The notes under the pieces: generated by a model
Database searches by the model: none
Told to the model about the DNA's origin: nothing
What the model saw: the letters and a program-made list of their open reading frames with translations, nothing else
Assembly (NCBI RefSeq): GCF_937873765.1
Contig: NZ_CALMZC010000051.1
Coordinates: 1 to 64,000, forward strand
Reading direction: 5' to 3'
Source: an uncultured Thiothrix sp.
GTDB taxonomy: Bacteria; Pseudomonadota; Gammaproteobacteria; Thiotrichales; Thiotrichaceae
Length of the DNA stretch: 64,000 nucleotides
Program-made: the position numbers and the translations under genes
In this document: positions 1-64,000 of the stretch, one piece after another
Layout: the number at the start of each line of letters is the position of its first letter
Numbering within the stretch: the first letter of the stretch is position 1

Positions 1-1739
1 TCATTGGCGAATTCATTAATCAGATGTTTTTCAACTCTTCTGGTGCATGACCCAAGATTTCTAAACATTTCATGCTCTAAAGTAGTTAAGCCTAGCAAAT
101 TACTTAGTTTTCTATTTGCTCCCATCATATATGCAGCAAGCTTTTGAGCTTGGCTACTTTCATGCAAAAAACTTAAGCGGCGGGTAAAAGAAAGTGCCAC
201 TCTTTCACTAGCTCGCACGATAAGTCGCTCATAGAAAAATTCTGCAGGTAAAGGCTCTAGCATCTGTTTAGCTAAGGTATTAGCAATAGCATGGGGTAAT
301 AATGCTCGCCATTGACCACGCTGTTGCAACAGTCCACGTCGTTTTAACTCTACTAAATACCTTGAAAAGGTCTGTATACTAACTTCAGCAAAGTTAGCTA
401 ATAATGCTAACTCTCCATCTTCTGCAAAGTTTTCTCCGTCAAATGAATACAACAAACTTGCTACTTGAGCACATTTTAGTAGCTCATCATTTTCTTGGTG
501 CTTCTGATGAAAAAGGCGCGTGAATAAGGCTACATCACGCAATTGTGCAAGCTCACCACCACGTTCAGCGGTATCCGCAACTGCCAAAGCAACACGTGCG
601 TTACCATCAGAAAACTCGACTATCCGATCTACATCAGTTACAGATAAAAGCCCGTAACACTTTTTAAGTAGTTTTTTAATAACATCTGGCGAGGCACTTT
701 CTAAGCGATAACAACTAGTGCTTTCTGGAATGTCATCACGAATATCATATTCAATTGTGATTAGCCTCAATCGATTGCTTTGACGCTCAATGATATTGGT
801 AAGGCTTGCATGTGTGTCTGAGCCGCAATTGTCAACAATGACCACTAAGTCAGCATTTTGGGCTTGCAAACTTTCCAGCATTTGTTGAGGTGTTGGGTTT
901 GGCTCATCTGCTAGGTCTGTATAGATTACATTTTCTGGGGTTGGATATGCATATTCAGGGCAAACCTTAGCATCAAACAAGGCTTGTACTAGACGCGTTT
1001 TGCCTACACCCGATAAGCCAACTAAACGAATGGAGCTAGGTTGCTTTAGTTCTCCGCGCAACTGAGCAATAGCATGGGTTATATCAAAGCAATTAGTATT
1101 CGAATACGGTGTAAAAACTCTTGCCTTGTTATCAATGAAATATTCAGAAGTACTATCCTCTTCACGATAAGCCCAAGCGCCGTAAGGTTTCCACGCTTTA
1201 AATGGCTTGCAAATTTTATCTCTTAACCAAGTAGCGATAGAGGGATGATTCTCAACCCAATCAGCAATGCGGCGCGAGTCATAAAAATCCACCAATATAT
1301 GTTGTTCAAGATTATGCTTTTTGAGACATTCACGCATTGTCTCAATGCGCTTCTGTAAAAGCTTATCAGTTATATAGTCTTTCGTGGATACTATGATGTA
1401 AGCACCATTCACCGCTCTGAGTTCAGCAATAATCTCCCGAATTTTTCCCTTTGGCTCCATTTCTTCATAAATCTTGGCTGGTCTGTAATTCTCAGCCTTA
1501 ACTTGAAAAATAGTATTTTCTGCTTTGATAAAACCTTTTTTGAAAATTAATTCAGAATTAGCAAGTCGTATGTCGACCCCACCATCAGTGGCTGTATGTT
1601 CGCCACCCCATGTTACATGGACTTCAGATATACTTTGACTACGTAATTCTGCACGACATAATCTAGCTATAAGATTTTCTGCATCTCTACTGCTAAGTTC
1701 TTGAATAAATGAATGATCAATATCGAATATGATTGTCAT
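1..1739 (-). CDS. Nuclease-STAND NTPase fusion (Avs-like), partial
   Basis: An open frame runs from an ATG at 1739 to the window edge (579 codons, no stop). Residues about 1-110 look like a PD-(D/E)XK (Mrr/Cap4-like) nuclease: GGVD ending at D56, then an FQVK motif with Q79 and K81. A P-loop ATPase follows: Walker A GLSGVGKT at 241-248 and a Walker B-like VVIVDN with D303, then a winged-helix-like helical region (about 420-500). This order matches STAND-type antiviral proteins such as Avs, in which the C-terminal part senses a phage protein. That sensor lies outside the window. The gene starts 40 nt after the TatD-family stop on the same strand, without a clear ribosome binding site. Domain order is seen; the antiviral role is inferred. 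Confidence 0.75.
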   Translation of the reverse strand, partial: MTIIFDIDHSFIQELSSRDAENLIARLCRAELRSQSISEVHVTWGGEHTATDGGVDIRLANSELIFKKGFIKAENTIFQVKAENYRPAKIYEEMEPKGKIREIIAELRAVNGAYIIVSTKDYITDKLLQKRIETMRECLKKHNLEQHILVDFYDSRRIADWVENHPSIATWLRDKICKPFKAWKPYGAWAYREEDSTSEYFIDNKARVFTPYSNTNCFDITHAIAQLRGELKQPSSIRLVGLSGVGKTRLVQALFDAKVCPEYAYPTPENVIYTDLADEPNPTPQQMLESLQAQNADLVVIVDNCGSDTHASLTNIIERQSNRLRLITIEYDIRDDIPESTSCYRLESASPDVIKKLLKKCYGLLSVTDVDRIVEFSDGNARVALAVADTAERGGELAQLRDVALFTRLFHQKHQENDELLKCAQVASLLYSFDGENFAEDGELALLANFAEVSIQTFSRYLVELKRRGLLQQRGQWRALLPHAIANTLAKQMLEPLPAEFFYERLIVRASERVALSFTRRLSFLHESSQAQKLAAYMMGANRKLSNLLGLTTLEHEMFRNLGSCTRRVEKHLINEFAN

Positions 1740-1779
1740 AGCTAGCCCATGAGGAATTACTAGCTATTTTACCAGAATT

Positions 1780-2649
1780 TTAAGAATGCTCCCAAAACAC
1801 CCGCAAACTATTCCCCCAAACTTGCGGTAATAAAGCTTCCACCGCTAAGCCTTTTACCCGCGCCACTTGTTCAGCAATAAATGGTAAGTATTTCGGTTCA
1901 TTCTTCTGTCCGCGATAGGGTACTGGGGTTAAATAGGGTGCATCGGTTTCAAGCAGAATCTGCTCAACGGGTGTTAGGCTAATAATTTCGCGCACATTCT
2001 CAGCCGGTTTGAAGGTGCTAATCCCATTAAAGCCTAAACAGAAACCCTCCGTTAAACAGTATTCAGCGAGTACTTGGCTAGAGGTGAAACTATGAATCAC
2101 ACCGCGTTGTTTCATTAATCCAACAAAATTTTGCAGAATAGCTTGGGTGTCTTCGTCGGCTTCACGGGTGTGAATCACTACAGGCAGATTCAAATCAATG
2201 GCGATTTGCAATTGGCTTTCAAATACTTGGCGTTGCACCGCACGGTCAGAGTGCTCATAGTAGTAATCCAGACCAATTTCGCCAATCGCAAGCATTTTCG
2301 GGTGTTGGGCATTGGTGCGAATTTGTACGTCGACAGCGGGTGAGTATTCTTTCGCATCGTGCGGGTGAATCCCTTGAGTACCCCAAACTTGTTCGTGGCT
2401 TTGGGCGAGTTGCATGACTTTTTCGAGGTTGTCGGGTGACACGCCAATAGTAATAATTCGTTCAATATTCACCGCTTTGGCTGACTCCAACGCAGCTTGC
2501 AAAGCCTCACTTTCGAGGTAATCTAGGTGGCAGTGGGTTTCGATAATCGGGTGATGAAACACGGGGATTGCAGGTTTTTTCGACATTTCAATAGGTTCAT
2601 TCGCGTAACATGACGCAGCGTATTGTAAAGCTTCAGGCTGAGATGGCAA
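1780..2649 (-). CDS. TatD-family metal-dependent hydrolase
   Basis: TIM-barrel hydrolase of the TatD family, which includes metal-dependent 3'-5' exonucleases acting on DNA ends. Visible motifs are ETHCHLD (paired metal-binding His), a GEIGLDYY segment with the bridging Glu, VVIHTREAD, and a C-terminal LLETDAPYLTP. The metal-binding HxH motif normally lies about five residues from the N-terminus, but this frame has a longer leader. The upstream TTG at 2649 has an AAGG-like ribosome binding site; the ATG at 2586 (MSKKPAIP) is the alternative and gives a more usual length but lacks a good site. Which paralogue of E. coli (TatD, YcfH, YjjV) it matches cannot be settled by eye. Confidence 0.9.
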   Translation of the reverse strand: MPSQPEALQYAASCYANEPIEMSKKPAIPVFHHPIIETHCHLDYLESEALQAALESAKAVNIERIITIGVSPDNLEKVMQLAQSHEQVWGTQGIHPHDAKEYSPAVDVQIRTNAQHPKMLAIGEIGLDYYYEHSDRAVQRQVFESQLQIAIDLNLPVVIHTREADEDTQAILQNFVGLMKQRGVIHSFTSSQVLAEYCLTEGFCLGFNGISTFKPAENVREIISLTPVEQILLETDAPYLTPVPYRGQKNEPKYLPFIAEQVARVKGLAVEALLPQVWGNSLRVFWEHS

Positions 2650-2907
2650 ATAAACGCCTTGGGATGAGCTTAGTTAATTTCTGTGTGACAATGAATTATT
2701 TGCCTAATTGGAATGAGGGTGCAATTTGGAGGAATCGACGTTAAACCAAGCTCCATGCCTAACTCAGGCTACCGCACGAAGCTTTCTGAAGAAAATATGA
2801 GGTACTGTGCTAAAGCCGTCACCCGCTAACGCAAAAAAGGTTTGAATTTACTTAATTTAATTCAGCTTGCATAGTAGGTGCAGTGAATTCAGCGACGGAT
2901 TAGAGTC

Positions 2908-3528
2908 ATGGTAACAGCAGTATTAAAAGGCTTTGGCATGGGTGCGGGTTTGATTGTGGCAATTGGCGCACAAAATGCCTTTGTGTTGAGTAGTGCTCTA
3001 CGCAATCAGCATGTATTTATCGTCGCTGCCTTATGCATCTTAATTGATGCCGGTTTGATTGTGGCCGGTGTATGGGGTTTGGGTGCTTTGATTCAACAAT
3101 TCCCCGCCTTATTACAAGTCGCTACTTGGGGCGGTGCGCTATTCTTATTGGTGTATGGATTTTTGGCCTTCCAACGTGCTGTGCATCCAAGTCGATTGAA
3201 TGCGAATAGTCATACAGCACCCACCTTACAGGCAGCCGTTCTCACCACTTTAGCTTTGAGCTTACTGAACCCACATGTTTATTTGGACACAGTAATTTTA
3301 CTTGGCAGTATTGGTGGGCAACTCCCCAAACCACAACCTACTTGGTTCGCACTAGGTGCAGTGTTAGCGTCTTTAACTTGGTTTAGTTTATTGGCTTGGG
3401 GGGGTAGACGCTTAGCGCCTTGGTTTGCGAATCCGCATAGTTGGCGTGTGCTAGATCTGATGGTAGGGGTAACGATGTGGGCGATTGCTTTGAGCTTAGT
3501 TATTAGTGGGATGAGTAATATTGCATAA
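2908..3528 (+). CDS. argO: LysE/ArgO-family amino acid exporter
   Basis: Small inner membrane exporter of 206 residues with about six hydrophobic segments. It has the LysE-family signatures: an N-terminal G-x-G-x-x-x-A-x-G-A-Q-N-A-F stretch, the conserved Asp in the LIDAGL segment of helix 2, and LLNPHVYLDT in the middle. The overall pattern resembles E. coli ArgO, which exports arginine and related basic amino acids. It is monocistronic by position, with nothing close on the same strand. An adjacent LysG/ArgP-type regulator was looked for and not seen. The assignment to arginine rather than lysine is inferred from the resemblance. Confidence 0.85.
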   Translation: MVTAVLKGFGMGAGLIVAIGAQNAFVLSSALRNQHVFIVAALCILIDAGLIVAGVWGLGALIQQFPALLQVATWGGALFLLVYGFLAFQRAVHPSRLNANSHTAPTLQAAVLTTLALSLLNPHVYLDTVILLGSIGGQLPKPQPTWFALGAVLASLTWFSLLAWGGRRLAPWFANPHSWRVLDLMVGVTMWAIALSLVISGMSNIA

Positions 3529-3671
3529 ATTTTTTGTTTGGGAAGCTTAAGTTTAAAGTTGGCTTCGCTTTACAATCATTAGAGGGTTCAATCAAAAAAT
3601 TAATGAAGGCTAGCACGTGCACTTAACCAATTTAGAATGGATTTCTTTGCTGTGGTTTTTAGGCAGTTGGA

Positions 3672-4304
3672 TTGGGTATGGACGCTATTCAGGCTGGACG
3701 CTATTCAGGCTTGAAATCCACGCATGGGCAGCGCTTGCAGGATGCTTTGCAGATTTATATTCGGCGCTGGATTGCACAAGTCGGGGAGCGTGACAATCGT
3801 ATTGTTGATACCTCCATCATTGCCAATATTGAACGTAATGCTACTTTTATGGCTTCGAGTAGTTTGTTGATTATTGCTGGTTTAGTGACAGCAATTGGCT
3901 CGACTGAAAAATCCTTGTCGTTGTTTACCCAATTGCCTTTTGTGCGCTTTGATCCGCAAACTTGGGAGGTCGGTTTGATTTGTCTGACTCTCGCTTTTGC
4001 GTATGCTTTTTTTACCTTCACTTGGTGTATTCGGCAATGGACTTTTGCTTCAATCCTGATTGGCAGTGTGCCGAATGCAAATCAGCCGCATGATGAGTCC
4101 TTAGAGCAATCTTTAGGGCAGGTGATTAGCTTGGCGGTTTATCATTTTAATATGGGGCTGCGGGCTTATTATTTCAGTGTCGCTTTGCTGACTTGGTTTA
4201 TTCATCCGCTGATATTTATGCTCGCCACCACTTGGATTGTGTTGGTGCTCTATCGGCGTGAATTTCATTCCAGAACTTTAAAAGCGCTAGCCTCGGGTTT
4301 GTGA
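3672..4304 (+). CDS. DUF599-family membrane protein, 5' end frameshifted
   Basis: Membrane protein of unknown function with the DUF599 hallmarks: an R-W-x-x-Q segment, then DNRIVDTSIIANIERNATF, then several transmembrane helices. The intact frame opens only at TTG 3672 or ATG 3678, which lacks the family's usual first helix. That helix is encoded just upstream in another frame, from a GTG at 3617 with an AAGG ribosome site 7 nt before it (HLTNLEWISLLWFLGSWIGY). A perfect 16-bp tandem duplication at 3680-3711 separates the two frames; removing one copy fuses them into a normal family N-terminus. The gene is therefore either inactivated, truncated at the N-terminus, or reversibly switched. Confidence 0.75.
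   Translation: MGMDAIQAGRYSGLKSTHGQRLQDALQIYIRRWIAQVGERDNRIVDTSIIANIERNATFMASSSLLIIAGLVTAIGSTEKSLSLFTQLPFVRFDPQTWEVGLICLTLAFAYAFFTFTWCIRQWTFASILIGSVPNANQPHDESLEQSLGQVISLAVYHFNMGLRAYYFSVALLTWFIHPLIFMLATTWIVLVLYRREFHSRTLKALASGL
3680..3711 (+). repeat. 16-bp perfect tandem duplication
   Basis: The unit GGACGCTATTCAGGCT occurs twice head to tail (3680-3695 and 3696-3711). Because 16 is not a multiple of three, it shifts the reading frame inside the first transmembrane segment of the DUF599 gene. Confidence 0.97.
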
Positions 4305-4616
4305 GATTGGCATTGCGGCGAATCGTGAGCACTTGACCCGTATATTGGCTATATGAATGTCACAGAAATGGCAAAGAAAGCTGAGATACATGTCAAGGCT
4401 TTGGAGCGTAACTGTGGAAGCTTAACGCCTAAAAACGGTTTCTGACCTACTGGAATCCAACGAAGAACGCAGCAATCTTTGGTGAAGCCTAGGGCATAGT
4501 GTGTTTAGTATAGAGCTTTTAAATCCTACACAAATTCTAAAAGATCTTGCCTAATCAATTTTTTGGTACTAGATTGGAATCGGAAAGATCTTCTTTCACT
4601 GATGCGAGGCAGTATC
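4305..4616. other. Intergenic, no gene seen
   Basis: About 310 bases without a supportable gene. A 29-codon frame from about 4354 has no recognisable product or ribosome binding site. The stretch presumably carries the promoter for the small secreted protein that follows; no clear -35/-10 pair could be assigned. Confidence 0.5.
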
Positions 4617-4979
4617 ATGAAGTTTCAATATCTAGCTCCTTGGGCAGCGTTTGCTTGTCTATTATTCTCCTCTCCCATTTCTTATGCTGCGCCTTTACCG
4701 TATGGCGAAGTGACCTGCAAATCTGGTTATGTGTGGCGCGAGGCACATGCTACCGATTATGTGTGTGTGACTCCGGCGGTACGTGCTCAAACTAAAGCCG
4801 ATAACCAACAAGCGAATAATCGTCGCAGCCCCACAGGTGGGCCTTATGGGCGCGATACCTGTAAATCAGGTTATGTGTGGCGTGATGCTTTTCCCGGTGA
4901 TCATGTATGTGTAGTGCCAGAAACACGTTCGCAAGCTGCTGATGATAATGCACATGCGGAAGAGCGTTTTGTACGCTGA
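4617..4979 (+). CDS. Secreted protein with two CKSGYVWR repeats
   Basis: A 120-residue protein with a clear signal peptide (MKFQYLAPWAAFACLLF, cleavage near SYA-AP). The mature part has two copies of a roughly 35-residue module: PYG-x-x-T-C-K-S-G-Y-V-W-R-x-A, then D-x-V-C-V-x-P and R-x-Q. Each copy has two cysteines that could form a disulfide. Similar modules recur in secreted proteins of many bacteria; the function is unknown. The start is the ATG at 4617, which has GAGG 8 nt upstream and begins the signal peptide; an upstream in-frame start would only add a hydrophilic tail. Confidence 0.8.
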   Translation: MKFQYLAPWAAFACLLFSSPISYAAPLPYGEVTCKSGYVWREAHATDYVCVTPAVRAQTKADNQQANNRRSPTGGPYGRDTCKSGYVWRDAFPGDHVCVVPETRSQAADDNAHAEERFVR

Positions 4980-5052
4980 CTTTAGTAATCTGCTACCCGT
5001 TAGCGGGAACTGATTTCAATATTCAATTAATCTATGCTTCTATCAAGCATTG

Positions 5053-5085
5053 GCAGCCAAGTAATTAAGCTTGGCTGCTAGTTTT
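5053..5085 (+). terminator. Rho-independent terminator-like hairpin
   Basis: A 9-bp perfect stem (GCAGCCAAG 5053-5061 with CTTGGCTGC 5070-5078) and 8-nt loop, followed by TAGTTTT. It lies after the CKSGYVWR-repeat gene and ends just before the ribosome binding site of the next gene, so it separates the two. Confidence 0.65.
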
Positions 5086-5095
5086 AGGAGCTAGT

Positions 5096-5416
5096 ATGTC
5101 TAAAGTTTTAAGTTTAAGCCTATTTGCGGCGATCATTATGTTTGCGCAGGCAGCGCAAGCGATTGTCAGACCGATGACACCTGCTGAAAGTCAATGTGCT
5201 ATTAAAGTCGATGAGCAACTCAAACAGCGTTATGGCGAAGCAGCACATTTACAATTTTCCCAATTCAAAGAGCAAACTCATCATAAGGTCTTCGGTAGCG
5301 GTCAACTCGTTAATGAAACTAAGACTTTGGGGCAATTGAGCTTCACCTGCTTAATGGATCCACAAACTGAAACTGTTAAACGCATCATCTTGCGTAAACT
5401 GATTAAGCCAGCGTAG
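5096..5416 (+). CDS. Small secreted protein, unknown function
   Basis: A 106-residue protein with a signal peptide (MSKVLSLSLFAAIIMFAQAAQA, cleavage after AQA). The mature part has two cysteines (in SQCAIK and FTCLMD), which could form a disulfide, and ends in a basic stretch. The start at 5096 is supported by AGGAG five bases upstream. It converges with the bufferin operon, only 13 nt from the bufC stop. No family was recognised. Confidence 0.75.
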   Translation: MSKVLSLSLFAAIIMFAQAAQAIVRPMTPAESQCAIKVDEQLKQRYGEAAHLQFSQFKEQTHHKVFGSGQLVNETKTLGQLSFTCLMDPQTETVKRIILRKLIKPA

Positions 5417-5429
5417 TCAGCTAAATTGG

Positions 5430-6197
5430 CTAGTCAGTCGTGAAACTATAAATCCAGCCTTCTTGCATGGCTACACTAAATAGCCAAGGGAGTTGCTCAG
5501 CGAATTGCTCAGCAAGTTCACTCATCGTCGCTTGCTGCTGAAGGGTATTCAGAAAAGCCCAATCATCAGCGCTCAACGTGGTTTGATGTAAGCGGCGTTG
5601 CTCACGGAAAATTAGGACTTGTTGTGCTTCTTGTAAATCAATCTCTTCAAGGCGAGGTTTGTCGGGATACTCTTCTTGGTGAGCTAGCCAGATGGAGTGA
5701 ATGGGGGTAGAAGAGCTAATTAGATGTGCTGAAGCGGGCAATTGAAAGCGTAGTTCTGCTTGTTGGGCTGCGCTCAACCCTTCTAATTGCGCAAAGTCAC
5801 TAGCGACTTGATTGACCGTATGCCAAGCGGCATGTCTGGCCCATTCAAGCTTAGCCACCTCCACGATCCAGAGCATATCTTGTAGTGCGGGATGCTCGGC
5901 TAAATAGGTAACAAAGCCCGCACCATAATCGGCTAAAAACGGGCTAGTGGGTGGTGCTTGATCCATGAAGCTATGCGCAGTGCGGCCAAAAAACTCAGTG
6001 CCTACTAAGTCTAAACAAACCGGATAGAGCGACTCTAAATAATCGAGCAGAATGCCATGCGTGCTGTTCCGATAAATCCCCACGCGCTGTTCGCTGCTGA
6101 GGCTACCTTGTGCTTTGACTAGTTTTGCGGCTTCTGCTAATTGATCACGTTGGAAAAGAGCGCTAATCAAGCTCTGTTGGAGTTCAAGCAAAGGCAT
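5430..6197 (-). CDS. bufC: DUF2063 partner of the bufferin oxidase (BufC)
   Basis: A 255-residue protein whose N-terminal part matches the DUF2063 pattern (an LQQSLISALF start, then QRVGIYRNSTHGILLDYLESLYPV, with SFMDQAPPTSPFLADYG after it). Proteins of this family accompany DUF692 (MNIO) oxidases and are thought to bring the precursor peptide to the enzyme. The start overlaps the bufB end by 14 nt, so the two are probably translationally coupled. The C-terminal half is more variable, as is usual in the family. Confidence 0.88.
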   Translation of the reverse strand: MPLLELQQSLISALFQRDQLAEAAKLVKAQGSLSSEQRVGIYRNSTHGILLDYLESLYPVCLDLVGTEFFGRTAHSFMDQAPPTSPFLADYGAGFVTYLAEHPALQDMLWIVEVAKLEWARHAAWHTVNQVASDFAQLEGLSAAQQAELRFQLPASAHLISSSTPIHSIWLAHQEEYPDKPRLEEIDLQEAQQVLIFREQRRLHQTTLSADDWAFLNTLQQQATMSELAEQFAEQLPWLFSVAMQEGWIYSFTTD

Positions 6198-7008
6198 GAA
6201 TATGTGCCTCCGTAGCTTTGTGGGCTTCTGCTAACAGCTCTTCTAAGCTTGGAATATTGTTATCCCATTCAATCAACGTTGGTAGTGCACCAAAGCGTTG
6301 TAGGGCTAACTTATATAAACCCCACACGGGGTCACTTACTGGATGCCCATGCGTATCTAATAAGTGGGTGCCTTTATCTTCGTAACCGGCTAAGTGAAAT
6401 TGCTGTACATGCTCAATCGAAATTGAGTCTAGGTAACGACAAGGATCGAAATCATGGTTAAACGCACTCACATAAATATTGTTCACATCCAGCAGAATCT
6501 TACAGTCTGCCTCTTCAGCTACTGCAGTAATAAACTCCCATTCAGTCAGTGTTGACAGCTGGTATTGCAAATAACTGGAGACATTTTCAATTACTAAGCG
6601 GCGTTCTAAACGATCTTGCGCTTCGCGAATACGTTGCACTACATGTTTAATCGTTTCTTCAGTATAAGGCAGAGGCAATAAATCATGTGACACCCAACCA
6701 TGTGCCGAAGTCCAACATAAATGATCAGAAATCCAAGCGGGATTGAGTTGATCGGCTAGTTTTTTTAAGCGCAGAAAATACTCACTATTGAATGGATCAG
6801 TTGCCCCGAGGGACATACCCACACCATGCATCGTCACAGGATAGTGCTGCGCAATTTCGATCGCATAATCCTGTTGGACGCTACCGGGGATTAGATAATT
6901 ATCGGAAAGGATTTCTAGCCAAGGGATCGGTGGCTTTTCAGCAAGAATTTGGTCGATATGCTGAAAGCGTAAACCAATGCCACAACCAAGAATGGGGTTG
7001 GGAGTCAT
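6184..7008 (-). CDS. bufB: DUF692/MNIO oxidase for bufferin maturation (BufB)
   Basis: A 274-residue TIM-barrel enzyme of the multinuclear non-haem iron oxidase family (DUF692), which converts cysteines of a precursor peptide into heterocycles. Likely metal ligands are visible in the family motifs: H61 (TMHGVGMS), D95-H96 (SDHLCW), E141-N142 (IENVSSY), D174 and N176 (LLDVNNIYV), H185, H205 (FHLAGY), D218 and H220 (DTHG) and E247 (LIEWD). It lies between bufA1 and bufC. The target should be the BufA1 peptide encoded just upstream. Product chemistry is inferred from characterised bufferin systems. Confidence 0.93.
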   Translation of the reverse strand: MTPNPILGCGIGLRFQHIDQILAEKPPIPWLEILSDNYLIPGSVQQDYAIEIAQHYPVTMHGVGMSLGATDPFNSEYFLRLKKLADQLNPAWISDHLCWTSAHGWVSHDLLPLPYTEETIKHVVQRIREAQDRLERRLVIENVSSYLQYQLSTLTEWEFITAVAEEADCKILLDVNNIYVSAFNHDFDPCRYLDSISIEHVQQFHLAGYEDKGTHLLDTHGHPVSDPVWGLYKLALQRFGALPTLIEWDNNIPSLEELLAEAHKATEAHIHAFA

Positions 7009-7043
7009 AGCACTTTGGGTAAATTAAATAAGGAAGTATGCAG

Positions 7044-7079
7044 AAAAAAAGCGAGATAAGCACCGATTACTTATCTCGC
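7044..7079 (-). terminator. Terminator/attenuator between bufA1 and bufB
   Basis: On the minus strand a perfect 10-bp stem (7070-7079 with 7051-7060, GCGAGATAAG type) with a 9-nt loop runs straight into seven U residues (7044-7050). It lies 14 nt after the bufA1 stop and about 35 nt before the bufB start, within one operon. Partial termination here would give more precursor mRNA than enzyme mRNA. Confidence 0.88.
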
Positions 7080-7093
7080 AACATGGAGAAACT

Positions 7094-7351
7094 TTATTCT
7101 TTAACTACGGTACCACCAGCGATTTTCTCGCAAGTGCCTTTAGGTAAAGTGATCCACTCTGCTGGATCGCTATCCTTAGCTGCTTTACCGGCACAAGAGT
7201 GGCCATTTGCACCACAATCATTCATACCTGCTTTAACGATGCCTGCACATTTTTCAGTTTCTGGCTTTTGATCTTCAGCGGTAGCCACACTTAGAGCGGC
7301 ACTTAAGCCAATAGCCATTAAAGTAGCAGTGATGATTTGTTTGTTTTGCAT
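7094..7351 (-). CDS. bufA1: Bufferin precursor (BufA1, DUF2282)
   Basis: An 85-residue precursor with a signal peptide (cleavage near ATA-ED, about residue 25) and four cysteines at 35, 46, 53 and 74. The DCGANGHSCAG core (C46, C53) and the LPKGTCEK ending match the DUF2282/BufA1 family. In characterised bufferins the central cysteines become thiooxazoles that bind copper, while the outer pair can form a disulfide. The peptide would be exported to the periplasm after or during modification. GAGGA lies 9 nt before the ATG. It is first in the operon with bufB and bufC. Confidence 0.92.
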   Translation of the reverse strand: MQNKQIITATLMAIGLSAALSVATAEDQKPETEKCAGIVKAGMNDCGANGHSCAGKAAKDSDPAEWITLPKGTCEKIAGGTVVKE

Positions 7352-7810
7352 GGTGTGTTGTCCTCATTAGGTTAGATAACTAAAAAATTCAAATCCCAAG
7401 AAGGTTGAGAGCTTCTTACTAAGCTTTACGTTTACTTTATCTTTTTAGATGCACTGAACATGATTTAACCAGCATTTATCTATAAGTAAGCTTTGCTTAG
7501 GTATAATGAAGTGCGCTAAAAAATAACACAAGGCTGTGCTGAAGGGGAGTACAGCTCATCTAGTTGAATGACATAATGGTATTAAGGAATGGGTACTAGC
7601 GGGCAAGTGGGGCTACTGATATTGCTGTAGATAATGATTTAGGGAGGCTATAGTTCATAGTAAAAAATTTACTATTCTTTGCTCCTCCGTAACGTTTATA
7701 CCGCCTATTCCACCTAAAAAATTGTTAGATCTATACAAGACAACACGTTGCTCGATTCAAGTGGCCTGAGCTAGATGTGCATGTAATAAATTATAAACGG
7801 TAGATAAGCA
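7352..7810. other. Divergent intergenic region, bufA1 / glycine-rich gene
   Basis: About 460 AT-rich bases between the divergent bufA1 and glycine-rich protein genes. It should hold both promoters, but no convincing -35/-10 pair could be assigned. The only clear structure is the inverted repeat at 7657-7675. Confidence 0.5.
7657..7675. promoter_or_regulatory. AT-rich inverted repeat, possible operator
   Basis: A perfect 8-bp palindrome, ATAGTAAA (7657-7664) and TTTACTAT (7668-7675) around AAA, about 135 nt before the glycine-rich protein gene. It could be an operator or a weak hairpin; no regulator is assigned. Confidence 0.4.
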
Positions 7811-10504
7811 ATGACTAAAACTAAAAAACGAATGTCTTGTTTGGGTGTTTGGTACTTAGGGGGGGGCTTACTTCTTTTTGCCTACCAAGCAAGGGGGGAG
7901 GATTGCTCCGCGCTTGGCGGCATCGTTAATACTTATGCACCTGTAGGCAATATAGCCGGTAGCGTAGTAACGATCGGAGCAACCAGTGGTGCAGCGGCAA
8001 CCTTTGCGGTGGGGGATCATGTCGTTTTGCTGCAAATGACTGGTATTCCACCTGTACAAACGGGTAGCAACATGGGCAAGTATGAGTTACGTACCGTTAC
8101 TGCGGTAAGCGGTAGTAGCATCACTCTGTCTTCCATTACCAACACTTACTCTTTTAGTACTGAGAAAGTGCAATTGGTGCGTGCGCCGAATTGTACAACT
8201 GGCACAGTGAGTGCGGCCGTCACGGCCAAAGCGTGGGACGGCATCACAGGGGGTGTGGTTGCTCTTAAAGGTGGCACACTAACCCTCAATGCCGATATTG
8301 ATGCTACAGGTTCAGGTTTTTCTCAAGCTAACCCACCTACCACTACCGTAACCACAAGCCTGAGTACAGGACAAGGCAGTACAGATGGTAGAGGCGGGAA
8401 TGCTCATGCCACGTTTGGGGGATTTGGAGGGGGAGGCATGGGTGGCGGTGGTGGGACTGGAGATAGCACCACAGGAAGAGGAGGTGCCAATGGTGGGAGC
8501 GTCTACACCACAGCAAATGGGTACAATCAAGTCGCTCCTTGGACACCCGGACACTATACGGCTGGTGTGGGAGGGGGCGGTGGCATCTTTGGTGGTGGTG
8601 GTGGTGGTGGTGGCGGTGCCTATGTCAATAGAAGTGGTGGTGGCGGCGGTGGTGGCGTCAATGGTGGAGGAAGTGGTGGAAGTGCTGTAATTTCTGGTTT
8701 TACTGCGGCAGGTGGAGCTGGTGGTGGCGAGGGAGGAAGTGGAAAAGATGGGAGCTATGTCTTAACCCCAGCTGACGGCGACATAGGCGGTGGTGGCGGC
8801 GGCGGCGGTGTTAAAGGGATTGGAAATGGTGTCAATGCTGCTTGTAGTGACAGTTGTGGCGGCAGTGGTGGTGGTGGATATGGCGGTGGCGGTGGGGCTG
8901 CTTCTGGATGGTCGGGCGGCGACGACAGCTACGGCGGTGGCGGCGGCGGGTCGTGGGCTGGGGGCGGTGTGTCAGGTAAAGGAGGATCTAACTATCCGCA
9001 AACGGCTGGTGCTGGAAACAACCCCGTTTCTATTCCGATCACTAATATCAATCATTACCTGAATACCACACAACCACGTTTGATGATGGGGGGCGCTGGT
9101 GGCAATGCTCGTTGCCAAACAGAAGGTTTGGGCGGGGGTATAATCATACTAGAATTTGCTAGTGTTGCAGGTAACAATTTTGGAATAAAAGCTAACGGCG
9201 AATCAAAAGGTCTTCCACCTAATTGTGTGACTTCAAATCTCAATTTTGGTACTGGTGGCGCAGGTGGGGGAGCTGGTGGACAAATGTCTCTTAATATCCA
9301 AAATTTTAGCTCTGCTACACTCTTAGAGGCTAAGGGCGGTAAAGGTGGAGACGCTAATAATGCGGCAACAGCTCACGGTGGGGTGAGTGGTGCAGGTGGG
9401 GGCGGCGGCGGTATTTGGGTCTATGGCAGCAGTACTTCTACTAATACAGGGGGGCAAACGGTAACTATTGCCAATACCAACCTCAATAGTGCTGGCGCTA
9501 TAGCTGGAGGACTGGCAGGAGCAGATACCAATAACCCCAAAAACAGTCTGCGCACTGGCACTGGCGGCGCTGGTGGGAATGGCTTCATTGTGATGAGTTC
9601 AGATCCCCCTGCTTGGCCAGCTTGCACGCCACCAAGTAGCATAACAGCCTCTGCCATAGAGGCTACGTGTAGTGGTGATACGGCTAATGCAGATGGGATG
9701 CTTACTTTAAGTGGTGCTTTTACAGGATTACGCTATCAGTATAGCACAAGCGCTATGTTTACCCCCCCGGGTACACCTGCAGCTATCACTGCCATTCCAT
9801 TAGATGGCAAAGTGGCTACGACACTCCCAAATCCAACAGGCACAACAGAAACTTATACCGTGCGCATTTATGATGCGATAGGCGATACTTGTTATACCGA
9901 TGTAAATGCTACCTTAAATCAAGTAAAGTGTGTGCTGCCCACAGGTTCTCTAAGTGTTCAAAAGTTAGTATCAGGTGCACCCAGTGGCTTTGTAAGTCCA
10001 AACTTCTCGTTGGTAGTAGATTGCTCGGACAATAGTTTTGATCAGACTTTAACCTTAGCCAATGGTGCAAGCCAAACGATTGCTAATATTCCCGTGGGCA
10101 CGACTTGCACCGTGAGCGAACCCAACCAACCTGCTGCACCCACTGGATATAAATACACAGCAGCGGTCGTCAACCCGAGTGGAGCACAAACCATCACTGC
10201 TGGGGCTACGGCCAGCGTGAGCGTGACCAATCCTTTAAATCCCTTAGAAGTAGATATTGCTTTAAGTAAAACGGTGGATAAGACCACTGTTCACTGGGGA
10301 GCTACGGTGACCTACACTTTGACCGCTACCAATTATGGTGCTGATCCTGCTAGTGGGGTAGTGGTTACTGACAAACTACCTAGTAGTTTGAGCTATGTCT
10401 CACACAGTGGGGGTAGTTATGATCCAGTCATTGGCGAATGGGTGATTGGCTCGTTAGGAGTCGGGGAAACTAAAACCCTAACTCTGACCGCGACAGTGCA
10501 ATAA
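7811..10504 (+). CDS. Glycine-rich surface protein with DUF5979/DUF11 domains
   Basis: An 897-residue secreted protein. The signal peptide (residues 1-29) is followed by a beta-rich N-terminal domain (about 30-185), a very glycine-rich region (about 186-600, with runs of up to eight Gly), a short domain with paired cysteines, a DUF5979-like segment starting near GSLSVQKLVSG (about 710-815) and a final DUF11 repeat (about 818-897). These last two are beta-sandwich adhesin modules. The protein ends right after the DUF11 unit with no anchor or sorting signal, so the C-terminus may be shortened. A G8 tract (7859-7866) lies in the signal-peptide codons. It is probably an extracellular matrix, sheath or adhesin component; this is inferred. 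Confidence 0.8.
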   Translation: MTKTKKRMSCLGVWYLGGGLLLFAYQARGEDCSALGGIVNTYAPVGNIAGSVVTIGATSGAAATFAVGDHVVLLQMTGIPPVQTGSNMGKYELRTVTAVSGSSITLSSITNTYSFSTEKVQLVRAPNCTTGTVSAAVTAKAWDGITGGVVALKGGTLTLNADIDATGSGFSQANPPTTTVTTSLSTGQGSTDGRGGNAHATFGGFGGGGMGGGGGTGDSTTGRGGANGGSVYTTANGYNQVAPWTPGHYTAGVGGGGGIFGGGGGGGGGAYVNRSGGGGGGGVNGGGSGGSAVISGFTAAGGAGGGEGGSGKDGSYVLTPADGDIGGGGGGGGVKGIGNGVNAACSDSCGGSGGGGYGGGGGAASGWSGGDDSYGGGGGGSWAGGGVSGKGGSNYPQTAGAGNNPVSIPITNINHYLNTTQPRLMMGGAGGNARCQTEGLGGGIIILEFASVAGNNFGIKANGESKGLPPNCVTSNLNFGTGGAGGGAGGQMSLNIQNFSSATLLEAKGGKGGDANNAATAHGGVSGAGGGGGGIWVYGSSTSTNTGGQTVTIANTNLNSAGAIAGGLAGADTNNPKNSLRTGTGGAGGNGFIVMSSDPPAWPACTPPSSITASAIEATCSGDTANADGMLTLSGAFTGLRYQYSTSAMFTPPGTPAAITAIPLDGKVATTLPNPTGTTETYTVRIYDAIGDTCYTDVNATLNQVKCVLPTGSLSVQKLVSGAPSGFVSPNFSLVVDCSDNSFDQTLTLANGASQTIANIPVGTTCTVSEPNQPAAPTGYKYTAAVVNPSGAQTITAGATASVSVTNPLNPLEVDIALSKTVDKTTVHWGATVTYTLTATNYGADPASGVVVTDKLPSSLSYVSHSGGSYDPVIGEWVIGSLGVGETKTLTLTATVQ
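7859..7866 (+). repeat. G8 homopolymer in signal-peptide codons
   Basis: Eight consecutive G bases encode Gly17-Gly19 of the glycine-rich surface protein. A one-base slip would put the whole gene out of frame, as in known phase-variable contingency loci. Confidence 0.95.
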
Positions 10505-10510
10505 GACCCT

Positions 10511-10547
10511 CTTCCCGCTGCTTCGCGTAGTGGGAAGCGCTGCTTTT
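10511..10547 (+). terminator. Terminator-like hairpin
   Basis: A 9-bp stem with one G-T wobble (CTTCCCGCT 10511-10519 with AGTGGGAAG 10529-10537) directly after the glycine-rich gene, followed by CGCTGCTTTT. The U tract is short and offset, so this is a moderate candidate. Confidence 0.5.
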
Positions 10548-10610
10548 AAAGCTTGCATAGCTGGAAAGTTGGCTTAATAATCCAGCGTTTTTAAGCTTCA
10601 AGAGCCAGTC

Positions 10611-12590
10611 ATGCTTAGCAATTTTTGGCTACTGATCAGTCTCTCTCTAATCTTATTAGGGGGAGGCAATTTCAGTTTTGCAGCGGAATCACCGGCTTAT
10701 CGGATTGATTTTAAAATTGATCCACCAGTAATTGAACGCAAAACCGATCAGTATGCCTTGGTAACGGGTAAGGTGTTGAATAATGCAGATGCTAGCCCTA
10801 GTGGACTAAGCTATACCATCGAACTCAAGATTGAGGGAGGCCCTGCTCAACAGTCAAGCTTCAGTTTGCCACCTAAAGCAGCACGTGGTCTGAGCCGTTT
10901 TGCCAATAACTTAGAGCCACAAATCGGTATCGATGGTGGGACAAGCGCTTTAATGCTAAGAGTTTTAGGTAAAGTTGGGCAGGGAAATGACAGTGAAGGG
11001 CGGGGCTTAGAGTTTTATCGCGACCCCTCAAGTTCGATGCTCGTGCGCTTACGGGTTGGCGAGGGAGATCGTTATAGCCTGCACAATCTACGTTACACCC
11101 TGACCGGTATCGATGCTGTCCTTGGTGGGGATTGTCCGCTGGCTAATAAACCTGAACCCAATAACCCTTTATGCGGAAGCTCCTTTATTGATCGTGTGGT
11201 TGTGCTTAGTAGTGGTGGGCGCAATGCTTACACCTTAGTTGACCCTCTACAGACCGGTGTCGTCGCTGACACCCTTACTGCGCAATTGAACGATACCGAT
11301 AACAGCGGTCGCCCTGACTACAGTGAAGATCGTCGAGTCACTGCAGAGAGTGCGCGTGGTAATGTAACAGTTTTTCATCCTACCGAACTTGGCAGTCAGC
11401 TCGAGTTTCGTTTCCTCGATGCGGGTAAAGGTATCGACGGTGATCCCGATGGACTGCATGATTTTGATGCCCCTGAACAAGCGATAGGTTTAGCATCGGG
11501 CATTACCTTTGATTTAATCAAAAAGCCGAACCTCATCAGCTCTGTTTCAGACCCTAAACTAGCCAGCATTCAAGGCTTAATATTTGCTGATGCCAATGCT
11601 AATGGGGTACAAGATAAGGGGGAGCAGGGCATAGAAGGGGTAGTGATAGCTGTCTATGAGCCAGACGGAATAACTGAAGCGCTTAACAAAACCTTCAGCA
11701 ATTCTAAAGGACAGTATCAACTGAAGAATCTCCAACCCAATCAAACCTATCGACTCGAAGCACAGGTAAAACTACCTGCCTTAGTTGGAGAAGGCAATCT
11801 GACCCCTTTACGCCTTATTCGCAACTTGACTCCCACAGCAGCGAGTCTTAGTCAACTAGACTTTGCAGTTTGGCCGTTTGAACTCAAATTCTTAGCTCGT
11901 TCAGATGCCTTATTGTTACCTGATTTGCAACCATTATTGAGTTATCCAGTACCAGCTTATCTGCCAGAGGCGGCTCGCCAAGACATCTTGCGTAGTTATC
12001 CGGGAATGGAGCAATGGTATGTCGATACCAAAACCCGACCTGGGCGAGTATTCATTCGTTTTGGTACTTTAGCCTTGAATCTTGGTCAAGGGCCTTTGCA
12101 TGTATTGGGGGCAGGGTCAGTGGATAAACCTGAAGTTTATCAGCGTATTTATACACGCAATGGAGCCTATATACAGCAGAAAGTTGGTTCATTAGAACAA
12201 CATCCTAGTCATGATCATGTGCATATTGCGGCTTTTGAGCGTTATAGCGTCCGAGATTTTAAAACTAAAACCGTGCTAGCCAGTGCTGACAAAGTGAGCT
12301 TCTGCCTGACCGATGTATTATGGTCAATTCGGCCCGAACTGACACAGACTGCCCCCATCGCAACAGTGCCGTTAGGTTGGAGTTGTGGTGCCTATGAGCA
12401 AAGCATTAATGTGGGTTTTAGCGATTACTATGGCCCCGCGATTCCTGACCAGCTAATTGATGTAACCGACCTACCCGATGGTAGTTATTGGCTAACTGTT
12501 GAGGTTAACCCTACCAAGAAATTACGTGAAAGTAATTTTGAAAATAATAGAGTGGATTTAAAAATTGACTTTGATAACCCCCTGAAATGA
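10611..12590 (+). CDS. Secreted lysyl-oxidase-like copper enzyme with SdrD-B-like domain
   Basis: A 659-residue protein with a signal peptide (cleavage near FAA-ES). Residues about 319-385 form an SdrD-B/Cna-B-like module (IFADANANGVQDKGEQGIEG). The C-terminal third matches the lysyl oxidase family: HPSHDHVH at 531-538 supplies the copper ligands H534, H536 and H538; K561 in DKVSFCL and Y606 or Y607 in FSDYYGP align with the Lys and Tyr that form the LTQ cofactor; then come the LIDVTDLPDGSYWLTVEVNP and ESNFENN motifs. Such enzymes oxidise lysine side chains to aldehydes that crosslink proteins. Its position after the glycine-rich surface protein suggests matrix crosslinking, which is inferred. 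Confidence 0.85.
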   Translation: MLSNFWLLISLSLILLGGGNFSFAAESPAYRIDFKIDPPVIERKTDQYALVTGKVLNNADASPSGLSYTIELKIEGGPAQQSSFSLPPKAARGLSRFANNLEPQIGIDGGTSALMLRVLGKVGQGNDSEGRGLEFYRDPSSSMLVRLRVGEGDRYSLHNLRYTLTGIDAVLGGDCPLANKPEPNNPLCGSSFIDRVVVLSSGGRNAYTLVDPLQTGVVADTLTAQLNDTDNSGRPDYSEDRRVTAESARGNVTVFHPTELGSQLEFRFLDAGKGIDGDPDGLHDFDAPEQAIGLASGITFDLIKKPNLISSVSDPKLASIQGLIFADANANGVQDKGEQGIEGVVIAVYEPDGITEALNKTFSNSKGQYQLKNLQPNQTYRLEAQVKLPALVGEGNLTPLRLIRNLTPTAASLSQLDFAVWPFELKFLARSDALLLPDLQPLLSYPVPAYLPEAARQDILRSYPGMEQWYVDTKTRPGRVFIRFGTLALNLGQGPLHVLGAGSVDKPEVYQRIYTRNGAYIQQKVGSLEQHPSHDHVHIAAFERYSVRDFKTKTVLASADKVSFCLTDVLWSIRPELTQTAPIATVPLGWSCGAYEQSINVGFSDYYGPAIPDQLIDVTDLPDGSYWLTVEVNPTKKLRESNFENNRVDLKIDFDNPLK

Positions 12591-12647
12591 TGTGCCACCT
12601 AAAGCTATGCTCACACTTTATAAGTGTAGGATCTGAAATTTTTCTAA

Positions 12648-13358
12648 TCATACCCAAATGACATCGGTCGTCAGCATATAGCCGATGCCATAAACGGTTT
12701 TAATCAGGCGTGGATTTTTAGGGTCGGCTTCTAGTTTCTTGCGAATGCGCGACATGCGCACATCAATACAGCGGTCAAAAGCAGCATCACGATCTTGCAT
12801 CAACTGCTCACGTGAAAGAATCTGCCGAGGGGCACGCAACAGCGTTATTAATAAACCTGCTTCGGCAGCACTTAACACTTCGCAATGTCCTTGTTCATGG
12901 GCGAGAGTTAGCGTGCTGACATGAAAAGTCCAAGCATCGAAACTGGCTTGTTGAGCTTGTGGACTATCATTGAGTATGGCTGCCATTTTATCCAAACGGC
13001 GTAGAATGCTATTAGTACGCGCGACCAATTCGCGTGGGTCAAAGGGTTTGCTGATATAGTCATCAGCACCGAGTTCTAATCCTAACACCTTATCGGTGAG
13101 GCTATCTCGACCCGAGAGGATAATAATCCCCATACTATTGTTATTCATGAGTTGCTTGACTAGATTAAGTCCATCCATATCTGGCAATCCTAAATCAATG
13201 ATACAGATATCCGGTTGCTGCTTTTTTAATGCATAAAGAGCTTGTCCGCCAGTACGAAAATTTTGGGTTTGATGGCCATAGCGAGCTAGCTCATGGGTCA
13301 CTAGCTTACAGATATCGGCTTCATCATCAATCACATAAACCAGTTTTCCGGCCTTCAT
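12648..13358 (-). CDS. OmpR-family response regulator
   Basis: A 236-residue two-component response regulator. The receiver domain (about 1-120) shows the acidic pocket in YVIDDEADI, the phospho-acceptor Asp in IIDLGLPDMDG, the Ser in LSGRD and the Lys in SKPFD. A winged-helix DNA-binding domain fills the C-terminal half (VRMSRIRKKLE, then TVYGIGYML). The start is ATG 13358, with a near-perfect AAGGAGG upstream; the upstream start at 13394 is less likely. The start lies inside the kinase gene (32-nt overlap), so the pair is translationally coupled. Confidence 0.93.
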   Translation of the reverse strand: MKAGKLVYVIDDEADICKLVTHELARYGHQTQNFRTGGQALYALKKQQPDICIIDLGLPDMDGLNLVKQLMNNNSMGIIILSGRDSLTDKVLGLELGADDYISKPFDPRELVARTNSILRRLDKMAAILNDSPQAQQASFDAWTFHVSTLTLAHEQGHCEVLSAAEAGLLITLLRAPRQILSREQLMQDRDAAFDRCIDVRMSRIRKKLEADPKNPRLIKTVYGIGYMLTTDVIWV

Positions 13359-15813
13359 GAGCTTCTCCTCCTTTAGCGGCACGCCAGAGTGCAAGAGCCA
13401 AGCTTGCTTGATCGAATGGCTTGCGCAGTAAGGGGAAGTCTAAGCTGGGTGAGTCTTCTGGGTCAATTGTTGGTGAATAGCCACTAATCAGTAGGATTAA
13501 ACTCTGAGGTTTAAGTTGATGCAATTGTGCAGCGATAGACTTACCATCCAAGCGCCCGGGCAGCATTAAATCAGAAATCAAGCCATCTAAACTTGGAATC
13601 GTTTGAATCAACTGCACCGCTTCAGCGGCATCAGCAGCCTCTAAAACATTCACCCCTAAATCTAATAATTGACTACGCACCACGGCGCGCACATCGGCAT
13701 TGTCATCTACAATTAGTAAGAGCTTGCCCGCTAATAAAGTTTTTATTTCAGAAGTATCAACGGGGTCAGCTAAATGGTTAGCCATTGAGGTTTCACTATG
13801 AATCGTAGGCAAAAGTAGCGTAATTTCAGAGCCTTGTGGACTGGTTTGAATACGAATATAACCTTGGGATTGTTTCACAAAGCCATACACCATACTTAAA
13901 CCTAAACCAGAGTTAGTATTCCCCGTTTTGGTGGTATAGAACGGCTCATAAGCGCGTTGATAAGCATCTTCACTAAATCCCGTTCCTGTATCGCTAATTG
14001 TGAGCGCTACATAAGTACCTGCTCTCACCGGCTCATCAAAAGCATCTAAGGACTCACAGACAAGCAGCGTTTCAGTTTTAAACTTTAATTGTCCACCTTG
14101 CGGCATGGCATCGCGGGCATTCAAAGCCAGATTAACCAAGGCATTTTCTAACAAACTTACGTCCACCCGCAGGTAGGTATTCGGTGAACGCGCTTGATAA
14201 GCCAAGTGAATCGAGTCGGGTAAGGAGCCATGTAATAGCTCGACGGTTTCGCTAATCCGCTGTTCAATTGCAACCGTTTCAGTTTGCAGGGATTGCCGCC
14301 GCGCAAAGGAGAGGAGGCGATGGGTAATATCTGCGCCACGACGAGAGGCACGAATCGCGGGGCTGAGTAATTCATCTAAGCCTTCCACTTTTGCATAGCG
14401 ATCACGGGCTAAGAGTAAGTTACCTAAGATAATCGAAAGTAGGTTATTGAAGTCATGCGCTAAGCCACCGGCTAATTGGCCTACAGCACTCATGCGTTGC
14501 GCGCGTGCATTGGTTTCTAATAGCTCTTCGGTGCGCTGTTTGACTTGGGTATCCAGCGTGTCGATATTATCTTTTAAACGCTCCACCATGCCATCAAAGC
14601 TAGAAGCGAGTACGCCCACTTCATCTGCAGTTTTAATCCCACTTTTAGCAGATAAATCACCAGAGCTGACGCGCTGTGCCGTGGCTGCTAATTGCTCTAA
14701 AGGTTGGGTGATTCGATTCACGAAGAAATAGGCTAAGCCTAAAGCAGCGAGTAAAGTGATAATTGCTAAAGTCAGAATGCGGCTACTGAGTTTATCTGAG
14801 CTACTACTCAATTCAGCTAGGTAGACCGTGGAGCAGATATACCAATCAAAACCCTGCAAATGCCGCACCAGTGAAAGCTTCTCGTAGACATAGTTACCCG
14901 GGTCATCCGGTTTATCCCATAAATAATGTAATTCACTGCCCGTATCGGCAACACGTTTCAAATCATCCGCAATTTTGTTTTGGCTGAGTGGATTAATCAG
15001 CTCAGCAATATCTTTCTGATCAATATTCGCATTAGGGTGAATCAGCATCTGATTATGTGCATCAAAAATGAAGAGATAACCGCTTTTAGCCACTTTAATC
15101 TCATTGAGTGCAGTGCGTAGTTCGTTAATTGCACGGTCTTTACGCTGCTGAATTTCTTTTTCTAAATCATCCAGAAATACACCTGCACCAATCACTATGC
15201 CCCATTCTGGATAGTTTTTGACATAGGAGTATTTATCTAAAGCTTGTGCACCCGTGGGGCGGAGCCATTGATATTCATAGAAGCCTGCACCATCGCGAAT
15301 TGCATTTTTTATTAAATTAGGCACGATAGGAATGCCATTGGCATCTACCGTATCCTGCATATTTTGCTGATGAAAACGTGGATCAGGATGCGAAAGCATT
15401 TTCCCCTGATAATCCGCGATCCAAATATAGTCTTGGTTGCCATAGTTAAAATGGCGAATTGTTTCATAAGCTTGGGCAAGGGTTAGTTCGCGATTTTGAC
15501 CTCGCTCTTGCGCGGTTTGTAACACGCTCTTGAGGTAAGACTCAGTGATAGAGACAGCCACTTTCAGTTGCTGTTGATGAGATTTTAGGGTTTGGGCACG
15601 ATAATCCTCAACATTCACATACATCCGACTAGCCAATTCAAACACATTGTTTAGGGCAGTGCGGCTAGCATTGCGTTCAATCTCAAATACAGTCTGCTTA
15701 ATCAGCGGTACTGAGTACATATAAATAAACACAAAAGTAGCTAGCAAAATGCTCAATAGCAGCAAAAAGAACTGCCTTGATAAGCGTGAATTTAAAGGTT
15801 TAAGCCGATACAT
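13327..15813 (-). CDS. Hybrid sensor histidine kinase with double Cache domain
   Basis: Inner membrane kinase of 828 residues from ATG 15813. Order: one transmembrane helix (about 15-37), a large periplasmic region with two Cache-type modules (DYIWIADYQGKMLSHP and GYLFIFDAHNQMLIHP), a second helix, HAMP, a dimerisation helix with phospho-acceptor H453 in LAHDFNNLL, an ATPase domain (NALVNLALNARDAM, ISDTGTGF, NSGLGLSMVYG) and a C-terminal receiver domain with SDLMLPG. Cache domains sense small extracellular ligands such as amino or carboxylic acids. The kinase is divergent from the transporter operon at 16001, so it may control it. Confidence 0.9.
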   Translation of the reverse strand: MYRLKPLNSRLSRQFFLLLLSILLATFVFIYMYSVPLIKQTVFEIERNASRTALNNVFELASRMYVNVEDYRAQTLKSHQQQLKVAVSITESYLKSVLQTAQERGQNRELTLAQAYETIRHFNYGNQDYIWIADYQGKMLSHPDPRFHQQNMQDTVDANGIPIVPNLIKNAIRDGAGFYEYQWLRPTGAQALDKYSYVKNYPEWGIVIGAGVFLDDLEKEIQQRKDRAINELRTALNEIKVAKSGYLFIFDAHNQMLIHPNANIDQKDIAELINPLSQNKIADDLKRVADTGSELHYLWDKPDDPGNYVYEKLSLVRHLQGFDWYICSTVYLAELSSSSDKLSSRILTLAIITLLAALGLAYFFVNRITQPLEQLAATAQRVSSGDLSAKSGIKTADEVGVLASSFDGMVERLKDNIDTLDTQVKQRTEELLETNARAQRMSAVGQLAGGLAHDFNNLLSIILGNLLLARDRYAKVEGLDELLSPAIRASRRGADITHRLLSFARRQSLQTETVAIEQRISETVELLHGSLPDSIHLAYQARSPNTYLRVDVSLLENALVNLALNARDAMPQGGQLKFKTETLLVCESLDAFDEPVRAGTYVALTISDTGTGFSEDAYQRAYEPFYTTKTGNTNSGLGLSMVYGFVKQSQGYIRIQTSPQGSEITLLLPTIHSETSMANHLADPVDTSEIKTLLAGKLLLIVDDNADVRAVVRSQLLDLGVNVLEAADAAEAVQLIQTIPSLDGLISDLMLPGRLDGKSIAAQLHQLKPQSLILLISGYSPTIDPEDSPSLDFPLLRKPFDQASLALALWRAAKGGEAHEGRKTGLCD

Positions 15814-16000
15814 GCCCTGCTTCCTCGGTAAGCTAGACGTCAACAGTACAAGCAAAAAGCTTTACTCGCCTAGTGCTAAGTTGAAGAAATTCAAGGTTTT
15901 TAAGGTATTTTTGCTGCGCAACAATTCGTTACATTCTTGCAATACTGTCGCAAACATCTGGCCTTAAGATCAGCTCGCAAGTGATTGGAGGAGCCAATAC

Positions 16001-16771
16001 GTGAGCGAGCAAATTATTTTGGAAACTCGAAATCTGACCAAAGGTTTTAAGGGTTTCACGGCGGTGGATAAGGTCAATTTACAGATTCAGCGCGGCCATA
16101 TTCATGCCCTGATTGGCCCCAATGGTGCGGGCAAAACGACGGTGTTCAATCTACTGACTAAATATTTGATCCCCACTTCTGGGCAGATTTTGTTCAATGG
16201 CAAAGATATTACGCCGCTGGAAGCTTCCAAAATTGCGCAATTAGGTTTGGTGCGTTCGTTTCAGATTTCTGCAGTATTCCCCAAGCTCACTGTCTTAGAA
16301 AACGTACGGATTGCGCTGCAGCAAAAAGAAGGCAATAGCTTCCAGTTCTGGAAATCCGACAAAGTTTTAAATCGCTTAAATCCGCGTGCGGAAGAGTTAT
16401 TGGCGGCAGTAGGTTTATTAGATTTTGCTAAAGCCACCACCCTCGATTTGCCGTATGGACGTAAACGTGCTTTAGAAATTGCCACCACCTTAGCACTAGA
16501 TCCTGAAATGCTGCTTTTAGATGAACCCACTCAAGGGATGGGTCATGAAGATGTGGCAGTCGTCGCGGCTTTAATTAAAAAAGTTTCAGCAGAGCGCACC
16601 ATTCTAATGGTCGAGCACAATCTGCATGTGGTTTCACAGCTCGCGGATCGGATTACGGTTTTACAGCGTGGTGCAGTGCTAACCGAAGGCGACTATGCCA
16701 CTGTCTCAGCCGATCCACGGGTGAAAGAAGCTTATCTTGGCGTAGCCGCTGATGCAGAGGTAGCAGCATGA
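16001..16771 (+). CDS. livG: Branched-chain amino acid-type ABC transporter ATPase LivG
   Basis: Cytoplasmic ATPase subunit of a hydrophobic amino acid or carboxylate uptake system, 256 residues. It has Walker A GPNGAGKT, a LivG-type signature (DLPYGRKRALEIA instead of LSGGQ), Walker B MLLLDEP and the switch His in VEHNLHVV. The start is a GTG at 16001 with GGAGGA upstream. It overlaps livF by 4 nt and opens an operon livG-livF-livK-livH-livM-ligase. Confidence 0.92.
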   Translation: MSEQIILETRNLTKGFKGFTAVDKVNLQIQRGHIHALIGPNGAGKTTVFNLLTKYLIPTSGQILFNGKDITPLEASKIAQLGLVRSFQISAVFPKLTVLENVRIALQQKEGNSFQFWKSDKVLNRLNPRAEELLAAVGLLDFAKATTLDLPYGRKRALEIATTLALDPEMLLLDEPTQGMGHEDVAVVAALIKKVSAERTILMVEHNLHVVSQLADRITVLQRGAVLTEGDYATVSADPRVKEAYLGVAADAEVAA

Positions 16772-17484
16772 AAATAGGCCACGGTGATGAGAAATTAAGA
16801 GTCAGTGATCTACATGCGTTCTATGGCGAATCACACATTCTGCATGGTATTGATTTGCATGTAAATCGAGGCGAACTAGTCACCCTACTAGGGCGTAATG
16901 GCTCAGGTCGTTCTACGACCTTGAAAGCCATTATGAACATGGTGGGACGGCGCAGTGGCAGTATCAATATTAATGGCACAGAAACCATTGGCTTACCCGC
17001 GCATCGGATCGCTCATTTAGGCATGGGCTTTTGCCCTGAAGAGCGCGGGATCTTTTCTAGCCTGAATGTGGAAGAAAACTTGTTGTTGCCGCCGACAGTA
17101 CGTAGCGACGGTATGAGCTTAGATGAAATCTATCAAATGTTCCCCAACTTATATGAGCGTCGTACTAGCCAAGGCACACGTCTATCCGGTGGCGAACAGC
17201 AAATGTTGGCCTTAGCGCGCATCCTGCGCACGGGCGCGAATATCTTATTGCTGGATGAAATCACTGAAGGCTTAGCGCCCGTGATTGTGAAAAAGTTGGG
17301 CGAAGTCTTAGGCCAACTGAAGCGCAAAAATTTAACCATTCTATTAGTTGAGCAAAACTTCCATTTTGCAGCACCCATCGCAGATCGGCATTACGTGATG
17401 GAGCATGGGCAAATTGTGGAAGAGGTTCAACAGTCTGAATTAGCAGCAAAAACTGAATTATTAAACACCCTACTTGGGGTGTGA
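16768..17484 (+). CDS. livF: ABC transporter ATPase LivF with Arg in Walker A
   Basis: Second ATPase of the HAAT-type importer, 238 residues. It has signature LSGGEQQMLALARIL, Walker B NILLLDEITEG and the switch His region LLVEQNFHFA. The Walker A reads GRNGSGRST, so the catalytic Lys is replaced by R48, and the Walker B Pro is replaced by Ile (DEI). The Lys-to-Arg change is known in some LivF paralogues, so it need not mean loss of function. It overlaps the end of livG by 4 nt. Confidence 0.9.
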   Translation: MKIGHGDEKLRVSDLHAFYGESHILHGIDLHVNRGELVTLLGRNGSGRSTTLKAIMNMVGRRSGSININGTETIGLPAHRIAHLGMGFCPEERGIFSSLNVEENLLLPPTVRSDGMSLDEIYQMFPNLYERRTSQGTRLSGGEQQMLALARILRTGANILLLDEITEGLAPVIVKKLGEVLGQLKRKNLTILLVEQNFHFAAPIADRHYVMEHGQIVEEVQQSELAAKTELLNTLLGV

Positions 17485-17514
17485 TCATTTATTAGATTGG
17501 AGAAGAGGAAAAGT

Positions 17515-18717
17515 ATGAAAAAGGTTTTATTAGCAAGCGCAATTGCCCTGAGCCTAGCACTAACCAATGCTCAAGCTGAAGGCATTTCCGATGATAAAGT
17601 AAAAATCGGTGTCTTGGCCGATATGGGCGGCACTTATGCGGATGTCTGCGGTAAAGGTTGTGTGGCTGCTGTGGAAATGGCGGTGGCTGATTTTGGTGGC
17701 AAGGTTTTAGATAAAACCATTGAAGTGGTGTCAGCCGATGACCAAAACAAGCCAGACGTTGGCTCAGCCATCGTGCGTGAGTGGCTGGATAAAGACAAAG
17801 TTGATGCAGTTGGCGGGATTGTCGCGTCTTCAGTCGGTTTAGCTGCCGCTAAAGTCACTAATGAAGCAAAAAAACCTTTATTAATTTCAACGGCAGGTAG
17901 TACTGCATTCACAACCAAACAATGCTCACCCTACAACGCGCACTGGACTTATGACGTGGTTGCTTTAGCGAATGGCACGGTGAAGCCTTTGGTCGCAGCC
18001 GGTAAGAAAAAGTGGTTCTTTATCACGGCAGACTATGAATTCGGTCATGCTTTGGAAAAAGTATCAACCGGCGTTATTGAAAAGAATGGTGGCCAAGTAG
18101 TCGGTAGCGTGAAAGTGCCTTTAGGGACGACAGATTATTCTTCGTATATTCTCCAAGCGCAGTCTTCTGGGGCTGACGCAGTGGCTTTAGCCAATGCCGG
18201 TAAAGACTTTGTGAACTCTTTAAAGGGTGCTAGTGAGTTTGGTTTAAGCAAACAAGCTACCATGGTTGGTTTGTTAGTGTTCTCCTCAGATGTACAAGCC
18301 TTGGATCCTGCGTTGATTGCAGATATGCGTTTGACCACTGGTTTCTATAGTGAAATGGATGACAAAACCAAAGAATGGTCGAAGCGCTTCAAAGAAAAAT
18401 TTGGTAAAACCCCAACGATGGGTCAAGCCGGAGCTTATTCGTCCACCATGGCTTATCTGAATGCGGTCAAAGAAGCTGGTACAGATGAGGGTGAGGCAGT
18501 CATGGCGAAAATGAAGGCAACTAAGCCAGATGATTTCTTTGCACGCAATGCCGAGTTCCGTGCCGATGGGCGCATGGTGCATGACATGTATCAAGTGCGG
18601 GTAAAGAAAGCGGATGAGCGTGCGAATGAAGATGACATTTTTGCTCTAGAGCAAACCTTAGCAGGCAATGATGTTTATCTGCCGATGGACGACGCTTGTA
18701 ATTTCAGCAAAAAATAA
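17515..18717 (+). CDS. livK: Periplasmic substrate-binding protein, LivK type
   Basis: A 400-residue solute receptor of the periplasmic binding protein type 1 family. The signal peptide MKKVLLASAIALSLALTNAQA is cleaved before EG; mature DKVKIGVLADMGGTYADVCG is the usual opening strand and ligand loop. The start is ATG 17515 with GAGG upstream; an upstream frame to 17497 only adds residues before the signal peptide. The ligand cannot be named from sequence, but neighbours point to a carboxylic or branched-chain acid that becomes a CoA thioester. Confidence 0.9.
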   Translation: MKKVLLASAIALSLALTNAQAEGISDDKVKIGVLADMGGTYADVCGKGCVAAVEMAVADFGGKVLDKTIEVVSADDQNKPDVGSAIVREWLDKDKVDAVGGIVASSVGLAAAKVTNEAKKPLLISTAGSTAFTTKQCSPYNAHWTYDVVALANGTVKPLVAAGKKKWFFITADYEFGHALEKVSTGVIEKNGGQVVGSVKVPLGTTDYSSYILQAQSSGADAVALANAGKDFVNSLKGASEFGLSKQATMVGLLVFSSDVQALDPALIADMRLTTGFYSEMDDKTKEWSKRFKEKFGKTPTMGQAGAYSSTMAYLNAVKEAGTDEGEAVMAKMKATKPDDFFARNAEFRADGRMVHDMYQVRVKKADERANEDDIFALEQTLAGNDVYLPMDDACNFSKK

Positions 18718-18729
18718 CCCCAAGTGTAT

Positions 18730-18770
18730 AGCCCTAGCAGTGAGTCTCTCCTCCTAAATCTGCTAGGGCT
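18730..18770 (+). other. Intercistronic hairpin between livK and livH
   Basis: A perfect 11-bp stem (AGCCCTAGCAG 18730-18740 with CTGCTAGGGCT 18760-18770) with a 19-nt loop, 12 nt after the livK stop and without a U tract. In binding-protein operons such hairpins protect the upstream mRNA and keep receptor levels above permease levels. It may also act as a partial terminator. Confidence 0.75.
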
Positions 18771-18788
18771 CATACCATCAGCAGAGTA

Positions 18789-19682
18789 GTGTTTATGGAT
18801 ACAGTTTTCGGTATCAATCCGGTCGCTTTGTTTGGGCAATTGCTGGTTGGGCTGATCAACGGCTCATTTTATGCACTGCTCAGTCTAGGACTTGCGATTA
18901 TTTTTGGTCTTTTACGCATTATCAATTTTGCTCAAGGCGCCTTGTATATGATGGGCGCGTTCTTCGCTTGGTTGGGTTTAGAGTATTTAGGGATTAATTA
19001 TTGGTGGGCTTTGCTGATTGTGCCACCTGTGGTGGGTTTAATCGGTATTCTAATTGAGCGCTTTTTAATTCGCCCGATTGCCCATGAAGATCATTTGTAT
19101 AGCTTGTTGCTTACCTTCGGGGTAGCGTTAGTTTTACAGGGTGTGTTCAATCATCTCTTTGGCTCTTCTGGTAAGCCTTATTCTATCCCCGAGTCCTTAC
19201 AGGGTGTCGTCAATTTAGGTTTTATGTACCTGCCGATTTATCGCGGTTGGATTATTGTCATTTCATTATTAGTCTGTTTCGGGACTTGGTGGGCGATTGA
19301 GAAAACTAAATTAGGCGCTTATTTGCGAGCAGGTACTGAGAATGCGCGTCTTTTACAAGCTTTCGGGATTAATGTGCCGTTGATGGTGACCTTGACCTTC
19401 GGTTTTGGTGTGGCTTTAGCAGGTCTAGCGGGTGTTTTAGCTGCACCTATTTATTCAGTCAGCCCCGATATGGGGGCCAATATCTTAATCGTAGTCTTTG
19501 CAATCGTGGTCATCGGTGGAATGGGCTCGATTGGTGGGGCAATCCTTACTGGTATTGGCATGGGAGTGATTGAAGGTTTAACCAAATACTTTTACCCCGA
19601 GGCTTCCAATACGATTATTTTTATGGTGATGGTCGTGGTCTTATTAATTAAGCCTGCTGGCTTGTTTGGAAAGGAGGCTTAA
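18789..19682 (+). CDS. livH: ABC transporter permease LivH
   Basis: Integral membrane permease of 297 residues with about eight hydrophobic segments and the LivH motifs LLSLGLAIIFGLLRIINFAQG near the N-terminus and a GMGSIGGAI loop near the C-terminus that docks the ATPases. The start is either GTG 18789 or ATG 18795. It pairs with livM, 3 nt downstream, to form the channel. Confidence 0.92.
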   Translation: MFMDTVFGINPVALFGQLLVGLINGSFYALLSLGLAIIFGLLRIINFAQGALYMMGAFFAWLGLEYLGINYWWALLIVPPVVGLIGILIERFLIRPIAHEDHLYSLLLTFGVALVLQGVFNHLFGSSGKPYSIPESLQGVVNLGFMYLPIYRGWIIVISLLVCFGTWWAIEKTKLGAYLRAGTENARLLQAFGINVPLMVTLTFGFGVALAGLAGVLAAPIYSVSPDMGANILIVVFAIVVIGGMGSIGGAILTGIGMGVIEGLTKYFYPEASNTIIFMVMVVVLLIKPAGLFGKEA

Positions 19683-19685
19683 ATC

Positions 19686-20618
19686 ATGGAAATGCTGAAA
19701 TCGAATAAGTTCAATATCGTTTTGCTAGCTTTAGCCTTAGTGATTCCCTTAGCTGTTTACCCTGTGTTTTTAATGAAGGTCTTATGTTTTGGGTTATTTG
19801 CTGCAGCCTTTAATTTAATGTTGGGTTTTGTGGGGATGTTGTCCTTTGGACATGCAGCTTTTTTAGCTATGGGGGGGTATGTCACTGGCTATTTAATGTC
19901 AAACGCAGGCTTAACCCCTGAAATTGGTATTCTTTGTGGGACTTTTGCCTCAGCAGTTTTGGGGTATTTATTTGGCAATTTGTCAGTTAAGCGTGAAGGC
20001 ATTTATTTTGCAATGGTGACTTTAGCTTTATCACAATTACTATTCTTCTTTTTCCTACAAGCACCGTTTACTGAGGGTGAGAATGGCTTACAGGGGATTC
20101 CTCGCGGTCATTTATTTGGTTTGATTGATTTGAATCATAATCTATCGATGTATTATTTTGTACTTGCAGTGTTCTTATTAGGTTTTTGGTTAATCTATCG
20201 AACTATTCATTCACCCTTTGGGCAAGTACTAAAAGCCATTCGTGAAAATGAACCACGGGCTATTTCGCTTGGCTATAATGTACGTCAGTATAAATTAATG
20301 GCCTTTGTGATCTCAGCCGCCTTGTCGGGTTTGGCCGGATCGACTAAAGCCTTAGTATTTCAATTGGAATCTCTGACCGATGCACACTGGCATATGTCCG
20401 GTGAAGTGGTACTGATGACCCTAGTGGGCGGGATGGGCACGATCTTTGGACCCTTGGTAGGTGCTGCAGTGGTAGTTGGGATTGAAAACTTTTTTTCAGG
20501 CGGGGAATTAGGGACTTATATTCATATCATTATGGGCTTGATTTTCATCGTCTGTGTCTTGGCTTTCAGAAGTGGTATCGTGGGTGAGTTTAATAAATTC
20601 GTAAAGAATAACTTTTAA
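19686..20618 (+). CDS. livM: ABC transporter permease LivM
   Basis: Second permease, 310 residues. It shows the LivM motifs LGFVGMLSFGHAAFLAMGGY and GGMGTIFGPLVGA, and about nine hydrophobic segments. It follows livH by 3 nt and precedes the acyl-CoA ligase by 22 nt, so import and CoA activation are probably co-transcribed. Confidence 0.92.
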   Translation: MEMLKSNKFNIVLLALALVIPLAVYPVFLMKVLCFGLFAAAFNLMLGFVGMLSFGHAAFLAMGGYVTGYLMSNAGLTPEIGILCGTFASAVLGYLFGNLSVKREGIYFAMVTLALSQLLFFFFLQAPFTEGENGLQGIPRGHLFGLIDLNHNLSMYYFVLAVFLLGFWLIYRTIHSPFGQVLKAIRENEPRAISLGYNVRQYKLMAFVISAALSGLAGSTKALVFQLESLTDAHWHMSGEVVLMTLVGGMGTIFGPLVGAAVVVGIENFFSGGELGTYIHIIMGLIFIVCVLAFRSGIVGEFNKFVKNNF

Positions 20619-20640
20619 TCGGACAGGAGGAGTCTGAGCG

Positions 20641-22272
20641 ATGTCTGATCGGAATATTTATGAACAAGGTTTGGATCAAGTAGCCGCCAATTATGAGCCG
20701 TTGAGCCCCTTAACCTTCCTAGAGCGTGCAGCTTCAGTACACCCGAATAAAACCGCTGTCGTGCATGGTGCTGTACGGCGTACTTGGGCTGAAACTTATA
20801 AGCGTTGTCGGCAATTAGCCAGTGCTTTACAGCAAAAAGGCATTAGTGTGGGTGATACCGTCTCCATTATGTGCCCGAATTTGCCTGAGCATTTTGAAGC
20901 ACATTTCGGCGTGCCCATGGCCGGTGCAGTGCTCAATTCTATCAATACGCGCTTAGATGCTCCCGCTGTAGCTTTCATTCTTGAGCATGGCGAAGCCAAG
21001 ATTTTGATTACTGAACGTGAAATGGCACCGATTGTGAAAGAGGCACTCAAATTAGTCGCTCATCCACCTTTCGTGATTGATATTGACGATCCATCCTTTG
21101 TCGGTGGCGAGTTGTTGGGGGCGATTAATTATGAAGATTTCATTGCACAAGGTGATCCTGCGTTTGCATGGCAGAGCCCCGAGAATGAATGGAATGCGAT
21201 TACTTTAAATTACACCTCAGGTACAACGGGCAATCCTAAAGGTGTGGTTTATCACCATCGTGGAGCTTATTTAAATGCAGTCAGCAATGCGCTTTCATGG
21301 GGAATGCCTAGTCGTTCGGTGTATTTGTGGACGCTGCCGATGTTCCATTGCAACGGGTGGTGTTTCCCGTGGACAGTGGCAGCAGTCACTGGGGTGAACG
21401 TGTGCTTGCGGCATGTACGGGCAGATAAAATTGTTGAATTAATTAAGCAGGAAAAAGTGGATCATTTCTGCGGTGCGCCAATTGTATTAAGCATGATCAG
21501 TGGCTTACCAGCTGAGCAAAAAGCAGGGATTGACCATGCTGTTAAAGTCATGACAGCCGGTGCTCCACCGCCCGCCGCAGTGATTCAAAGCATGGAAGAA
21601 ATGGGTTTTGATGTGATCCATGTGTATGGCCTCACCGAAACCTATGGCCCTTGTGTGGTTTCTGAGTGGAATGATGAGTGGGACAATCGTAGTATTGAGG
21701 AAAAAGCACGTTTAAAAGCGCGGCAAGGTGTGCGTGCACCAATGCAAGAAGGCTTGATGGTGGCTGATGCTGAAACCCTAGAGCCAGTGCCTAAAGACGG
21801 TGAAACCCTAGGTGAAGTTTTCATGCGTGGTAATATTGTCATGAAAGGTTATCTGAAAAATCCACCGACGACAGAAGAGTCCTTTGCGGGTGGCTGGTTC
21901 CATTCCGGTGATTTAGCAGTTTGGCATGCGGATGGGTATATTGAGATCAAGGATCGCTCCAAGGATATTATTATTTCAGGAGGCGAAAATATTTCTTCTA
22001 TTGAAGTAGAAGACGTTTTATATAAGCATCCCAAGATTCAAGATGTAGCCGTGGTGGCTAAGCATGATGAGAAGTGGGGCGAAGTACCTTGTGCATTTAT
22101 TCGATTGGTCAGTGATGCTGAAATGACTGAGCAAGAGGTTATCGATTATTGCCGCGAAAATATGGCTCGCTTCAAAATCCCGAAGAAAGTTATCTTCGTA
22201 GATTTACCGCGCACCTCGACGGGTAAGGTACAAAAGTTTATCCTCCGAAAGTGGGCTGATGAAGCTAAATAA
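20641..22272 (+). CDS. Acyl-CoA ligase (AMP-forming), DmdB/AlkK-like
   Basis: A 543-residue adenylate-forming enzyme that activates a carboxylic acid with ATP and CoA. It carries the AMP-binding loop LNYTSGTTGNPKGVVY, the motif VYGLTETYGP, the GWFHSGDLA and DRSKDIIISGGENIS hinge motifs and the C-terminal STGKVQKF with the catalytic Lys. Overall it resembles the DmdB/medium-chain ligase group; exact substrate is unknown. GGAGG precedes ATG 20641. It directly follows the transporter genes. Confidence 0.9.
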   Translation: MSDRNIYEQGLDQVAANYEPLSPLTFLERAASVHPNKTAVVHGAVRRTWAETYKRCRQLASALQQKGISVGDTVSIMCPNLPEHFEAHFGVPMAGAVLNSINTRLDAPAVAFILEHGEAKILITEREMAPIVKEALKLVAHPPFVIDIDDPSFVGGELLGAINYEDFIAQGDPAFAWQSPENEWNAITLNYTSGTTGNPKGVVYHHRGAYLNAVSNALSWGMPSRSVYLWTLPMFHCNGWCFPWTVAAVTGVNVCLRHVRADKIVELIKQEKVDHFCGAPIVLSMISGLPAEQKAGIDHAVKVMTAGAPPPAAVIQSMEEMGFDVIHVYGLTETYGPCVVSEWNDEWDNRSIEEKARLKARQGVRAPMQEGLMVADAETLEPVPKDGETLGEVFMRGNIVMKGYLKNPPTTEESFAGGWFHSGDLAVWHADGYIEIKDRSKDIIISGGENISSIEVEDVLYKHPKIQDVAVVAKHDEKWGEVPCAFIRLVSDAEMTEQEVIDYCRENMARFKIPKKVIFVDLPRTSTGKVQKFILRKWADEAK

Positions 22273-22400
22273 ATCGCTCCCAACAGACAATGTCTCTAAA
22301 GAGAGGGTCTCGGCTTTGTTGCGGCAAGAGAGAGGTTGCAACAAATTGCCAGCTTAGTCAGTTCGCTTTGAAGGTCAATTAAATTTAAAGGTTAGCTAAG

Positions 22401-23153
22401 ATGAAGATATTGGTAGCAGTCAAACGCGTCATTGATTACAGCGTCAAAGTACGCGTGAAAGCAGACAACAGTAATGTTGATCTGACGAATGTAAAAATGT
22501 CGCTCAACCCGTTTTGCGAAATCGCTGTGGAAGAAGCATTGCGTTTGCGTGAAGCAGGTAAGGCTACCGAAATTGTTGTGGTCTCTATAGGGCCTAAAGC
22601 GGCACAAGATCAAATCCGTACAGCCCTCGCGATGGGTGCTGATCGTGGGATTTTCATTGATGCTGGCGATACTGATCTCAATTCGCTCAGTATTGCTAAG
22701 CTGTTGGCTAAAGTGGTGCAAGCTGAGCAACCCGGTTTAGTACTCTTAGGTAAACAAGCGATTGATTCCGACAATAACCAAACCGGTCAAATGCTGGCTG
22801 CCCTCTGTGCTTATCCACAAGCGACTTTTGCCTCTAAGGTAGTTGTCGATGGTGATACGGCTACGGTCACGCGTGAAATTGATGGTGGTTTGCAAACTTT
22901 GCAATTAACCCTGCCTGCAGTAGTAACGGCTGACTTACGTTTAAATGAACCACGCTATGTCAAACTTCCTGACATTATGAAAGCGAAGAAAAAGCCTTTA
23001 GCGGTGACTAGCCCATCTGAAATGGGTGTGAATGTGGCTAATACTATCACTTTAGTTCGCGTAGATGCGCCAGCCGAGCGTAGTGCAGGGATTAAGGTCG
23101 ACAGTGTTGATGCGTTAATCGATGCACTGAAAAACAAAGCTAAAGTCATTTAA
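22401..23153 (+). CDS. etfB: Electron transfer flavoprotein beta subunit
   Basis: A 250-residue Etf[20 protein letters not shown] opening, the [14 protein letters not shown] segment and the [10 protein letters not shown] region that helps hold AMP and FAD. With EtfA it carries electrons from acyl-CoA dehydrogenases to ETF-quinone oxidoreductase. It overlaps the region ahead of etfA, whose ATG lies 18 nt past the etfB stop. Confidence 0.96.
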
Positions 23154-23170
23154 TGGAGAGGAGCGACAGC

Positions 23171-24100
23171 ATGAGTAATTTAGTTATTGCCGAACACGAC
23201 AACCAAAATTTAAAAGCGTCTACTCTCAATGCCATCACTGCTGCGAGCAAAATCGGCGGTGATATTGATGTCCTAGTCGTTGGTAGCAATTGCCAAGCGG
23301 TAGCACAAGCCGTGGCTGCGGTTGCTGGCGTGTCTAAAGTACGGGTGGCTGATAATGCCGCTTATGCGCATCAGTTAGCCGAAAATACCGCGCAATTGGT
23401 GGCTAGCCTAGCCCCCGCTTATACGCATCTATTAGCCCCTGCCACCCCAGCAGGAAAGAACTTAATGCCACGGGTAGCAGCTCTGCTCGATGTCAATCAA
23501 CTCACCGATATTATGGCTGTGGTTAGCCCAGATACTTTCAAGCGCCCTATTTACGCAGGTAATGCGATTGCCACAGTGCAAAGTAGCGACAAGATTAAAG
23601 TGATGTCCGTGCGGATCACCGCCTTTGATGCAGCCGCCACAACTGGCGGTAGTGCTGCGATTGAAGCTGTGAACGACGTTTTTACGGCAGATAAAACTAA
23701 GTTCATCGGTGAGGAAGTGGCGAAATCGGATCGCCCTGAATTGACCTCAGCGAAGATTGTTGTCTCTGGTGGTCGTGGCGTTGGTTCTGCAGATAATTTT
23801 AAAATTATCTATGCCTTAGCGGATAAATTAGGTGCAGCGGTGGGCGCAAGCCGGGCTGCAGTAGACGCAGGTTTTGTCCCGAATGATATGCAAGTGGGGC
23901 AAACCGGTAAGGTGGTAGCACCTGAGGTGTATATCGCGGTTGGGATCTCTGGAGCGATTCAGCACTTAGCGGGTATGAAGGATTCGAAAGTGATCGTGGC
24001 GATCAATAAAGATCCTGAAGCACCGATTTTCCAAGTGGCAGATTATGGGTTAGTCGCTGATTTATTTGCGGCTGTGCCAGAAATGACTGGCAAACTTTAA
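23171..24100 (+). CDS. etfA: Electron transfer flavoprotein alpha subunit
   Basis: A 309-residue EtfA. The C-terminal FAD domain is clear: [48 protein letters not shown] and the GAIQHLAGM turn. The start is ATG 23171 ([11 protein letters not shown]) with GGAG upstream; extending to 23153 would add six residues that are not part of the fold. Confidence 0.96.
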
Positions 24101-24116
24101 GCTTAGGTAGGCACAG

Positions 24117-25781
24117 ATGGATACTACCGAGATTGAACGCGACTCAATGGAGTTTGATGTCGTGATCGTAGGAGCGGGGCCTGCAGGCTTAGCTTCAGCG
24201 TGTCGCTTAATGCAGTTAGCCAAGGAAAATAACCAAGAGCTAACGGTCTGTTTAGTGGAAAAAGGCTCAGAAGTGGGCGCCCATATTCTTTCGGGTGCGG
24301 TCATCGAAAGCCGTGCGATTGAAGAGCTCTTTCCGAATTGGAAAGAGCTGGGTGCTCCCTTAAATGTACCCGTTAAACGTGATGAATTGTATTTACTCAG
24401 AAGTGAAACGGCTTCCGTTAAAATCCCGAATGCTTTCATTCCAGCCACTATGCACAACGAAGGCAATTATGTAGTGAGCCTTGGCAATGTTTGCCGCTGG
24501 TTAGCTGAGCAAGCGGAAGGTTTGGGTGTTGAGGTATTCCCCGGGTTTACTGCCAGCCAACTGCTATTCAATGAAGATGGCAGTGTAGCGGGTATTATCA
24601 CTGGTGATATGGGGGTCGGGGTCGATGGTGAGGCTAAAGACAGCTTCACACCCGGTATGGAGCTGCGTGCGAAATACACGATCTTTGCCGAAGGTTGCCG
24701 TGGTCACTTAGGCAAGCAGTTGTATAGCCAATTCCAACTGGATGCTGACTCCGATGCCCAGCATTATGGCATTGGCATTAAAGAGCTTTGGGATATTGAT
24801 CCGAGTAAGCATGAAGAGGGTTTAGTCATTCATGGTTCGGGTTGGCCTTTAAGTGGTGGTACCAGTGGTGGTTTCTTCCTCTATCACAGTGAAAATAATC
24901 AAGCCGTAGTGGGACTGATTGTCGACCTGAACTATAGCAATCCTTATGTGAGTCCTTTCGATGAGTTCCAGCGCATGAAGCATCATCCGTTGGTTGCTAA
25001 ATATCTCGAAGGTGGCAAACGGGTGGCTTATGGAGCACGGGCGATTGCCAAAGGCGGTTTTAATGCTTTACCCAAAATGCATTTCCCCGGTGGTTTATTG
25101 GTCGGTTGTAATGCGGGCACGCTGAATTTTGCAAAAATCAAAGGCACACATACCGCGATGAAAAGCGGCATGTTAGCGGCTGAAGAGATTTTTGCGGCGC
25201 TTCAAACGGGTGATACGGGTGGCAAAGACTTAACTGGTTATGACGAGCGCTTCCAAAACTCTTGGGTGTATGAAGAGTTAAAAGCGAGTCGCAATTTTGG
25301 TCCTGCTTTGCATAAGTTTGGTTCTTTGCTGGGTGGTGCTTTCAACTTTATCGACCAGAATATTTTTGGTGGTAAGTTGCCAGTGACTCTGCGCGATGAT
25401 CATCCTGATTATGCACAAATGCGCCCAGCCAGTGAATTCTCGCGGATTGATTATCCTAAACCAGATGGCAAGTTGAGCTTCGATAAATTGAGTTCGGTGT
25501 TTTTATCGAATACCAATCATGATGAAGATCAACCTTGCCATTTGCGCTTAACAGATCCCTCGATTCCGATTAGCAAAAACCTGTCTTTATACGATGAACC
25601 GGCACAGCGTTATTGCCCTGCCGGTGTGTATGAAGTGCTAGGTGAAGGTGCGAGTGCTCGCTTCCAAATCAATGCACAGAACTGCGTACACTGCAAAACC
25701 TGTGATATTAAAGACCCAGCACAGAATATCACTTGGGTAACTCCCGAGGGTGGTGGTGGCCCGAACTATCCGAATATGTAG
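24117..25781 (+). CDS. Electron transfer flavoprotein-ubiquinone oxidoreductase
   Basis: A 554-residue inner membrane-associated enzyme that passes electrons from reduced ETF to quinone. It shows the N-terminal FAD motif VVIVGAGPAGLASA, the GAHILSGAVIE segment, and a C-terminal 4Fe-4S site (CPAGVYE, then CVHCKTCDIKDP), ending in GGGGPNYPNM as is typical. It lies 16 nt after etfA, completing an ETF electron-transfer operon. Confidence 0.96.
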   Translation: MDTTEIERDSMEFDVVIVGAGPAGLASACRLMQLAKENNQELTVCLVEKGSEVGAHILSGAVIESRAIEELFPNWKELGAPLNVPVKRDELYLLRSETASVKIPNAFIPATMHNEGNYVVSLGNVCRWLAEQAEGLGVEVFPGFTASQLLFNEDGSVAGIITGDMGVGVDGEAKDSFTPGMELRAKYTIFAEGCRGHLGKQLYSQFQLDADSDAQHYGIGIKELWDIDPSKHEEGLVIHGSGWPLSGGTSGGFFLYHSENNQAVVGLIVDLNYSNPYVSPFDEFQRMKHHPLVAKYLEGGKRVAYGARAIAKGGFNALPKMHFPGGLLVGCNAGTLNFAKIKGTHTAMKSGMLAAEEIFAALQTGDTGGKDLTGYDERFQNSWVYEELKASRNFGPALHKFGSLLGGAFNFIDQNIFGGKLPVTLRDDHPDYAQMRPASEFSRIDYPKPDGKLSFDKLSSVFLSNTNHDEDQPCHLRLTDPSIPISKNLSLYDEPAQRYCPAGVYEVLGEGASARFQINAQNCVHCKTCDIKDPAQNITWVTPEGGGGPNYPNM

Positions 25782-25799
25782 TCGGGTTTAACCAAAGCA

Positions 25800-25823
25800 A
25801 AGTGGCAGTCGTTCCTGCCACTT
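25800..25823 (+). terminator. Hairpin after the ETF operon
   Basis: A perfect 9-bp stem (AAGTGGCAG 25800-25808 with CTGCCACTT 25815-25823) and 6-nt loop, 19 nt after the ETF-quinone oxidoreductase stop. There is no U tract, so it could be a terminator needing Rho or an mRNA-stabilising hairpin. Confidence 0.5.
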
Positions 25824-25972
25824 GAAGCTAGCAAAGTCCTACTCGCCTTGGCCTAGCGGTGGGGTATCAATAGCAAAAATTGAATGTGAGACAGCGGAGG
25901 AGTGAAAAAGCTTAGATAGCGAGCGCATTATCCTTGCGCCCAAAAGCCCAATTTAGCTTGGAGGAGACACTT

Positions 25973-27616
25973 ATGTTAGGCCAAATGATGCAAAGACCCT
26001 TGCTCATCGGTTCTTTATTAGAACATGCAGAGCGTTATCATGGGGCGACCGAAATTATTTCCGTCAATACCCGCGGCGGAAAGACAAGAACACAATGGGC
26101 AAGCGTTGGAAAACGTGCCCGTCAGTTAGCCAGCCAATTAGAAAAAATGGGGATCCAAGTCGGCGAATGTTGCGCCACTTTGGCTTGGAACAATCATCGC
26201 CACTTAGAAATTTATTTTGGAGTTTCCAGCAGCGGGCGGGTTTGCCATACCATCAATCCGCGTCTGTTTCCTGCGCAACTGCAATACATTATTAACCATG
26301 CTCAAGATCAGGTACTGTTTTTCGATAAAACCTTCTTGCCTTTGGTTGCGGGTTTACGTGAGCAATTACCAAGTATCAAAGCCTATGTATTGTTGGATGT
26401 AGCAGATGAGGAAGTGAAAGCGCAACTGCCCAAGGTCTTGTTTTATGAGGAACTGATTGCCGCAGGAGACAGCAGTTATCAGTGGCCGGAGTTGGATGAA
26501 AATGCTGCCTCTAGCTTATGTTATACCTCAGGTACGACCGGTGACCCTAAAGGCGTTTTGTATTCGCATCGCTCCACTGTCTTGCATTCACTCGCAGTGA
26601 GTTTGCCAGATAGTTTAAATATCTCTGCGCGCGATTGTGTGATGCCTGTTGTGCCGATGTTTCATGTGAATGCTTGGGGCATTCCCTATGCCGCCGCACT
26701 AACAGGTGCGAGTTTGATTATGCCGGGGTCTGGTTTAGATGGTGCAAGCTTACTAAAACTCATTGATGAAGAGCAGGTGACAGTGGCTTTAGGTGTTCCC
26801 ACCATTTGGCAAGGCTTGTTAGGCGCGATTGAAAAGTCGGGTTCACAAGTACCCAGCTTGAAGCGCACGGTAGTGGGCGGTGCGGCTTGCCCACCCTCAA
26901 TGATGGCTAAATTCCGTGAGTATGGGGTGGAGACCATTCATGCTTGGGGGATGACTGAGCTAAGTCCGGTTGGGACAGTGAATGCGCTCCTGCATAAGCA
27001 TGAAAGCCTCACTGTTGAAGAACAACATCAACTGCGCTTGAGTCAAGGCCGTCCTGTGTTTGGGATGGAGTTACGCCTAGTGGACGATGAAGGCGAGGTG
27101 CTCGAACACGATGGCAAAACCCAAGGTAATTTGCAGTGTCGTGGGCATTGGGTGGTGGATACTTACTTCCATGTCGAGCATAACGCTTTAGACGATGGGT
27201 GGTTCTCAACCGGGGATGTTGCTACCCTTGATGCCGATGGCTATATGAATATTCGTGATCGCTCGAAAGATATTATCAAGTCGGGTGGTGAATGGATCAG
27301 CACGGTGGAGCTAGAAAATATTGCTCTGGCGCATCCTGATTTAATTGGCGCAGCAGCAATTGCCACCAAACATGAAAAATGGGATGAGCGCCCCTTATTA
27401 ATTGCGGTACGCCGTGAAGGTCATGAAGTGTCCACGGCAGAAGTGCTCGCCTTCTTCGATGGAAAAATAGCGAAGTGGCAAATTCCCGATGATGTCATTT
27501 TCGTGGAAGCATTGCCGCTGAATGGAACCGGTAAATTAATGAAAAATAAGCTTAGAGAGCAGTATGGCGAGTATTTATTGCAAAAAACTGCCGACTCTAA
27601 GCCTAGTAAGATGTGA
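25973..27616 (+). CDS. Acyl-CoA ligase, AlkK/DmdB-like
   Basis: A second adenylate-forming acyl-CoA ligase of 547 residues, with SLCYTSGTTGDPKGVLYSH, HAWGMTELSPVG, GWFSTGDVA, DRSKDIIKSGGEWIS and NGTGKLMKNKLR. The Trp in GGEWIS is common in medium-chain ligases, whereas the first ligase has GGENIS, so the two probably prefer different acids. The start is ATG 25973 with GGAGGA upstream; an upstream frame to 25934 is not needed. Confidence 0.9.
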   Translation: MLGQMMQRPLLIGSLLEHAERYHGATEIISVNTRGGKTRTQWASVGKRARQLASQLEKMGIQVGECCATLAWNNHRHLEIYFGVSSSGRVCHTINPRLFPAQLQYIINHAQDQVLFFDKTFLPLVAGLREQLPSIKAYVLLDVADEEVKAQLPKVLFYEELIAAGDSSYQWPELDENAASSLCYTSGTTGDPKGVLYSHRSTVLHSLAVSLPDSLNISARDCVMPVVPMFHVNAWGIPYAAALTGASLIMPGSGLDGASLLKLIDEEQVTVALGVPTIWQGLLGAIEKSGSQVPSLKRTVVGGAACPPSMMAKFREYGVETIHAWGMTELSPVGTVNALLHKHESLTVEEQHQLRLSQGRPVFGMELRLVDDEGEVLEHDGKTQGNLQCRGHWVVDTYFHVEHNALDDGWFSTGDVATLDADGYMNIRDRSKDIIKSGGEWISTVELENIALAHPDLIGAAAIATKHEKWDERPLLIAVRREGHEVSTAEVLAFFDGKIAKWQIPDDVIFVEALPLNGTGKLMKNKLREQYGEYLLQKTADSKPSKM

Positions 27617-27634
27617 AATCCTAAGGAGTTTGAA

Positions 27635-29404
27635 ATGAGTTATACCCATCCCTATCAGGATGCTGATTTTGTCCTGCGCCATGTAGTGAAATTTGATGAA
27701 CTCTGTGCGGATGCGGGGCTAGACGAAGCCAATATGGATTTAGCGGTCGCGGTGCTTGAGGAAGCAGGCAAAATGGGCAGTGAAGTGCTAGCTCCCTTAA
27801 ATTGGAGTGGCGATCAGGCGGGTATAAGTCTGGGTGCGTATGGGGGGCAAGAAGCACCGGGTTTCAAAGAAGCTTATCAGCAATTTGCAGAAGCCGGTTG
27901 GTTATCCTTAGGCGCAGAACCCGAGTTTGGCGGGCAAGGTTTGCCGAATGTGTTGAATACGGCGGTGAATGAGATTTGGCAATCCGCAAATATCTCCTTT
28001 GCCCTTTGCCCGATGCTCAGCATGGGGGCGATGGAAAGTATTGGTCACCACGCGAGCCATGAATTGCAGTCTACCTATTTGCCTAAAATGGCGAGTGGTG
28101 AATGGACGGGCACAATGAATCTAACCGAGCCGGATGCAGGTTCTGATTTAGCCGCCGTGAAAACGCGCGCAGTGCCGAATGGTGATCATTATCTGGTGAC
28201 AGGTCAGAAGATTTTCATCACTTGGGGTGATCATCAAATGACTGAGAATATCATTCATTTGGTGCTAGCACGTTTACCAGATGCGCCTGCTGGGGTGAAA
28301 GGTATCTCCTTATTTGTCGTACCGAAGTTTTTGTTGGATGCTGAGGGTAACCCGGCTGAACGCAATGCGGCTCACTGTTTATCGGTCGAACATAAGCTGG
28401 GTATCCACGCTAGCCCAACCTGTGTGATGGAGTTTAAAGACGCGATTGGCTATATCATCGGTGAGCCAAACAAAGGCTTATCCTATATGTTCACGATGAT
28501 GAACCATGCCCGCCAAGCGGTCGGTTTGCAGGGGTTGTCGATTTCTGAGCGAGCGTATCAACAAGCTCGCGTATTTGCACGGGAGCGCTTGCAAGGTACT
28601 CGTCGTGATGGCTCACGGATTCCGATCATTGAGCATCCAGATGTACGCCGCATGTTGATGGTGATGCGTGCTAGCAATGAGGCGATGCGCGCTTTAGCCT
28701 TAGTCGCTGCTGCTGAAGTAGATCGTGCTAAGCATGCGGCTGATGTAGATGCTAAAGCGCAACATGCAGGTCGGGTTGAATTACTTACTCCCATCGTGAA
28801 GGGCTGGCTCACTGAGTTATCCCAAGAAATGACTTATCTGAATATTCAGATTCATGGCGGTATGGGCTTCATTGAAGAAACAGGCGCAGCGCAACATTAT
28901 CGTGATGCACGGATTCTGACCATTTATGAAGGGACGACGGGCATTCAAGCCCTCGACTTTATTGGCCGCAAAACTCTAAGCGATCAAGGGGCTGCCTTAG
29001 CTTTGTATCTAGCAGAAATGCAGGTAACGGCTGAAGCCTTGCGCGCTGACAATAATTTGCCAGCGAGTATTGTCGAAGGTTTAGAGTCTGCGATTGAGCG
29101 GGGCGTAATGGCGCGTGAGTGGCTGTTAAAATCAGCATCGACTGATGTAAATTTAGCTGGTAGTGCCAGTGTGAACTTCTTAATGCTATTTGGTTATTTA
29201 AGTGGTGGCTGGTTAATGGCGAAAGAAGCAGCAGTTGCTCAAGCTCAATTAGCAGCCGGTGAAGGTGATGCACAGTTCTTGAAAAACAAGCTGATCACTG
29301 CCCAATTCTATGCCGAGCATTTATTGCCACGTACTCAAGCTCACTTAGCGGCGATGCTGGCAGGTAGTGAAACGATCATGGGTTTAGCAGAAGACGCATT
29401 TTAG
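27635..29404 (+). CDS. Acyl-CoA dehydrogenase with extra C-terminal domain (DmdC-like)
   Basis: A 589-residue flavoenzyme of the large acyl-CoA dehydrogenase group that includes 3-methylthiopropanoyl-CoA dehydrogenase DmdC. Visible are the FAD/substrate motifs MNLTEPDAGSDLAAVKT and GQKIFITWGDHQ, and the catalytic Glu of TIYEGTTGIQ followed by DFIGRK. Residues from about 460 form the extra C-terminal domain of the group. Electrons would go to the ETF encoded upstream. Ligase plus DmdC-like enzyme hints at, but does not prove, methylthiopropionate use. Confidence 0.88.
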   Translation: MSYTHPYQDADFVLRHVVKFDELCADAGLDEANMDLAVAVLEEAGKMGSEVLAPLNWSGDQAGISLGAYGGQEAPGFKEAYQQFAEAGWLSLGAEPEFGGQGLPNVLNTAVNEIWQSANISFALCPMLSMGAMESIGHHASHELQSTYLPKMASGEWTGTMNLTEPDAGSDLAAVKTRAVPNGDHYLVTGQKIFITWGDHQMTENIIHLVLARLPDAPAGVKGISLFVVPKFLLDAEGNPAERNAAHCLSVEHKLGIHASPTCVMEFKDAIGYIIGEPNKGLSYMFTMMNHARQAVGLQGLSISERAYQQARVFARERLQGTRRDGSRIPIIEHPDVRRMLMVMRASNEAMRALALVAAAEVDRAKHAADVDAKAQHAGRVELLTPIVKGWLTELSQEMTYLNIQIHGGMGFIEETGAAQHYRDARILTIYEGTTGIQALDFIGRKTLSDQGAALALYLAEMQVTAEALRADNNLPASIVEGLESAIERGVMAREWLLKSASTDVNLAGSASVNFLMLFGYLSGGWLMAKEAAVAQAQLAAGEGDAQFLKNKLITAQFYAEHLLPRTQAHLAAMLAGSETIMGLAEDAF

Positions 29405-29413
29405 GAGATTAAG

Positions 29414-29827
29414 ATGCATAAAACCTTTCAAGTTGGCGATAAAGCGGCACGCAAACATACCTTCACCGATGCGGATGTGCACCAGTTCGCAGATTTAACT
29501 GGCGACCATAACCCGGTGCATTTAGACGCTGAGTTTGCAGCGGGTACGCAATTCAAAGCGCAGATTGCACACGGGATGTTGGTTGGCAGCTTATTCACTG
29601 GGATTCTGGGTGAAGAGTTGCCCGGCCCCGGTTCGATTTATATGGCACAAAACTTGAGCTTTAAAGCGCCGGTTTATTTAGGCCAAGAAGTGACTGCAAC
29701 GGTGGAAGTGACCAGCATTCGTGAAGGCAAGGGTATTGTGAGCTTTGATACCACAGTCACGGATCAGGAGGGTAAAGTCTTGGTGAAAGGCGATTCAGTG
29801 ATGTATGTGCCTTGGTTGAAGGCTTAA
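29414..29827 (+). CDS. phaJ: MaoC-like (R)-specific enoyl-CoA hydratase
   Basis: A 137-residue hot-dog fold hydratase. The catalytic Asp and His are in the signature DLTGDHNPVHLD, followed by IAHGMLVGSLFTGILGEELPGPG. Such enzymes hydrate trans-2-enoyl-CoA to (R)-3-hydroxyacyl-CoA, linking fatty acid oxidation to polyhydroxyalkanoate synthesis. It follows the dehydrogenase by 9 nt with AGGAG upstream, so it likely acts on that product. Confidence 0.88.
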   Translation: MHKTFQVGDKAARKHTFTDADVHQFADLTGDHNPVHLDAEFAAGTQFKAQIAHGMLVGSLFTGILGEELPGPGSIYMAQNLSFKAPVYLGQEVTATVEVTSIREGKGIVSFDTTVTDQEGKVLVKGDSVMYVPWLKA

Positions 29828-29842
29828 TTCGCTAAAAGTCTA

Positions 29843-29859
29843 CCCCTCCATTGGAGGGG
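29843..29859. terminator. Short GC-rich hairpin between convergent genes
   Basis: CCCCTCC (29843-29849) and GGAGGGG (29853-29859) form a 7-bp stem with a 3-nt loop, between the convergent phaJ and lipoprotein genes. No U tract is present on either strand. Confidence 0.45.
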
Positions 29860-29874
29860 ATGGCTTGAAAACAA

Positions 29875-30219
29875 TTACTTCTGCGTCAAACTCATATTAC
29901 CCTGCAAATCTTTATAGACTACGACCTTATGTTTAGAGCCATCTTGTAGCTCAAGGCTCAGTTTGTAATTCATCCCTGCCACCACTTGTTGTTCAGCTTG
30001 GGTGACTTTTCCTAGTAAACCACCTAAGCTTTGCGCAGCGAACTGAGCGGCATTCTGCACTTCTGCATCATTGAGATCCACAGCGGAATAGCCACCTACT
30101 ATCTGTGGCTGGGTTGGAGCTGGAGTACTTGGCTGTGGAGTTGTCGAAGTTGGATTGGTATTGCAAGCTGTTAATAGGCAACTGATCACAAAAACAAAAC
30201 AAGCAGCTAATTTTTTCAT
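29875..30219 (-). CDS. Lipoprotein with cystatin-like domain
   Basis: A 114-residue lipoprotein. The signal sequence ends in LTAC with the lipidated Cys19, then a Pro/Thr-rich linker (about 20-40), then a cystatin-like domain: IVGGYS near its start and QQVVAGMNYKLSLEL, which contains the cystatin QVVAG signature, then KHKVVVYKD. Cystatins inhibit papain-type cysteine proteases through that loop and the N-terminal Gly. The start is ATG 30219 with AAGGA 7 nt upstream. Whether it inhibits a protease is unknown. Confidence 0.8.
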   Translation of the reverse strand: MKKLAACFVFVISCLLTACNTNPTSTTPQPSTPAPTQPQIVGGYSAVDLNDAEVQNAAQFAAQSLGGLLGKVTQAEQQVVAGMNYKLSLELQDGSKHKVVVYKDLQGNMSLTQK

Positions 30220-30343
30220 CGAAATTTCCTTGTGGATAAAAACGCTATCTAAGCTAAATAATTGAGCGCTTGTCAATCGACTTAGCTGGCTTTGCCCTGT
30301 ACATAAATTCTGTTATTAATACAGTATCCGCATTTACCCTTAA

Positions 30344-31636
30344 CAAAACCTTATACCAAAAATTTTCATCAGTTATGCCCGCGATCAAAGTCATGGCGAA
30401 CGCTTAGCCGCCGAAACGCAGCAGCAATTGCTCGCGGCGGGCTTTGAGGTTTTCCGCGATGTAATAGGTTTGAAGCCCGGCGATGTTTGGTATCACAAAT
30501 TAGAGTTTGAATTAGAAACTAGTGATGCGGTGGTGCTGATTGTTTCCGAGAAAGTACGCACCTCGAAATGGGTACACAATGAAATCAGCATGGCACAGGA
30601 GCTTAATTTGCCAGTGATTCCAGTGTTTGCAGAGAAAGTACGTTCGCCTTTGTGGTTACGGCATTTGCAGGCTTTGGATTTTTGTACGCAAACCAATTGG
30701 GTTTTGCTTATTGAGGCTTTAGCTAGCCAACTGAGTTTCCCATCACCCTCTAGCTCCCTCTCCCGTCGAATAGTGGAGAAGGAACAACCAACCTCTAATA
30801 GCCCCTCTAATTCTGGTACAGGGGATGGAGTGAAGATAAAACCTGCTTGGGCAAGTGCTTCAGGTACAGATGAATATGGAGTTTACGCAGATTTAACGAT
30901 ACCTTTTGAGAAAAAAGGGTTTCTTTTCTTGAAGAAGGCTGATGTTGTGGTGCAGCGTTTCCGCTTTATCGAAGCTGGGACATTTTGGATGGGTTCGCCG
31001 GAAGATGAGGAAGGGCGTTTTGCTAGTGAAACCCTGCATCAAGTGACTTTAAGCCAATCTTTTTGGTTGGCAGATACAGCCTGTACTCAAGTTTTATGGC
31101 AAGCCGTGATGGGTAATAATCCTGCTTATTTTAAAACTAGCTTACAAAACCCTGTTGAACAGGTGAGTTGGAATGATGCGCAAGTGTTTATTCAAAAATT
31201 GAACCAACAAATTTCAGGTATAGCGGCTCGACTGCCTACTGAGGCGGAATGGGAATATGCCTGTCGAGCGGGAACAAACAGTGCTTTTGGGTTCGGTGGA
31301 AAAAATGATTTGGATACCACTAAGGCGAATTATTCGGGTCAGTGGGATGACTTTAATGTGAGTGGTAAGACAGTAGCTGTAAAAAGTTTCGCTCCGAATC
31401 CTTGGGGCTTATATGAAATGCACGGCAATGTTTGGGAATGGTGCGAAGATGGTTATGCCGAGTATCCACTGCAAGCGATCATTGACCCACGCGGAGCGCC
31501 TGCAAGTTCTGCCCGTGTGCGGCGCGGCGGGTCGTGGAGCAATTTCGGCTGGAGCGTGCGTTCTGCCTATCGCCGCAGCTACGCGCCCGACGACCGTTAC
31601 GACGACCTTGGTTTTCGTTTAGCCCTAGGTCATTGA
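30344..31636 (+). CDS. TIR-FGE-sulfatase protein with DGR-like variable 3' end
   Basis: The frame is open from after a TAA at 30341-30343 to the stop at 31636. A TIR domain opens with KIFISYARDQSHGER and keeps the likely catalytic Glu in SKWVHNEISMAQ. A Ser/Pro-rich linker leads to an FGE-sulfatase (SUMF1/C-type-lectin-like) domain: FIEAGTFWMGSP, RLPTEAEWEYACRAGT, GNVWEWCEDGY and RRGGSW. No ATG, GTG or TTG precedes the first TIR strand; the first is TTG 30428, which would cut it off, so the start is unusual (ATA 30353 or ATT are the only options) or the 5' end is damaged. The final 100 bases resemble a diversity-generating-retroelement variable region. The role, antigen sensing with a TIR effector, is inferred from such fusions elsewhere. 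Confidence 0.72.
   Translation, partial: QNLIPKIFISYARDQSHGERLAAETQQQLLAAGFEVFRDVIGLKPGDVWYHKLEFELETSDAVVLIVSEKVRTSKWVHNEISMAQELNLPVIPVFAEKVRSPLWLRHLQALDFCTQTNWVLLIEALASQLSFPSPSSSLSRRIVEKEQPTSNSPSNSGTGDGVKIKPAWASASGTDEYGVYADLTIPFEKKGFLFLKKADVVVQRFRFIEAGTFWMGSPEDEEGRFASETLHQVTLSQSFWLADTACTQVLWQAVMGNNPAYFKTSLQNPVEQVSWNDAQVFIQKLNQQISGIAARLPTEAEWEYACRAGTNSAFGFGGKNDLDTTKANYSGQWDDFNVSGKTVAVKSFAPNPWGLYEMHGNVWEWCEDGYAEYPLQAIIDPRGAPASSARVRRGGSWSNFGWSVRSAYRRSYAPDDRYDDLGFRLALGH
31520..31621 (+). other. Candidate DGR variable region (VR)
   Basis: The codons after GGSW read AGC AAT TTC GGC TGG AGC, then TAT, CGC CGC AGC TAC, GAC GAC, TAC GAC GAC and CTT, interleaved with constant codons, and end in GGTTTTCGTTTAGCC. 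Most variable codons end in C, as expected if AAC codons of a template were mutated at their adenines. The stretch is much more GC-rich than the rest of the gene. No reverse transcriptase or template repeat is in the window. Confidence 0.6.
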
Positions 31637-31810
31637 GTTCAGGGCGGCGGAGCCGCAGAGCGCCAAGGCCGCGTAAGCCGTGGCAGGCGCGTTACGGAGT
31701 AGCGCTAGCAGCGGCTGAAGCAGACAGGGCGCTGGGGGTGAAGGGGGTGTCCCCCTGCGAGCTGAATCTGCGGTATACTGAGTAAAGCAAACTGATTTTA
31801 TGCAGGTTCT
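31637..31810. other. GC-rich spacer with hairpins after the variable region
   Basis: About 170 bases of unusually GC-rich DNA. It contains a 5-bp hairpin (GCGGC 31644-31648 with GCCGC 31652-31656), close behind the variable region as in DGR loci, and a second one (GGGGG 31743-31747 with CCCCC 31751-31755). No gene is seen. Confidence 0.5.
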
Positions 31811-31813
31811 TTG

Positions 31814-32413
31814 ATGTACTCCAATCTTGCCCACCAAGCCCTTACCAGTGAAACAGCTTATTTAAGTGCCGAAGCACAGTCCAGCGACAAGCACGAATAC
31901 CTCAATGGTTGGGTCTACCCACTGCATTGGAATCCGATTACCAATATGGCAGGTGCAAGCGATGCACATGTCAAAGTCACTGGCAATGTGCATTATGCAT
32001 TCAAAACCCATTTACGCGGCAAAGGCTGTGGTTTGTATGCCTCCGATATGCGCGTAAAAATTAATGCAAAAGACAAGGCTTATTTCTACCCCGATGTCAT
32101 GGTGACTTGCGATCCAGCCGATCAAATCCGCGATACCATGAAAGAGTCGCCGCTTTTGATCGTTGAAGTGCTGTCACCCAGTACCGAAGATTATGATAAA
32201 GGTGGAAAATTTGCTGTGTATAGACTGCTCAGCAGTTTGCGCGAATATGTGCTGATCGACCCCAGCGAATATTTAGTAGAAATTTTTCGCTTGAATGCGC
32301 ATCAGCGTTGGGAGTTATTTACGTTTGAAGGTGCGGAGAGTGCAGTAGAGTTTGCTAGTATTGGTTTAATAGTCCCCATGCTTGCTTTGTATGATGATGT
32401 AGTTTTTAACTAA
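31814..32413 (+). CDS. Uma2-family (DUF820) PD-(D/E)XK nuclease-like protein
   Basis: A 199-residue protein of the Uma2/DUF820 family, which has a restriction-endonuclease fold. Core motifs are FYPDVMVTCD and LLIVEVLSPSTEDYDKGGKF, followed by YVLIDP. The family is abundant in filamentous and cyanobacterial genomes and its function is unknown. The start is ATG 31814. It overlaps the convergent lysR gene by 8 bp at the 3' end. Confidence 0.88.
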   Translation: MYSNLAHQALTSETAYLSAEAQSSDKHEYLNGWVYPLHWNPITNMAGASDAHVKVTGNVHYAFKTHLRGKGCGLYASDMRVKINAKDKAYFYPDVMVTCDPADQIRDTMKESPLLIVEVLSPSTEDYDKGGKFAVYRLLSSLREYVLIDPSEYLVEIFRLNAHQRWELFTFEGAESAVEFASIGLIVPMLALYDDVVFN

Positions 32414-33272
32414 ACGCCTGCAATATCCCCAACATCCCCCGTGTTGCATTCGATAGTGTCCGCTTGCGATGGGTAATTACGCCTAATTCACGTTTCAATT
32501 GGAGCGGTGTTTCCACAATCACCAATTGCTCATTTAATAAAGTATGCGGCAGCAGCGACCAACCAAAGCCTGCACTTACCAGCATTTTTAAAGTTTCTAA
32601 ATAATTGGTGCTGACATAAACATTCAGTTGATTTTCTAAGTGTCTCAAGGCTTGGCTAATAATTTGATAGGTATAAGTATCTTTGCTCGGCAGAACACAG
32701 CGGTGCTGCACAAGTTCTGCTAACGAGACCTTACCCCTTTGACTTAGCATGTGTTGTCGGCTGGTGACGATATGAAGTTGATCCGTCCAAATCACTTGGG
32801 CTTGTAATTGCTCAGGTAAAGCATTCGGCAGTGTCGCAATCGCCATTTCTAATTCACCCCGCTCGACGGCTTGGCAGGCTTGTTCCGAAGCGACAAAGCG
32901 TAAGTCCAGTTGTACCGCAGGATAGCGCTGGTTGAATGCACTTAAAGCGGGTGGCAAGCGATGTAAGCCAATATGATGGCTCGTACCCATCGTTAAAACG
33001 CCATGAACATCACTAGAAAGGTTAGAGGCAAGACGGCGAATGTCTTCAAGTTCCGTACGTAAAGCTTGTACTCGTGGCAATAAAGCCCGACCTGCTTCGG
33101 TTAAAGTCACTTTGCGATTAATACGGTTGAAGAGGGCTGTGCCAAGTTCTGCCTCAAGGGCGCTAATGCGTTTGCTGATCGCTGGTTGGCTAAGGAATAA
33201 GGCATCAGCCGCCAGTGAAAACGATTGATAGCGGGCGACTTCGACAAAAGCAATGAGTGCGTGTAATTCCAT
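32406..33272 (-). CDS. LysR-family transcriptional regulator
   Basis: A 288-residue LysR regulator: the N-terminal winged helix (FVEVARYQSFSLAADALFLS, then QPAISKRISALEAELGTALF) and a periplasmic-binding-like effector domain. It is divergent from leuC with a 102-bp spacer carrying a LysR-type box, so it probably controls the leucine genes and itself. The position recalls LysR regulators beside leuCDB elsewhere. Confidence 0.92.
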   Translation of the reverse strand: MELHALIAFVEVARYQSFSLAADALFLSQPAISKRISALEAELGTALFNRINRKVTLTEAGRALLPRVQALRTELEDIRRLASNLSSDVHGVLTMGTSHHIGLHRLPPALSAFNQRYPAVQLDLRFVASEQACQAVERGELEMAIATLPNALPEQLQAQVIWTDQLHIVTSRQHMLSQRGKVSLAELVQHRCVLPSKDTYTYQIISQALRHLENQLNVYVSTNYLETLKMLVSAGFGWSLLPHTLLNEQLVIVETPLQLKRELGVITHRKRTLSNATRGMLGILQAFS

Positions 33273-33278
33273 ACAAGT

Positions 33279-33293
33279 ATTCTAATCAAGAAT
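33279..33293. promoter_or_regulatory. LysR-type binding box
   Basis: ATTCT-N5-AGAAT, an interrupted palindrome of the T-N11-A class bound by LysR proteins, 7 nt upstream of the lysR start in the divergent lysR-leuC spacer. Confidence 0.55.
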
Positions 33294-33374
33294 GTATTAG
33301 ATGAAAAATATGAATTTTATTTATCAAAGAGCTGATGATATTCTGCACTGCGTCAACATTCCAAGGAGATCCCT

Positions 33375-34778
33375 GTGGCTGGAAAAACCCTCTATGATAA
33401 AGTCTGGGATGCGCATGTGGTGCGGCAAGAAGCCGACGGTACTTGTTTGCTGTATATCGACCGCCATTTGGTGCATGAAGTCACCTCCCCACAAGCTTTT
33501 GAAGGCTTGAAAATAGCAAAACGCCAGCCGTGGCGTACTGCCTCGATGGTTGCTGTGCCTGACCATAATATTCCTACCAAAGATTTAGATCAGGGCATTA
33601 CTGATCCAGTATCGCGTCTGCAAGTGGAAACGCTGAATGAAAATTGCCGTGATTTTGGCGTGACCGAATTTAATCTCGGTGATCCACGTCAAGGTATTGT
33701 GCATGTGATGGGGTCAGAGCAGGGCGCGACTTTACCCGGCATGACGGTGGTCTGTGGTGATTCGCATACCTCTACGCATGGTGCTTTCGGTGCTTTAGCA
33801 CATGGTATTGGTACGTCTGAAGTTGAGCATGTGATGGCCACCCAATGTTTGATTCAGAAAAAAATGAAAAACATGCGTGTCAATGTCAACGGCAAAGTAG
33901 GCTTTGGCGTAACGGCTAAAGACATTGTACTTACGATCATTGGCGAAATCGGCACTGCCGGTGGTACAGGTTATGCGATTGAATTTGCTGGTGAAGCGAT
34001 TCGTGATCTGAGCATAGAAGGGCGTATGACCGTCTGCAATATGGCCATCGAGGCTGGTGCGCGGGCAGGCATGATTGCAGTCGATGACACCACGATTGAG
34101 TACGTGAAAGGTCGTCCTTATGCACCTAAGCCCGAACAGTGGGAAGCGGCAGTCAGTGCATGGCGTGATTTGCATTCCGATGCCGATGCGGTGTTTGATT
34201 GTGAGGTCAATTTGGATGCAGCTAGCATTAAACCACAAGTCACTTGGGGGACTTCCCCAGAGATGGTCTTAGCCGTGGATGGAATTGTGCCTGACCCAGC
34301 CAAAGAGACTGATCCGGTGAAAGCGAATAGTATTCGTGCTGCACTCAAGTATATGGGTTTGGAGGCGAATACTCCGATTGACCAAGTGCAAGTGGATAAA
34401 GTTTTCATCGGTTCGTGTACTAATTCGCGTATAGAAGACTTACGCGCCGCAGCAGCAGTAGCCAAAGGACGTAAACTGGCTTCTAATATCAAGTTGGCTA
34501 TGGTCGTTCCGGGTTCGGGTTTAGTCAAACGCCAAGCTGAGCAGGAAGGTTTAGATCAAATTTTCTTGGCGGCTGGTTTTGAGTGGCGTGAACCGGGTTG
34601 TTCCATGTGCCTTGCGATGAATGCAGATCGTTTAGAGCCGGGCGAACGTTGCGCTTCCACTTCTAATCGTAACTTTGAAGGTCGCCAAGGGCAGGGCGGT
34701 CGGACGCATTTAGTCAGTCCGGCAATGGCTGCGGCTGCGGCTGTCACTGGACATTTTGTTGATGTTCGTCAGTTATAA
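33375..34778 (+). CDS. leuC: 3-isopropylmalate dehydratase large subunit
   Basis: A 467-residue aconitase-family enzyme that isomerises 2- to 3-isopropylmalate in leucine synthesis, acting with LeuD. The three 4Fe-4S cysteines are in [13 protein letters not shown] and [26 protein letters not shown] and [12 protein letters not shown] are further signatures. The start is a GTG at 33375 with AAGGAG upstream. Confidence 0.97.
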
Positions 34779-34790
34779 AGGAGACAACTC

Positions 34791-34937
34791 ATGAAAAAAC
34801 TACTCGCTATCGCTTTGTTAATCCCTTTCTTCATGACTTTATCAGGCTGCAACACGATTGCAGGTGCTGGTAAAGATGTGCAAAAAGCTGGTAAAGCTAT
34901 TGAGAAAGAAGCCAAAGAAACCAAGAAAAAAATGTAA
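34791..34937 (+). CDS. Entericidin-like small lipoprotein
   Basis: A 48-residue lipoprotein: hydrophobic signal with lipobox LSGC (Cys20), then NTIAGAGKDVQKAGKAIEKE and a Lys-rich tail. This is the entericidin A/B pattern. AAAGGAG precedes the ATG. It sits between leuC (13 nt away) and leuD (11 nt away) in the same direction, so it is co-transcribed with the leucine genes. Whether it acts as a toxin-like bacteriolytic peptide or a structural lipoprotein is unknown. Confidence 0.9.
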   Translation: MKKLLAIALLIPFFMTLSGCNTIAGAGKDVQKAGKAIEKEAKETKKKM

Positions 34938-34948
34938 GGGAGTGATAC

Positions 34949-35587
34949 ATGGAAAAGTTTACTGTCCATCAAGGTTTAGTCGTGCCATTAGATCGAGCCA
35001 ATGTTGATACGGATGCCATCATTCCTAAGCAATATTTGAAATCGATTAAACGCACGGGTTTTGGCCCGACCTTATTTGATGATTGGCGTTATACGGAGCC
35101 GGGCGAACCCGGAATGGATCACAGTAAACGTGCCGTGAATCAAGACTTCGTACTCAATTTCCCGCGTTATGGGGGAGCTTCTATCCTGATAGCGCGGGAA
35201 AACTTTGGCTGTGGCTCGTCGCGTGAACATGCGGTGTGGGCTTTAGATGATTATGGCATTCGTGTGGTTATTGCGCCGAGTTTTGCAGATATTTTCTTTA
35301 ATAACAGCTTCAAAAGTGGCTTACTGCCGATTTATTTGGATGCTGCCAGCGTGGAGCGCTTATTCAAAGAAGTGGAAGCTAATCCGGGCTATCAATTGAC
35401 GATTGATTTAGCGGCACAGAATGTCATCACGCCAAGCGGTGACAAGCTCGCTTTTGAGATTGATGCATTCCGCAAGTTTTGCTTATTGAATGGCTTGGAT
35501 GATATTGGCCTGACTTTGCAACACGCCAGTGATATTCAAGCGTATGAAACTAAGCGCAAACAAACCGCGCCTTGGTTGTTTAATTAG
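34949..35587 (+). CDS. leuD: 3-isopropylmalate dehydratase small subunit
   Basis: A 212-residue swivel-domain subunit of isopropylmalate isomerase. Motifs: [34 protein letters not shown] (substrate loop) and [16 protein letters not shown]. It forms the complete enzyme with LeuC. Confidence 0.97.
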
Positions 35588-35596
35588 AGGTTTACT

Positions 35597-36676
35597 ATGA
35601 CGAAGAAAATTCTTGTTCTGCCCGGTGACGGTATTGGGCCAGAAATCGTTGCCGAAGCCATGAAAGTGCTAAATCTGTTCGCGGATGAAGGCAGCTTACC
35701 TATGGAGGCTGAATACGCGCATATTGGCGGAGCAGGCTATGATGCAGAAGGTAAACCTTATCCAGAAACGACTCAGAGGCTTGCAAAAGCAGCAGATGCG
35801 ATTTTGCTCGGTGCGGTCGGTGGCCCTAAATATGACACCCTAGATCGTCCTTTGCGCCCTGAACGCGGCTTATTAGCGATTCGTGCTGATTTAGGTTTAT
35901 ATGCGAATTTGCGTCCTGCGATTTTGTATGAAGAATTAGCCAGTGCTTCTTCGCTCAAGCCCGAGTTAGTCGCTAATTTGGACATTATGATTGTGCGCGA
36001 GTTGACGGGTGATATTTATTTTGGTCAACCACGTGGTATTGAGACTTTACCGAATGGCGAGCGGCGCGGCTTCAATACAATGGTCTACACTGAATCCGAA
36101 ATCGAGCGCATTGGACGCACGGCTTTTGATACAGCAATGAAGCGTGGCAAAAAGTTGTGCTCGGTGGATAAGGCCAATGTGCTTGAAGCGACTGAGCTGT
36201 GGCGCGAAGTGATGATTCGTATCGGCAAAGATTATCCAGAAGTCGAGCTAAGCCATATGTATGTCGATAATGCGGCGATGCAACTGGTTCGTGCACCTAA
36301 GCAATTTGACGTGATGGTGACGGGCAATATTTTCGGCGATATTCTCTCCGATGCTGCAGCCATGCTGACCGGTTCGATTGGTATGTTGCCGTCCGCCTCC
36401 TTGAATAAAGCTGGTGTGGGGATGTATGAACCTATTCATGGTTCTGCCCCGGATATTGCAGGCAAAGGTATTGCTAACCCCTTAGCGACGATTTTGTCCG
36501 TCGCGATGTTGTTGCGTTATAGCTTGAATCAGCCAGACTTAGCAGCACGAGTGGAGGCTGCGGTGAAGCAAGTCTTAGCACAAGGCTTCCGCACCGGCGA
36601 TATTTACACAGAAGGCTGCGAAAAAGTGGGTACTGCGGCGATGGGTGATGCAGTTATTTCAGCTTTACGCAGCTAA
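35597..36676 (+). CDS. leuB: 3-isopropylmalate dehydrogenase
   Basis: A 359-residue NAD-dependent decarboxylating dehydrogenase of leucine synthesis. Motifs: [38 protein letters not shown], the catalytic Lys/Asp region [12 protein letters not shown] and the NAD site [14 protein letters not shown]. It follows leuD by 9 nt and is the last gene before the terminator at 36715. Confidence 0.97.
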
Positions 36677-36714
36677 ATTGTAAATTTTTCGCTATACTAA
36701 GCCCCTGTAGTAAA

Positions 36715-36761
36715 GCCCTCAGTCTCGTTTTTGCAACCGGCGAGCTGGGGGCGTTTTTTTT
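36715..36761 (+). terminator. Terminator/attenuator between leuB and usg
   Basis: A long imperfect stem (36715-36727 with 36741-36752) followed by eight U residues (36754-36761), which abut the GAGGA ribosome site of usg. It ends the leu operon. A TATACT box about 20 nt upstream means it could also act as a leader attenuator of usg. Confidence 0.8.
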
Positions 36762-36773
36762 GAGGACGATGAA

Positions 36774-37790
36774 ATGACTAAAACCTATGATGTTGCTGTG
36801 GTGGGGGCGACGGGTCTGGTGGGTGAAACCCTGCTGACCTTATTGGCTGAACGCAATTTTCCGGTAGGTCAAGTCTATGCTTTAGCCAGTGAAAATTCGT
36901 TTGGCAAAGAACTCGAATGTGGGCGCAAAACGCTAGATGTTGAAGAGCTAGCTGAGTTTGATTTTTCTAAAGTGCACTTGGCATTTTTTGCAGTGGACGC
37001 GGCACTTGCTGCTGAATATGTACCACTGGCTACTCAAGCGGGTTGTACTGTGATCGATAACTCTACGCACTATCGGAATAATGTTGAAATTCCGCTGGTG
37101 ATCCCTGCAATCAATCCAGAAGCACTAGCGGGTTATAAAAATAAGAATATCATCGCTAGTCCGGGTAGTTCTACCATTCAACTAGCGCTGGCTTTAAAGC
37201 CAATCTTGAATGTCGCTAAGCTTATGCGCATTCAGATACTTGCTTGTGAGGCGGTATCTGGAGCAGGTCGTAGAGCTGTAGATGAGTTAGCAGGACAAAC
37301 TGCTAGTTTGTTAAGTGGACGACCTGTTGAGTCAAAAGTTTTTGAAAAGCAGATTGCCTTTAATCTTTTACCACAAGTAGGTGATCTAATAGAGCAAGGT
37401 CATACTCAACAAGAGATGAGCTTGTTAAAGGAAATACGTCGAGTATTAGCTCAGCCTAATTTACCCCTTAGCCCGACAGTAATTCGTGCTCCGGTGTTTT
37501 TTGGAACTGTGCTTGAGATGTATTTTGAAACAGAAATCCAGTTGCCGCTCACTCAATTAGAGTCTGTATTAGAAAATGCTAAAGGCTTAGAAGTGTTCGC
37601 GAAACATGGTGATTACCCGACTCCTGTGGTGGAGGCTGCTAATCATGATCCTGTGTATGTAGGTCGTATTCGTGCTGATTTAACACAACCAAATGGCCAT
37701 CATCTATGGTTGGTGAGCGATAATGTTCGCGGAGCTGCTCTCAATAGTGTGCAGATTGCGGAATTACTTGTGCAAACTGGTTTAAAGTGA
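36774..37790 (+). CDS. usg: USG-1-like protein, aspartate-semialdehyde dehydrogenase homologue lacking the catalytic Cys
   Basis: A 338-residue Asd-family protein with the NADP-binding GATGLVGETLL motif and an EAVSGAGRRAVDEL segment. The active-site NC of true enzymes (usually NPNCST) is SPGSST here, so the nucleophilic Cys is absent. This matches the USG-1 group, found next to fimV and truA in Pseudomonas. The function of USG-1 proteins is not known; catalysis as an Asd is unlikely. Confidence 0.88.
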   Translation: MTKTYDVAVVGATGLVGETLLTLLAERNFPVGQVYALASENSFGKELECGRKTLDVEELAEFDFSKVHLAFFAVDAALAAEYVPLATQAGCTVIDNSTHYRNNVEIPLVIPAINPEALAGYKNKNIIASPGSSTIQLALALKPILNVAKLMRIQILACEAVSGAGRRAVDELAGQTASLLSGRPVESKVFEKQIAFNLLPQVGDLIEQGHTQQEMSLLKEIRRVLAQPNLPLSPTVIRAPVFFGTVLEMYFETEIQLPLTQLESVLENAKGLEVFAKHGDYPTPVVEAANHDPVYVGRIRADLTQPNGHHLWLVSDNVRGAALNSVQIAELLVQTGLK

Positions 37791-38039
37791 AGCTTATCGG
37801 TTAATTCAGCACAAATTAATTCGACCCTGTAACAATAAGGCGAAGCAGAGAATTCTTATCAAATTGGTGAGAGTACCTGTTGACCTTGGGAAGATTGCTT
37901 GCTGTAAAGCACTGATATATAGTTGAATGCTAACAATACCAATAAATCACTATTCATCCAGAATTCTAAATCTAAGGGCTGACGCAAACTCAGGGGATGA
38001 ACAGAGATGCAACCGTTGCACTAGTAAAGGGGAATCGCA

Positions 38040-41000
38040 GTGAAAAAACAGGCTCTAAGTATAGCCGTGATGATCGCGGGTGCATATCCTGCGGCGTCGA
38101 ACGCGCTGAGTCTTGGCGATATCGAGTCAAACTCCAACCTGAATCAACCACTGCGTGCTAAGATCGAATTACTCGCTGCGGGTGTGCAGGACGCAAAGCA
38201 GTTACAGGTTCGCTTAGCGCCAGCTAGCGTGTTCAATCGTGTTGGTATTGAACGCCCAGCCTTTTTAGATAGCTTACGCTTTTCTACTAGTGTGCAAAAT
38301 GGCAAGCCAGTGATTTTGGTGAGTTCGGATAGACCGATTACTGAGCCATTTGTCAATTTTCTCTTGGAAGTGAGCTGGCCGCAAGGGCAATTATTAAAAG
38401 AATATACGGTGATGCTGGATCCACCCGTGCTGATGCAACCCGGTAATACTGTGGCAGGCAATGAAGCCGCTGTGCGCGCTGAGCCGCGTGCAAATGGTAC
38501 AGTCAATCGTCCCGCTCCTGTTGTACCGGTACAGCCAGAATCAGAATTACTAGCAGATGCGCAAGCACCTGTGCAAGAAGTAGCTCCACAAACAGCGCGT
38601 CAAGTACGGGTGCAACAACAGCCGCGTCGTGCTGCACCGAATCGTCAAGCTAGTCAGCAGCGCGCAGCAACTCCTGCTCAAAGTGGCAGCCGTACTTATC
38701 GTGTACGCCCCGGTGATACGCTCTTCAAGGTTGCTAGCCAATTAAGTCAGCCGGGTACTAACATCGATCAAATGATGATGGCCTTGTATCGAGCTAATCC
38801 ACAAGCCTTTATCGATGGTAATATCAATGGTTTGAAATCCGGTGTGACTTTAAAAGCACCTGCCTTACGTAGTACTCAGTCGGTTAGCCGTGCAGAAGCA
38901 CGTCGGCAAGTGCGGCAACATTATGTAGATTGGAAGAGGATCCGCGCTAATGAAGTGGCAAGAGCAAGTGTTTCTGAAGCGCCTGTTAAAGAACGTCCAG
39001 CCAGTCGCCCAGCCAATGATAATGCTCGCTTAGAAGTACTAGGCAACAAAGAGAAAGCGGGTGGCAATGAGCCAGTCGTTGCCGGAGCGGGTAAAGAGCG
39101 CTTGGCCAATCTAGAAAAAGAATTAGCCTTAGCGCGTGAGTCTTTATCAAGCCAACAACGTGAAAATACGGATCTTAAGTCACGGGTTGATGAACTAGAA
39201 GCAATGTTACGTAAGAAAAATCGTTTAATTACCTTACGTGATGAGCAATTGGCTGAGCTACAGAAATCCATGAATGGCGGCAAGCCTGTCGCAGGTCAAA
39301 CACCAACGACTGAAGCTAATCTTGGGTCTAAGCCAATTGAGTCGCAACCTGCAGAAGCTAAGCCAACTGAACCCGTTGTAGCTCAGCCAGAGCCAACTAC
39401 GACTACACCGCTAATTAATGGGCAAGCACAGCCCCAACCGAATCCAGATTCACCCACTGCTCAGACCAACGGCAGCGATATTCAGAATTATTTGGGTAAT
39501 GCCACTAATAATAATGAAGTCATGCGTACTAATCCTGAGCAGCAGCAAGCCGGTATGCCTGATAGTCAAGGCAATGCGCTGATGACTCCAGCTCAACGTG
39601 CAGCGGCAGCGGCAGCAGCACTCAATGGCGACTTAAATTCTAATCCACAAAATGGCAGTAATTTACCGAATGGTACTATACCTGATCCGACTCAGCCTAA
39701 TCCTGCACAGTCAGGTACAGCACTGAATCCAGCGAATCCGGTCAATCCAGCACAGCCTGATCCACAAGCGGCTGTACTACAACCGGCTGAACCTACGCCG
39801 GTTACACCGCCTGCAGAAGTTCAAACACAACCCACTGAACCGGTAAAACCTGCTCAGTCACCTTTTGTAGATGCACAAGGTGGTGATGATTTAATGAGTA
39901 TGTTGACTTCACCCTTAGCATGGAAGATCGGTGCAGGTGCTTTACTCTCCTTATTATTGTTAGCTCTATTAGCACGGTTCTTGGGCAAACGTAAATCTAC
40001 TCCACCTCGTGAGCCTGAGTTTAATGAAGCTCAATTTGGTTTAGATGATAATATTCCACCGGTGCATACCAATAATGCAGGCGGTGTCGACTTCTCTGAT
40101 TTGGGCAAAGAGTTAGATAAGGCTGAACAAAAGCGTCCCACCTTTGATGAGGTGGAGGATGATCCGTTTGGTGTCAACTTAGGCAATACGCATCAAGGCA
40201 GTAAAGCTGAGCCGATGAGTCATACAGCGGTTAAAACAGCGGATCAGTCTGAAGATGAAGACGAAGTGTTGATGGAGGCTAATGTCTATATCGCTTACGG
40301 TCTGCATCAACAAGCCGAAAGTGAGTTGAAAAAGGCTTTGGAGAAATATCCAGATCGTTTGGAGTATCGCCATAAACTCTTAGAAAACTATTTCGCTGCT
40401 AATAACCGTGAAGCCTTTGATGAGCAAGCACAGATTTTTGCGAATAGCCGCAATGCAGATCGCCAAGGAAAGTTGTGGAAAGATGTGATGACTTGGGGTG
40501 CAAAGATTAGCCCTGATAACTCACTGTATAGTAATGGTGCTGCTAGCGGTTTGGGTAAAATGGCTGCGAGTGGTGCAGCTATCGGGGCAGCAGTAGCAGG
40601 TGTCGCAGGCTTAGCAACACGTGACGTCCAAGCAGATGAGCATAAATCTGAACTAGGTTTCAATGCACCAGATGATCATAAGGTGAGTTTAAAAGATGAT
40701 TTAGCCGCAGCACTGAATGCTTTAGAAGATGACGATCTCAACAATAATCCTAAGCATGATGAATTTGATTTCAACCTAGATGATTTTGATACTGAGTTAA
40801 ATACTAAGTCGAATGTAGCAGCTAGTGGTTTGGATACTGGGTTTGCTAAATCGGGTCGTCAAGATTTCCAAGCGGCAGAGACCGCCTTATTAGCGGATGA
40901 TGACCTTGATTTCAACCTAGATGATTTAGTCGGTAATTCAGCGAATGAGCAAAAGTCTAGCCCAAGCCATGCGTTGAATAAGCATGATGAGTTGGATTTA

Positions 41001-41630
41001 GAGGGTTTAAGCTTTGATGCCCCACTCGATTTAGACCGGCCAATAACTGCAGCTAAAGCACCTGAGCCAGCGATGGATGATCTTGATAATATGTTGGACA
41101 TGGACTTTGACGAGCTGACTAAAACGGTCGATGCTCCCAAAGTTGCTTCAGCTGCGGATGAGTTGGATGATGGTAATCTGCTTGATTTCGATCTAGATCA
41201 ATTGACGATGGATGCTGAGCCAGCTTCTGCAACGGGTAAAGCCGCTTTAGCAGCAACTGGGGTTGCGGCAGCGGCCTCTGCGACCAAGGCAGCGGATAAT
41301 GTTACTAGTTTGAATCTGCATTTGGACAAAGATACCGGCATTAAGAAAATCCTGCCGCAGGATACTTTCTACACAGCGCCGGATGCAGTTCCTGCGAATC
41401 CAGACGATGATTGGTTAGGGGATATTGATGAAGCTTTATCCTTCCTCGATATGCCAGAAGAAGAATTGGATCTGCATGAAGCGCATATCAGTACGAAGTT
41501 AGATCTGGCGCGTGCTTATTTAGATATGGGTGATATTGAGGGTGCGCGCTCCACGCTGGAGGAGGTCATGGTCGAAGGTAATGATAATCAACGGCGTGAA
41601 GCGGAAACCTTACTCCATCAAACGGGTTGA
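38040..41630 (+). CDS. fimV: FimV-like polar peptidoglycan-binding protein
   Basis: An 1196-residue protein with the FimV layout: signal peptide, conserved N-terminal domain (LGDIESNSNLNQPLRAKIEL), LysM domain (about 218-278, YRVRPGDTLFKVASQL), coiled coil (about 350-400), a Pro/Gln/Asn-rich region, one transmembrane helix (about 624-648) and a long acidic cytoplasmic part ending in a FimV-type TPR motif (KLDLARAYLDMGDIEGARST). FimV organises cell poles and type IV pili or twitching motility. The start is a GTG at 38040 with AAGGGGA upstream. Confidence 0.93.
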   Translation: MKKQALSIAVMIAGAYPAASNALSLGDIESNSNLNQPLRAKIELLAAGVQDAKQLQVRLAPASVFNRVGIERPAFLDSLRFSTSVQNGKPVILVSSDRPITEPFVNFLLEVSWPQGQLLKEYTVMLDPPVLMQPGNTVAGNEAAVRAEPRANGTVNRPAPVVPVQPESELLADAQAPVQEVAPQTARQVRVQQQPRRAAPNRQASQQRAATPAQSGSRTYRVRPGDTLFKVASQLSQPGTNIDQMMMALYRANPQAFIDGNINGLKSGVTLKAPALRSTQSVSRAEARRQVRQHYVDWKRIRANEVARASVSEAPVKERPASRPANDNARLEVLGNKEKAGGNEPVVAGAGKERLANLEKELALARESLSSQQRENTDLKSRVDELEAMLRKKNRLITLRDEQLAELQKSMNGGKPVAGQTPTTEANLGSKPIESQPAEAKPTEPVVAQPEPTTTTPLINGQAQPQPNPDSPTAQTNGSDIQNYLGNATNNNEVMRTNPEQQQAGMPDSQGNALMTPAQRAAAAAAALNGDLNSNPQNGSNLPNGTIPDPTQPNPAQSGTALNPANPVNPAQPDPQAAVLQPAEPTPVTPPAEVQTQPTEPVKPAQSPFVDAQGGDDLMSMLTSPLAWKIGAGALLSLLLLALLARFLGKRKSTPPREPEFNEAQFGLDDNIPPVHTNNAGGVDFSDLGKELDKAEQKRPTFDEVEDDPFGVNLGNTHQGSKAEPMSHTAVKTADQSEDEDEVLMEANVYIAYGLHQQAESELKKALEKYPDRLEYRHKLLENYFAANNREAFDEQAQIFANSRNADRQGKLWKDVMTWGAKISPDNSLYSNGAASGLGKMAASGAAIGAAVAGVAGLATRDVQADEHKSELGFNAPDDHKVSLKDDLAAALNALEDDDLNNNPKHDEFDFNLDDFDTELNTKSNVAASGLDTGFAKSGRQDFQAAETALLADDDLDFNLDDLVGNSANEQKSSPSHALNKHDELDLEGLSFDAPLDLDRPITAAKAPEPAMDDLDNMLDMDFDELTKTVDAPKVASAADELDDGNLLDFDLDQLTMDAEPASATGKAALAATGVAAAASATKAADNVTSLNLHLDKDTGIKKILPQDTFYTAPDAVPANPDDDWLGDIDEALSFLDMPEEELDLHEAHISTKLDLARAYLDMGDIEGARSTLEEVMVEGNDNQRREAETLLHQTG

Positions 41631-41652
41631 GACTTCAATCTATAATCGTTAT

Positions 41653-41680
41653 AAAGGCCGACTTGTTCGGCCTTTTGTTT
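41653..41680 (+). terminator. Terminator after fimV
   Basis: A perfect 9-bp stem (AAAGGCCGA 41653-41661 with TCGGCCTTT 41667-41675), a 5-nt loop and a following T-rich TGTTT, 22 nt after the fimV stop and close to the truA start. Confidence 0.82.
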
Positions 41681-41690
41681 GTTGGAACTC

Positions 41691-42476
41691 ATGAAATTAG
41701 CAGCTTGTGTAGAATATGATGGAACCGCGTTTTGCGGCTGGCAACGCTTAAGCCATGCCAGCACTGTGCAAGCCTCGGTGGAGCACGCACTTTCAGAAGT
41801 AGCTAATGAAAAGATTGATGCCGTCTGTGCGGGACGTACCGATAGCAGTGTGCATGCTAATGGGCAAATCATCCATTTTGAAACCAACGCTGAACGTCCT
41901 ATGCGGGGTTGGTTATTTGGCTCGAATGTCAAATTACCGGATGGTATTGCTTTGCGTTGGGTACAACCCGTGGCGGCTGATTTCCATGCTCGTTTTTCTG
42001 CCATTTCACGTCGCTATCGTTATATTATTTTGAATCGTTGGGCTAAGCCGGCCATCTTAAAAAATAAGGTCGCTTGGTATCATCACCCTTTAGATGCCGA
42101 GTTGATGCATGTAGCTGCACAAGCTTTAGTCGGTGAGTATGATTTTTCGAGCTTTCGGGCTTCCGGTTGCCAAGCCACTCATGCGCGCCGTGCAATCCGA
42201 AGCTTGCAAGTCAGTCGGCGAGACGATTTCATTTATATTGACATTGTTGCCAATGCTTTTTTACATCATATGGTGCGTAATATTGTCGGTTCACTATTGG
42301 AAGTAGGTAGCGGTGAGCGAAAGATTGAGTGGATGGCTGAGCTATTAGAGCAACGTGATCGCACCTTGGCAGGGATGACTGCGGCTGCCTCCGGTTTATA
42401 TTTTGTCTATGTGGAATATCCCGCGCATTTTGGCTTGCCAGCTAGTTATATTCTGCCAGAGTTTGCTTTAAGTTAA
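41691..42476 (+). CDS. truA: tRNA pseudouridine synthase A
   Basis: A 261-residue enzyme that makes pseudouridine at positions 38-40 of the tRNA anticodon arm. The catalytic Asp51 lies in AGRTDSSVHANGQ, and YDFSSFRASGC and HHMVRNIVGSLLEVG are further signatures. The start is ATG 41691 (MKLAACVEYDG). It follows usg-fimV as in Pseudomonas and overlaps the convergent lipoprotein gene by 4 nt. Confidence 0.96.
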   Translation: MKLAACVEYDGTAFCGWQRLSHASTVQASVEHALSEVANEKIDAVCAGRTDSSVHANGQIIHFETNAERPMRGWLFGSNVKLPDGIALRWVQPVAADFHARFSAISRRYRYIILNRWAKPAILKNKVAWYHHPLDAELMHVAAQALVGEYDFSSFRASGCQATHARRAIRSLQVSRRDDFIYIDIVANAFLHHMVRNIVGSLLEVGSGERKIEWMAELLEQRDRTLAGMTAAASGLYFVYVEYPAHFGLPASYILPEFALS

Positions 42477-42991
42477 CGGTTTGGAGTCCTAATTTTCTCT
42501 GCAGCCGTTTGGAGTAGCTGCTCAATTTGCTGAAAAAATTCAGGCTTAGGTGGTGCATTAGGGCGGCTGAGATAGACTAATTGCTGCTCATTCTCTCCTA
42601 AACGAATCGTTAATTTTTCGCTATAAGCCCGATCTGCGCTAGCTTGGCCTTGCGCAACTTTCAGCGTAGTGGCTGCAGTTTCCATCAATTTTTGTTCACT
42701 AACTAGCTTACGCAGGTTAGTTTCGGTTTCTGCGTCTAAAGGAGCGCTAACGGTTTTCAAATCTGTTGGAGTCCAGCAAGGGGTACTTTTAAACCATTGT
42801 GCACAACGGTTTTCCGTATCTTCAAAATAAGTATAGACGAGTTGACCTTGCTCTAATTTTATATCGGTGTAGCTGCCTTCCGTGCTAGTGAAATAATGCA
42901 GTACTAAAGCTTCTTCCATCGGCAAACGTTCACAAGCCGTCAGTAATAAGACAACTATAGTGAAGCTAAGACTAGTTGGCAGCAGTTTCAT
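42473..42991 (-). CDS. Lipoprotein of unknown function
   Basis: A 172-residue lipoprotein: the signal sequence ends in LLLTAC (Cys20 lipidated). The mature part has two cysteines in RCAQWFKSTPCW and a C-terminal helix. No domain was recognised. It converges with truA, sharing 4 nt. Confidence 0.78.
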   Translation of the reverse strand: MKLLPTSLSFTIVVLLLTACERLPMEEALVLHYFTSTEGSYTDIKLEQGQLVYTYFEDTENRCAQWFKSTPCWTPTDLKTVSAPLDAETETNLRKLVSEQKLMETAATTLKVAQGQASADRAYSEKLTIRLGENEQQLVYLSRPNAPPKPEFFQQIEQLLQTAAEKIRTPNR

Positions 42992-43154
42992 AACAAATGT
43001 GCACCGTGGACGAGACTAAAGTTACTGCTTAGAGTCTCTTGGGGATTTAATAGTTCGAGGTAAAGATTCTTTAATAACGGATTTTCTAGGGATTAAGTTA
43101 GCTTAAGCTGAAAACGCGTTAAAATGCTGGCTACATTTGTTTAGAGGAATAAAC

Positions 43155-43682
43155 ATGAAATTCTGTAGCACTTGTGGGGCTAGGGTCAGTTTAAAAATTC
43201 CTGAGGGTGAAGATCGCCAGCGGCATGTTTGTGATGCCTGTAATACGATTCATTATCAAAATCCCAAAATTATTACGGGTGTTATTGTCACGCATGGCGA
43301 GCAAGTTTTACTCTGTCGTCGCGCGATTGAGCCACGTTATGGCTTATGGACGTATCCCGCAGGCTTTATGGAAAATGCTGAAACCTCAGCCCAAGCCGCT
43401 GCCCGCGAAGCTCAAGAAGAAGCGCAGGTTGAATTAACGAATCAACGTTTATTTAGCCTAGTGGATGTACCGCATGCTAATCATGTGCATGTAATTTATT
43501 GCGCGGAATTAGCCAATGAAGTGTATGGCGCCGGTGTAGAAAGTTTGGAAGTGCGTTTATTTAACGAAGCTGACATACCGTGGAGTGAGTTAGCCTTCCA
43601 ATCAGTTCACCGAAACTTGGAACTATTTCTTGCGGATCGCCAACAAGGCCAGCAACAAGTGCACCATATTCAGTTTGCTTAA
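43155..43682 (+). CDS. Nudix hydrolase with N-terminal zinc ribbon
   Basis: A 175-residue protein. A zinc ribbon (CSTCG near residue 4 and CDAC near residue 26) precedes a Nudix domain with the box GFMENAETSAQAAAREAQEE-A, which supplies the metal-binding REAQEE. Nudix enzymes cleave nucleoside diphosphates linked to another moiety; the substrate is not clear. The start is ATG 43155 (MKFCSTCG), with GAGGA upstream. Confidence 0.88.
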   Translation: MKFCSTCGARVSLKIPEGEDRQRHVCDACNTIHYQNPKIITGVIVTHGEQVLLCRRAIEPRYGLWTYPAGFMENAETSAQAAAREAQEEAQVELTNQRLFSLVDVPHANHVHVIYCAELANEVYGAGVESLEVRLFNEADIPWSELAFQSVHRNLELFLADRQQGQQQVHHIQFA

Positions 43683-43709
43683 CAAAAGACCCTAGCCCGA
43701 AGGCTAGGG
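43681..43709 (-). terminator. Terminator of lon, also hairpin for nudix gene
   Basis: On the minus strand an 8-bp stem (CCCTAGCC/GGCTAGGG, 43690-43697 with 43702-43709) with a TTCG tetraloop is followed by TCTTTTG. It ends lon and, as a hairpin, also lies just after the convergent nudix gene. Confidence 0.8.
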
Positions 43710-43751
43710 AATCTCAGTGAGAGCAAAGTCCATGCTAATGAAACTGAGTGT

Positions 43752-46127
43752 TTAAGCTGCAATAGAACGTTCGTTCGCTGCACAATCTAAGGCTGCAGCC
43801 ATCGCATCTTCAACCTTCTCCATAAAGATAAATTGCAGTTGCTTGCGAGCATTTTCCGGCACCTCTTCAAGATCTTTACGGTTACGTGCGGGGAGCAACA
43901 CGGTATGAATGCCTGCGCGTAGGGCGGCTAAGCATTTCTCCTTCACCCCACCGATTGGTAAGACCAAGCCCCGTAGGCTAATTTCACCGGTCATCGCCAC
44001 ATCACTACGTACACAACGCCCAGTTAGTAGTGAAACTAAAGATGTGAACATCGCCACGCCTGCACTGGGGCCATCTTTAGGGATAGCACCTGCAGGCACG
44101 TGTAAGTGAATGTCATGTTCATCAAATAGTTTTGGATCAATCCCTAAACTCTGTGCACGTGACTTTACCAAACTCAAAGCGGCTTGAGCGCTTTCCTTCA
44201 TCACATCGCCGAGTTGTCCAGTAATAATCAATTTACCGTGGCCGGGCATTTTGGTGGTTTCAATAAACAGAATATCACCACCGACAGGTGTCCATGCCAA
44301 ACCGGTTGCTACCCCCGGAATGCTGGTACGCATCGCAACTTCGCTTTCAAAGCGCTTCGCTCCTAGAATGTCGAGTACTTCGGACTCACCAATTTGAATG
44401 GGAGATGAAGCACCTTCGGCAATTTGCATCGCCACGCGGCGCAGTAAAGCACCAATTTTCCGATCTAAATTACGTACTCCAGCTTCACGTGTGTAATCAC
44501 CGATCACACTGCGTAAAGCAGACTCAGTGATAGTCACTTGCTCTGGTTTTAAGCCATTGGTTTCCAGTTGACGCTTGACTAAATAGCGCTTAGCAATCTG
44601 GACTTTTTCCTCTTCGGTGTAGCCCGGCAGTTCAATAATTTCCATCCGATCACGCAAAGGTCCTGGAATCGAATCCAGCACATTGGCAGTGGCAATGAAG
44701 ACGACTTGGCTTAAATCAAAGGGTTGCGCCAGATAATTATCACGGAAGGTACTATTTTGCTCAGGATCGAGCACTTCCAGCAAGGCTGCTGAAGGATCGC
44801 CGTGATAGCCGCCGCCCCCCAATTTATCAATCTCATCCAGCATAAAGACCGGATTGCGTGTACCTGCTTTGCGTAAACCTTGAATAATATTACCCGGCAA
44901 AGCACCTAAATAAGTACGCCGATGTCCACGAATTTCTGCTTCATCATGCACACCACCGAGGCTACCACGTACAAATTTCAAGCCCATCGCGTGCGCAATA
45001 CTTTGCCCCATCGAGGTTTTACCCACGCCGGGAGGTCCCACAAAGCACAGAATCGGGCTGCGCCCTTGCGGATTGAGTTTGCGCACTGCTAAATATTCTA
45101 GAATGCGCTGTTTGACCTTTTCTAAGCCAAAATGCTCGTCATCTAAAATCTGTCGGGCTTTAGCAATATCAATATTCTCCTCATCAACTTTGCTCCACGG
45201 TAGGTTTGCAAGCCAATCTAAATAGGTACGCACCATCGAGTATTCGCCAGAGGAATCTTGCATTTGCTCTAAGCGGCGTAATTCCTTTTTCGCATGTTCA
45301 TCGACTTCTTTGGGTAGCTTTGTTTCTTCTAAAGCACTACGTAACTCCTCAAGCTCAGCACTGTTATTGTCGTCCTCGCCTAATTGCTTACGAATCGCTT
45401 TCATTTGCTCGCGCAACATGTATTCGCGCTGCCGCTCATCCATTGAAGCTTTAGCTTTGCTGTCGATTTCGCGGGTAATTTTTAGCACTTCATGTTGCTT
45501 ACGCAGTAATTCGGAAACCCGCTCTAAACGTTCATTCAGGTCAGTGACTTCCAGTAATTGCTGTTTTTCAGCCGGAGTCATGTCCATAAAGTTGGCAATC
45601 AAATCAGCTAAAGCTCCGGCATCACTGATATTTTGCAACGTTTGAATCACGTCATTCGGTAGTTGCGGTAAAAGCTTCGCCACCTCAATCGCTAAACCTT
45701 GCAAATAACGTCGACGAGCTTCGAGTTCTAGATCATCAGATTTAGGATCAGGCATTAAACTTACCTTTGCCGCTAAGTACGGCGCATCGTGGAGATAGTG
45801 CTGGACTTTAAAACGTTCTTCACCTTGCACTACTAAATGGTGAGTGCCTTCTTGGGTGGTGACATAACGCAATACATTAACGAGAGTACCGACCTCATAT
45901 AAATCTTCAGCGTCAGGCTCATCATCATTGGGGTTACGTTGCAGCATCAAACCAACACGCCGATTAGTACGCATCGCTTCTTGCACCGCGTTAATCGTGG
46001 TTTCACGCCCTAAGGTGATCGGGGCAATCACGCCGGGAAACAACACCACATTACGAGTTGGTAAAATTACTAGTAAATCGTCAGGCAGCTTAATGCCGGC
46101 CTGTACGGCTGTTAATTCTTCAGTCAT
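43752..46127 (-). CDS. lon: ATP-dependent protease Lon
   Basis: A 791-residue LonA protease. The N-terminal substrate-binding domain starts VILPTRNVVLFPGV-like; Walker A GPPGVGKT at 364-371; FMLDEIDKLGGG; and the C-terminal protease with Ser688 in KDGPSAGVAM and the partner Lys in GGVKEKCLAAL. It degrades damaged and short-lived regulatory proteins. GGAG upstream lies inside the end of the hsp20 gene, whose stop is 4 nt away. Confidence 0.97.
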   Translation of the reverse strand: MTEELTAVQAGIKLPDDLLVILPTRNVVLFPGVIAPITLGRETTINAVQEAMRTNRRVGLMLQRNPNDDEPDAEDLYEVGTLVNVLRYVTTQEGTHHLVVQGEERFKVQHYLHDAPYLAAKVSLMPDPKSDDLELEARRRYLQGLAIEVAKLLPQLPNDVIQTLQNISDAGALADLIANFMDMTPAEKQQLLEVTDLNERLERVSELLRKQHEVLKITREIDSKAKASMDERQREYMLREQMKAIRKQLGEDDNNSAELEELRSALEETKLPKEVDEHAKKELRRLEQMQDSSGEYSMVRTYLDWLANLPWSKVDEENIDIAKARQILDDEHFGLEKVKQRILEYLAVRKLNPQGRSPILCFVGPPGVGKTSMGQSIAHAMGLKFVRGSLGGVHDEAEIRGHRRTYLGALPGNIIQGLRKAGTRNPVFMLDEIDKLGGGGYHGDPSAALLEVLDPEQNSTFRDNYLAQPFDLSQVVFIATANVLDSIPGPLRDRMEIIELPGYTEEEKVQIAKRYLVKRQLETNGLKPEQVTITESALRSVIGDYTREAGVRNLDRKIGALLRRVAMQIAEGASSPIQIGESEVLDILGAKRFESEVAMRTSIPGVATGLAWTPVGGDILFIETTKMPGHGKLIITGQLGDVMKESAQAALSLVKSRAQSLGIDPKLFDEHDIHLHVPAGAIPKDGPSAGVAMFTSLVSLLTGRCVRSDVAMTGEISLRGLVLPIGGVKEKCLAALRAGIHTVLLPARNRKDLEEVPENARKQLQFIFMEKVEDAMAAALDCAANERSIAA

Positions 46128-46130
46128 GGC

Positions 46131-46535
46131 TTAAGCTCCTAGTTTATGTAAATTGATTTGCAGACAGCCATGCTGAAGTTGATGAGTGACTAACTCATAG
46201 CGTCCTGCAGGTAAGGTAATACGCCGTTCAAAATGCCCATACGGCAACTCTAATCGATGAATCTGTGCGGCCTGAGCTAAAGAAGGTAAGGGGCGAAAGC
46301 CACTGACCACTAAGCTGCCGCCATTGAGATGTACCTCAATGCGCTGCGCATCAACACCCGGTAAAGCGATGGTCAAATACAAGGCTTCTGGTGTTTCAAA
46401 TAAATCAATCGGTGGCTCCCAACTCGGCTGGCGAACGGCATTAATGGGTCGAAAGAATTGCCGCTGTAGACGTTCAGCCTCGGAGAGCAGTTCACAAGCC
46501 TCGACCCACATTAAATGAATAGGATGGGATGGCAT
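46131..46535 (-). CDS. Hsp20/alpha-crystallin small heat-shock protein
   Basis: A 134-residue small chaperone with an alpha-crystallin domain: PPIDLFETPEALYLTIALPG, VHLNGGSLVVSGFR and FERRITLPAG. It prevents aggregation without ATP. It lacks the C-terminal I-x-I anchor seen in most members. The gene stops 3 nt before lon and follows a sigma-32-like promoter, so chaperone and protease are co-expressed under heat stress. Confidence 0.87.
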   Translation of the reverse strand: MPSHPIHLMWVEACELLSEAERLQRQFFRPINAVRQPSWEPPIDLFETPEALYLTIALPGVDAQRIEVHLNGGSLVVSGFRPLPSLAQAAQIHRLELPYGHFERRITLPAGRYELVTHQLQHGCLQINLHKLGA

Positions 46536-46600
46536 TACTGGTTCTCACTGTACGTATTATCTGGAGCTACCCGCTGTAACTCCTACTGATTTAGTCAACT

Positions 46601-46627
46601 AATGTGGGCAGTCTGAAGGATTTCAAG
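46601..46627 (-). promoter_or_regulatory. Sigma-32 (heat shock)-like promoter
   Basis: On the minus strand CTTGAAA (46621-46627) is followed after 12 bases by CCCACATT (46601-46608). This is close to the sigma-32 consensus (CTTGAAA, 11-15 nt, CCCCATNT). It lies 66 nt before hsp20 and would drive hsp20-lon. Confidence 0.75.
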
Positions 46628-46638
46628 AGGGACGTTCT

Positions 46639-47661
46639 TTAATGCTTATTTTTAGGTGCTGGCTTGCTTGACTCTATGCTATTGCAAAGATCAATCAATG
46701 GTTTAGCTTCGTACTTCAGTAATACATCGAATAGCTTCTGGAAGTTGTCAATTTTAACCGGGTCACCCTCTATTTTAGCTTCAGCGAATTCATGAGCATA
46801 AAGATCATAAACACTTTTGGCGTTTTTATCTTGACCAGAACAGGCCTTTTTTAAAACCTTATCCTGATCTTGATTGGCGAAATTACGTTCATCATCGGTG
46901 ATATAAATCGTATTGGGGTCAGCACCATGTTCTATGAGACTTTGTAAGATATGAGCTAAAGGCATCGTTCGTGTAGGGGAGTACTTCAATTCTGGGGGGA
47001 GTCCTAGACTAGAGTATCCACGGCTGGCACCACAAATATTGAAAATGGGGAAGTATTCTTCGCCTTTAGTTTTAAGATTAGGATTAGCTTGATACTTTAG
47101 AAGTGTATCTAACATTCTCACATCACAACGATCAATGGCTATTGAGAGAGGATAAGTGCCTGCGGCATCACGCTCTAAGTTCTTATCGCCTTCATTAGGG
47201 TTAACGCCCGCTTGTAAGACCATTTCCATCGCTTGATCGCGCGCTGAGTCAGACATTCTTGGGGGTCTACAATGTTGAAACCAGCTAAGAATATTAGAAC
47301 TACCTTCTTGATTATAACAATGTAAATTCAAACCATGTTGAATATAGCGTTGAATAGTTATGTTGTCACAATCGGCAATGGCATTCAAAAATACTGTGGG
47401 ATGAAAAGCGGATGAAGGATTCTCTGCAAGCAATTCTACAAGATATTCTTGGCTTTTTGTCTTATTCATAGGTATTGGATAATAAACCTTAGTTACATGA
47501 GGATTATTCCACTCCTGTAGCTCTAGTGCTTTTAGTGTTGGTAAGTTAAATTGTTTAATAGATTCATCTTTTCTATAGTGAATTTTTGAGCAATCCTCAG
47601 CATAAGCAAAGAACGAAAATAAAAAAATTAAAATTATTAAATAGTATTGATAATGATTCAT
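46639..47661 (-). CDS. Periplasmic ankyrin-repeat protein 3 (array)
   Basis: A 340-residue secreted protein: signal peptide (cleavage near AYA-ED), an N-terminal half specific to this copy, and a C-terminal half with ankyrin-type units (AAGTYPLSIAIDRCDVRML, LLKYQANPNLKTKGEEYFP, HILQSLIEHGADPNTIY). The C-terminal half resembles the two other copies, with 172 bp identical (46806-46977). Its ATG overlaps the stop of a beta-helix 3' fragment by 4 nt. It is the last, most diverged unit of the array. An immunity or antidote role is inferred only from layout. Confidence 0.8.
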   Translation of the reverse strand: MNHYQYYLIILIFLFSFFAYAEDCSKIHYRKDESIKQFNLPTLKALELQEWNNPHVTKVYYPIPMNKTKSQEYLVELLAENPSSAFHPTVFLNAIADCDNITIQRYIQHGLNLHCYNQEGSSNILSWFQHCRPPRMSDSARDQAMEMVLQAGVNPNEGDKNLERDAAGTYPLSIAIDRCDVRMLDTLLKYQANPNLKTKGEEYFPIFNICGASRGYSSLGLPPELKYSPTRTMPLAHILQSLIEHGADPNTIYITDDERNFANQDQDKVLKKACSGQDKNAKSVYDLYAHEFAEAKIEGDPVKIDNFQKLFDVLLKYEAKPLIDLCNSIESSKPAPKNKH

Positions 47662-47966
47662 TGATTGGCTCCTAATTGTTTTTTTCTAATTTCCATGTTT
47701 TCTTTTTTAGGTCTTTGAGTTTCTAATGTAATAGAGTTAATACTATTTGGTATCGTGTTAATTTCCCTAAAATGCTGAGCATTAATCGCAAAGTCATGAT
47801 TATTCTCAATGGTATTATTAATAATAAAAACAGGTATCGGTTGCTGATCTTTAGGCACTTTAGGGGAGGTATTTCTATAAGGACTATCCGCTTCATGATG
47901 CACATTAATGGCTTGATACCAAGTGCCATTACCTATACTGAGTTCATTATTGCGAATGCTGCTGTT
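47658..47966 (-). pseudogene. Beta-helix 3' fragment A
   Basis: An in-frame 3' fragment of the beta-helix gene: after an in-frame TAG, 102 codons match NNELSIGNGTWYQAIN through NNHDFAINAQH of the full gene and then end in a different 37-residue tail (from FREINTIPN to the stop). It has no proper start; a GTG at 47903 is possible. The stop overlaps the ankyrin 3 start by 4 nt, as in the intact pair. Confidence 0.75.
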
Positions 47967-48545
47967 CTAGTTGGAGGCTTTTAGTCTTTACTCATCCTTC
48001 AAAGTCTGACAAAGATCAATCAAGGGTTTCGCTTCATATTTTACGAGTATATCCATAAGCTTTTGGTAATTACTGATTTTTACAGGATCGCCTTGGACTT
48101 TAGCCTCTGTGAATTCTTGAGTATAAAGGTCATAAACACTTTTGGCGTTTTTATCTTGACCAGAACAGGCCTTTTTTAAAACCTTATCCTGATCTTGATT
48201 GGCGAAATTACGTTCATCATCGGTGATATAAATCGTATTGGGGTCAGCACCATGTTCTATGAGACTTTGTAAGATATGAGCTAAAGGCATCGTTCGTGTA
48301 GGAGGATAGTCCAGTTCAGGGGGTAATCCTAAGCCAGAGTAGTTACGATTCGTACTACAAATATTAAGAATAGGGAAATATTCTTCGCCTTTGGTTTTAA
48401 GATTGGGATTAGCGCCATAGCGGAGGAGAATATCGAGCATACTGGTATCACAGGCTTGAGTCGCATCGGCAATCGGGTAAGTGCCTGCGGCATCGCGCTC
48501 TAAGTCTTTCTTGCCTTCATTGGGATTAGCTCCGACTTGTAAGAG
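47772..48545. repeat. Long direct repeat, copy 1
   Basis: About 774 bp, identical by eye to 49088-49861 (offset 1316). It spans the beta-helix 3' fragment up to the NAQH codons, a 30-nt spacer, and the C-terminal half of the next ankyrin gene. Identity ends abruptly at both edges. Confidence 0.93.
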
Positions 48546-48980
48546 GCGTTCTAGTACTTGATTGCGTTGAGCCTCGCCTTGAATACGGCAAGCGGTAAGA
48601 AAGTTAAGTAGATTACTATCACCTTCTTGAGTGTAGCACCGTAGAGAAAGTCCATAATTAAGATAGATATTGATATTCTCAAAGTCACAAGTGCCAATAG
48701 CATGTATTAAAATACTGGGATCAATTTGATTGATCGGTGTTTTTTCTAATAAATCTATTAGATGTTTTTGACTCTGCTCACGTGTCAAAGGAAAAGGGTA
48801 GAATTTTTCTGATTCCAGATGGTATTTATATGTTTGTAGTTCTATAGCTTTCTGAGTAGATATATTATATTGATGAGGATATTTGCTAGTTAATAGTTGT
48901 ATGCTAGTACAGTGAGCATCAAATGCAAATGTATTAGTATGTATTGTGGATAGTATAAGAGTGCTAAGGAGTTTTTTCAT
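47988..48980 (-). CDS. Periplasmic ankyrin-repeat protein 2 (array)
   Basis: A 330-residue protein with a signal peptide (MKKLLSTLILSTIHTNTFA) and a copy-specific N-terminal half. From about residue 145 (GANPNEGKKDLERDAAGTYP) to the end it is identical to ankyrin protein 1, in ankyrin-like units (LLRYGANPNLKTKGEEYFP, SLIEHGADPNTIY). In the upstream fragment B the overlapping frame ends in the same ATGA overlap. No cytoplasmic partner is obvious; the protein should be periplasmic. Confidence 0.8.
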   Translation of the reverse strand: MKKLLSTLILSTIHTNTFAFDAHCTSIQLLTSKYPHQYNISTQKAIELQTYKYHLESEKFYPFPLTREQSQKHLIDLLEKTPINQIDPSILIHAIGTCDFENINIYLNYGLSLRCYTQEGDSNLLNFLTACRIQGEAQRNQVLERLLQVGANPNEGKKDLERDAAGTYPIADATQACDTSMLDILLRYGANPNLKTKGEEYFPILNICSTNRNYSGLGLPPELDYPPTRTMPLAHILQSLIEHGADPNTIYITDDERNFANQDQDKVLKKACSGQDKNAKSVYDLYTQEFTEAKVQGDPVKISNYQKLMDILVKYEAKPLIDLCQTLKDE

Positions 48981-49282
48981 TTTTTCACATCCATCTGTAG
49001 CTTTCTCACTGTCATATTCTTAACACGACCTCTATTTTATAATTCTCGTGTCTGTAGAATATTTGGATCAGTCTGGGTTTTTTCAAGATGCTGAGCATTA
49101 ATCGCAAAGTCATGATTATTCTCAATGGTATTATTAATAATAAAAACAGGTATCGGTTGCTGATCTTTAGGCACTTTAGGGGAGGTATTTCTATAAGGAC
49201 TATCCGCTTCATGATGCACATTAATGGCTTGATACCAAGTGCCATTACCTATACTGAGTTCATTATTGCGAATGCTGCTGTT
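48977..49282 (-). pseudogene. Beta-helix 3' fragment B with in-frame stop
   Basis: A second 3' fragment of the beta-helix gene, same left border as fragment A. After NAQH its tail reads LEKTQTDPNILQTREL, then a TAA at 49037-49039, then the same frame continues (NRGRVKNMTVRKLQMDVKK) to a TGA that overlaps the ankyrin 2 start by 4 nt. The tail is thus an intact-length relic with one nonsense codon. Confidence 0.75.
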
Positions 49283-49861
49283 CTAGTTGGAGGCTTTTAG
49301 TCTTTACTCATCCTTCAAAGTCTGACAAAGATCAATCAAGGGTTTCGCTTCATATTTTACGAGTATATCCATAAGCTTTTGGTAATTACTGATTTTTACA
49401 GGATCGCCTTGGACTTTAGCCTCTGTGAATTCTTGAGTATAAAGGTCATAAACACTTTTGGCGTTTTTATCTTGACCAGAACAGGCCTTTTTTAAAACCT
49501 TATCCTGATCTTGATTGGCGAAATTACGTTCATCATCGGTGATATAAATCGTATTGGGGTCAGCACCATGTTCTATGAGACTTTGTAAGATATGAGCTAA
49601 AGGCATCGTTCGTGTAGGAGGATAGTCCAGTTCAGGGGGTAATCCTAAGCCAGAGTAGTTACGATTCGTACTACAAATATTAAGAATAGGGAAATATTCT
49701 TCGCCTTTGGTTTTAAGATTGGGATTAGCGCCATAGCGGAGGAGAATATCGAGCATACTGGTATCACAGGCTTGAGTCGCATCGGCAATCGGGTAAGTGC
49801 CTGCGGCATCGCGCTCTAAGTCTTTCTTGCCTTCATTGGGATTAGCTCCGACTTGTAAGAG
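49088..49861. repeat. Long direct repeat, copy 2
   Basis: The partner of 47772-48545. A shorter related stretch at 50396-50586 in the full beta-helix gene is similar with a few differences, and 46806-46977 repeats 172 bp of the ankyrin part. Confidence 0.93.
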
Positions 49862-50308
49862 TCGTTCTAGAGCCTGATTTCGCTCTATTTCATTAGGTTT
49901 GCGACAATTACTTAAAAATCCAATGATATTACCTTGGCCTTCTTGGGTATAGCAGTGTAAGGATAGCCCATGATCAAGATAAATGGCTATGTTTTCAAGG
50001 TCACAGCTACCAATAGCGTAGCGTAATATAGCAGGGTCTAATTTATCTACTGGATTTTTGTGAAATAGGTCAATTAAATATTTTTGACTTTGTTTTTTTG
50101 TTAGATTAGATGGATAGTATTTATTCTCCTGTTGCTGGTTATCATAATTTTGTAACTCTATTGCTTTTTGAGTCATTATATTGTATTGAGTAGGGTATTT
50201 GTTAGTAAGAGGTATTTTTTTAGAGCAAATATGATTAGAGGCAAAAATATTTGTACTTAATGAGAGTATACATGCTATCTTCATAAAGTTAATCGCTAAA
50301 TACTTCAT
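49304..50308 (-). CDS. Periplasmic ankyrin-repeat protein 1 (array)
   Basis: A 334-residue protein with a signal peptide (cleavage near FAS-NH), a divergent N-terminal half (about 1-150) and the conserved ankyrin half shared with protein 2. Its ATG overlaps the stop of the intact beta-helix gene by 4 nt (ATGA), so translation is coupled and the two products probably work together. Candidate roles are immunity protein, periplasmic chaperone or antidote; none is proven. Confidence 0.82.
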   Translation of the reverse strand: MKYLAINFMKIACILSLSTNIFASNHICSKKIPLTNKYPTQYNIMTQKAIELQNYDNQQQENKYYPSNLTKKQSQKYLIDLFHKNPVDKLDPAILRYAIGSCDLENIAIYLDHGLSLHCYTQEGQGNIIGFLSNCRKPNEIERNQALERLLQVGANPNEGKKDLERDAAGTYPIADATQACDTSMLDILLRYGANPNLKTKGEEYFPILNICSTNRNYSGLGLPPELDYPPTRTMPLAHILQSLIEHGADPNTIYITDDERNFANQDQDKVLKKACSGQDKNAKSVYDLYTQEFTEAKVQGDPVKISNYQKLMDILVKYEAKPLIDLCQTLKDE

Positions 50309-51357
50309 TTTTTAAAGCCCATTTTTTCGACTGGTAGTCTATTGCCGGTTTGCTTTATTCTGAATGAGTTATCAATTTCATGTATATCGGTATAGTGCTG
50401 AGCATTAATCGCAAAGTCATGATTATTCTCAATGGTATTGCCAACAATAAAAACAGATATCGGTTGGTTGTCTTTAGGCACTTTAGGGGAGGTATTTCTA
50501 TAAGGACTATCCGCTTCATGATGCACATTAATGGCTTGATACCAAGTGCCATTCCCTATACTGAGTTCATTATTGCGAATGTTGCCACCTTTGGCATTCG
50601 TGACTTGAATACCGTCAGCATGTTGGGCTAAAACTCCATTAGGCAGTGTGACCGCTGCATCGGGTGCTTTGCTGGTCTTTTTTAATTGCTCATAAGGGAT
50701 TGGCTCGTAGTTGGGGTGAATGCTATGAATATCGTTGTTACTAATCGTGTACTGACCAATATTTTTCAAGATAATGCCATCACGCTGGATATTTGAAATC
50801 GTATTATTATCAATAGTAATCTTTTGATGTGCAGTCTGCTCTGAAGGCTTATGGCTACTAATGCTAATTCCATCAGCCACCCCGGAGATCTGTGTATTAG
50901 TGATGTTTATGGTCGTGGGTTTATCACTCAGCACGACACGAATACCCGTCTCAGACTCAGGTAATGCTCTAACTTGCGCAGAGTTTAAGTCTTTATTTCC
51001 AATATCTAAGTGATCCAAGGTTAGTTGTGAAATATTGGAAGCATTAATTCTTTTTATGTTTGGCGGTGGCTCTTGCCCATTTAAAGTAATGCTTTTATTG
51101 ATAGTAATCGTTTCATAGTTACCAGACGGTACTACCAAGGTGCTACCTTCAGTAGCATTATCAATTTGTGCTTGTAGTTCAGTAGTGGGGTCTGAGGCTT
51201 CAACTGATTGTATCGTAGCATCGAGTAAAGGCTTGATAATACTTTCCACGGGCGCTTTAAAAAAGCTAGTGAAGTTATCAACCAGTGATTGTTGGGGAGT
51301 AGCGAATCCCCTAGCTGGGTATATATCCCTCTTCGTAGAAACTCCAGATATTTGCAT
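50305..51357 (-). CDS. Right-handed beta-helix protein (full-length)
   Basis: A 350-residue protein. After a head (MQISGVSTKRDIYPARG, then about 60 residues with KAPVESIIKPLLD) comes a pectate-lyase-like right-handed parallel beta-helix: GSTLVVPSGNYETITINKSI, then repeated units such as ITIDNNTISNIQRDGIILKN, YTISNNDIHSI and PISVFIVGNTIENNHDFAIN. A 29-residue tail ends the protein. No signal peptide is visible, though its partner has one. A secreted effector, polysaccharide-binding protein or enzyme are all possible. Confidence 0.8.
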   Translation of the reverse strand: MQISGVSTKRDIYPARGFATPQQSLVDNFTSFFKAPVESIIKPLLDATIQSVEASDPTTELQAQIDNATEGSTLVVPSGNYETITINKSITLNGQEPPPNIKRINASNISQLTLDHLDIGNKDLNSAQVRALPESETGIRVVLSDKPTTINITNTQISGVADGISISSHKPSEQTAHQKITIDNNTISNIQRDGIILKNIGQYTISNNDIHSIHPNYEPIPYEQLKKTSKAPDAAVTLPNGVLAQHADGIQVTNAKGGNIRNNELSIGNGTWYQAINVHHEADSPYRNTSPKVPKDNQPISVFIVGNTIENNHDFAINAQHYTDIHEIDNSFRIKQTGNRLPVEKMGFKK

Positions 51358-51519
51358 TGTTATATTCCCTATCTTTTAAAATTCCTTTGTTTTTAAGCTT
51401 AGCTAATTTAATTAGTTTTAAATTTCTCTACAGAGCGGGTGCATGAAAAATCAGGATAAGCGGTAGGGTTATCCAAGAGCAGTGTTTAGGGTTTTTGGCT
51501 GGAATCCAAGGTCTACGCG

Positions 51520-51548
51520 CTGACAGCTCACCGATTCCGCGCTATCAT
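51520..51548 (+). promoter_or_regulatory. Sigma-70 promoter of proS
   Basis: CTGACA (51520-51525), a 17-nt spacer and TATCAT (51543-51548). The predicted transcript start is near 51555, directly before the hairpin at 51560. Confidence 0.65.
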
Positions 51549-51559
51549 GTTTCTACTCC

Positions 51560-51583
51560 AACCGCCTTCTGCGGTTTTGTTTT
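51560..51583 (+). terminator. Terminator-like hairpin at the 5' end of the proS mRNA
   Basis: AACCGC (51560-51565) and GCGGTT (51571-51576) form a 6-bp stem with a CTTCT loop, followed by TTGTTTTTT. It lies 30 nt before the proS start, downstream of its predicted promoter and with no + strand gene upstream to terminate. It may be an attenuator. Confidence 0.7.
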
Positions 51584-51613
51584 TTGCTGCATTTAATAAC
51601 GGATTTTAAGTCG

Positions 51614-53329
51614 ATGCGTGTATCTCAATTTCCTTTGTCCACTCTACGTGAGACGCCTGCTGATGCTGAAGTCATTAGCCATCAACTAATGCTACGTGCT
51701 GGTCTGATTCGCCGCACGGCTTCAGGACTTTATACTTGGATGCCGTATGGTTTACGTGTCTTGCATAAAGTCGAAGCGATTGTGCGCGAGGAAATGGATA
51801 AGGCCGGTGCTGTTGAAGTCTTAATGCCTGCGATTCAACCCGCTGAACTGTGGCAAGAGTCAGGCCGTTGGGAACAATATGGCCCTGAATTATTGCGAGT
51901 TAAAGATCGACATGAGCGTGAGTTTTGTGTAGGGCCAACCCATGAAGAAATCATCACCGATTTAATGCGTCGGGAGCTAAATAGCTATAAGCAACTACCC
52001 GTTAACTATTATCAAATTCAAACTAAATTTCGTGATGAAATCCGCCCACGCTTTGGGGTAATGCGTTCACGCGAATTTATTATGAAGGATGCTTATTCTT
52101 TCCATTTAACCCAAGACTCTTTGCAAGCAACTTATGACGCGATGTACGCAGCCTATTGCCGTATTTTCGAGCGCTTAGGTTTGAGTTTCCGCCCTGTGGC
52201 TGCAGATAATGGTTCGATTGGTGGCAGCGGTTCGCACGAATTCCATGTGTTGGCCTCCTCTGGTGAGGATGACATTGTGTTTTCGGATGCTAGCGATTAC
52301 GCAGCGAATATTGAAAAAGCGGAAGCCTTAGCGCCAACGGGTGAACGCCCTGCACCTAGCCAAGCAATGCATAAAGTGCATACGCCGAATACTAAAACGA
52401 TTCAAGCCTTGGTCGATAATTTCCAGTTACCCATTGAAAAGACCATTAAGACTTTAATCGTCGAAGCCTCTGCAGAAAGTGAAGCAAAGTTTGTCGCCTT
52501 ATTAATTCGTGGTGATCATGAGCTGAATGAAATTAAAGCTGAACAGCAACCCGAAGTGGCCAAGCCGTTACGCATGGCGACTGAAGAAGAGGTGCGCTCA
52601 GTCATGGGAGCAGGCCCTGGTTCTTTAGGCCCAGTGAATTGCCCCATTCCAGTGATCGCAGATCGTACCGTGGCAGTGATGAGTGATTTTGGCGCAGGTG
52701 CGAATATTGAGGATTATCACTTCTTTGGGATTAACTGGGAACGTGATTTACCTTTGCCCAAGGTCGCTGATCTACGCAATGTAAAAGCAGGTGACCCAAG
52801 CCCTGATGGTAAAGGTACACTCTCCATTGTGCGTGGGATTGAAGTGGGGCATGTGTTCCAACTCGGTAAAAAATATTCTGAAACCATGAATGCCACCGTG
52901 TTAGATGAAAATGGCAAAGCACAAACCATGCTGATGGGCTGCTATGGGATTGGTGTGACTCGTGTCGTAGCGGCTGCGATTGAGCAAAACTACGACGAAG
53001 CCGGGATTATCTGGCCGAAAGCGATGGCACCGTTTCAAGTTTCGATTGTACCTTTGAATATGCGTAAATCCGAGGCAGTCGCACAAGCCGCAGAAGCTTT
53101 ACACACCCAATTGCAAGCAGCCGGAATTGAAGTACTGCTCGATGATCGTGATATGCGCCCCGGTGCTATGTTTGCAGATCATGAGCTGATGGGGATTCCA
53201 CATCGGGTGGTTATTTCTGACCGTGGTTTGCAAACGGGTAACTTAGAGTATAAAGCGCGTCAAGGTGGTGAAGCCGAACACGTGGCTAGTGCTGAAATCC
53301 TCAGTTTCTTACAAGCTAAACTCGCTTAA
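51614..53329 (+). CDS. proS: Prolyl-tRNA synthetase
   Basis: A 571-residue class II synthetase of the bacterial type with the inserted editing domain (about 225-380). Motif 1 is in the [16 protein letters not shown] region, motif 2 in [21 protein letters not shown], and motif 3 near [14 protein letters not shown]. It charges tRNA-Pro. The start is ATG 51614 (MRVSQFPL); an upstream frame to 51584 overlaps the hairpin and is unlikely. Confidence 0.97.
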
Positions 53330-53351
53330 ACGCTTATTCAAGTGCAATCTT

Positions 53352-55145
53352 TTAGGTTTTAAAAGGTTGCACTTTCACCCAATCGCCTTGTTCCACGCCT
53401 GCATTATCCTCATCTAAAATAAGGTAGCAATTAGCACGACTCATGGACATGAGTATGCCTGAGCCTTGTGCGCCCGTGGTGCATACTATCAAGCCACTAG
53501 CGGGGTCTTGCTCGTAAATAGCCCGCAAAAATTCGGTGCGTCCCGGTTTCTTTGTTAGTTTCTGTGCAGATCGCGCTTGTACGACTAAGGGCTGGTAGTC
53601 CGTTTCTCCCGCTAAATATAACAGTGCAGGTTGAACGATTTGCTGGAAGGTCACCATGACCGCTACCGGATTACCCGGCAAACCAAAAAATAGGGTTTCA
53701 CCTAGTTTGCCAAACGCGAGTGGACGACCGGGCTTAATCGCAATTTTCCAGAAGTCAATTTCGCCTAATTGATCGAGAATATGTTTGGTATAGTCTGCTT
53801 CACCTACGGAAACACCACCGGAAGTGATGACCACATCGGCACTTTCAGCCGCCATTTTAAAAGCAGCTTGCAGGGCTTCAGGCTGATCTTTAACAACACC
53901 CAAGTCCACTATATCCAAACCTAAGTTTTTAAGCATCCCGAACAAGGTGTAACGATTACTGTCATATACGCAGCCCTTATCCAAAGGCTCGCCGATTGAG
54001 CGTAACTCATCACCCGTTGAAAAAAAAGCGACTCGCGGTGCACGATAGACTTTTACTTCAGCGATTCCCAAAGAGGCAAGCAGGCCTAAATCAGCCGGAA
54101 TTAAACGTCGACCCGCTTCAAGTATGGTTTGGCCTTGAGCAATATCCTCACCTTGAAGTCGCACATTTTGACCTTGCTTGTGCCCCGTGCCAATCCTTAC
54201 GGTGGATGCATCCACGAGTTCAGTGTGCTCTTGCATCACCACGGTATCCGTACCCAGCGGCATAGGCGCACCCGTCATAATGCGTATACAGGAATCTGCA
54301 GGGCATTCAGTTTCAAACGGATGTCCTGCGAAGGCAGTGCCTGCAATTGAGAGGCTTTTCATGGCATCTGTTGGCAAATCAGCACCGGCTAAAGCATAAC
54401 CGTCCATAGCCGAGTTCGTATGGGCAGGTACATTAATGGGCGAGATAACATTTTCAGCCAGCACTTGACCCAAGGCTAAACGCAGCGATTGTTTGATCAC
54501 CGTTTTGATCGGTGTAATTGCTGCCATAATACGGGTCTGTGCTTCTGCTAAGGACAGGCTAAATGGCTCACGCGCATCAGCACAGCTTGGGGCAGTGTTA
54601 ATCTCTGTAGCAGTTTGAGATTTCTGTCCGACTACTTGCTCCAAAATAAACGCTGCAATCGTAGAGGCTTGCTGCAAATCTAATTGGGTGATTTGTGCAT
54701 TGGCTAAATCAAGTGGAGTGTCACTCGCAATTGCAATGATTTGTGGGTCATTCGGAAAGAGTAAAGGATTACCAAGAGCAGGGCGGTGGATTTCAATTTT
54801 CGGTAGGGTTTCATGCTTGAAACCTTCCACTAAAATCAAGTCAATAGCATTTTGATTGACCAGTTCTAAAGCGGATTTTAAAGAAACTTCGGTGGTTTCA
54901 CTCTTTTCAAACAGCACGGCTCGCGTTTTCTGTGAGGCCAAAATCACTTGATCAGCACCTGCGGTTTGAAAACGGAAGGTATCTTTGCCGGGTTGGTCAA
55001 GCTCCACCTTATGATGCGCATGTTTGATCACTGCCACCCGTAAACCTTGGGCGCGTAACAGCGGAATAAGCGCAGTAATTAATGTCGTTTTCCCGGTGCC
55101 GCTCCATGCGCAAATACCAACGATAGGAATGGATCTTGAACTCAT
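53352..55145 (-). CDS. MobB-MoeA fusion, molybdenum cofactor synthesis
   Basis: A 597-residue fusion. Residues about 1-170 are MobB (Walker A WSGTGKTTLITALIPLL, and ILVEGFKHE), a GTPase that helps MobA. Residues about 190-597 are MoeA, which inserts molybdate into adenylated molybdopterin: NSAMDGYA, GDELRSIGE, VYDSNRYTLFGML, SGGVSVGEADYTK and FGLPGNPVAVMV. Fusions of these two proteins are known. The gene overlaps mobA by 4 nt. Confidence 0.94.
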   Translation of the reverse strand: MSSRSIPIVGICAWSGTGKTTLITALIPLLRAQGLRVAVIKHAHHKVELDQPGKDTFRFQTAGADQVILASQKTRAVLFEKSETTEVSLKSALELVNQNAIDLILVEGFKHETLPKIEIHRPALGNPLLFPNDPQIIAIASDTPLDLANAQITQLDLQQASTIAAFILEQVVGQKSQTATEINTAPSCADAREPFSLSLAEAQTRIMAAITPIKTVIKQSLRLALGQVLAENVISPINVPAHTNSAMDGYALAGADLPTDAMKSLSIAGTAFAGHPFETECPADSCIRIMTGAPMPLGTDTVVMQEHTELVDASTVRIGTGHKQGQNVRLQGEDIAQGQTILEAGRRLIPADLGLLASLGIAEVKVYRAPRVAFFSTGDELRSIGEPLDKGCVYDSNRYTLFGMLKNLGLDIVDLGVVKDQPEALQAAFKMAAESADVVITSGGVSVGEADYTKHILDQLGEIDFWKIAIKPGRPLAFGKLGETLFFGLPGNPVAVMVTFQQIVQPALLYLAGETDYQPLVVQARSAQKLTKKPGRTEFLRAIYEQDPASGLIVCTTGAQGSGILMSMSRANCYLILDEDNAGVEQGDWVKVQPFKT

Positions 55146-55738
55146 AGGCGGCCTTCCTGTAGTGCTTGATAATGAGCGGGAGTATTAATATTTTGGAACA
55201 TGATAGCAATATCACTACAGTTCACGGTAGCCATGCGCTGTTGTTGATACCAAGCGCGTAATTGACGCTCACCACGTGCCAAAAATGCCTCCAAATTCGG
55301 CAGTAACGCTACAGAGACTAAAGCGTAAGTAGGCTGTAATTGCTTACCATCATGTGCAACCACTAAATCCGCGTTGAAGGTATTCAAAGCCTGCAACATG
55401 CGTGCGGCAAAATCAGGGGCAAGATAAAAGCTATCACAGGGAATCGTGAGAATATAAGGCGTTTTCACCGTATGCATTGCCGCCGTAAGACCTGCTAACG
55501 GGCCTTGGTGCTCAGGCGTTTGGTCACTAATGACCGGAAATCCGTAGCTTTGATAAATAGCCTGATTGCGGTTGGCATTAATCACTAGACTGCTTAGCTG
55601 AGTTTGAAAAGCAGTAATAAGATGTTCAATCAAGGGACGGCCTTGCCATTCAATCAAGCCCTTATCTAAACCACCCATGCGGCTACCTTGCCCACCTGCG
55701 AGAATGACACCGGTGACTTGTTCTTGTTTGATGCTCAT
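55142..55738 (-). CDS. mobA: Molybdenum cofactor guanylyltransferase
   Basis: A 198-residue nucleotidyltransferase that attaches GMP to molybdopterin. Motifs: VILAGGQGSRMGGLDKGLIEWQG-like start (GTP site) and GPLAGLTAAM, IPCDSFYL. It is first in the mobA-(mobB-moeA) operon. Confidence 0.95.
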   Translation of the reverse strand: MSIKQEQVTGVILAGGQGSRMGGLDKGLIEWQGRPLIEHLITAFQTQLSSLVINANRNQAIYQSYGFPVISDQTPEHQGPLAGLTAAMHTVKTPYILTIPCDSFYLAPDFAARMLQALNTFNADLVVAHDGKQLQPTYALVSVALLPNLEAFLARGERQLRAWYQQQRMATVNCSDIAIMFQNINTPAHYQALQEGRL

Positions 55739-55992
55739 GCTTTGAAGTTTGCACTGAATAAAAGAGGGAAGTCTATCTTAGCGGAAGTACTTGGGTTGTA
55801 GCAGCTTAGCAGTAAAAAGCTGCATCTAAACGACTCAGACCAGCGCAATGGTCGCTGGACGGTCTGCTGCGCAGGCGTTGGCTTAATTAGGTTTTTTCTC
55901 AATCCATAGAGACATTTTGTTAAGCCAAGCAACTTGTTGCGCAAAGATGGTTTTACTACACTTAAAAAGTAAAACCAAGCAGATCACATACC

Positions 55993-56221
55993 ATGCATAA
56001 AGTCAGTAGCAAACGCCAAGTCACTTTACCCAAATTACTGGGTGAGCAAATGGGTATTTTTCCCAGTGATTAAGTGGAAATTTTTGAATTCAATGGCAGG
56101 CAAGTTGATGGTGATTAAAAAAATCAGGGGTAATAGTACTGGAAGTTTAAAGCATCTCAAGCTACGGAGTGCGATTACTGACAAGGAGTCCTTGTAGGAT
56201 GCGCTCAATGATCGCCATTGA
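55993..56221 (+). pseudogene. Decayed AbrB/VapB-type antitoxin
   Basis: From ATG 55993 the frame MHKVSSKRQVTLPKLLGEQM is an AbrB-type DNA-binding start. It is broken by a TAA after PSD, then a frameshift, then a TAG after DKESL, before ending DALNDRH. A healthy copy would be about 75 residues and precede a PIN toxin. Confidence 0.7.
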
Positions 56222-56482
56222 TACCAATGTATTGTTGCGCCATCTTTTGTAAGAGAATGAGGCTCAGTCTCCGCTAGCAACTCGATTGTTTGAGCAAGAT
56301 AAAAAAATATTAATTACCGAGGAAGTAAACTTAACCCTCCTGATTTTGCCGATACTTTGTTTATTCATAAGGCTAAACAAATAGCTAAGCAATGCGGGTA
56401 GACATTAGAAGCGGTTTTCAGTTTTGATATTGGGGCATTAAGGGTGCGGGAGACACAGCATCCTTCAGTTAATCCTCTCTAA
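56208..56482 (+). pseudogene. Decayed PIN-domain (VapC-type) toxin
   Basis: ATG 56208 starts MIAIDTNVLLRHLL, the classic PIN opening with the catalytic Asp, then a TAA. The frame resumes (ENEAQSPLATRLFEQDKKI, then LITEEVNLTLL), shifts, shows DFADTLFIHKAKQIAKQCG, then another stop and FSFDIGALR. Start overlaps the antitoxin remnant as in intact pairs. Confidence 0.7.
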
Positions 56483-56561
56483 TCAAGCAATAGATGATTG
56501 GTTTGAAGGCGCTGACTGTTCCGGTTACTATCGCTACATCCCCTCTGCTGTTTAACTGCTT

Positions 56562-59500
56562 ATGTCTATGACTCCCTTAGAAATCGCTCTCAAACAGATT
56601 GAAGACTGTCGTCGTACTCGTTGGAAATCATTGGATTTGAGGTGGCGCTGTGTAGGTATAACAGAAATACCAGAGCAGGTGTTTGAGCTAACTTGGCTGG
56701 AAAGCTTGGATATATCAGGGTGGGCAATTTCGACAGGCAATATTCAAATCATTCCTCCAGCTATTCAGCGATTAACCAAACTAACGAAATTTATCTGCGA
56801 TCGCAATCAGATCAGTGACTTAAGTGCTTTGAGTGGATTGTCATGCTTACAAGAACTCAATTGTAGCGATAATCAAGTCAGCAACTTAAGTGCTTTAATT
56901 GGCTTGTCATGCTTACAAAAACTCAACTGTAGTGACAACCGGATCAGCGACTTAAGTGCCCTGACTGGTTTATCGTCGTTGCGAGAACTCGATTGTGGAA
57001 ATAATCAGATTAGTGATTTGAGTGCGCTGAGTGGTTTAACGTCCTTGCAAAGACTACATTGTGCTTCTAATCAAATCAGTGACTTGAGTGCACTCAGTAG
57101 TTTATTGTCCTTGCAACATCTGTCTTGTTGGAGCAATCAGCTTCAGGATTTAAGTCCATTAAGCGGTTTGTCGTCTTTGCAATGGCTTTCTTGTGGAATT
57201 AATCAGATTCAGGACGTGAGTCCTCTAAGTCGGTTACTGTCCTTGCAACATCTGTCTTGTTGGAGTAATCAGATCAGTGATTTGAGTGCACTAAGTGGCT
57301 TGCTGTCCTTGCAAAAGCTAAATTGCGGGAGTAATCAGATCAGTGATTTGAGTCCTGTAAAGAGTTTGCTGTCCTTGCAAAAGCTAGATTGTGAGAACAA
57401 TCAGATCAGCGAGTTGCAACCATTAAATGGTTTACTGTCTTTACAGTACCTAAAGTGTGGCCATAATCAAGTCACTGATTTAACCTTGACTAATTTACCT
57501 GCCTTAAAAACGCTGGATTGTAGTAATAACCATATCCGTGAAATGCGTCTGAGTGGTTTGTTGTCTCTGCAAAAGCTTAATTGTAGTAACACACAAATGA
57601 TTGACCTGAATACGCTGAGTAAACTAACTATGGTTAATCAGATCAGTGATTTAAGTTCATTAAGTAGTCTAACGGCTTTGCAAAGACTGGATTGTGACCA
57701 TAATCAGATTCGTGATTTGAGTCCATTAAGGAGTTTATTTCATTTGGAATGGTTGAGTTGTGAGGGCAATCAGATCAGCGATTTGAGTCCGTTGAGCGCT
57801 CTGCACGCTTTGGAGTATTTGAGTTGTGGTAGCAACCAAATCATTGATCTAAGTGCACTTAGGGAAATGTCTTTTTTGCAAACTTTGTCTTGCTCCATGA
57901 ATCAAATTATTGATTTAAGTCCACTGCGTAGTTTGTTTGTTCTGCAATATTTACACTGTAGGCATAATCAAATTTCTAACCTAAGTCCAATTAGTGGTTT
58001 GAGGTCTTTGCAAACTTTGGACTGTGATCATAACCACATTAAGGATGTGTCAATACTTTATAGTTTTGTAATGTCTGGGCAGCTACAAAGGCTCAATTTG
58101 TCGAGCAATCCAGTAGTCGGAGTGCCTTCTAACCTAACAGAAACCAAAGGTTCAGAGTTTATATATGCTGGTTGTTTAAATAATTTCAGAAACTACTGGC
58201 AAGACCTGTCCAAAGGCTCGGCTAAGCATCAGCAGTTAAAGATACAGTTGGTTGGCAATGGTCGGGTCGGCAAAATGACCTTGGCTTATGCACTAGAACA
58301 TAGGCAGGCTCCTAGTGAAGACTTCAAATCTACCCACGGTATTGTCATCAAAGAGCTTCAGCAAGCTTGGGCGGGGGAGGAGGAACCAGTCACCTTACAA
58401 GTCTGGGATTTTGGTGGGCAGGAAATTTATCATGCGACTCATCGCCTATTCCTCTCAGATGATTGCTTGTATTTATTAGTATGGGCCGAAGCAACCGAAG
58501 AGCAAGCTGATGAAACCTGCCACCCAGTGAGTTATTGGCTTGAGGCTATTCATGATCTTGCACCACATAGCGCAGTGATTTTAGTCAAAAACCAGATTGA
58601 CCGTTCCGACCGTTTACCTGCCCGACCCGCTGAGCTGACTGCAGATCTGCCGGGGGTTAAACAAATTCGCCAGGATGTAAAAATTTCTGCCATGCAGTAT
58701 CGTGGGTTACCTGCTTTGCGCGGTGCAATTGAGTCGGTGCTTGAGGAGTTGAAGCCACGTATCTGTTTAGAGTTACCGATCTCATGGCTGCAAGTCCAAG
58801 AAGAGTTAAAGCACCTAGATGAAAAAGCGATTCCTTTCGCTCAGTTCCAGCAACTTTGTATTAAGGCAGGTGTGAGTGATCCTCGCTGGTTTGCCAATTA
58901 TCTACACAAAACCGGAGTCTTGTTTACCGTGCTGGTGCTTTCCAAGATCAGCTTATTCTTGACCAGAATTGGGTAATTCAGGCAGCTTATCGAGTGTTTG
59001 ACCCCCAAAAGCAGCGCAGCTTGATTGAAGATGATCTGAAAGGCTGTTTCAAAGGTCGACATACTCACTTCATTTGACCTGAAGTCGATAGCCTTGAGCG
59101 GGAAATCTATCTTGATTTCATGCGTAACTGTGGTATTTGCTACGAGCCACACCGCTATCAGAATTTTCAAGCCAATAAACCCTTCGCTGAGCGAGAGTTC
59201 ATTATTCCTGCTTTATTACCTTTGAGCAGTAAAGCCAAGGCGGCATGGGGCAGTACTCGTCGAGAGGATTGGCAACTCGACATCGAATATCCTTTCTTGC
59301 ACCGCAGCATTATTGAACGCCTTGTCCTGCGTCTTGGCGAAACCTATGAGAGCGAACCGTGGCGTACAGGGATTTTCTGCCAGACTCAGCTAGGTCAAGT
59401 GCTGCTAGAGTGTGAATACAGCAATAAATAGCAATCGACTCAGGGCCGGTTGCGTTTTCAATTGCGTGGCAATCGACTCGAGCAACTGGTCGTTGTCTTG

Positions 59501-60109
59501 CGTCAATTAGTCAGGGCAATCAGCCCCCATCGTCGCTATACCGAATACTTGAGTCAAGCAGGCGCACAGCCTGTGTTGTTGCCAGAACTCAAGGAAACGG
59601 ACGCAACTGAGCGTCAGCTAGAGGAAACTAAACCAGTGAATCACACCATTAAGCTGTTTATTTCGTATTCTCACGCCGATGAAGCGTATAAAAAAGAATT
59701 AGAACTCTGCCTGAAAAACATCAAACGGCGCTTGCCTTTAGAGTATTGGGATGATCGGCAAATGTTTGCAGGTGAGTTAATGGATGAGCAAATTCTACAG
59801 CGGCTAGAGGTCGCTGATGTGGTGGTACTGCTAATCAGTAGGAATTTCTTTGCCTCAGATTATTGTTTTAGTATTGAAATGGAAAAAGCACTGAAGCGCT
59901 ACGAGCAAAAACACAATCAGGTTATTCCCATAATTATTCGTGCCACTGATGACTGGCGTGAATTCGAGATTGGTAAAATTACCGCTCTGCCTACGGACGG
60001 CAAACCCTTAAACCAATGGGAGGATAAGGACGAATTCTGGGCGGATGTTCAGCAAGGTATTCGTCAGCAAGTCGAAAAACTGTTACAGCGTAAAAGCCCT
60101 TTGATTTAA
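56562..60109 (+). pseudogene. Decayed LRR-Roc-COR-TIR (Roco) gene
   Basis: One gene broken into three frames. Frame 1 (56562-58976) has about 20 leucine-rich repeats (unit NQISDLSALSGLSSLQ-type), then a Roc GTPase with P-loop GNGRVGKMTLA (the usual Thr/Ser is Met), DFGGQE and NQID. A lost base near 58920 (TTGTTT before ACCG) shifts the frame; the COR part continues (FYRAGAFQDQLILDQNW) with a TGA at 59075-59077 and a TAG at 59429-59431. The TIR domain follows (KLFISYSHADEAYKKE, SDYCFSIEMEKAL with the catalytic Glu). Roco-TIR proteins are probably conflict or immune-type sensors. Confidence 0.82.
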
Positions 60110-60191
60110 GATGCTTGTAGAAGCTTTTGCTTAAGCTACAGACATTATTAAATTCAAAACCCACCTATAAACACAATAAGGATTTTAACAT

Positions 60192-60980
60192 ATGAGTGAA
60201 CTTGCCAATCCATACTCGCCGCCACGTTCCAATGTTCGTTTGCCAGAGCAGCCGCTTGCTACTTATCAATTGCTAGCTGAGCCACGTGCAGTTCCGGCAG
60301 TTATGGGCTTTAAGTGGATAGGTAAAGGCTGGGGTTTGATGAAGCCCGATTTAGGCATGTGGATTTTGATGCTGCTGACAGTGATGGTTTTCAATATTTT
60401 GATTTCTTTTCTGCCTTTTATTGGTGGGATCGTTACCACTTTACTGAGTCCGGTATTTGCAGGCGGCATGCTCATGGCACTTAGAGGCGCAGAGCAAGGT
60501 CAGCGGGTGCAGTTTTCCTCACTATTCGCTGGCTTTTCTACTAGGTTTGCGCCGTTACTTGGCTTAGGCGCTTTAAATCTAGCCATGTGGTTGATAGTAG
60601 TTACCTGCTTGGGTGTGCTGTTTTGGAGTTTTTTTGCGATTTATGGCGCAGATGTCGCTACTGTGGATCTACCATCTTCTTTCTCTTCCACTGCGGTATC
60701 ACTAGCTGTGTTATTGGGCTTCATCGGCTTTGCAGTGATTAGTATGCTGTTATGGTTTGCAACTCCTCTAGTAGCTTTGCAGGATGTACCGGTTTTCAAA
60801 GCTTTAGGCATGAGCATGACAGCTTGCTTACGGAATATTGTGCCTTTATTACTCTATAGCCTAGCTGCCTTTGGCTTGATCCTCTTAGGCATTCTACCAA
60901 TCGGTCTAGGTTTGTTAATCGTTTTCCCCTTATTACTCGCTGCGTTTTATAAATCCTATCAACAGATTTTCTTGAAATAA
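60192..60980 (+). CDS. BPSS1780-type multi-pass membrane protein
   Basis: A 262-residue protein. It opens with ANPYSPPRSNV, then has a conserved GKGWGLMKPDLGMW turn before the first helix and about six hydrophobic segments. The pattern matches the BPSS1780 family of membrane proteins of unknown function. A strong terminator follows. Confidence 0.75.
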   Translation: MSELANPYSPPRSNVRLPEQPLATYQLLAEPRAVPAVMGFKWIGKGWGLMKPDLGMWILMLLTVMVFNILISFLPFIGGIVTTLLSPVFAGGMLMALRGAEQGQRVQFSSLFAGFSTRFAPLLGLGALNLAMWLIVVTCLGVLFWSFFAIYGADVATVDLPSSFSSTAVSLAVLLGFIGFAVISMLLWFATPLVALQDVPVFKALGMSMTACLRNIVPLLLYSLAAFGLILLGILPIGLGLLIVFPLLLAAFYKSYQQIFLK

Positions 60981-60999
60981 GCGTGCTCAGTGATTGACT

Positions 61000-61034
61000 A
61001 ACAAGGCTCTGAACTAGAGCCTTGTTGTTTTTCT
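61000..61034 (+). terminator. Rho-independent terminator
   Basis: An 11-bp stem (AACAAGGCTCT 61000-61010 with AGAGCCTTGTT 61016-61026), 5-nt loop, then GTTTTTCTT. It ends the BPSS1780-type gene. Confidence 0.9.
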
Positions 61035-61140
61035 TAAAGGCAATAAAGCTCAATAGTTCACTGCTTTAAGTAACCTACATACATAAAGTACGAATTTTTT
61101 GTATCCATAATCATTCCATAGCCTATTTTTGGACTGAAAT

Positions 61141-61169
61141 GAATGTTCATTCTAAATTAGGTGTATACT
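61141..61169 (+). promoter_or_regulatory. Palindromic operator overlapping the gfa promoter
   Basis: GAATG-TT-CATTC (61141-61152), a TetR-like palindrome, lies at the -35 position for a TATACT -10 box (61164-61169), about 77 nt before gfa. This suggests repression of gfa by a palindrome-binding regulator that is not encoded in the window. Confidence 0.55.
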
Positions 61170-61245
61170 CTCTCTAATCAAGGGTGTTCACCTTTGAGAT
61201 CCTATTGCTTTAGGAAGGGTTTTCTTCAATCCCGGAGGAGAGTGA

Positions 61246-61926
61246 ATGATGAGCTATTTTAGTAATCTGTTAGCCGCCTTAGTTGGGCAAGCTCCAGAAG
61301 CGCCGCCCGCTCCAAGTACTTATACCCCCACAACGTCTAATACTCCCACGATTCGCTATAGTCATGTCAAATTACATCCACAAGTGGATAATGGGGTCGC
61401 CAAAGCAGGAGCTGGTTTTAGTGGTGGTACTTTGAAATGTCTGTGCCCCACCGATAAGGTTGAAGTACAAGTCTCCGCGCAATCGGCTCACAATCATATT
61501 TGCGGTTGTACTCAATGCTGGAAGCCTAAAGGGGTTTTATTCTCACAAGTCGCTGTGGTGAGTAAAGATAAGCTCAAAGTCACTGCGCATGAGTCTAAAC
61601 TAAGCATTGTTGACCCTAGCCAAACGATTCAGCGCTATGCTTGCAAAGACTGCGGCACACATATGTATGGACGCATTGAAGATACGAGTCATCCGTTTTA
61701 TGGCTTAGATTTCATTCACACTGAATTATCCGATCAGAAGGGCTGGGATCCGGTGAATTTCGCAGCCTTTGTATCGTCCTTGATCGAATCAGGTACGAAG
61801 CCAACCGATATGGCGAGCATTCGTGGGCGGATTCATGAGCTAGGCTTAGAATCCTATGATTGTTTGTCACCCGTGTTGATGGATGCCATTGCTGCCCATG
61901 TAGCGAAGAGCAAGCATCAAGCATAA
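61246..61926 (+). CDS. gfa: Glutathione-dependent formaldehyde-activating enzyme (Gfa)
   Basis: A 226-residue Gfa-family protein that helps combine formaldehyde with glutathione to S-hydroxymethylglutathione. Zinc ligands are in the CLC motif after [18 protein letters not shown] and [18 protein letters not shown]-like [12 protein letters not shown] is also typical. An extra N-terminal 35-residue Pro/Thr-rich leader is unusual. GGAGGAG precedes the ATG. No glutathione-dependent formaldehyde dehydrogenase is nearby. Confidence 0.93.
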
Positions 61927-61949
61927 GTTATGCCCAGAGTTTCTTAATC

Positions 61950-61978
61950 CCCCAACCCAGTGAGTAGTTGGGTTGGGG
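61950..61978 (+). terminator. GC-rich terminator-like hairpin
   Basis: A perfect 10-bp stem (CCCCAACCCA 61950-61959 with TGGGTTGGGG 61969-61978) and 9-nt loop, 23 nt after gfa. The following CATCTTTA is only weakly U-rich. Confidence 0.65.
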
Positions 61979-62059
61979 CATCTTTACATACTTTTACATT
62001 CCTCTAACCCACCTTTACAGCAATCTCAGGCAGACTAAGCCTCATCAAAAACTAATTTA

Positions 62060-63442
62060 ATGGCGGTTGAATTGATGAGCTTGCGACTTCGTCCAGCGGT
62101 GCTAATCGTATCAGTTTGTTTAGCTTTAGTGGCTTGTGCGCCGATGACTGAAACCAGCAAAACACCCCAAGCCGTGCAAACAGCCAATAACTCATTAGCC
62201 ACTGCAAAAACCCAGCGTGCATCCATTCAAGCAGCGTGGTGGCAAAAGTTTAATGACCCACTCATGACTGCTTTGATTCAAGACGCTTGGCAAGCTAATC
62301 CGGATTTAGCCTCTGCCAAAGCGAGTGTGAAATCAGCACGCGCACAAGGTGTCATTGCGGGCGCGAGTTTATTACCTAGCCTGTCTTCGAGTGCTTCAGC
62401 ACGGACGGCCAATGGTTCAGGGACGAGCCTTTCAGCGGGGATGGATGCGAGTTGGGAATTAGATATTTTCGGAGCGAATCGTCTAGCGAGTGCCGCTGCC
62501 CAAAGTGACGTGAAAGCGGCAGAGGCCAGTTATGAAGATGTGAAAGCTTCTTTAGCCGCTGAAGTGGCGAGTGCTTATGTGAATTTACGCCTAGCCCAAG
62601 CGCGTTTAGGTGTCGCTCAGCAGAATAGTCAGTCGCGCAAAGAAACGGTCAATCTGACGAATTTGCGTCAACAAGCGGGTTTAACCAGTGGCTTAGAAGT
62701 TGAGCAATCCAAACTGAGTTTAGGTCAGACGCAAGCGCAAATTCCAGCACTTGAAGGGACTGTGGCACGCTCTAAATATGCACTAGCCATCTTAAGCGGC
62801 AAAACTCCAGCCGCTTTAGATCAACGCTTAAAAGTAGCTAAGCCGATTCCGAATGCGACGCGGCGTTTAAGCGCAGAAATCCCTGCCAATGCTTTACGCC
62901 AACGTCCGGATTTACGCGCGGCTGAATATCGAGTCGCAGCGGCAAGTGCACGCATGGGGGAGGCAAAAGCCAATCTTAATCCAAGCTTTAATTTAGGTGG
63001 CTCTTTAAGTTTAACGGGTAAAAATCTAGGCGATTTATTGGATATTAATAGCTTGGCGCGTTCACTCTTGGCCTCGATCAGTGCACCACTGTTTGATGGT
63101 GGGCGCTTAAAGCAGCAAGTAGTCGTGCGCGATGCCGCTTATGAGCAAGCGGTCGCCACTTACCAAAAGACCATCCTCAGCGCTTTACAAGATGTGGCGA
63201 ATAACTTTGCCACGCTCGCTGCTTTACAAAAACAGCAGCCGATTTTAGCGCAGAATCTGCAATTAGCGCGCAGTGCTGAAAATCTAGCGCGTCTTAGTTA
63301 CAACGCAGGCACTGCGGATTTCCAAAATGTGTTAGATGCTCAGCGCTCAGTCTTGAGCGCGCAGGAAAGCTTATTATCTGCACAAGCTGATTATAGCTTG
63401 GCATTGATTCGCTTATATAAAGCCGTAGGAGGCTCTTGGTAG
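62060..63442 (+). CDS. NodT-type outer membrane efflux lipoprotein
   Basis: A 460-residue TolC-like outer membrane factor. The signal ends in a lipobox (LVAC), and the opening WWQKFNDPLMTALIQDAWQANPDL and the C-terminal LDAQRSVLSAQESLLSAQADY are typical of the NodT group. The start is ATG 62060 or 62075. It pairs with the adaptor gene 9 nt downstream. Confidence 0.93.
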   Translation: MAVELMSLRLRPAVLIVSVCLALVACAPMTETSKTPQAVQTANNSLATAKTQRASIQAAWWQKFNDPLMTALIQDAWQANPDLASAKASVKSARAQGVIAGASLLPSLSSSASARTANGSGTSLSAGMDASWELDIFGANRLASAAAQSDVKAAEASYEDVKASLAAEVASAYVNLRLAQARLGVAQQNSQSRKETVNLTNLRQQAGLTSGLEVEQSKLSLGQTQAQIPALEGTVARSKYALAILSGKTPAALDQRLKVAKPIPNATRRLSAEIPANALRQRPDLRAAEYRVAAASARMGEAKANLNPSFNLGGSLSLTGKNLGDLLDINSLARSLLASISAPLFDGGRLKQQVVVRDAAYEQAVATYQKTILSALQDVANNFATLAALQKQQPILAQNLQLARSAENLARLSYNAGTADFQNVLDAQRSVLSAQESLLSAQADYSLALIRLYKAVGGSW

Positions 63443-63451
63443 TTAATTATC

Positions 63452-64000
63452 ATGACTAATACAAAAACCACGGATTCAGTCAAAGCGGTTTTGGGCAAGC
63501 CTGCGGGTAAAAAGGGCGGTTTCGGCAAGACATTCATAAGCCTAACGCTGCTCGCGGCCTTAAGTGGCGGTGGCTATTGGTATTATCAGCAATATCAGGC
63601 CAAGGGTGGGGTGAAAACTGCAGCACCGGCGTATCAAACTGAAGCACTCAAACGGGACGATTTAAATATAACCGTGACTGCGACCGGCAATTTGCAGCCT
63701 ATGAACAAGGTGGATATTGGTACTGAGCAGTCCGGCACAGTGGCCGAGGTTTTGGTAGATGCGAATGCTGTCGTCACGACAGGACAGGTGTTAGCTAAGC
63801 TCAATACTGATCAATTGGAAGATAATATTACCAAAGCAGAAGCGGCTTTAATCACTGCCGAATCTAAAGTCGCGCAGGCAAAAGCTCAAGTCACGCAAGC
63901 GGATGCCAATATCCTGAAAGCGGAAGCGAGTATTCAGCAAGCCCTTGCCAATGAGCGTCAATCGAGCGCGCAAGTTCAGCAAGTAGGTGCACAAGTTCAA
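63452..64000 (+). CDS. HlyD/MacA-type periplasmic adaptor, partial
   Basis: 183 codons to the window edge. A short cytoplasmic segment, one transmembrane helix (FISLTLLAALSGGGYWYY) and then the adaptor fold: TEALKRDDLNITVTATGNLQ, IGTEQSGTVAEVLVDANAVV and a coiled coil rich in Ala, Gln and Lys. The order outer membrane factor-adaptor suggests a tripartite efflux pump, with a MacB-type or RND pump expected next. Confidence 0.88.
   Translation, partial: MTNTKTTDSVKAVLGKPAGKKGGFGKTFISLTLLAALSGGGYWYYQQYQAKGGVKTAAPAYQTEALKRDDLNITVTATGNLQPMNKVDIGTEQSGTVAEVLVDANAVVTTGQVLAKLNTDQLEDNITKAEAALITAESKVAQAKAQVTQADANILKAEASIQQALANERQSSAQVQQVGAQVQ

Follow-up and report, generated by a model that had tools for sequence, protein, structure and literature searches.

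A PD-Lambda-4_A antiphage gene interrupted by an IS1-family element in an uncultured Thiothrix sp.

The first lines of this DNA raise the question of what gene runs off their edge and where the rest of it lies. The window, i.e., the whole stretch of 64,000 nucleotides analysed, opens with the first base of its contig (C51), and a minus-strand open reading frame (ORF) at 3-1739 is still open at that edge. A sequence-only reading had taken it for a nuclease-STAND fusion resembling an antiviral Avs protein, cut by the window and with its sensor beyond position 1. The ORF and all residues named in that reading are real. The gene is another member of PD-Lambda-4_A, a known antiphage family, with a PADLOC match that covers 560 residues and is far past chance; the antiviral role proposed earlier is supported by this family. 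The features at the broken end are as follows.

53..1739, minus strand: 5' half of the PD-Lambda-4_A gene (PADLOC profile PDLC03991, positions 3-562 of 1283, E = 3.5e-149)
1..52, plus strand: terminal 52 bases of an IS1-family element, with the last 15 residues of InsB and the stop at 3-50 (translation IGEFINQMFFNSSGA, then stop)
53..61, no strand: 9-bp target-site duplication CAAGATTTC (GAAATCTTG on the gene strand), repeated exactly at C12:53-61

The native part of the gene starts at an ATG (1739-1737) and occupies window 53-1739, that is, codons 1-562, ending in ...MFRNL; the last ~16 codons of the ORF are antisense IS sequence, foreign to the gene. It is truncated here, as had been read, but the cut is a contig end inside the IS1-family element, and window 1-52 is not part of the gene. 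When the genome was searched with the same model, the rest of the gene was found on another contig, C12, at about 52-2211, matching PDLC03991 at about 559-1283 of 1283 (E = 2e-69). The sensor half is located there instead of beyond position 1 of the gene's own contig. The C half is open across 719 codons, and neither half contains a stop or frameshift. The two halves were searched and compared separately, with the flanks left unjoined rather than assembled into a repaired gene.

Because the profile positions of the two halves meet (562 for the N half and 559 for the C half), the 9-bp duplication is present at both ends, and the TatD gene flanking the break on C51 and the asparagine synthase gene on C12 are direct neighbours in the sister genome G373, which makes three independent lines of evidence, the halves were once one gene, split by the IS1-family element after codon 562. 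The chance of such a duplication match is ~5e-6 for this pair. The element was assigned to the IS1 family by its InsB end, its terminal repeats, its target duplications and the InsA and DDE_Tnp_IS1 Pfam domains of a related element in the sister species G305. Its target duplications are mostly 8 bp and sometimes 9 bp, with 8-bp duplications at a further 12 pairs of its ends. A 25-base stretch of the window-side IS end has 25 exact copies, all at contig ends; for a stretch of the opposite end, the genome has 33. With at least 25-33 copies, the assembly is broken at nearly every one, and IS ends make up window 1-52 and 57 other contig ends. The core of the element was not found in the assembly, and therefore the continuous insertion is not read directly. 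Since both halves lack stops and frameshifts, the insertion is probably recent; since it separates the nuclease and the switch from the sensor, the gene is probably dead and the system very probably inactive in this genome. The culture may include cells without the insertion.

The interrupted N half carries an effector-like domain, an NTPase and a winged-helix-like segment, with the following features.

1215..1739, minus strand: PD-(D/E)XK/Mrr-like nuclease domain, residues 1-175 (E31, D52, D56, Q79 and K81 invariant or nearly so)
1572..1574, minus strand: D56, putative metal-binding Asp (invariant in 21 sequences)
1497..1505, minus strand: Q79-V80-K81, putative catalytic Q-x-K (Q79 and K81 invariant in 21 sequences)
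660..1112, minus strand: STAND/NLR-type NTPase core, residues 210-360 (sub-cut-off Pfam AAA_16/AAA_22/nSTAND6; Foldseek)
996..1019, minus strand: Walker A GLSGVGKT, residues 241-248 (invariant in 21 aligned relatives)
831..833, minus strand: Walker B Asp303, in VDNC (invariant in 21 aligned relatives)
300..413, minus strand: winged-helix-like segment after the NTPase, residues 443-480 (modelled as helix-helix-strand-strand; weak HTH matches)

The predicted structure of this half (pLDDT 86.5) shows an alpha/beta domain, the NTPase and then the winged-helix-like segment. In the alpha/beta domain, D56 sits just ahead of strand 57-60 and Q79-K81 closes strand 75-81, and this modelled order of elements fits PD-(D/E)XK. 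The Pfam model Mrr_cat matched the domain weakly (E = 0.018, below the Pfam cut-off). Profile comparison did not support membership in Mrr: hhalign of the domain against a bona fide Mrr gave no significant result. The nuclease assignment is thus the weakest part of the reading, and its basis is the motif, the topology and the sub-threshold Mrr_cat match. For the NTPase, the Pfam similarity of the N half to AAA/STAND models was weak and below the cut-offs, and the weak HTH matches to the winged-helix region were obtained in this protein and one relative. A Foldseek search of the PDB with the N half placed NOD2 (E 1e-7) and the Avs4-portal complex (E 1.3e-7, 604 columns) at the top, with NRC3, CED-4, Apaf-1, RuvB and other AAA+ proteins among further matches; TM-scores of the structural matches are low because domain arrangements differ.

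The C half was modelled via a Pelagicoccus relative, L099, to which it is 30% identical. The L099 model is all helical (pLDDT 82.4), and its top 50 PDB matches are mainly HEAT/ARM solenoids, e.g., transportin, importin and CAND1, with no Avs protein among these 50. The sensor half is therefore predicted to be a HEAT/ARM-like solenoid, and the comparison of the C-terminal part with Avs1-4 proposed in the sequence-only reading gave no Avs likeness at this level. Across 20 relatives, identity to the sensor half is mostly 22-30% vs 34-54% for the N half, as would be expected for a sensor under diversifying pressure.

PD-lambda-4 is an antiphage system from a functional selection in E. coli (Vassallo et al. 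2022, PMC9519451), and phage protection was reported for the systems of that selection (PMC9519451). The E. coli member scores 2524 bits against PDLC03991, with PD-Lambda-4_B adjacent. This second component adjoins A in E. coli and six other enterobacterial loci (seven altogether) and in none of the other relatives examined; the whole present genome gave no match to PD-Lambda-4_B at E ≤ 0.001. A gene downstream of the Rhizobium homologue was considered as B and found to be unrelated to it. Genome records hold 29 loci of relatives, in Pelagicoccus, alpha-, beta- and gammaproteobacteria and others; relatives also occur in 42 plasmid records, half of them conjugative, and a related gene is present in 175 of 5,426 complete E. 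coli genomes. Intact relatives are ~1,260-1,290 residues long, and D56, Q79, K81, G241-T248 and D303 are invariant in the alignment of 21. Four family copies (L122, L123, L124 and L127) are interrupted by a frameshift or in-frame stop; either decay or an error in sequencing may lie behind this.

The layout of effector, STAND NTPase and repeat sensor, with exchangeable effectors, that marks STAND/NLR proteins is present in PD-Lambda-4_A. Three plasmid relatives (L091, L135 and L136) are of similar length and retain the GLSGVGKT NTPase, yet their first domain is a DUF676 serine hydrolase, with a GHSLG nucleophile motif in two of the three; DUF676 in place of the nuclease ahead of the same NTPase amounts to effector exchange as in other STAND proteins. 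The plasmid of L091 is conjugative and also carries mcr-10.1, ~7 kb away from L091. Another plasmid relative, L134 (3509-7255) of Moraxella osloensis, has a different N-terminal domain (with QSK) and three large unannotated genes around it, and the distant relatives L083, L084, L085 and L088 start with an HTH_37 domain ahead of the NTPase. We tentatively propose, at slightly less than an even chance, that PD-Lambda-4_A forms its own bacterial NLR clade apart from Avs, in which a HEAT/ARM-like sensor and a common switch are combined with either of two interchangeable effectors, nuclease or serine hydrolase. In most bacteria it would work as a lone gene, B being an accessory added later in enterobacteria.

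The locus itself was compared with sister genomes by means of the upstream neighbour, a housekeeping gene that is conserved among them and anchors the synteny test.

1780..2649, minus strand: TatD-family DNase, upstream neighbour (Pfam TatD_DNase, E = 6.5e-73)

In the present genome, the interval from TatD to the asparagine synthase gene contains the defence gene, a HipA/HipB-like pair and one small gene that is conserved. On the TatD side, G305 has that small gene together with an AraC-like regulator and a HipB-like gene, and in G373 the interval is empty. The HipA/HipB-like pair (L011 2232-3763, on C12) is convergent to the defence gene, and the G305 locus keeps the HipB-like gene only. For the HipA neighbour the only match was to a weak candidate model, PDC-M03A, and it was taken as an ordinary HipA-type gene. 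The PD-Lambda-4_A model matches one of nine genomes of the genus and 12 of 369 genomes of the class, the present one included. G+C is 0.40 in the N half and 0.38 in the C half vs 0.45 in the whole window. This sparse distribution and low G+C fit horizontal acquisition of the defence gene. Elsewhere in the window, at 7811-10504 on the plus strand, an 897-residue ORF has a long glycine-rich stretch followed by repeats resembling surface-protein (DUF11-type) domains.

Three other explanations were weighed against the family assignment and the split. Part of the Avs-like architecture read from the letters holds, i.e., a nuclease-like domain with a STAND NTPase and fold matches to NOD2 and Avs4, while membership in Avs1-4 does not. 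Were the gene a true Avs (AVAST type 1-4) protein, recognising terminase or portal via a C-terminal TPR sensor, the identical nuclease-STAND-helical repeat order and the second-best structural match to Avs4-portal would be accounted for. Yet all 21 relatives match PD-Lambda-4_A and none matches an Avs profile in PADLOC at E ≤ 1, no solved Avs chain in the PDB matches in sequence at E ≤ 1, and the modelled sensor appears HEAT/ARM-like, not TPR. On the absent profile and PDB sequence matches, Avs1-4 membership was rejected as an assignment, and we regard this explanation as very improbable; that the protein works like Avs is nevertheless a reasonable suggestion from its modelled fold.

Slightly less probable again is that a truncated protein with nuclease, NTPase and winged helix but no sensor is expressed with a function of its own, e.g., constitutive or dominant-negative. 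With no stop in its 562 codons, the half could be read on into the antisense frame of the IS, but no relative with a stable truncated form was found, the intact ones having the full length given above, and a nuclease without its sensor should be either silent or harmful. The least probable of the three is an assembly artefact, in which contigs that were misjoined, or broken at an unrelated repeat, conceal an intact gene. The missing IS core and contigs that end at IS copies throughout would suit this explanation; against it, IS ends with the matching 9-bp duplication sit exactly at both broken ends, and the 12 further end pairs with 8-bp duplications are typical of genuine IS1-type insertions.

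We therefore return to an interrupted receptor gene. STAND proteins act as switches built from an N-terminal effector, an NTPase in the centre and a sensor at the C terminus (PMC12931631). It is likely that the gene encoded an antiphage NLR/STAND receptor composed of a putative PD-(D/E)XK (Mrr-like) nuclease, an NTPase with a winged helix and a HEAT/ARM-like solenoid, interrupted by an IS1-family element after codon 562. In the intact protein, the fast-evolving solenoid would bind some component of the phage, the NTPase would exchange its nucleotide and so free the receptor from auto-inhibition, the receptor would oligomerise, and the clustered nuclease domains would cut DNA and end the infection. 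What the computation shows is the family with its domains and invariant residues, the fold class, the split with its target duplication, and the synteny; ligand binding, oligomerisation, DNA cleavage and loss of function are inferred. In the literature searched, PD-lambda-4 appears by that name in passing mentions only, and its mechanism seems to be undescribed so far.

Altogether, the locus is well resolved and ordinary in kind: it adds one member, broken by an IS1-family element, to a known antiphage family. From the evidence a testable model can be drawn up, in which an NLR-like receptor combines a helical sensor with a nuclease effector and effectors are swapped; the evidence also suggests that B lies outside the core PD-lambda-4 system. 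The locus further illustrates the loss of an acquired defence gene: of nine species in the genus one has it, its G+C is below that of its surroundings, and it is IS1-broken with halves that are still open.

Among known systems, Mrr-type restriction endonucleases (PF04471) share the D...QxK motif and strand order with the N-terminal domain, and Mrr_cat matches weakly; the difference is that this match falls below the Pfam cut-off and that the profile comparison with genuine Mrr failed. The NTPase/winged-helix fold is common to PD-Lambda-4_A and the NLRs NOD2, NRC2/3/4, CED-4 and Apaf-1, whereas animal and plant NLRs differ from it in that its effector is nuclease-like and its sensor is neither an LRR nor a WD40 domain. 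With Avs4 (PDB 8dgf), the second-best fold match of the N half, it has the order nuclease-like domain, STAND NTPase and helical repeat in common; as in Avs1-4, the STAND NTPase is central, with Walker A and B invariant, but no sequence-level relation to Avs1-4 was found and the C half is modelled like HEAT/ARM solenoids, not TPR. The closest system is PD-lambda-4 itself. In E. coli, component B adjoins A, whereas here B is absent and the gene is IS1-broken; as for component A, both halves match the model along its whole length, and the N half is ~35% identical to the E. coli protein.
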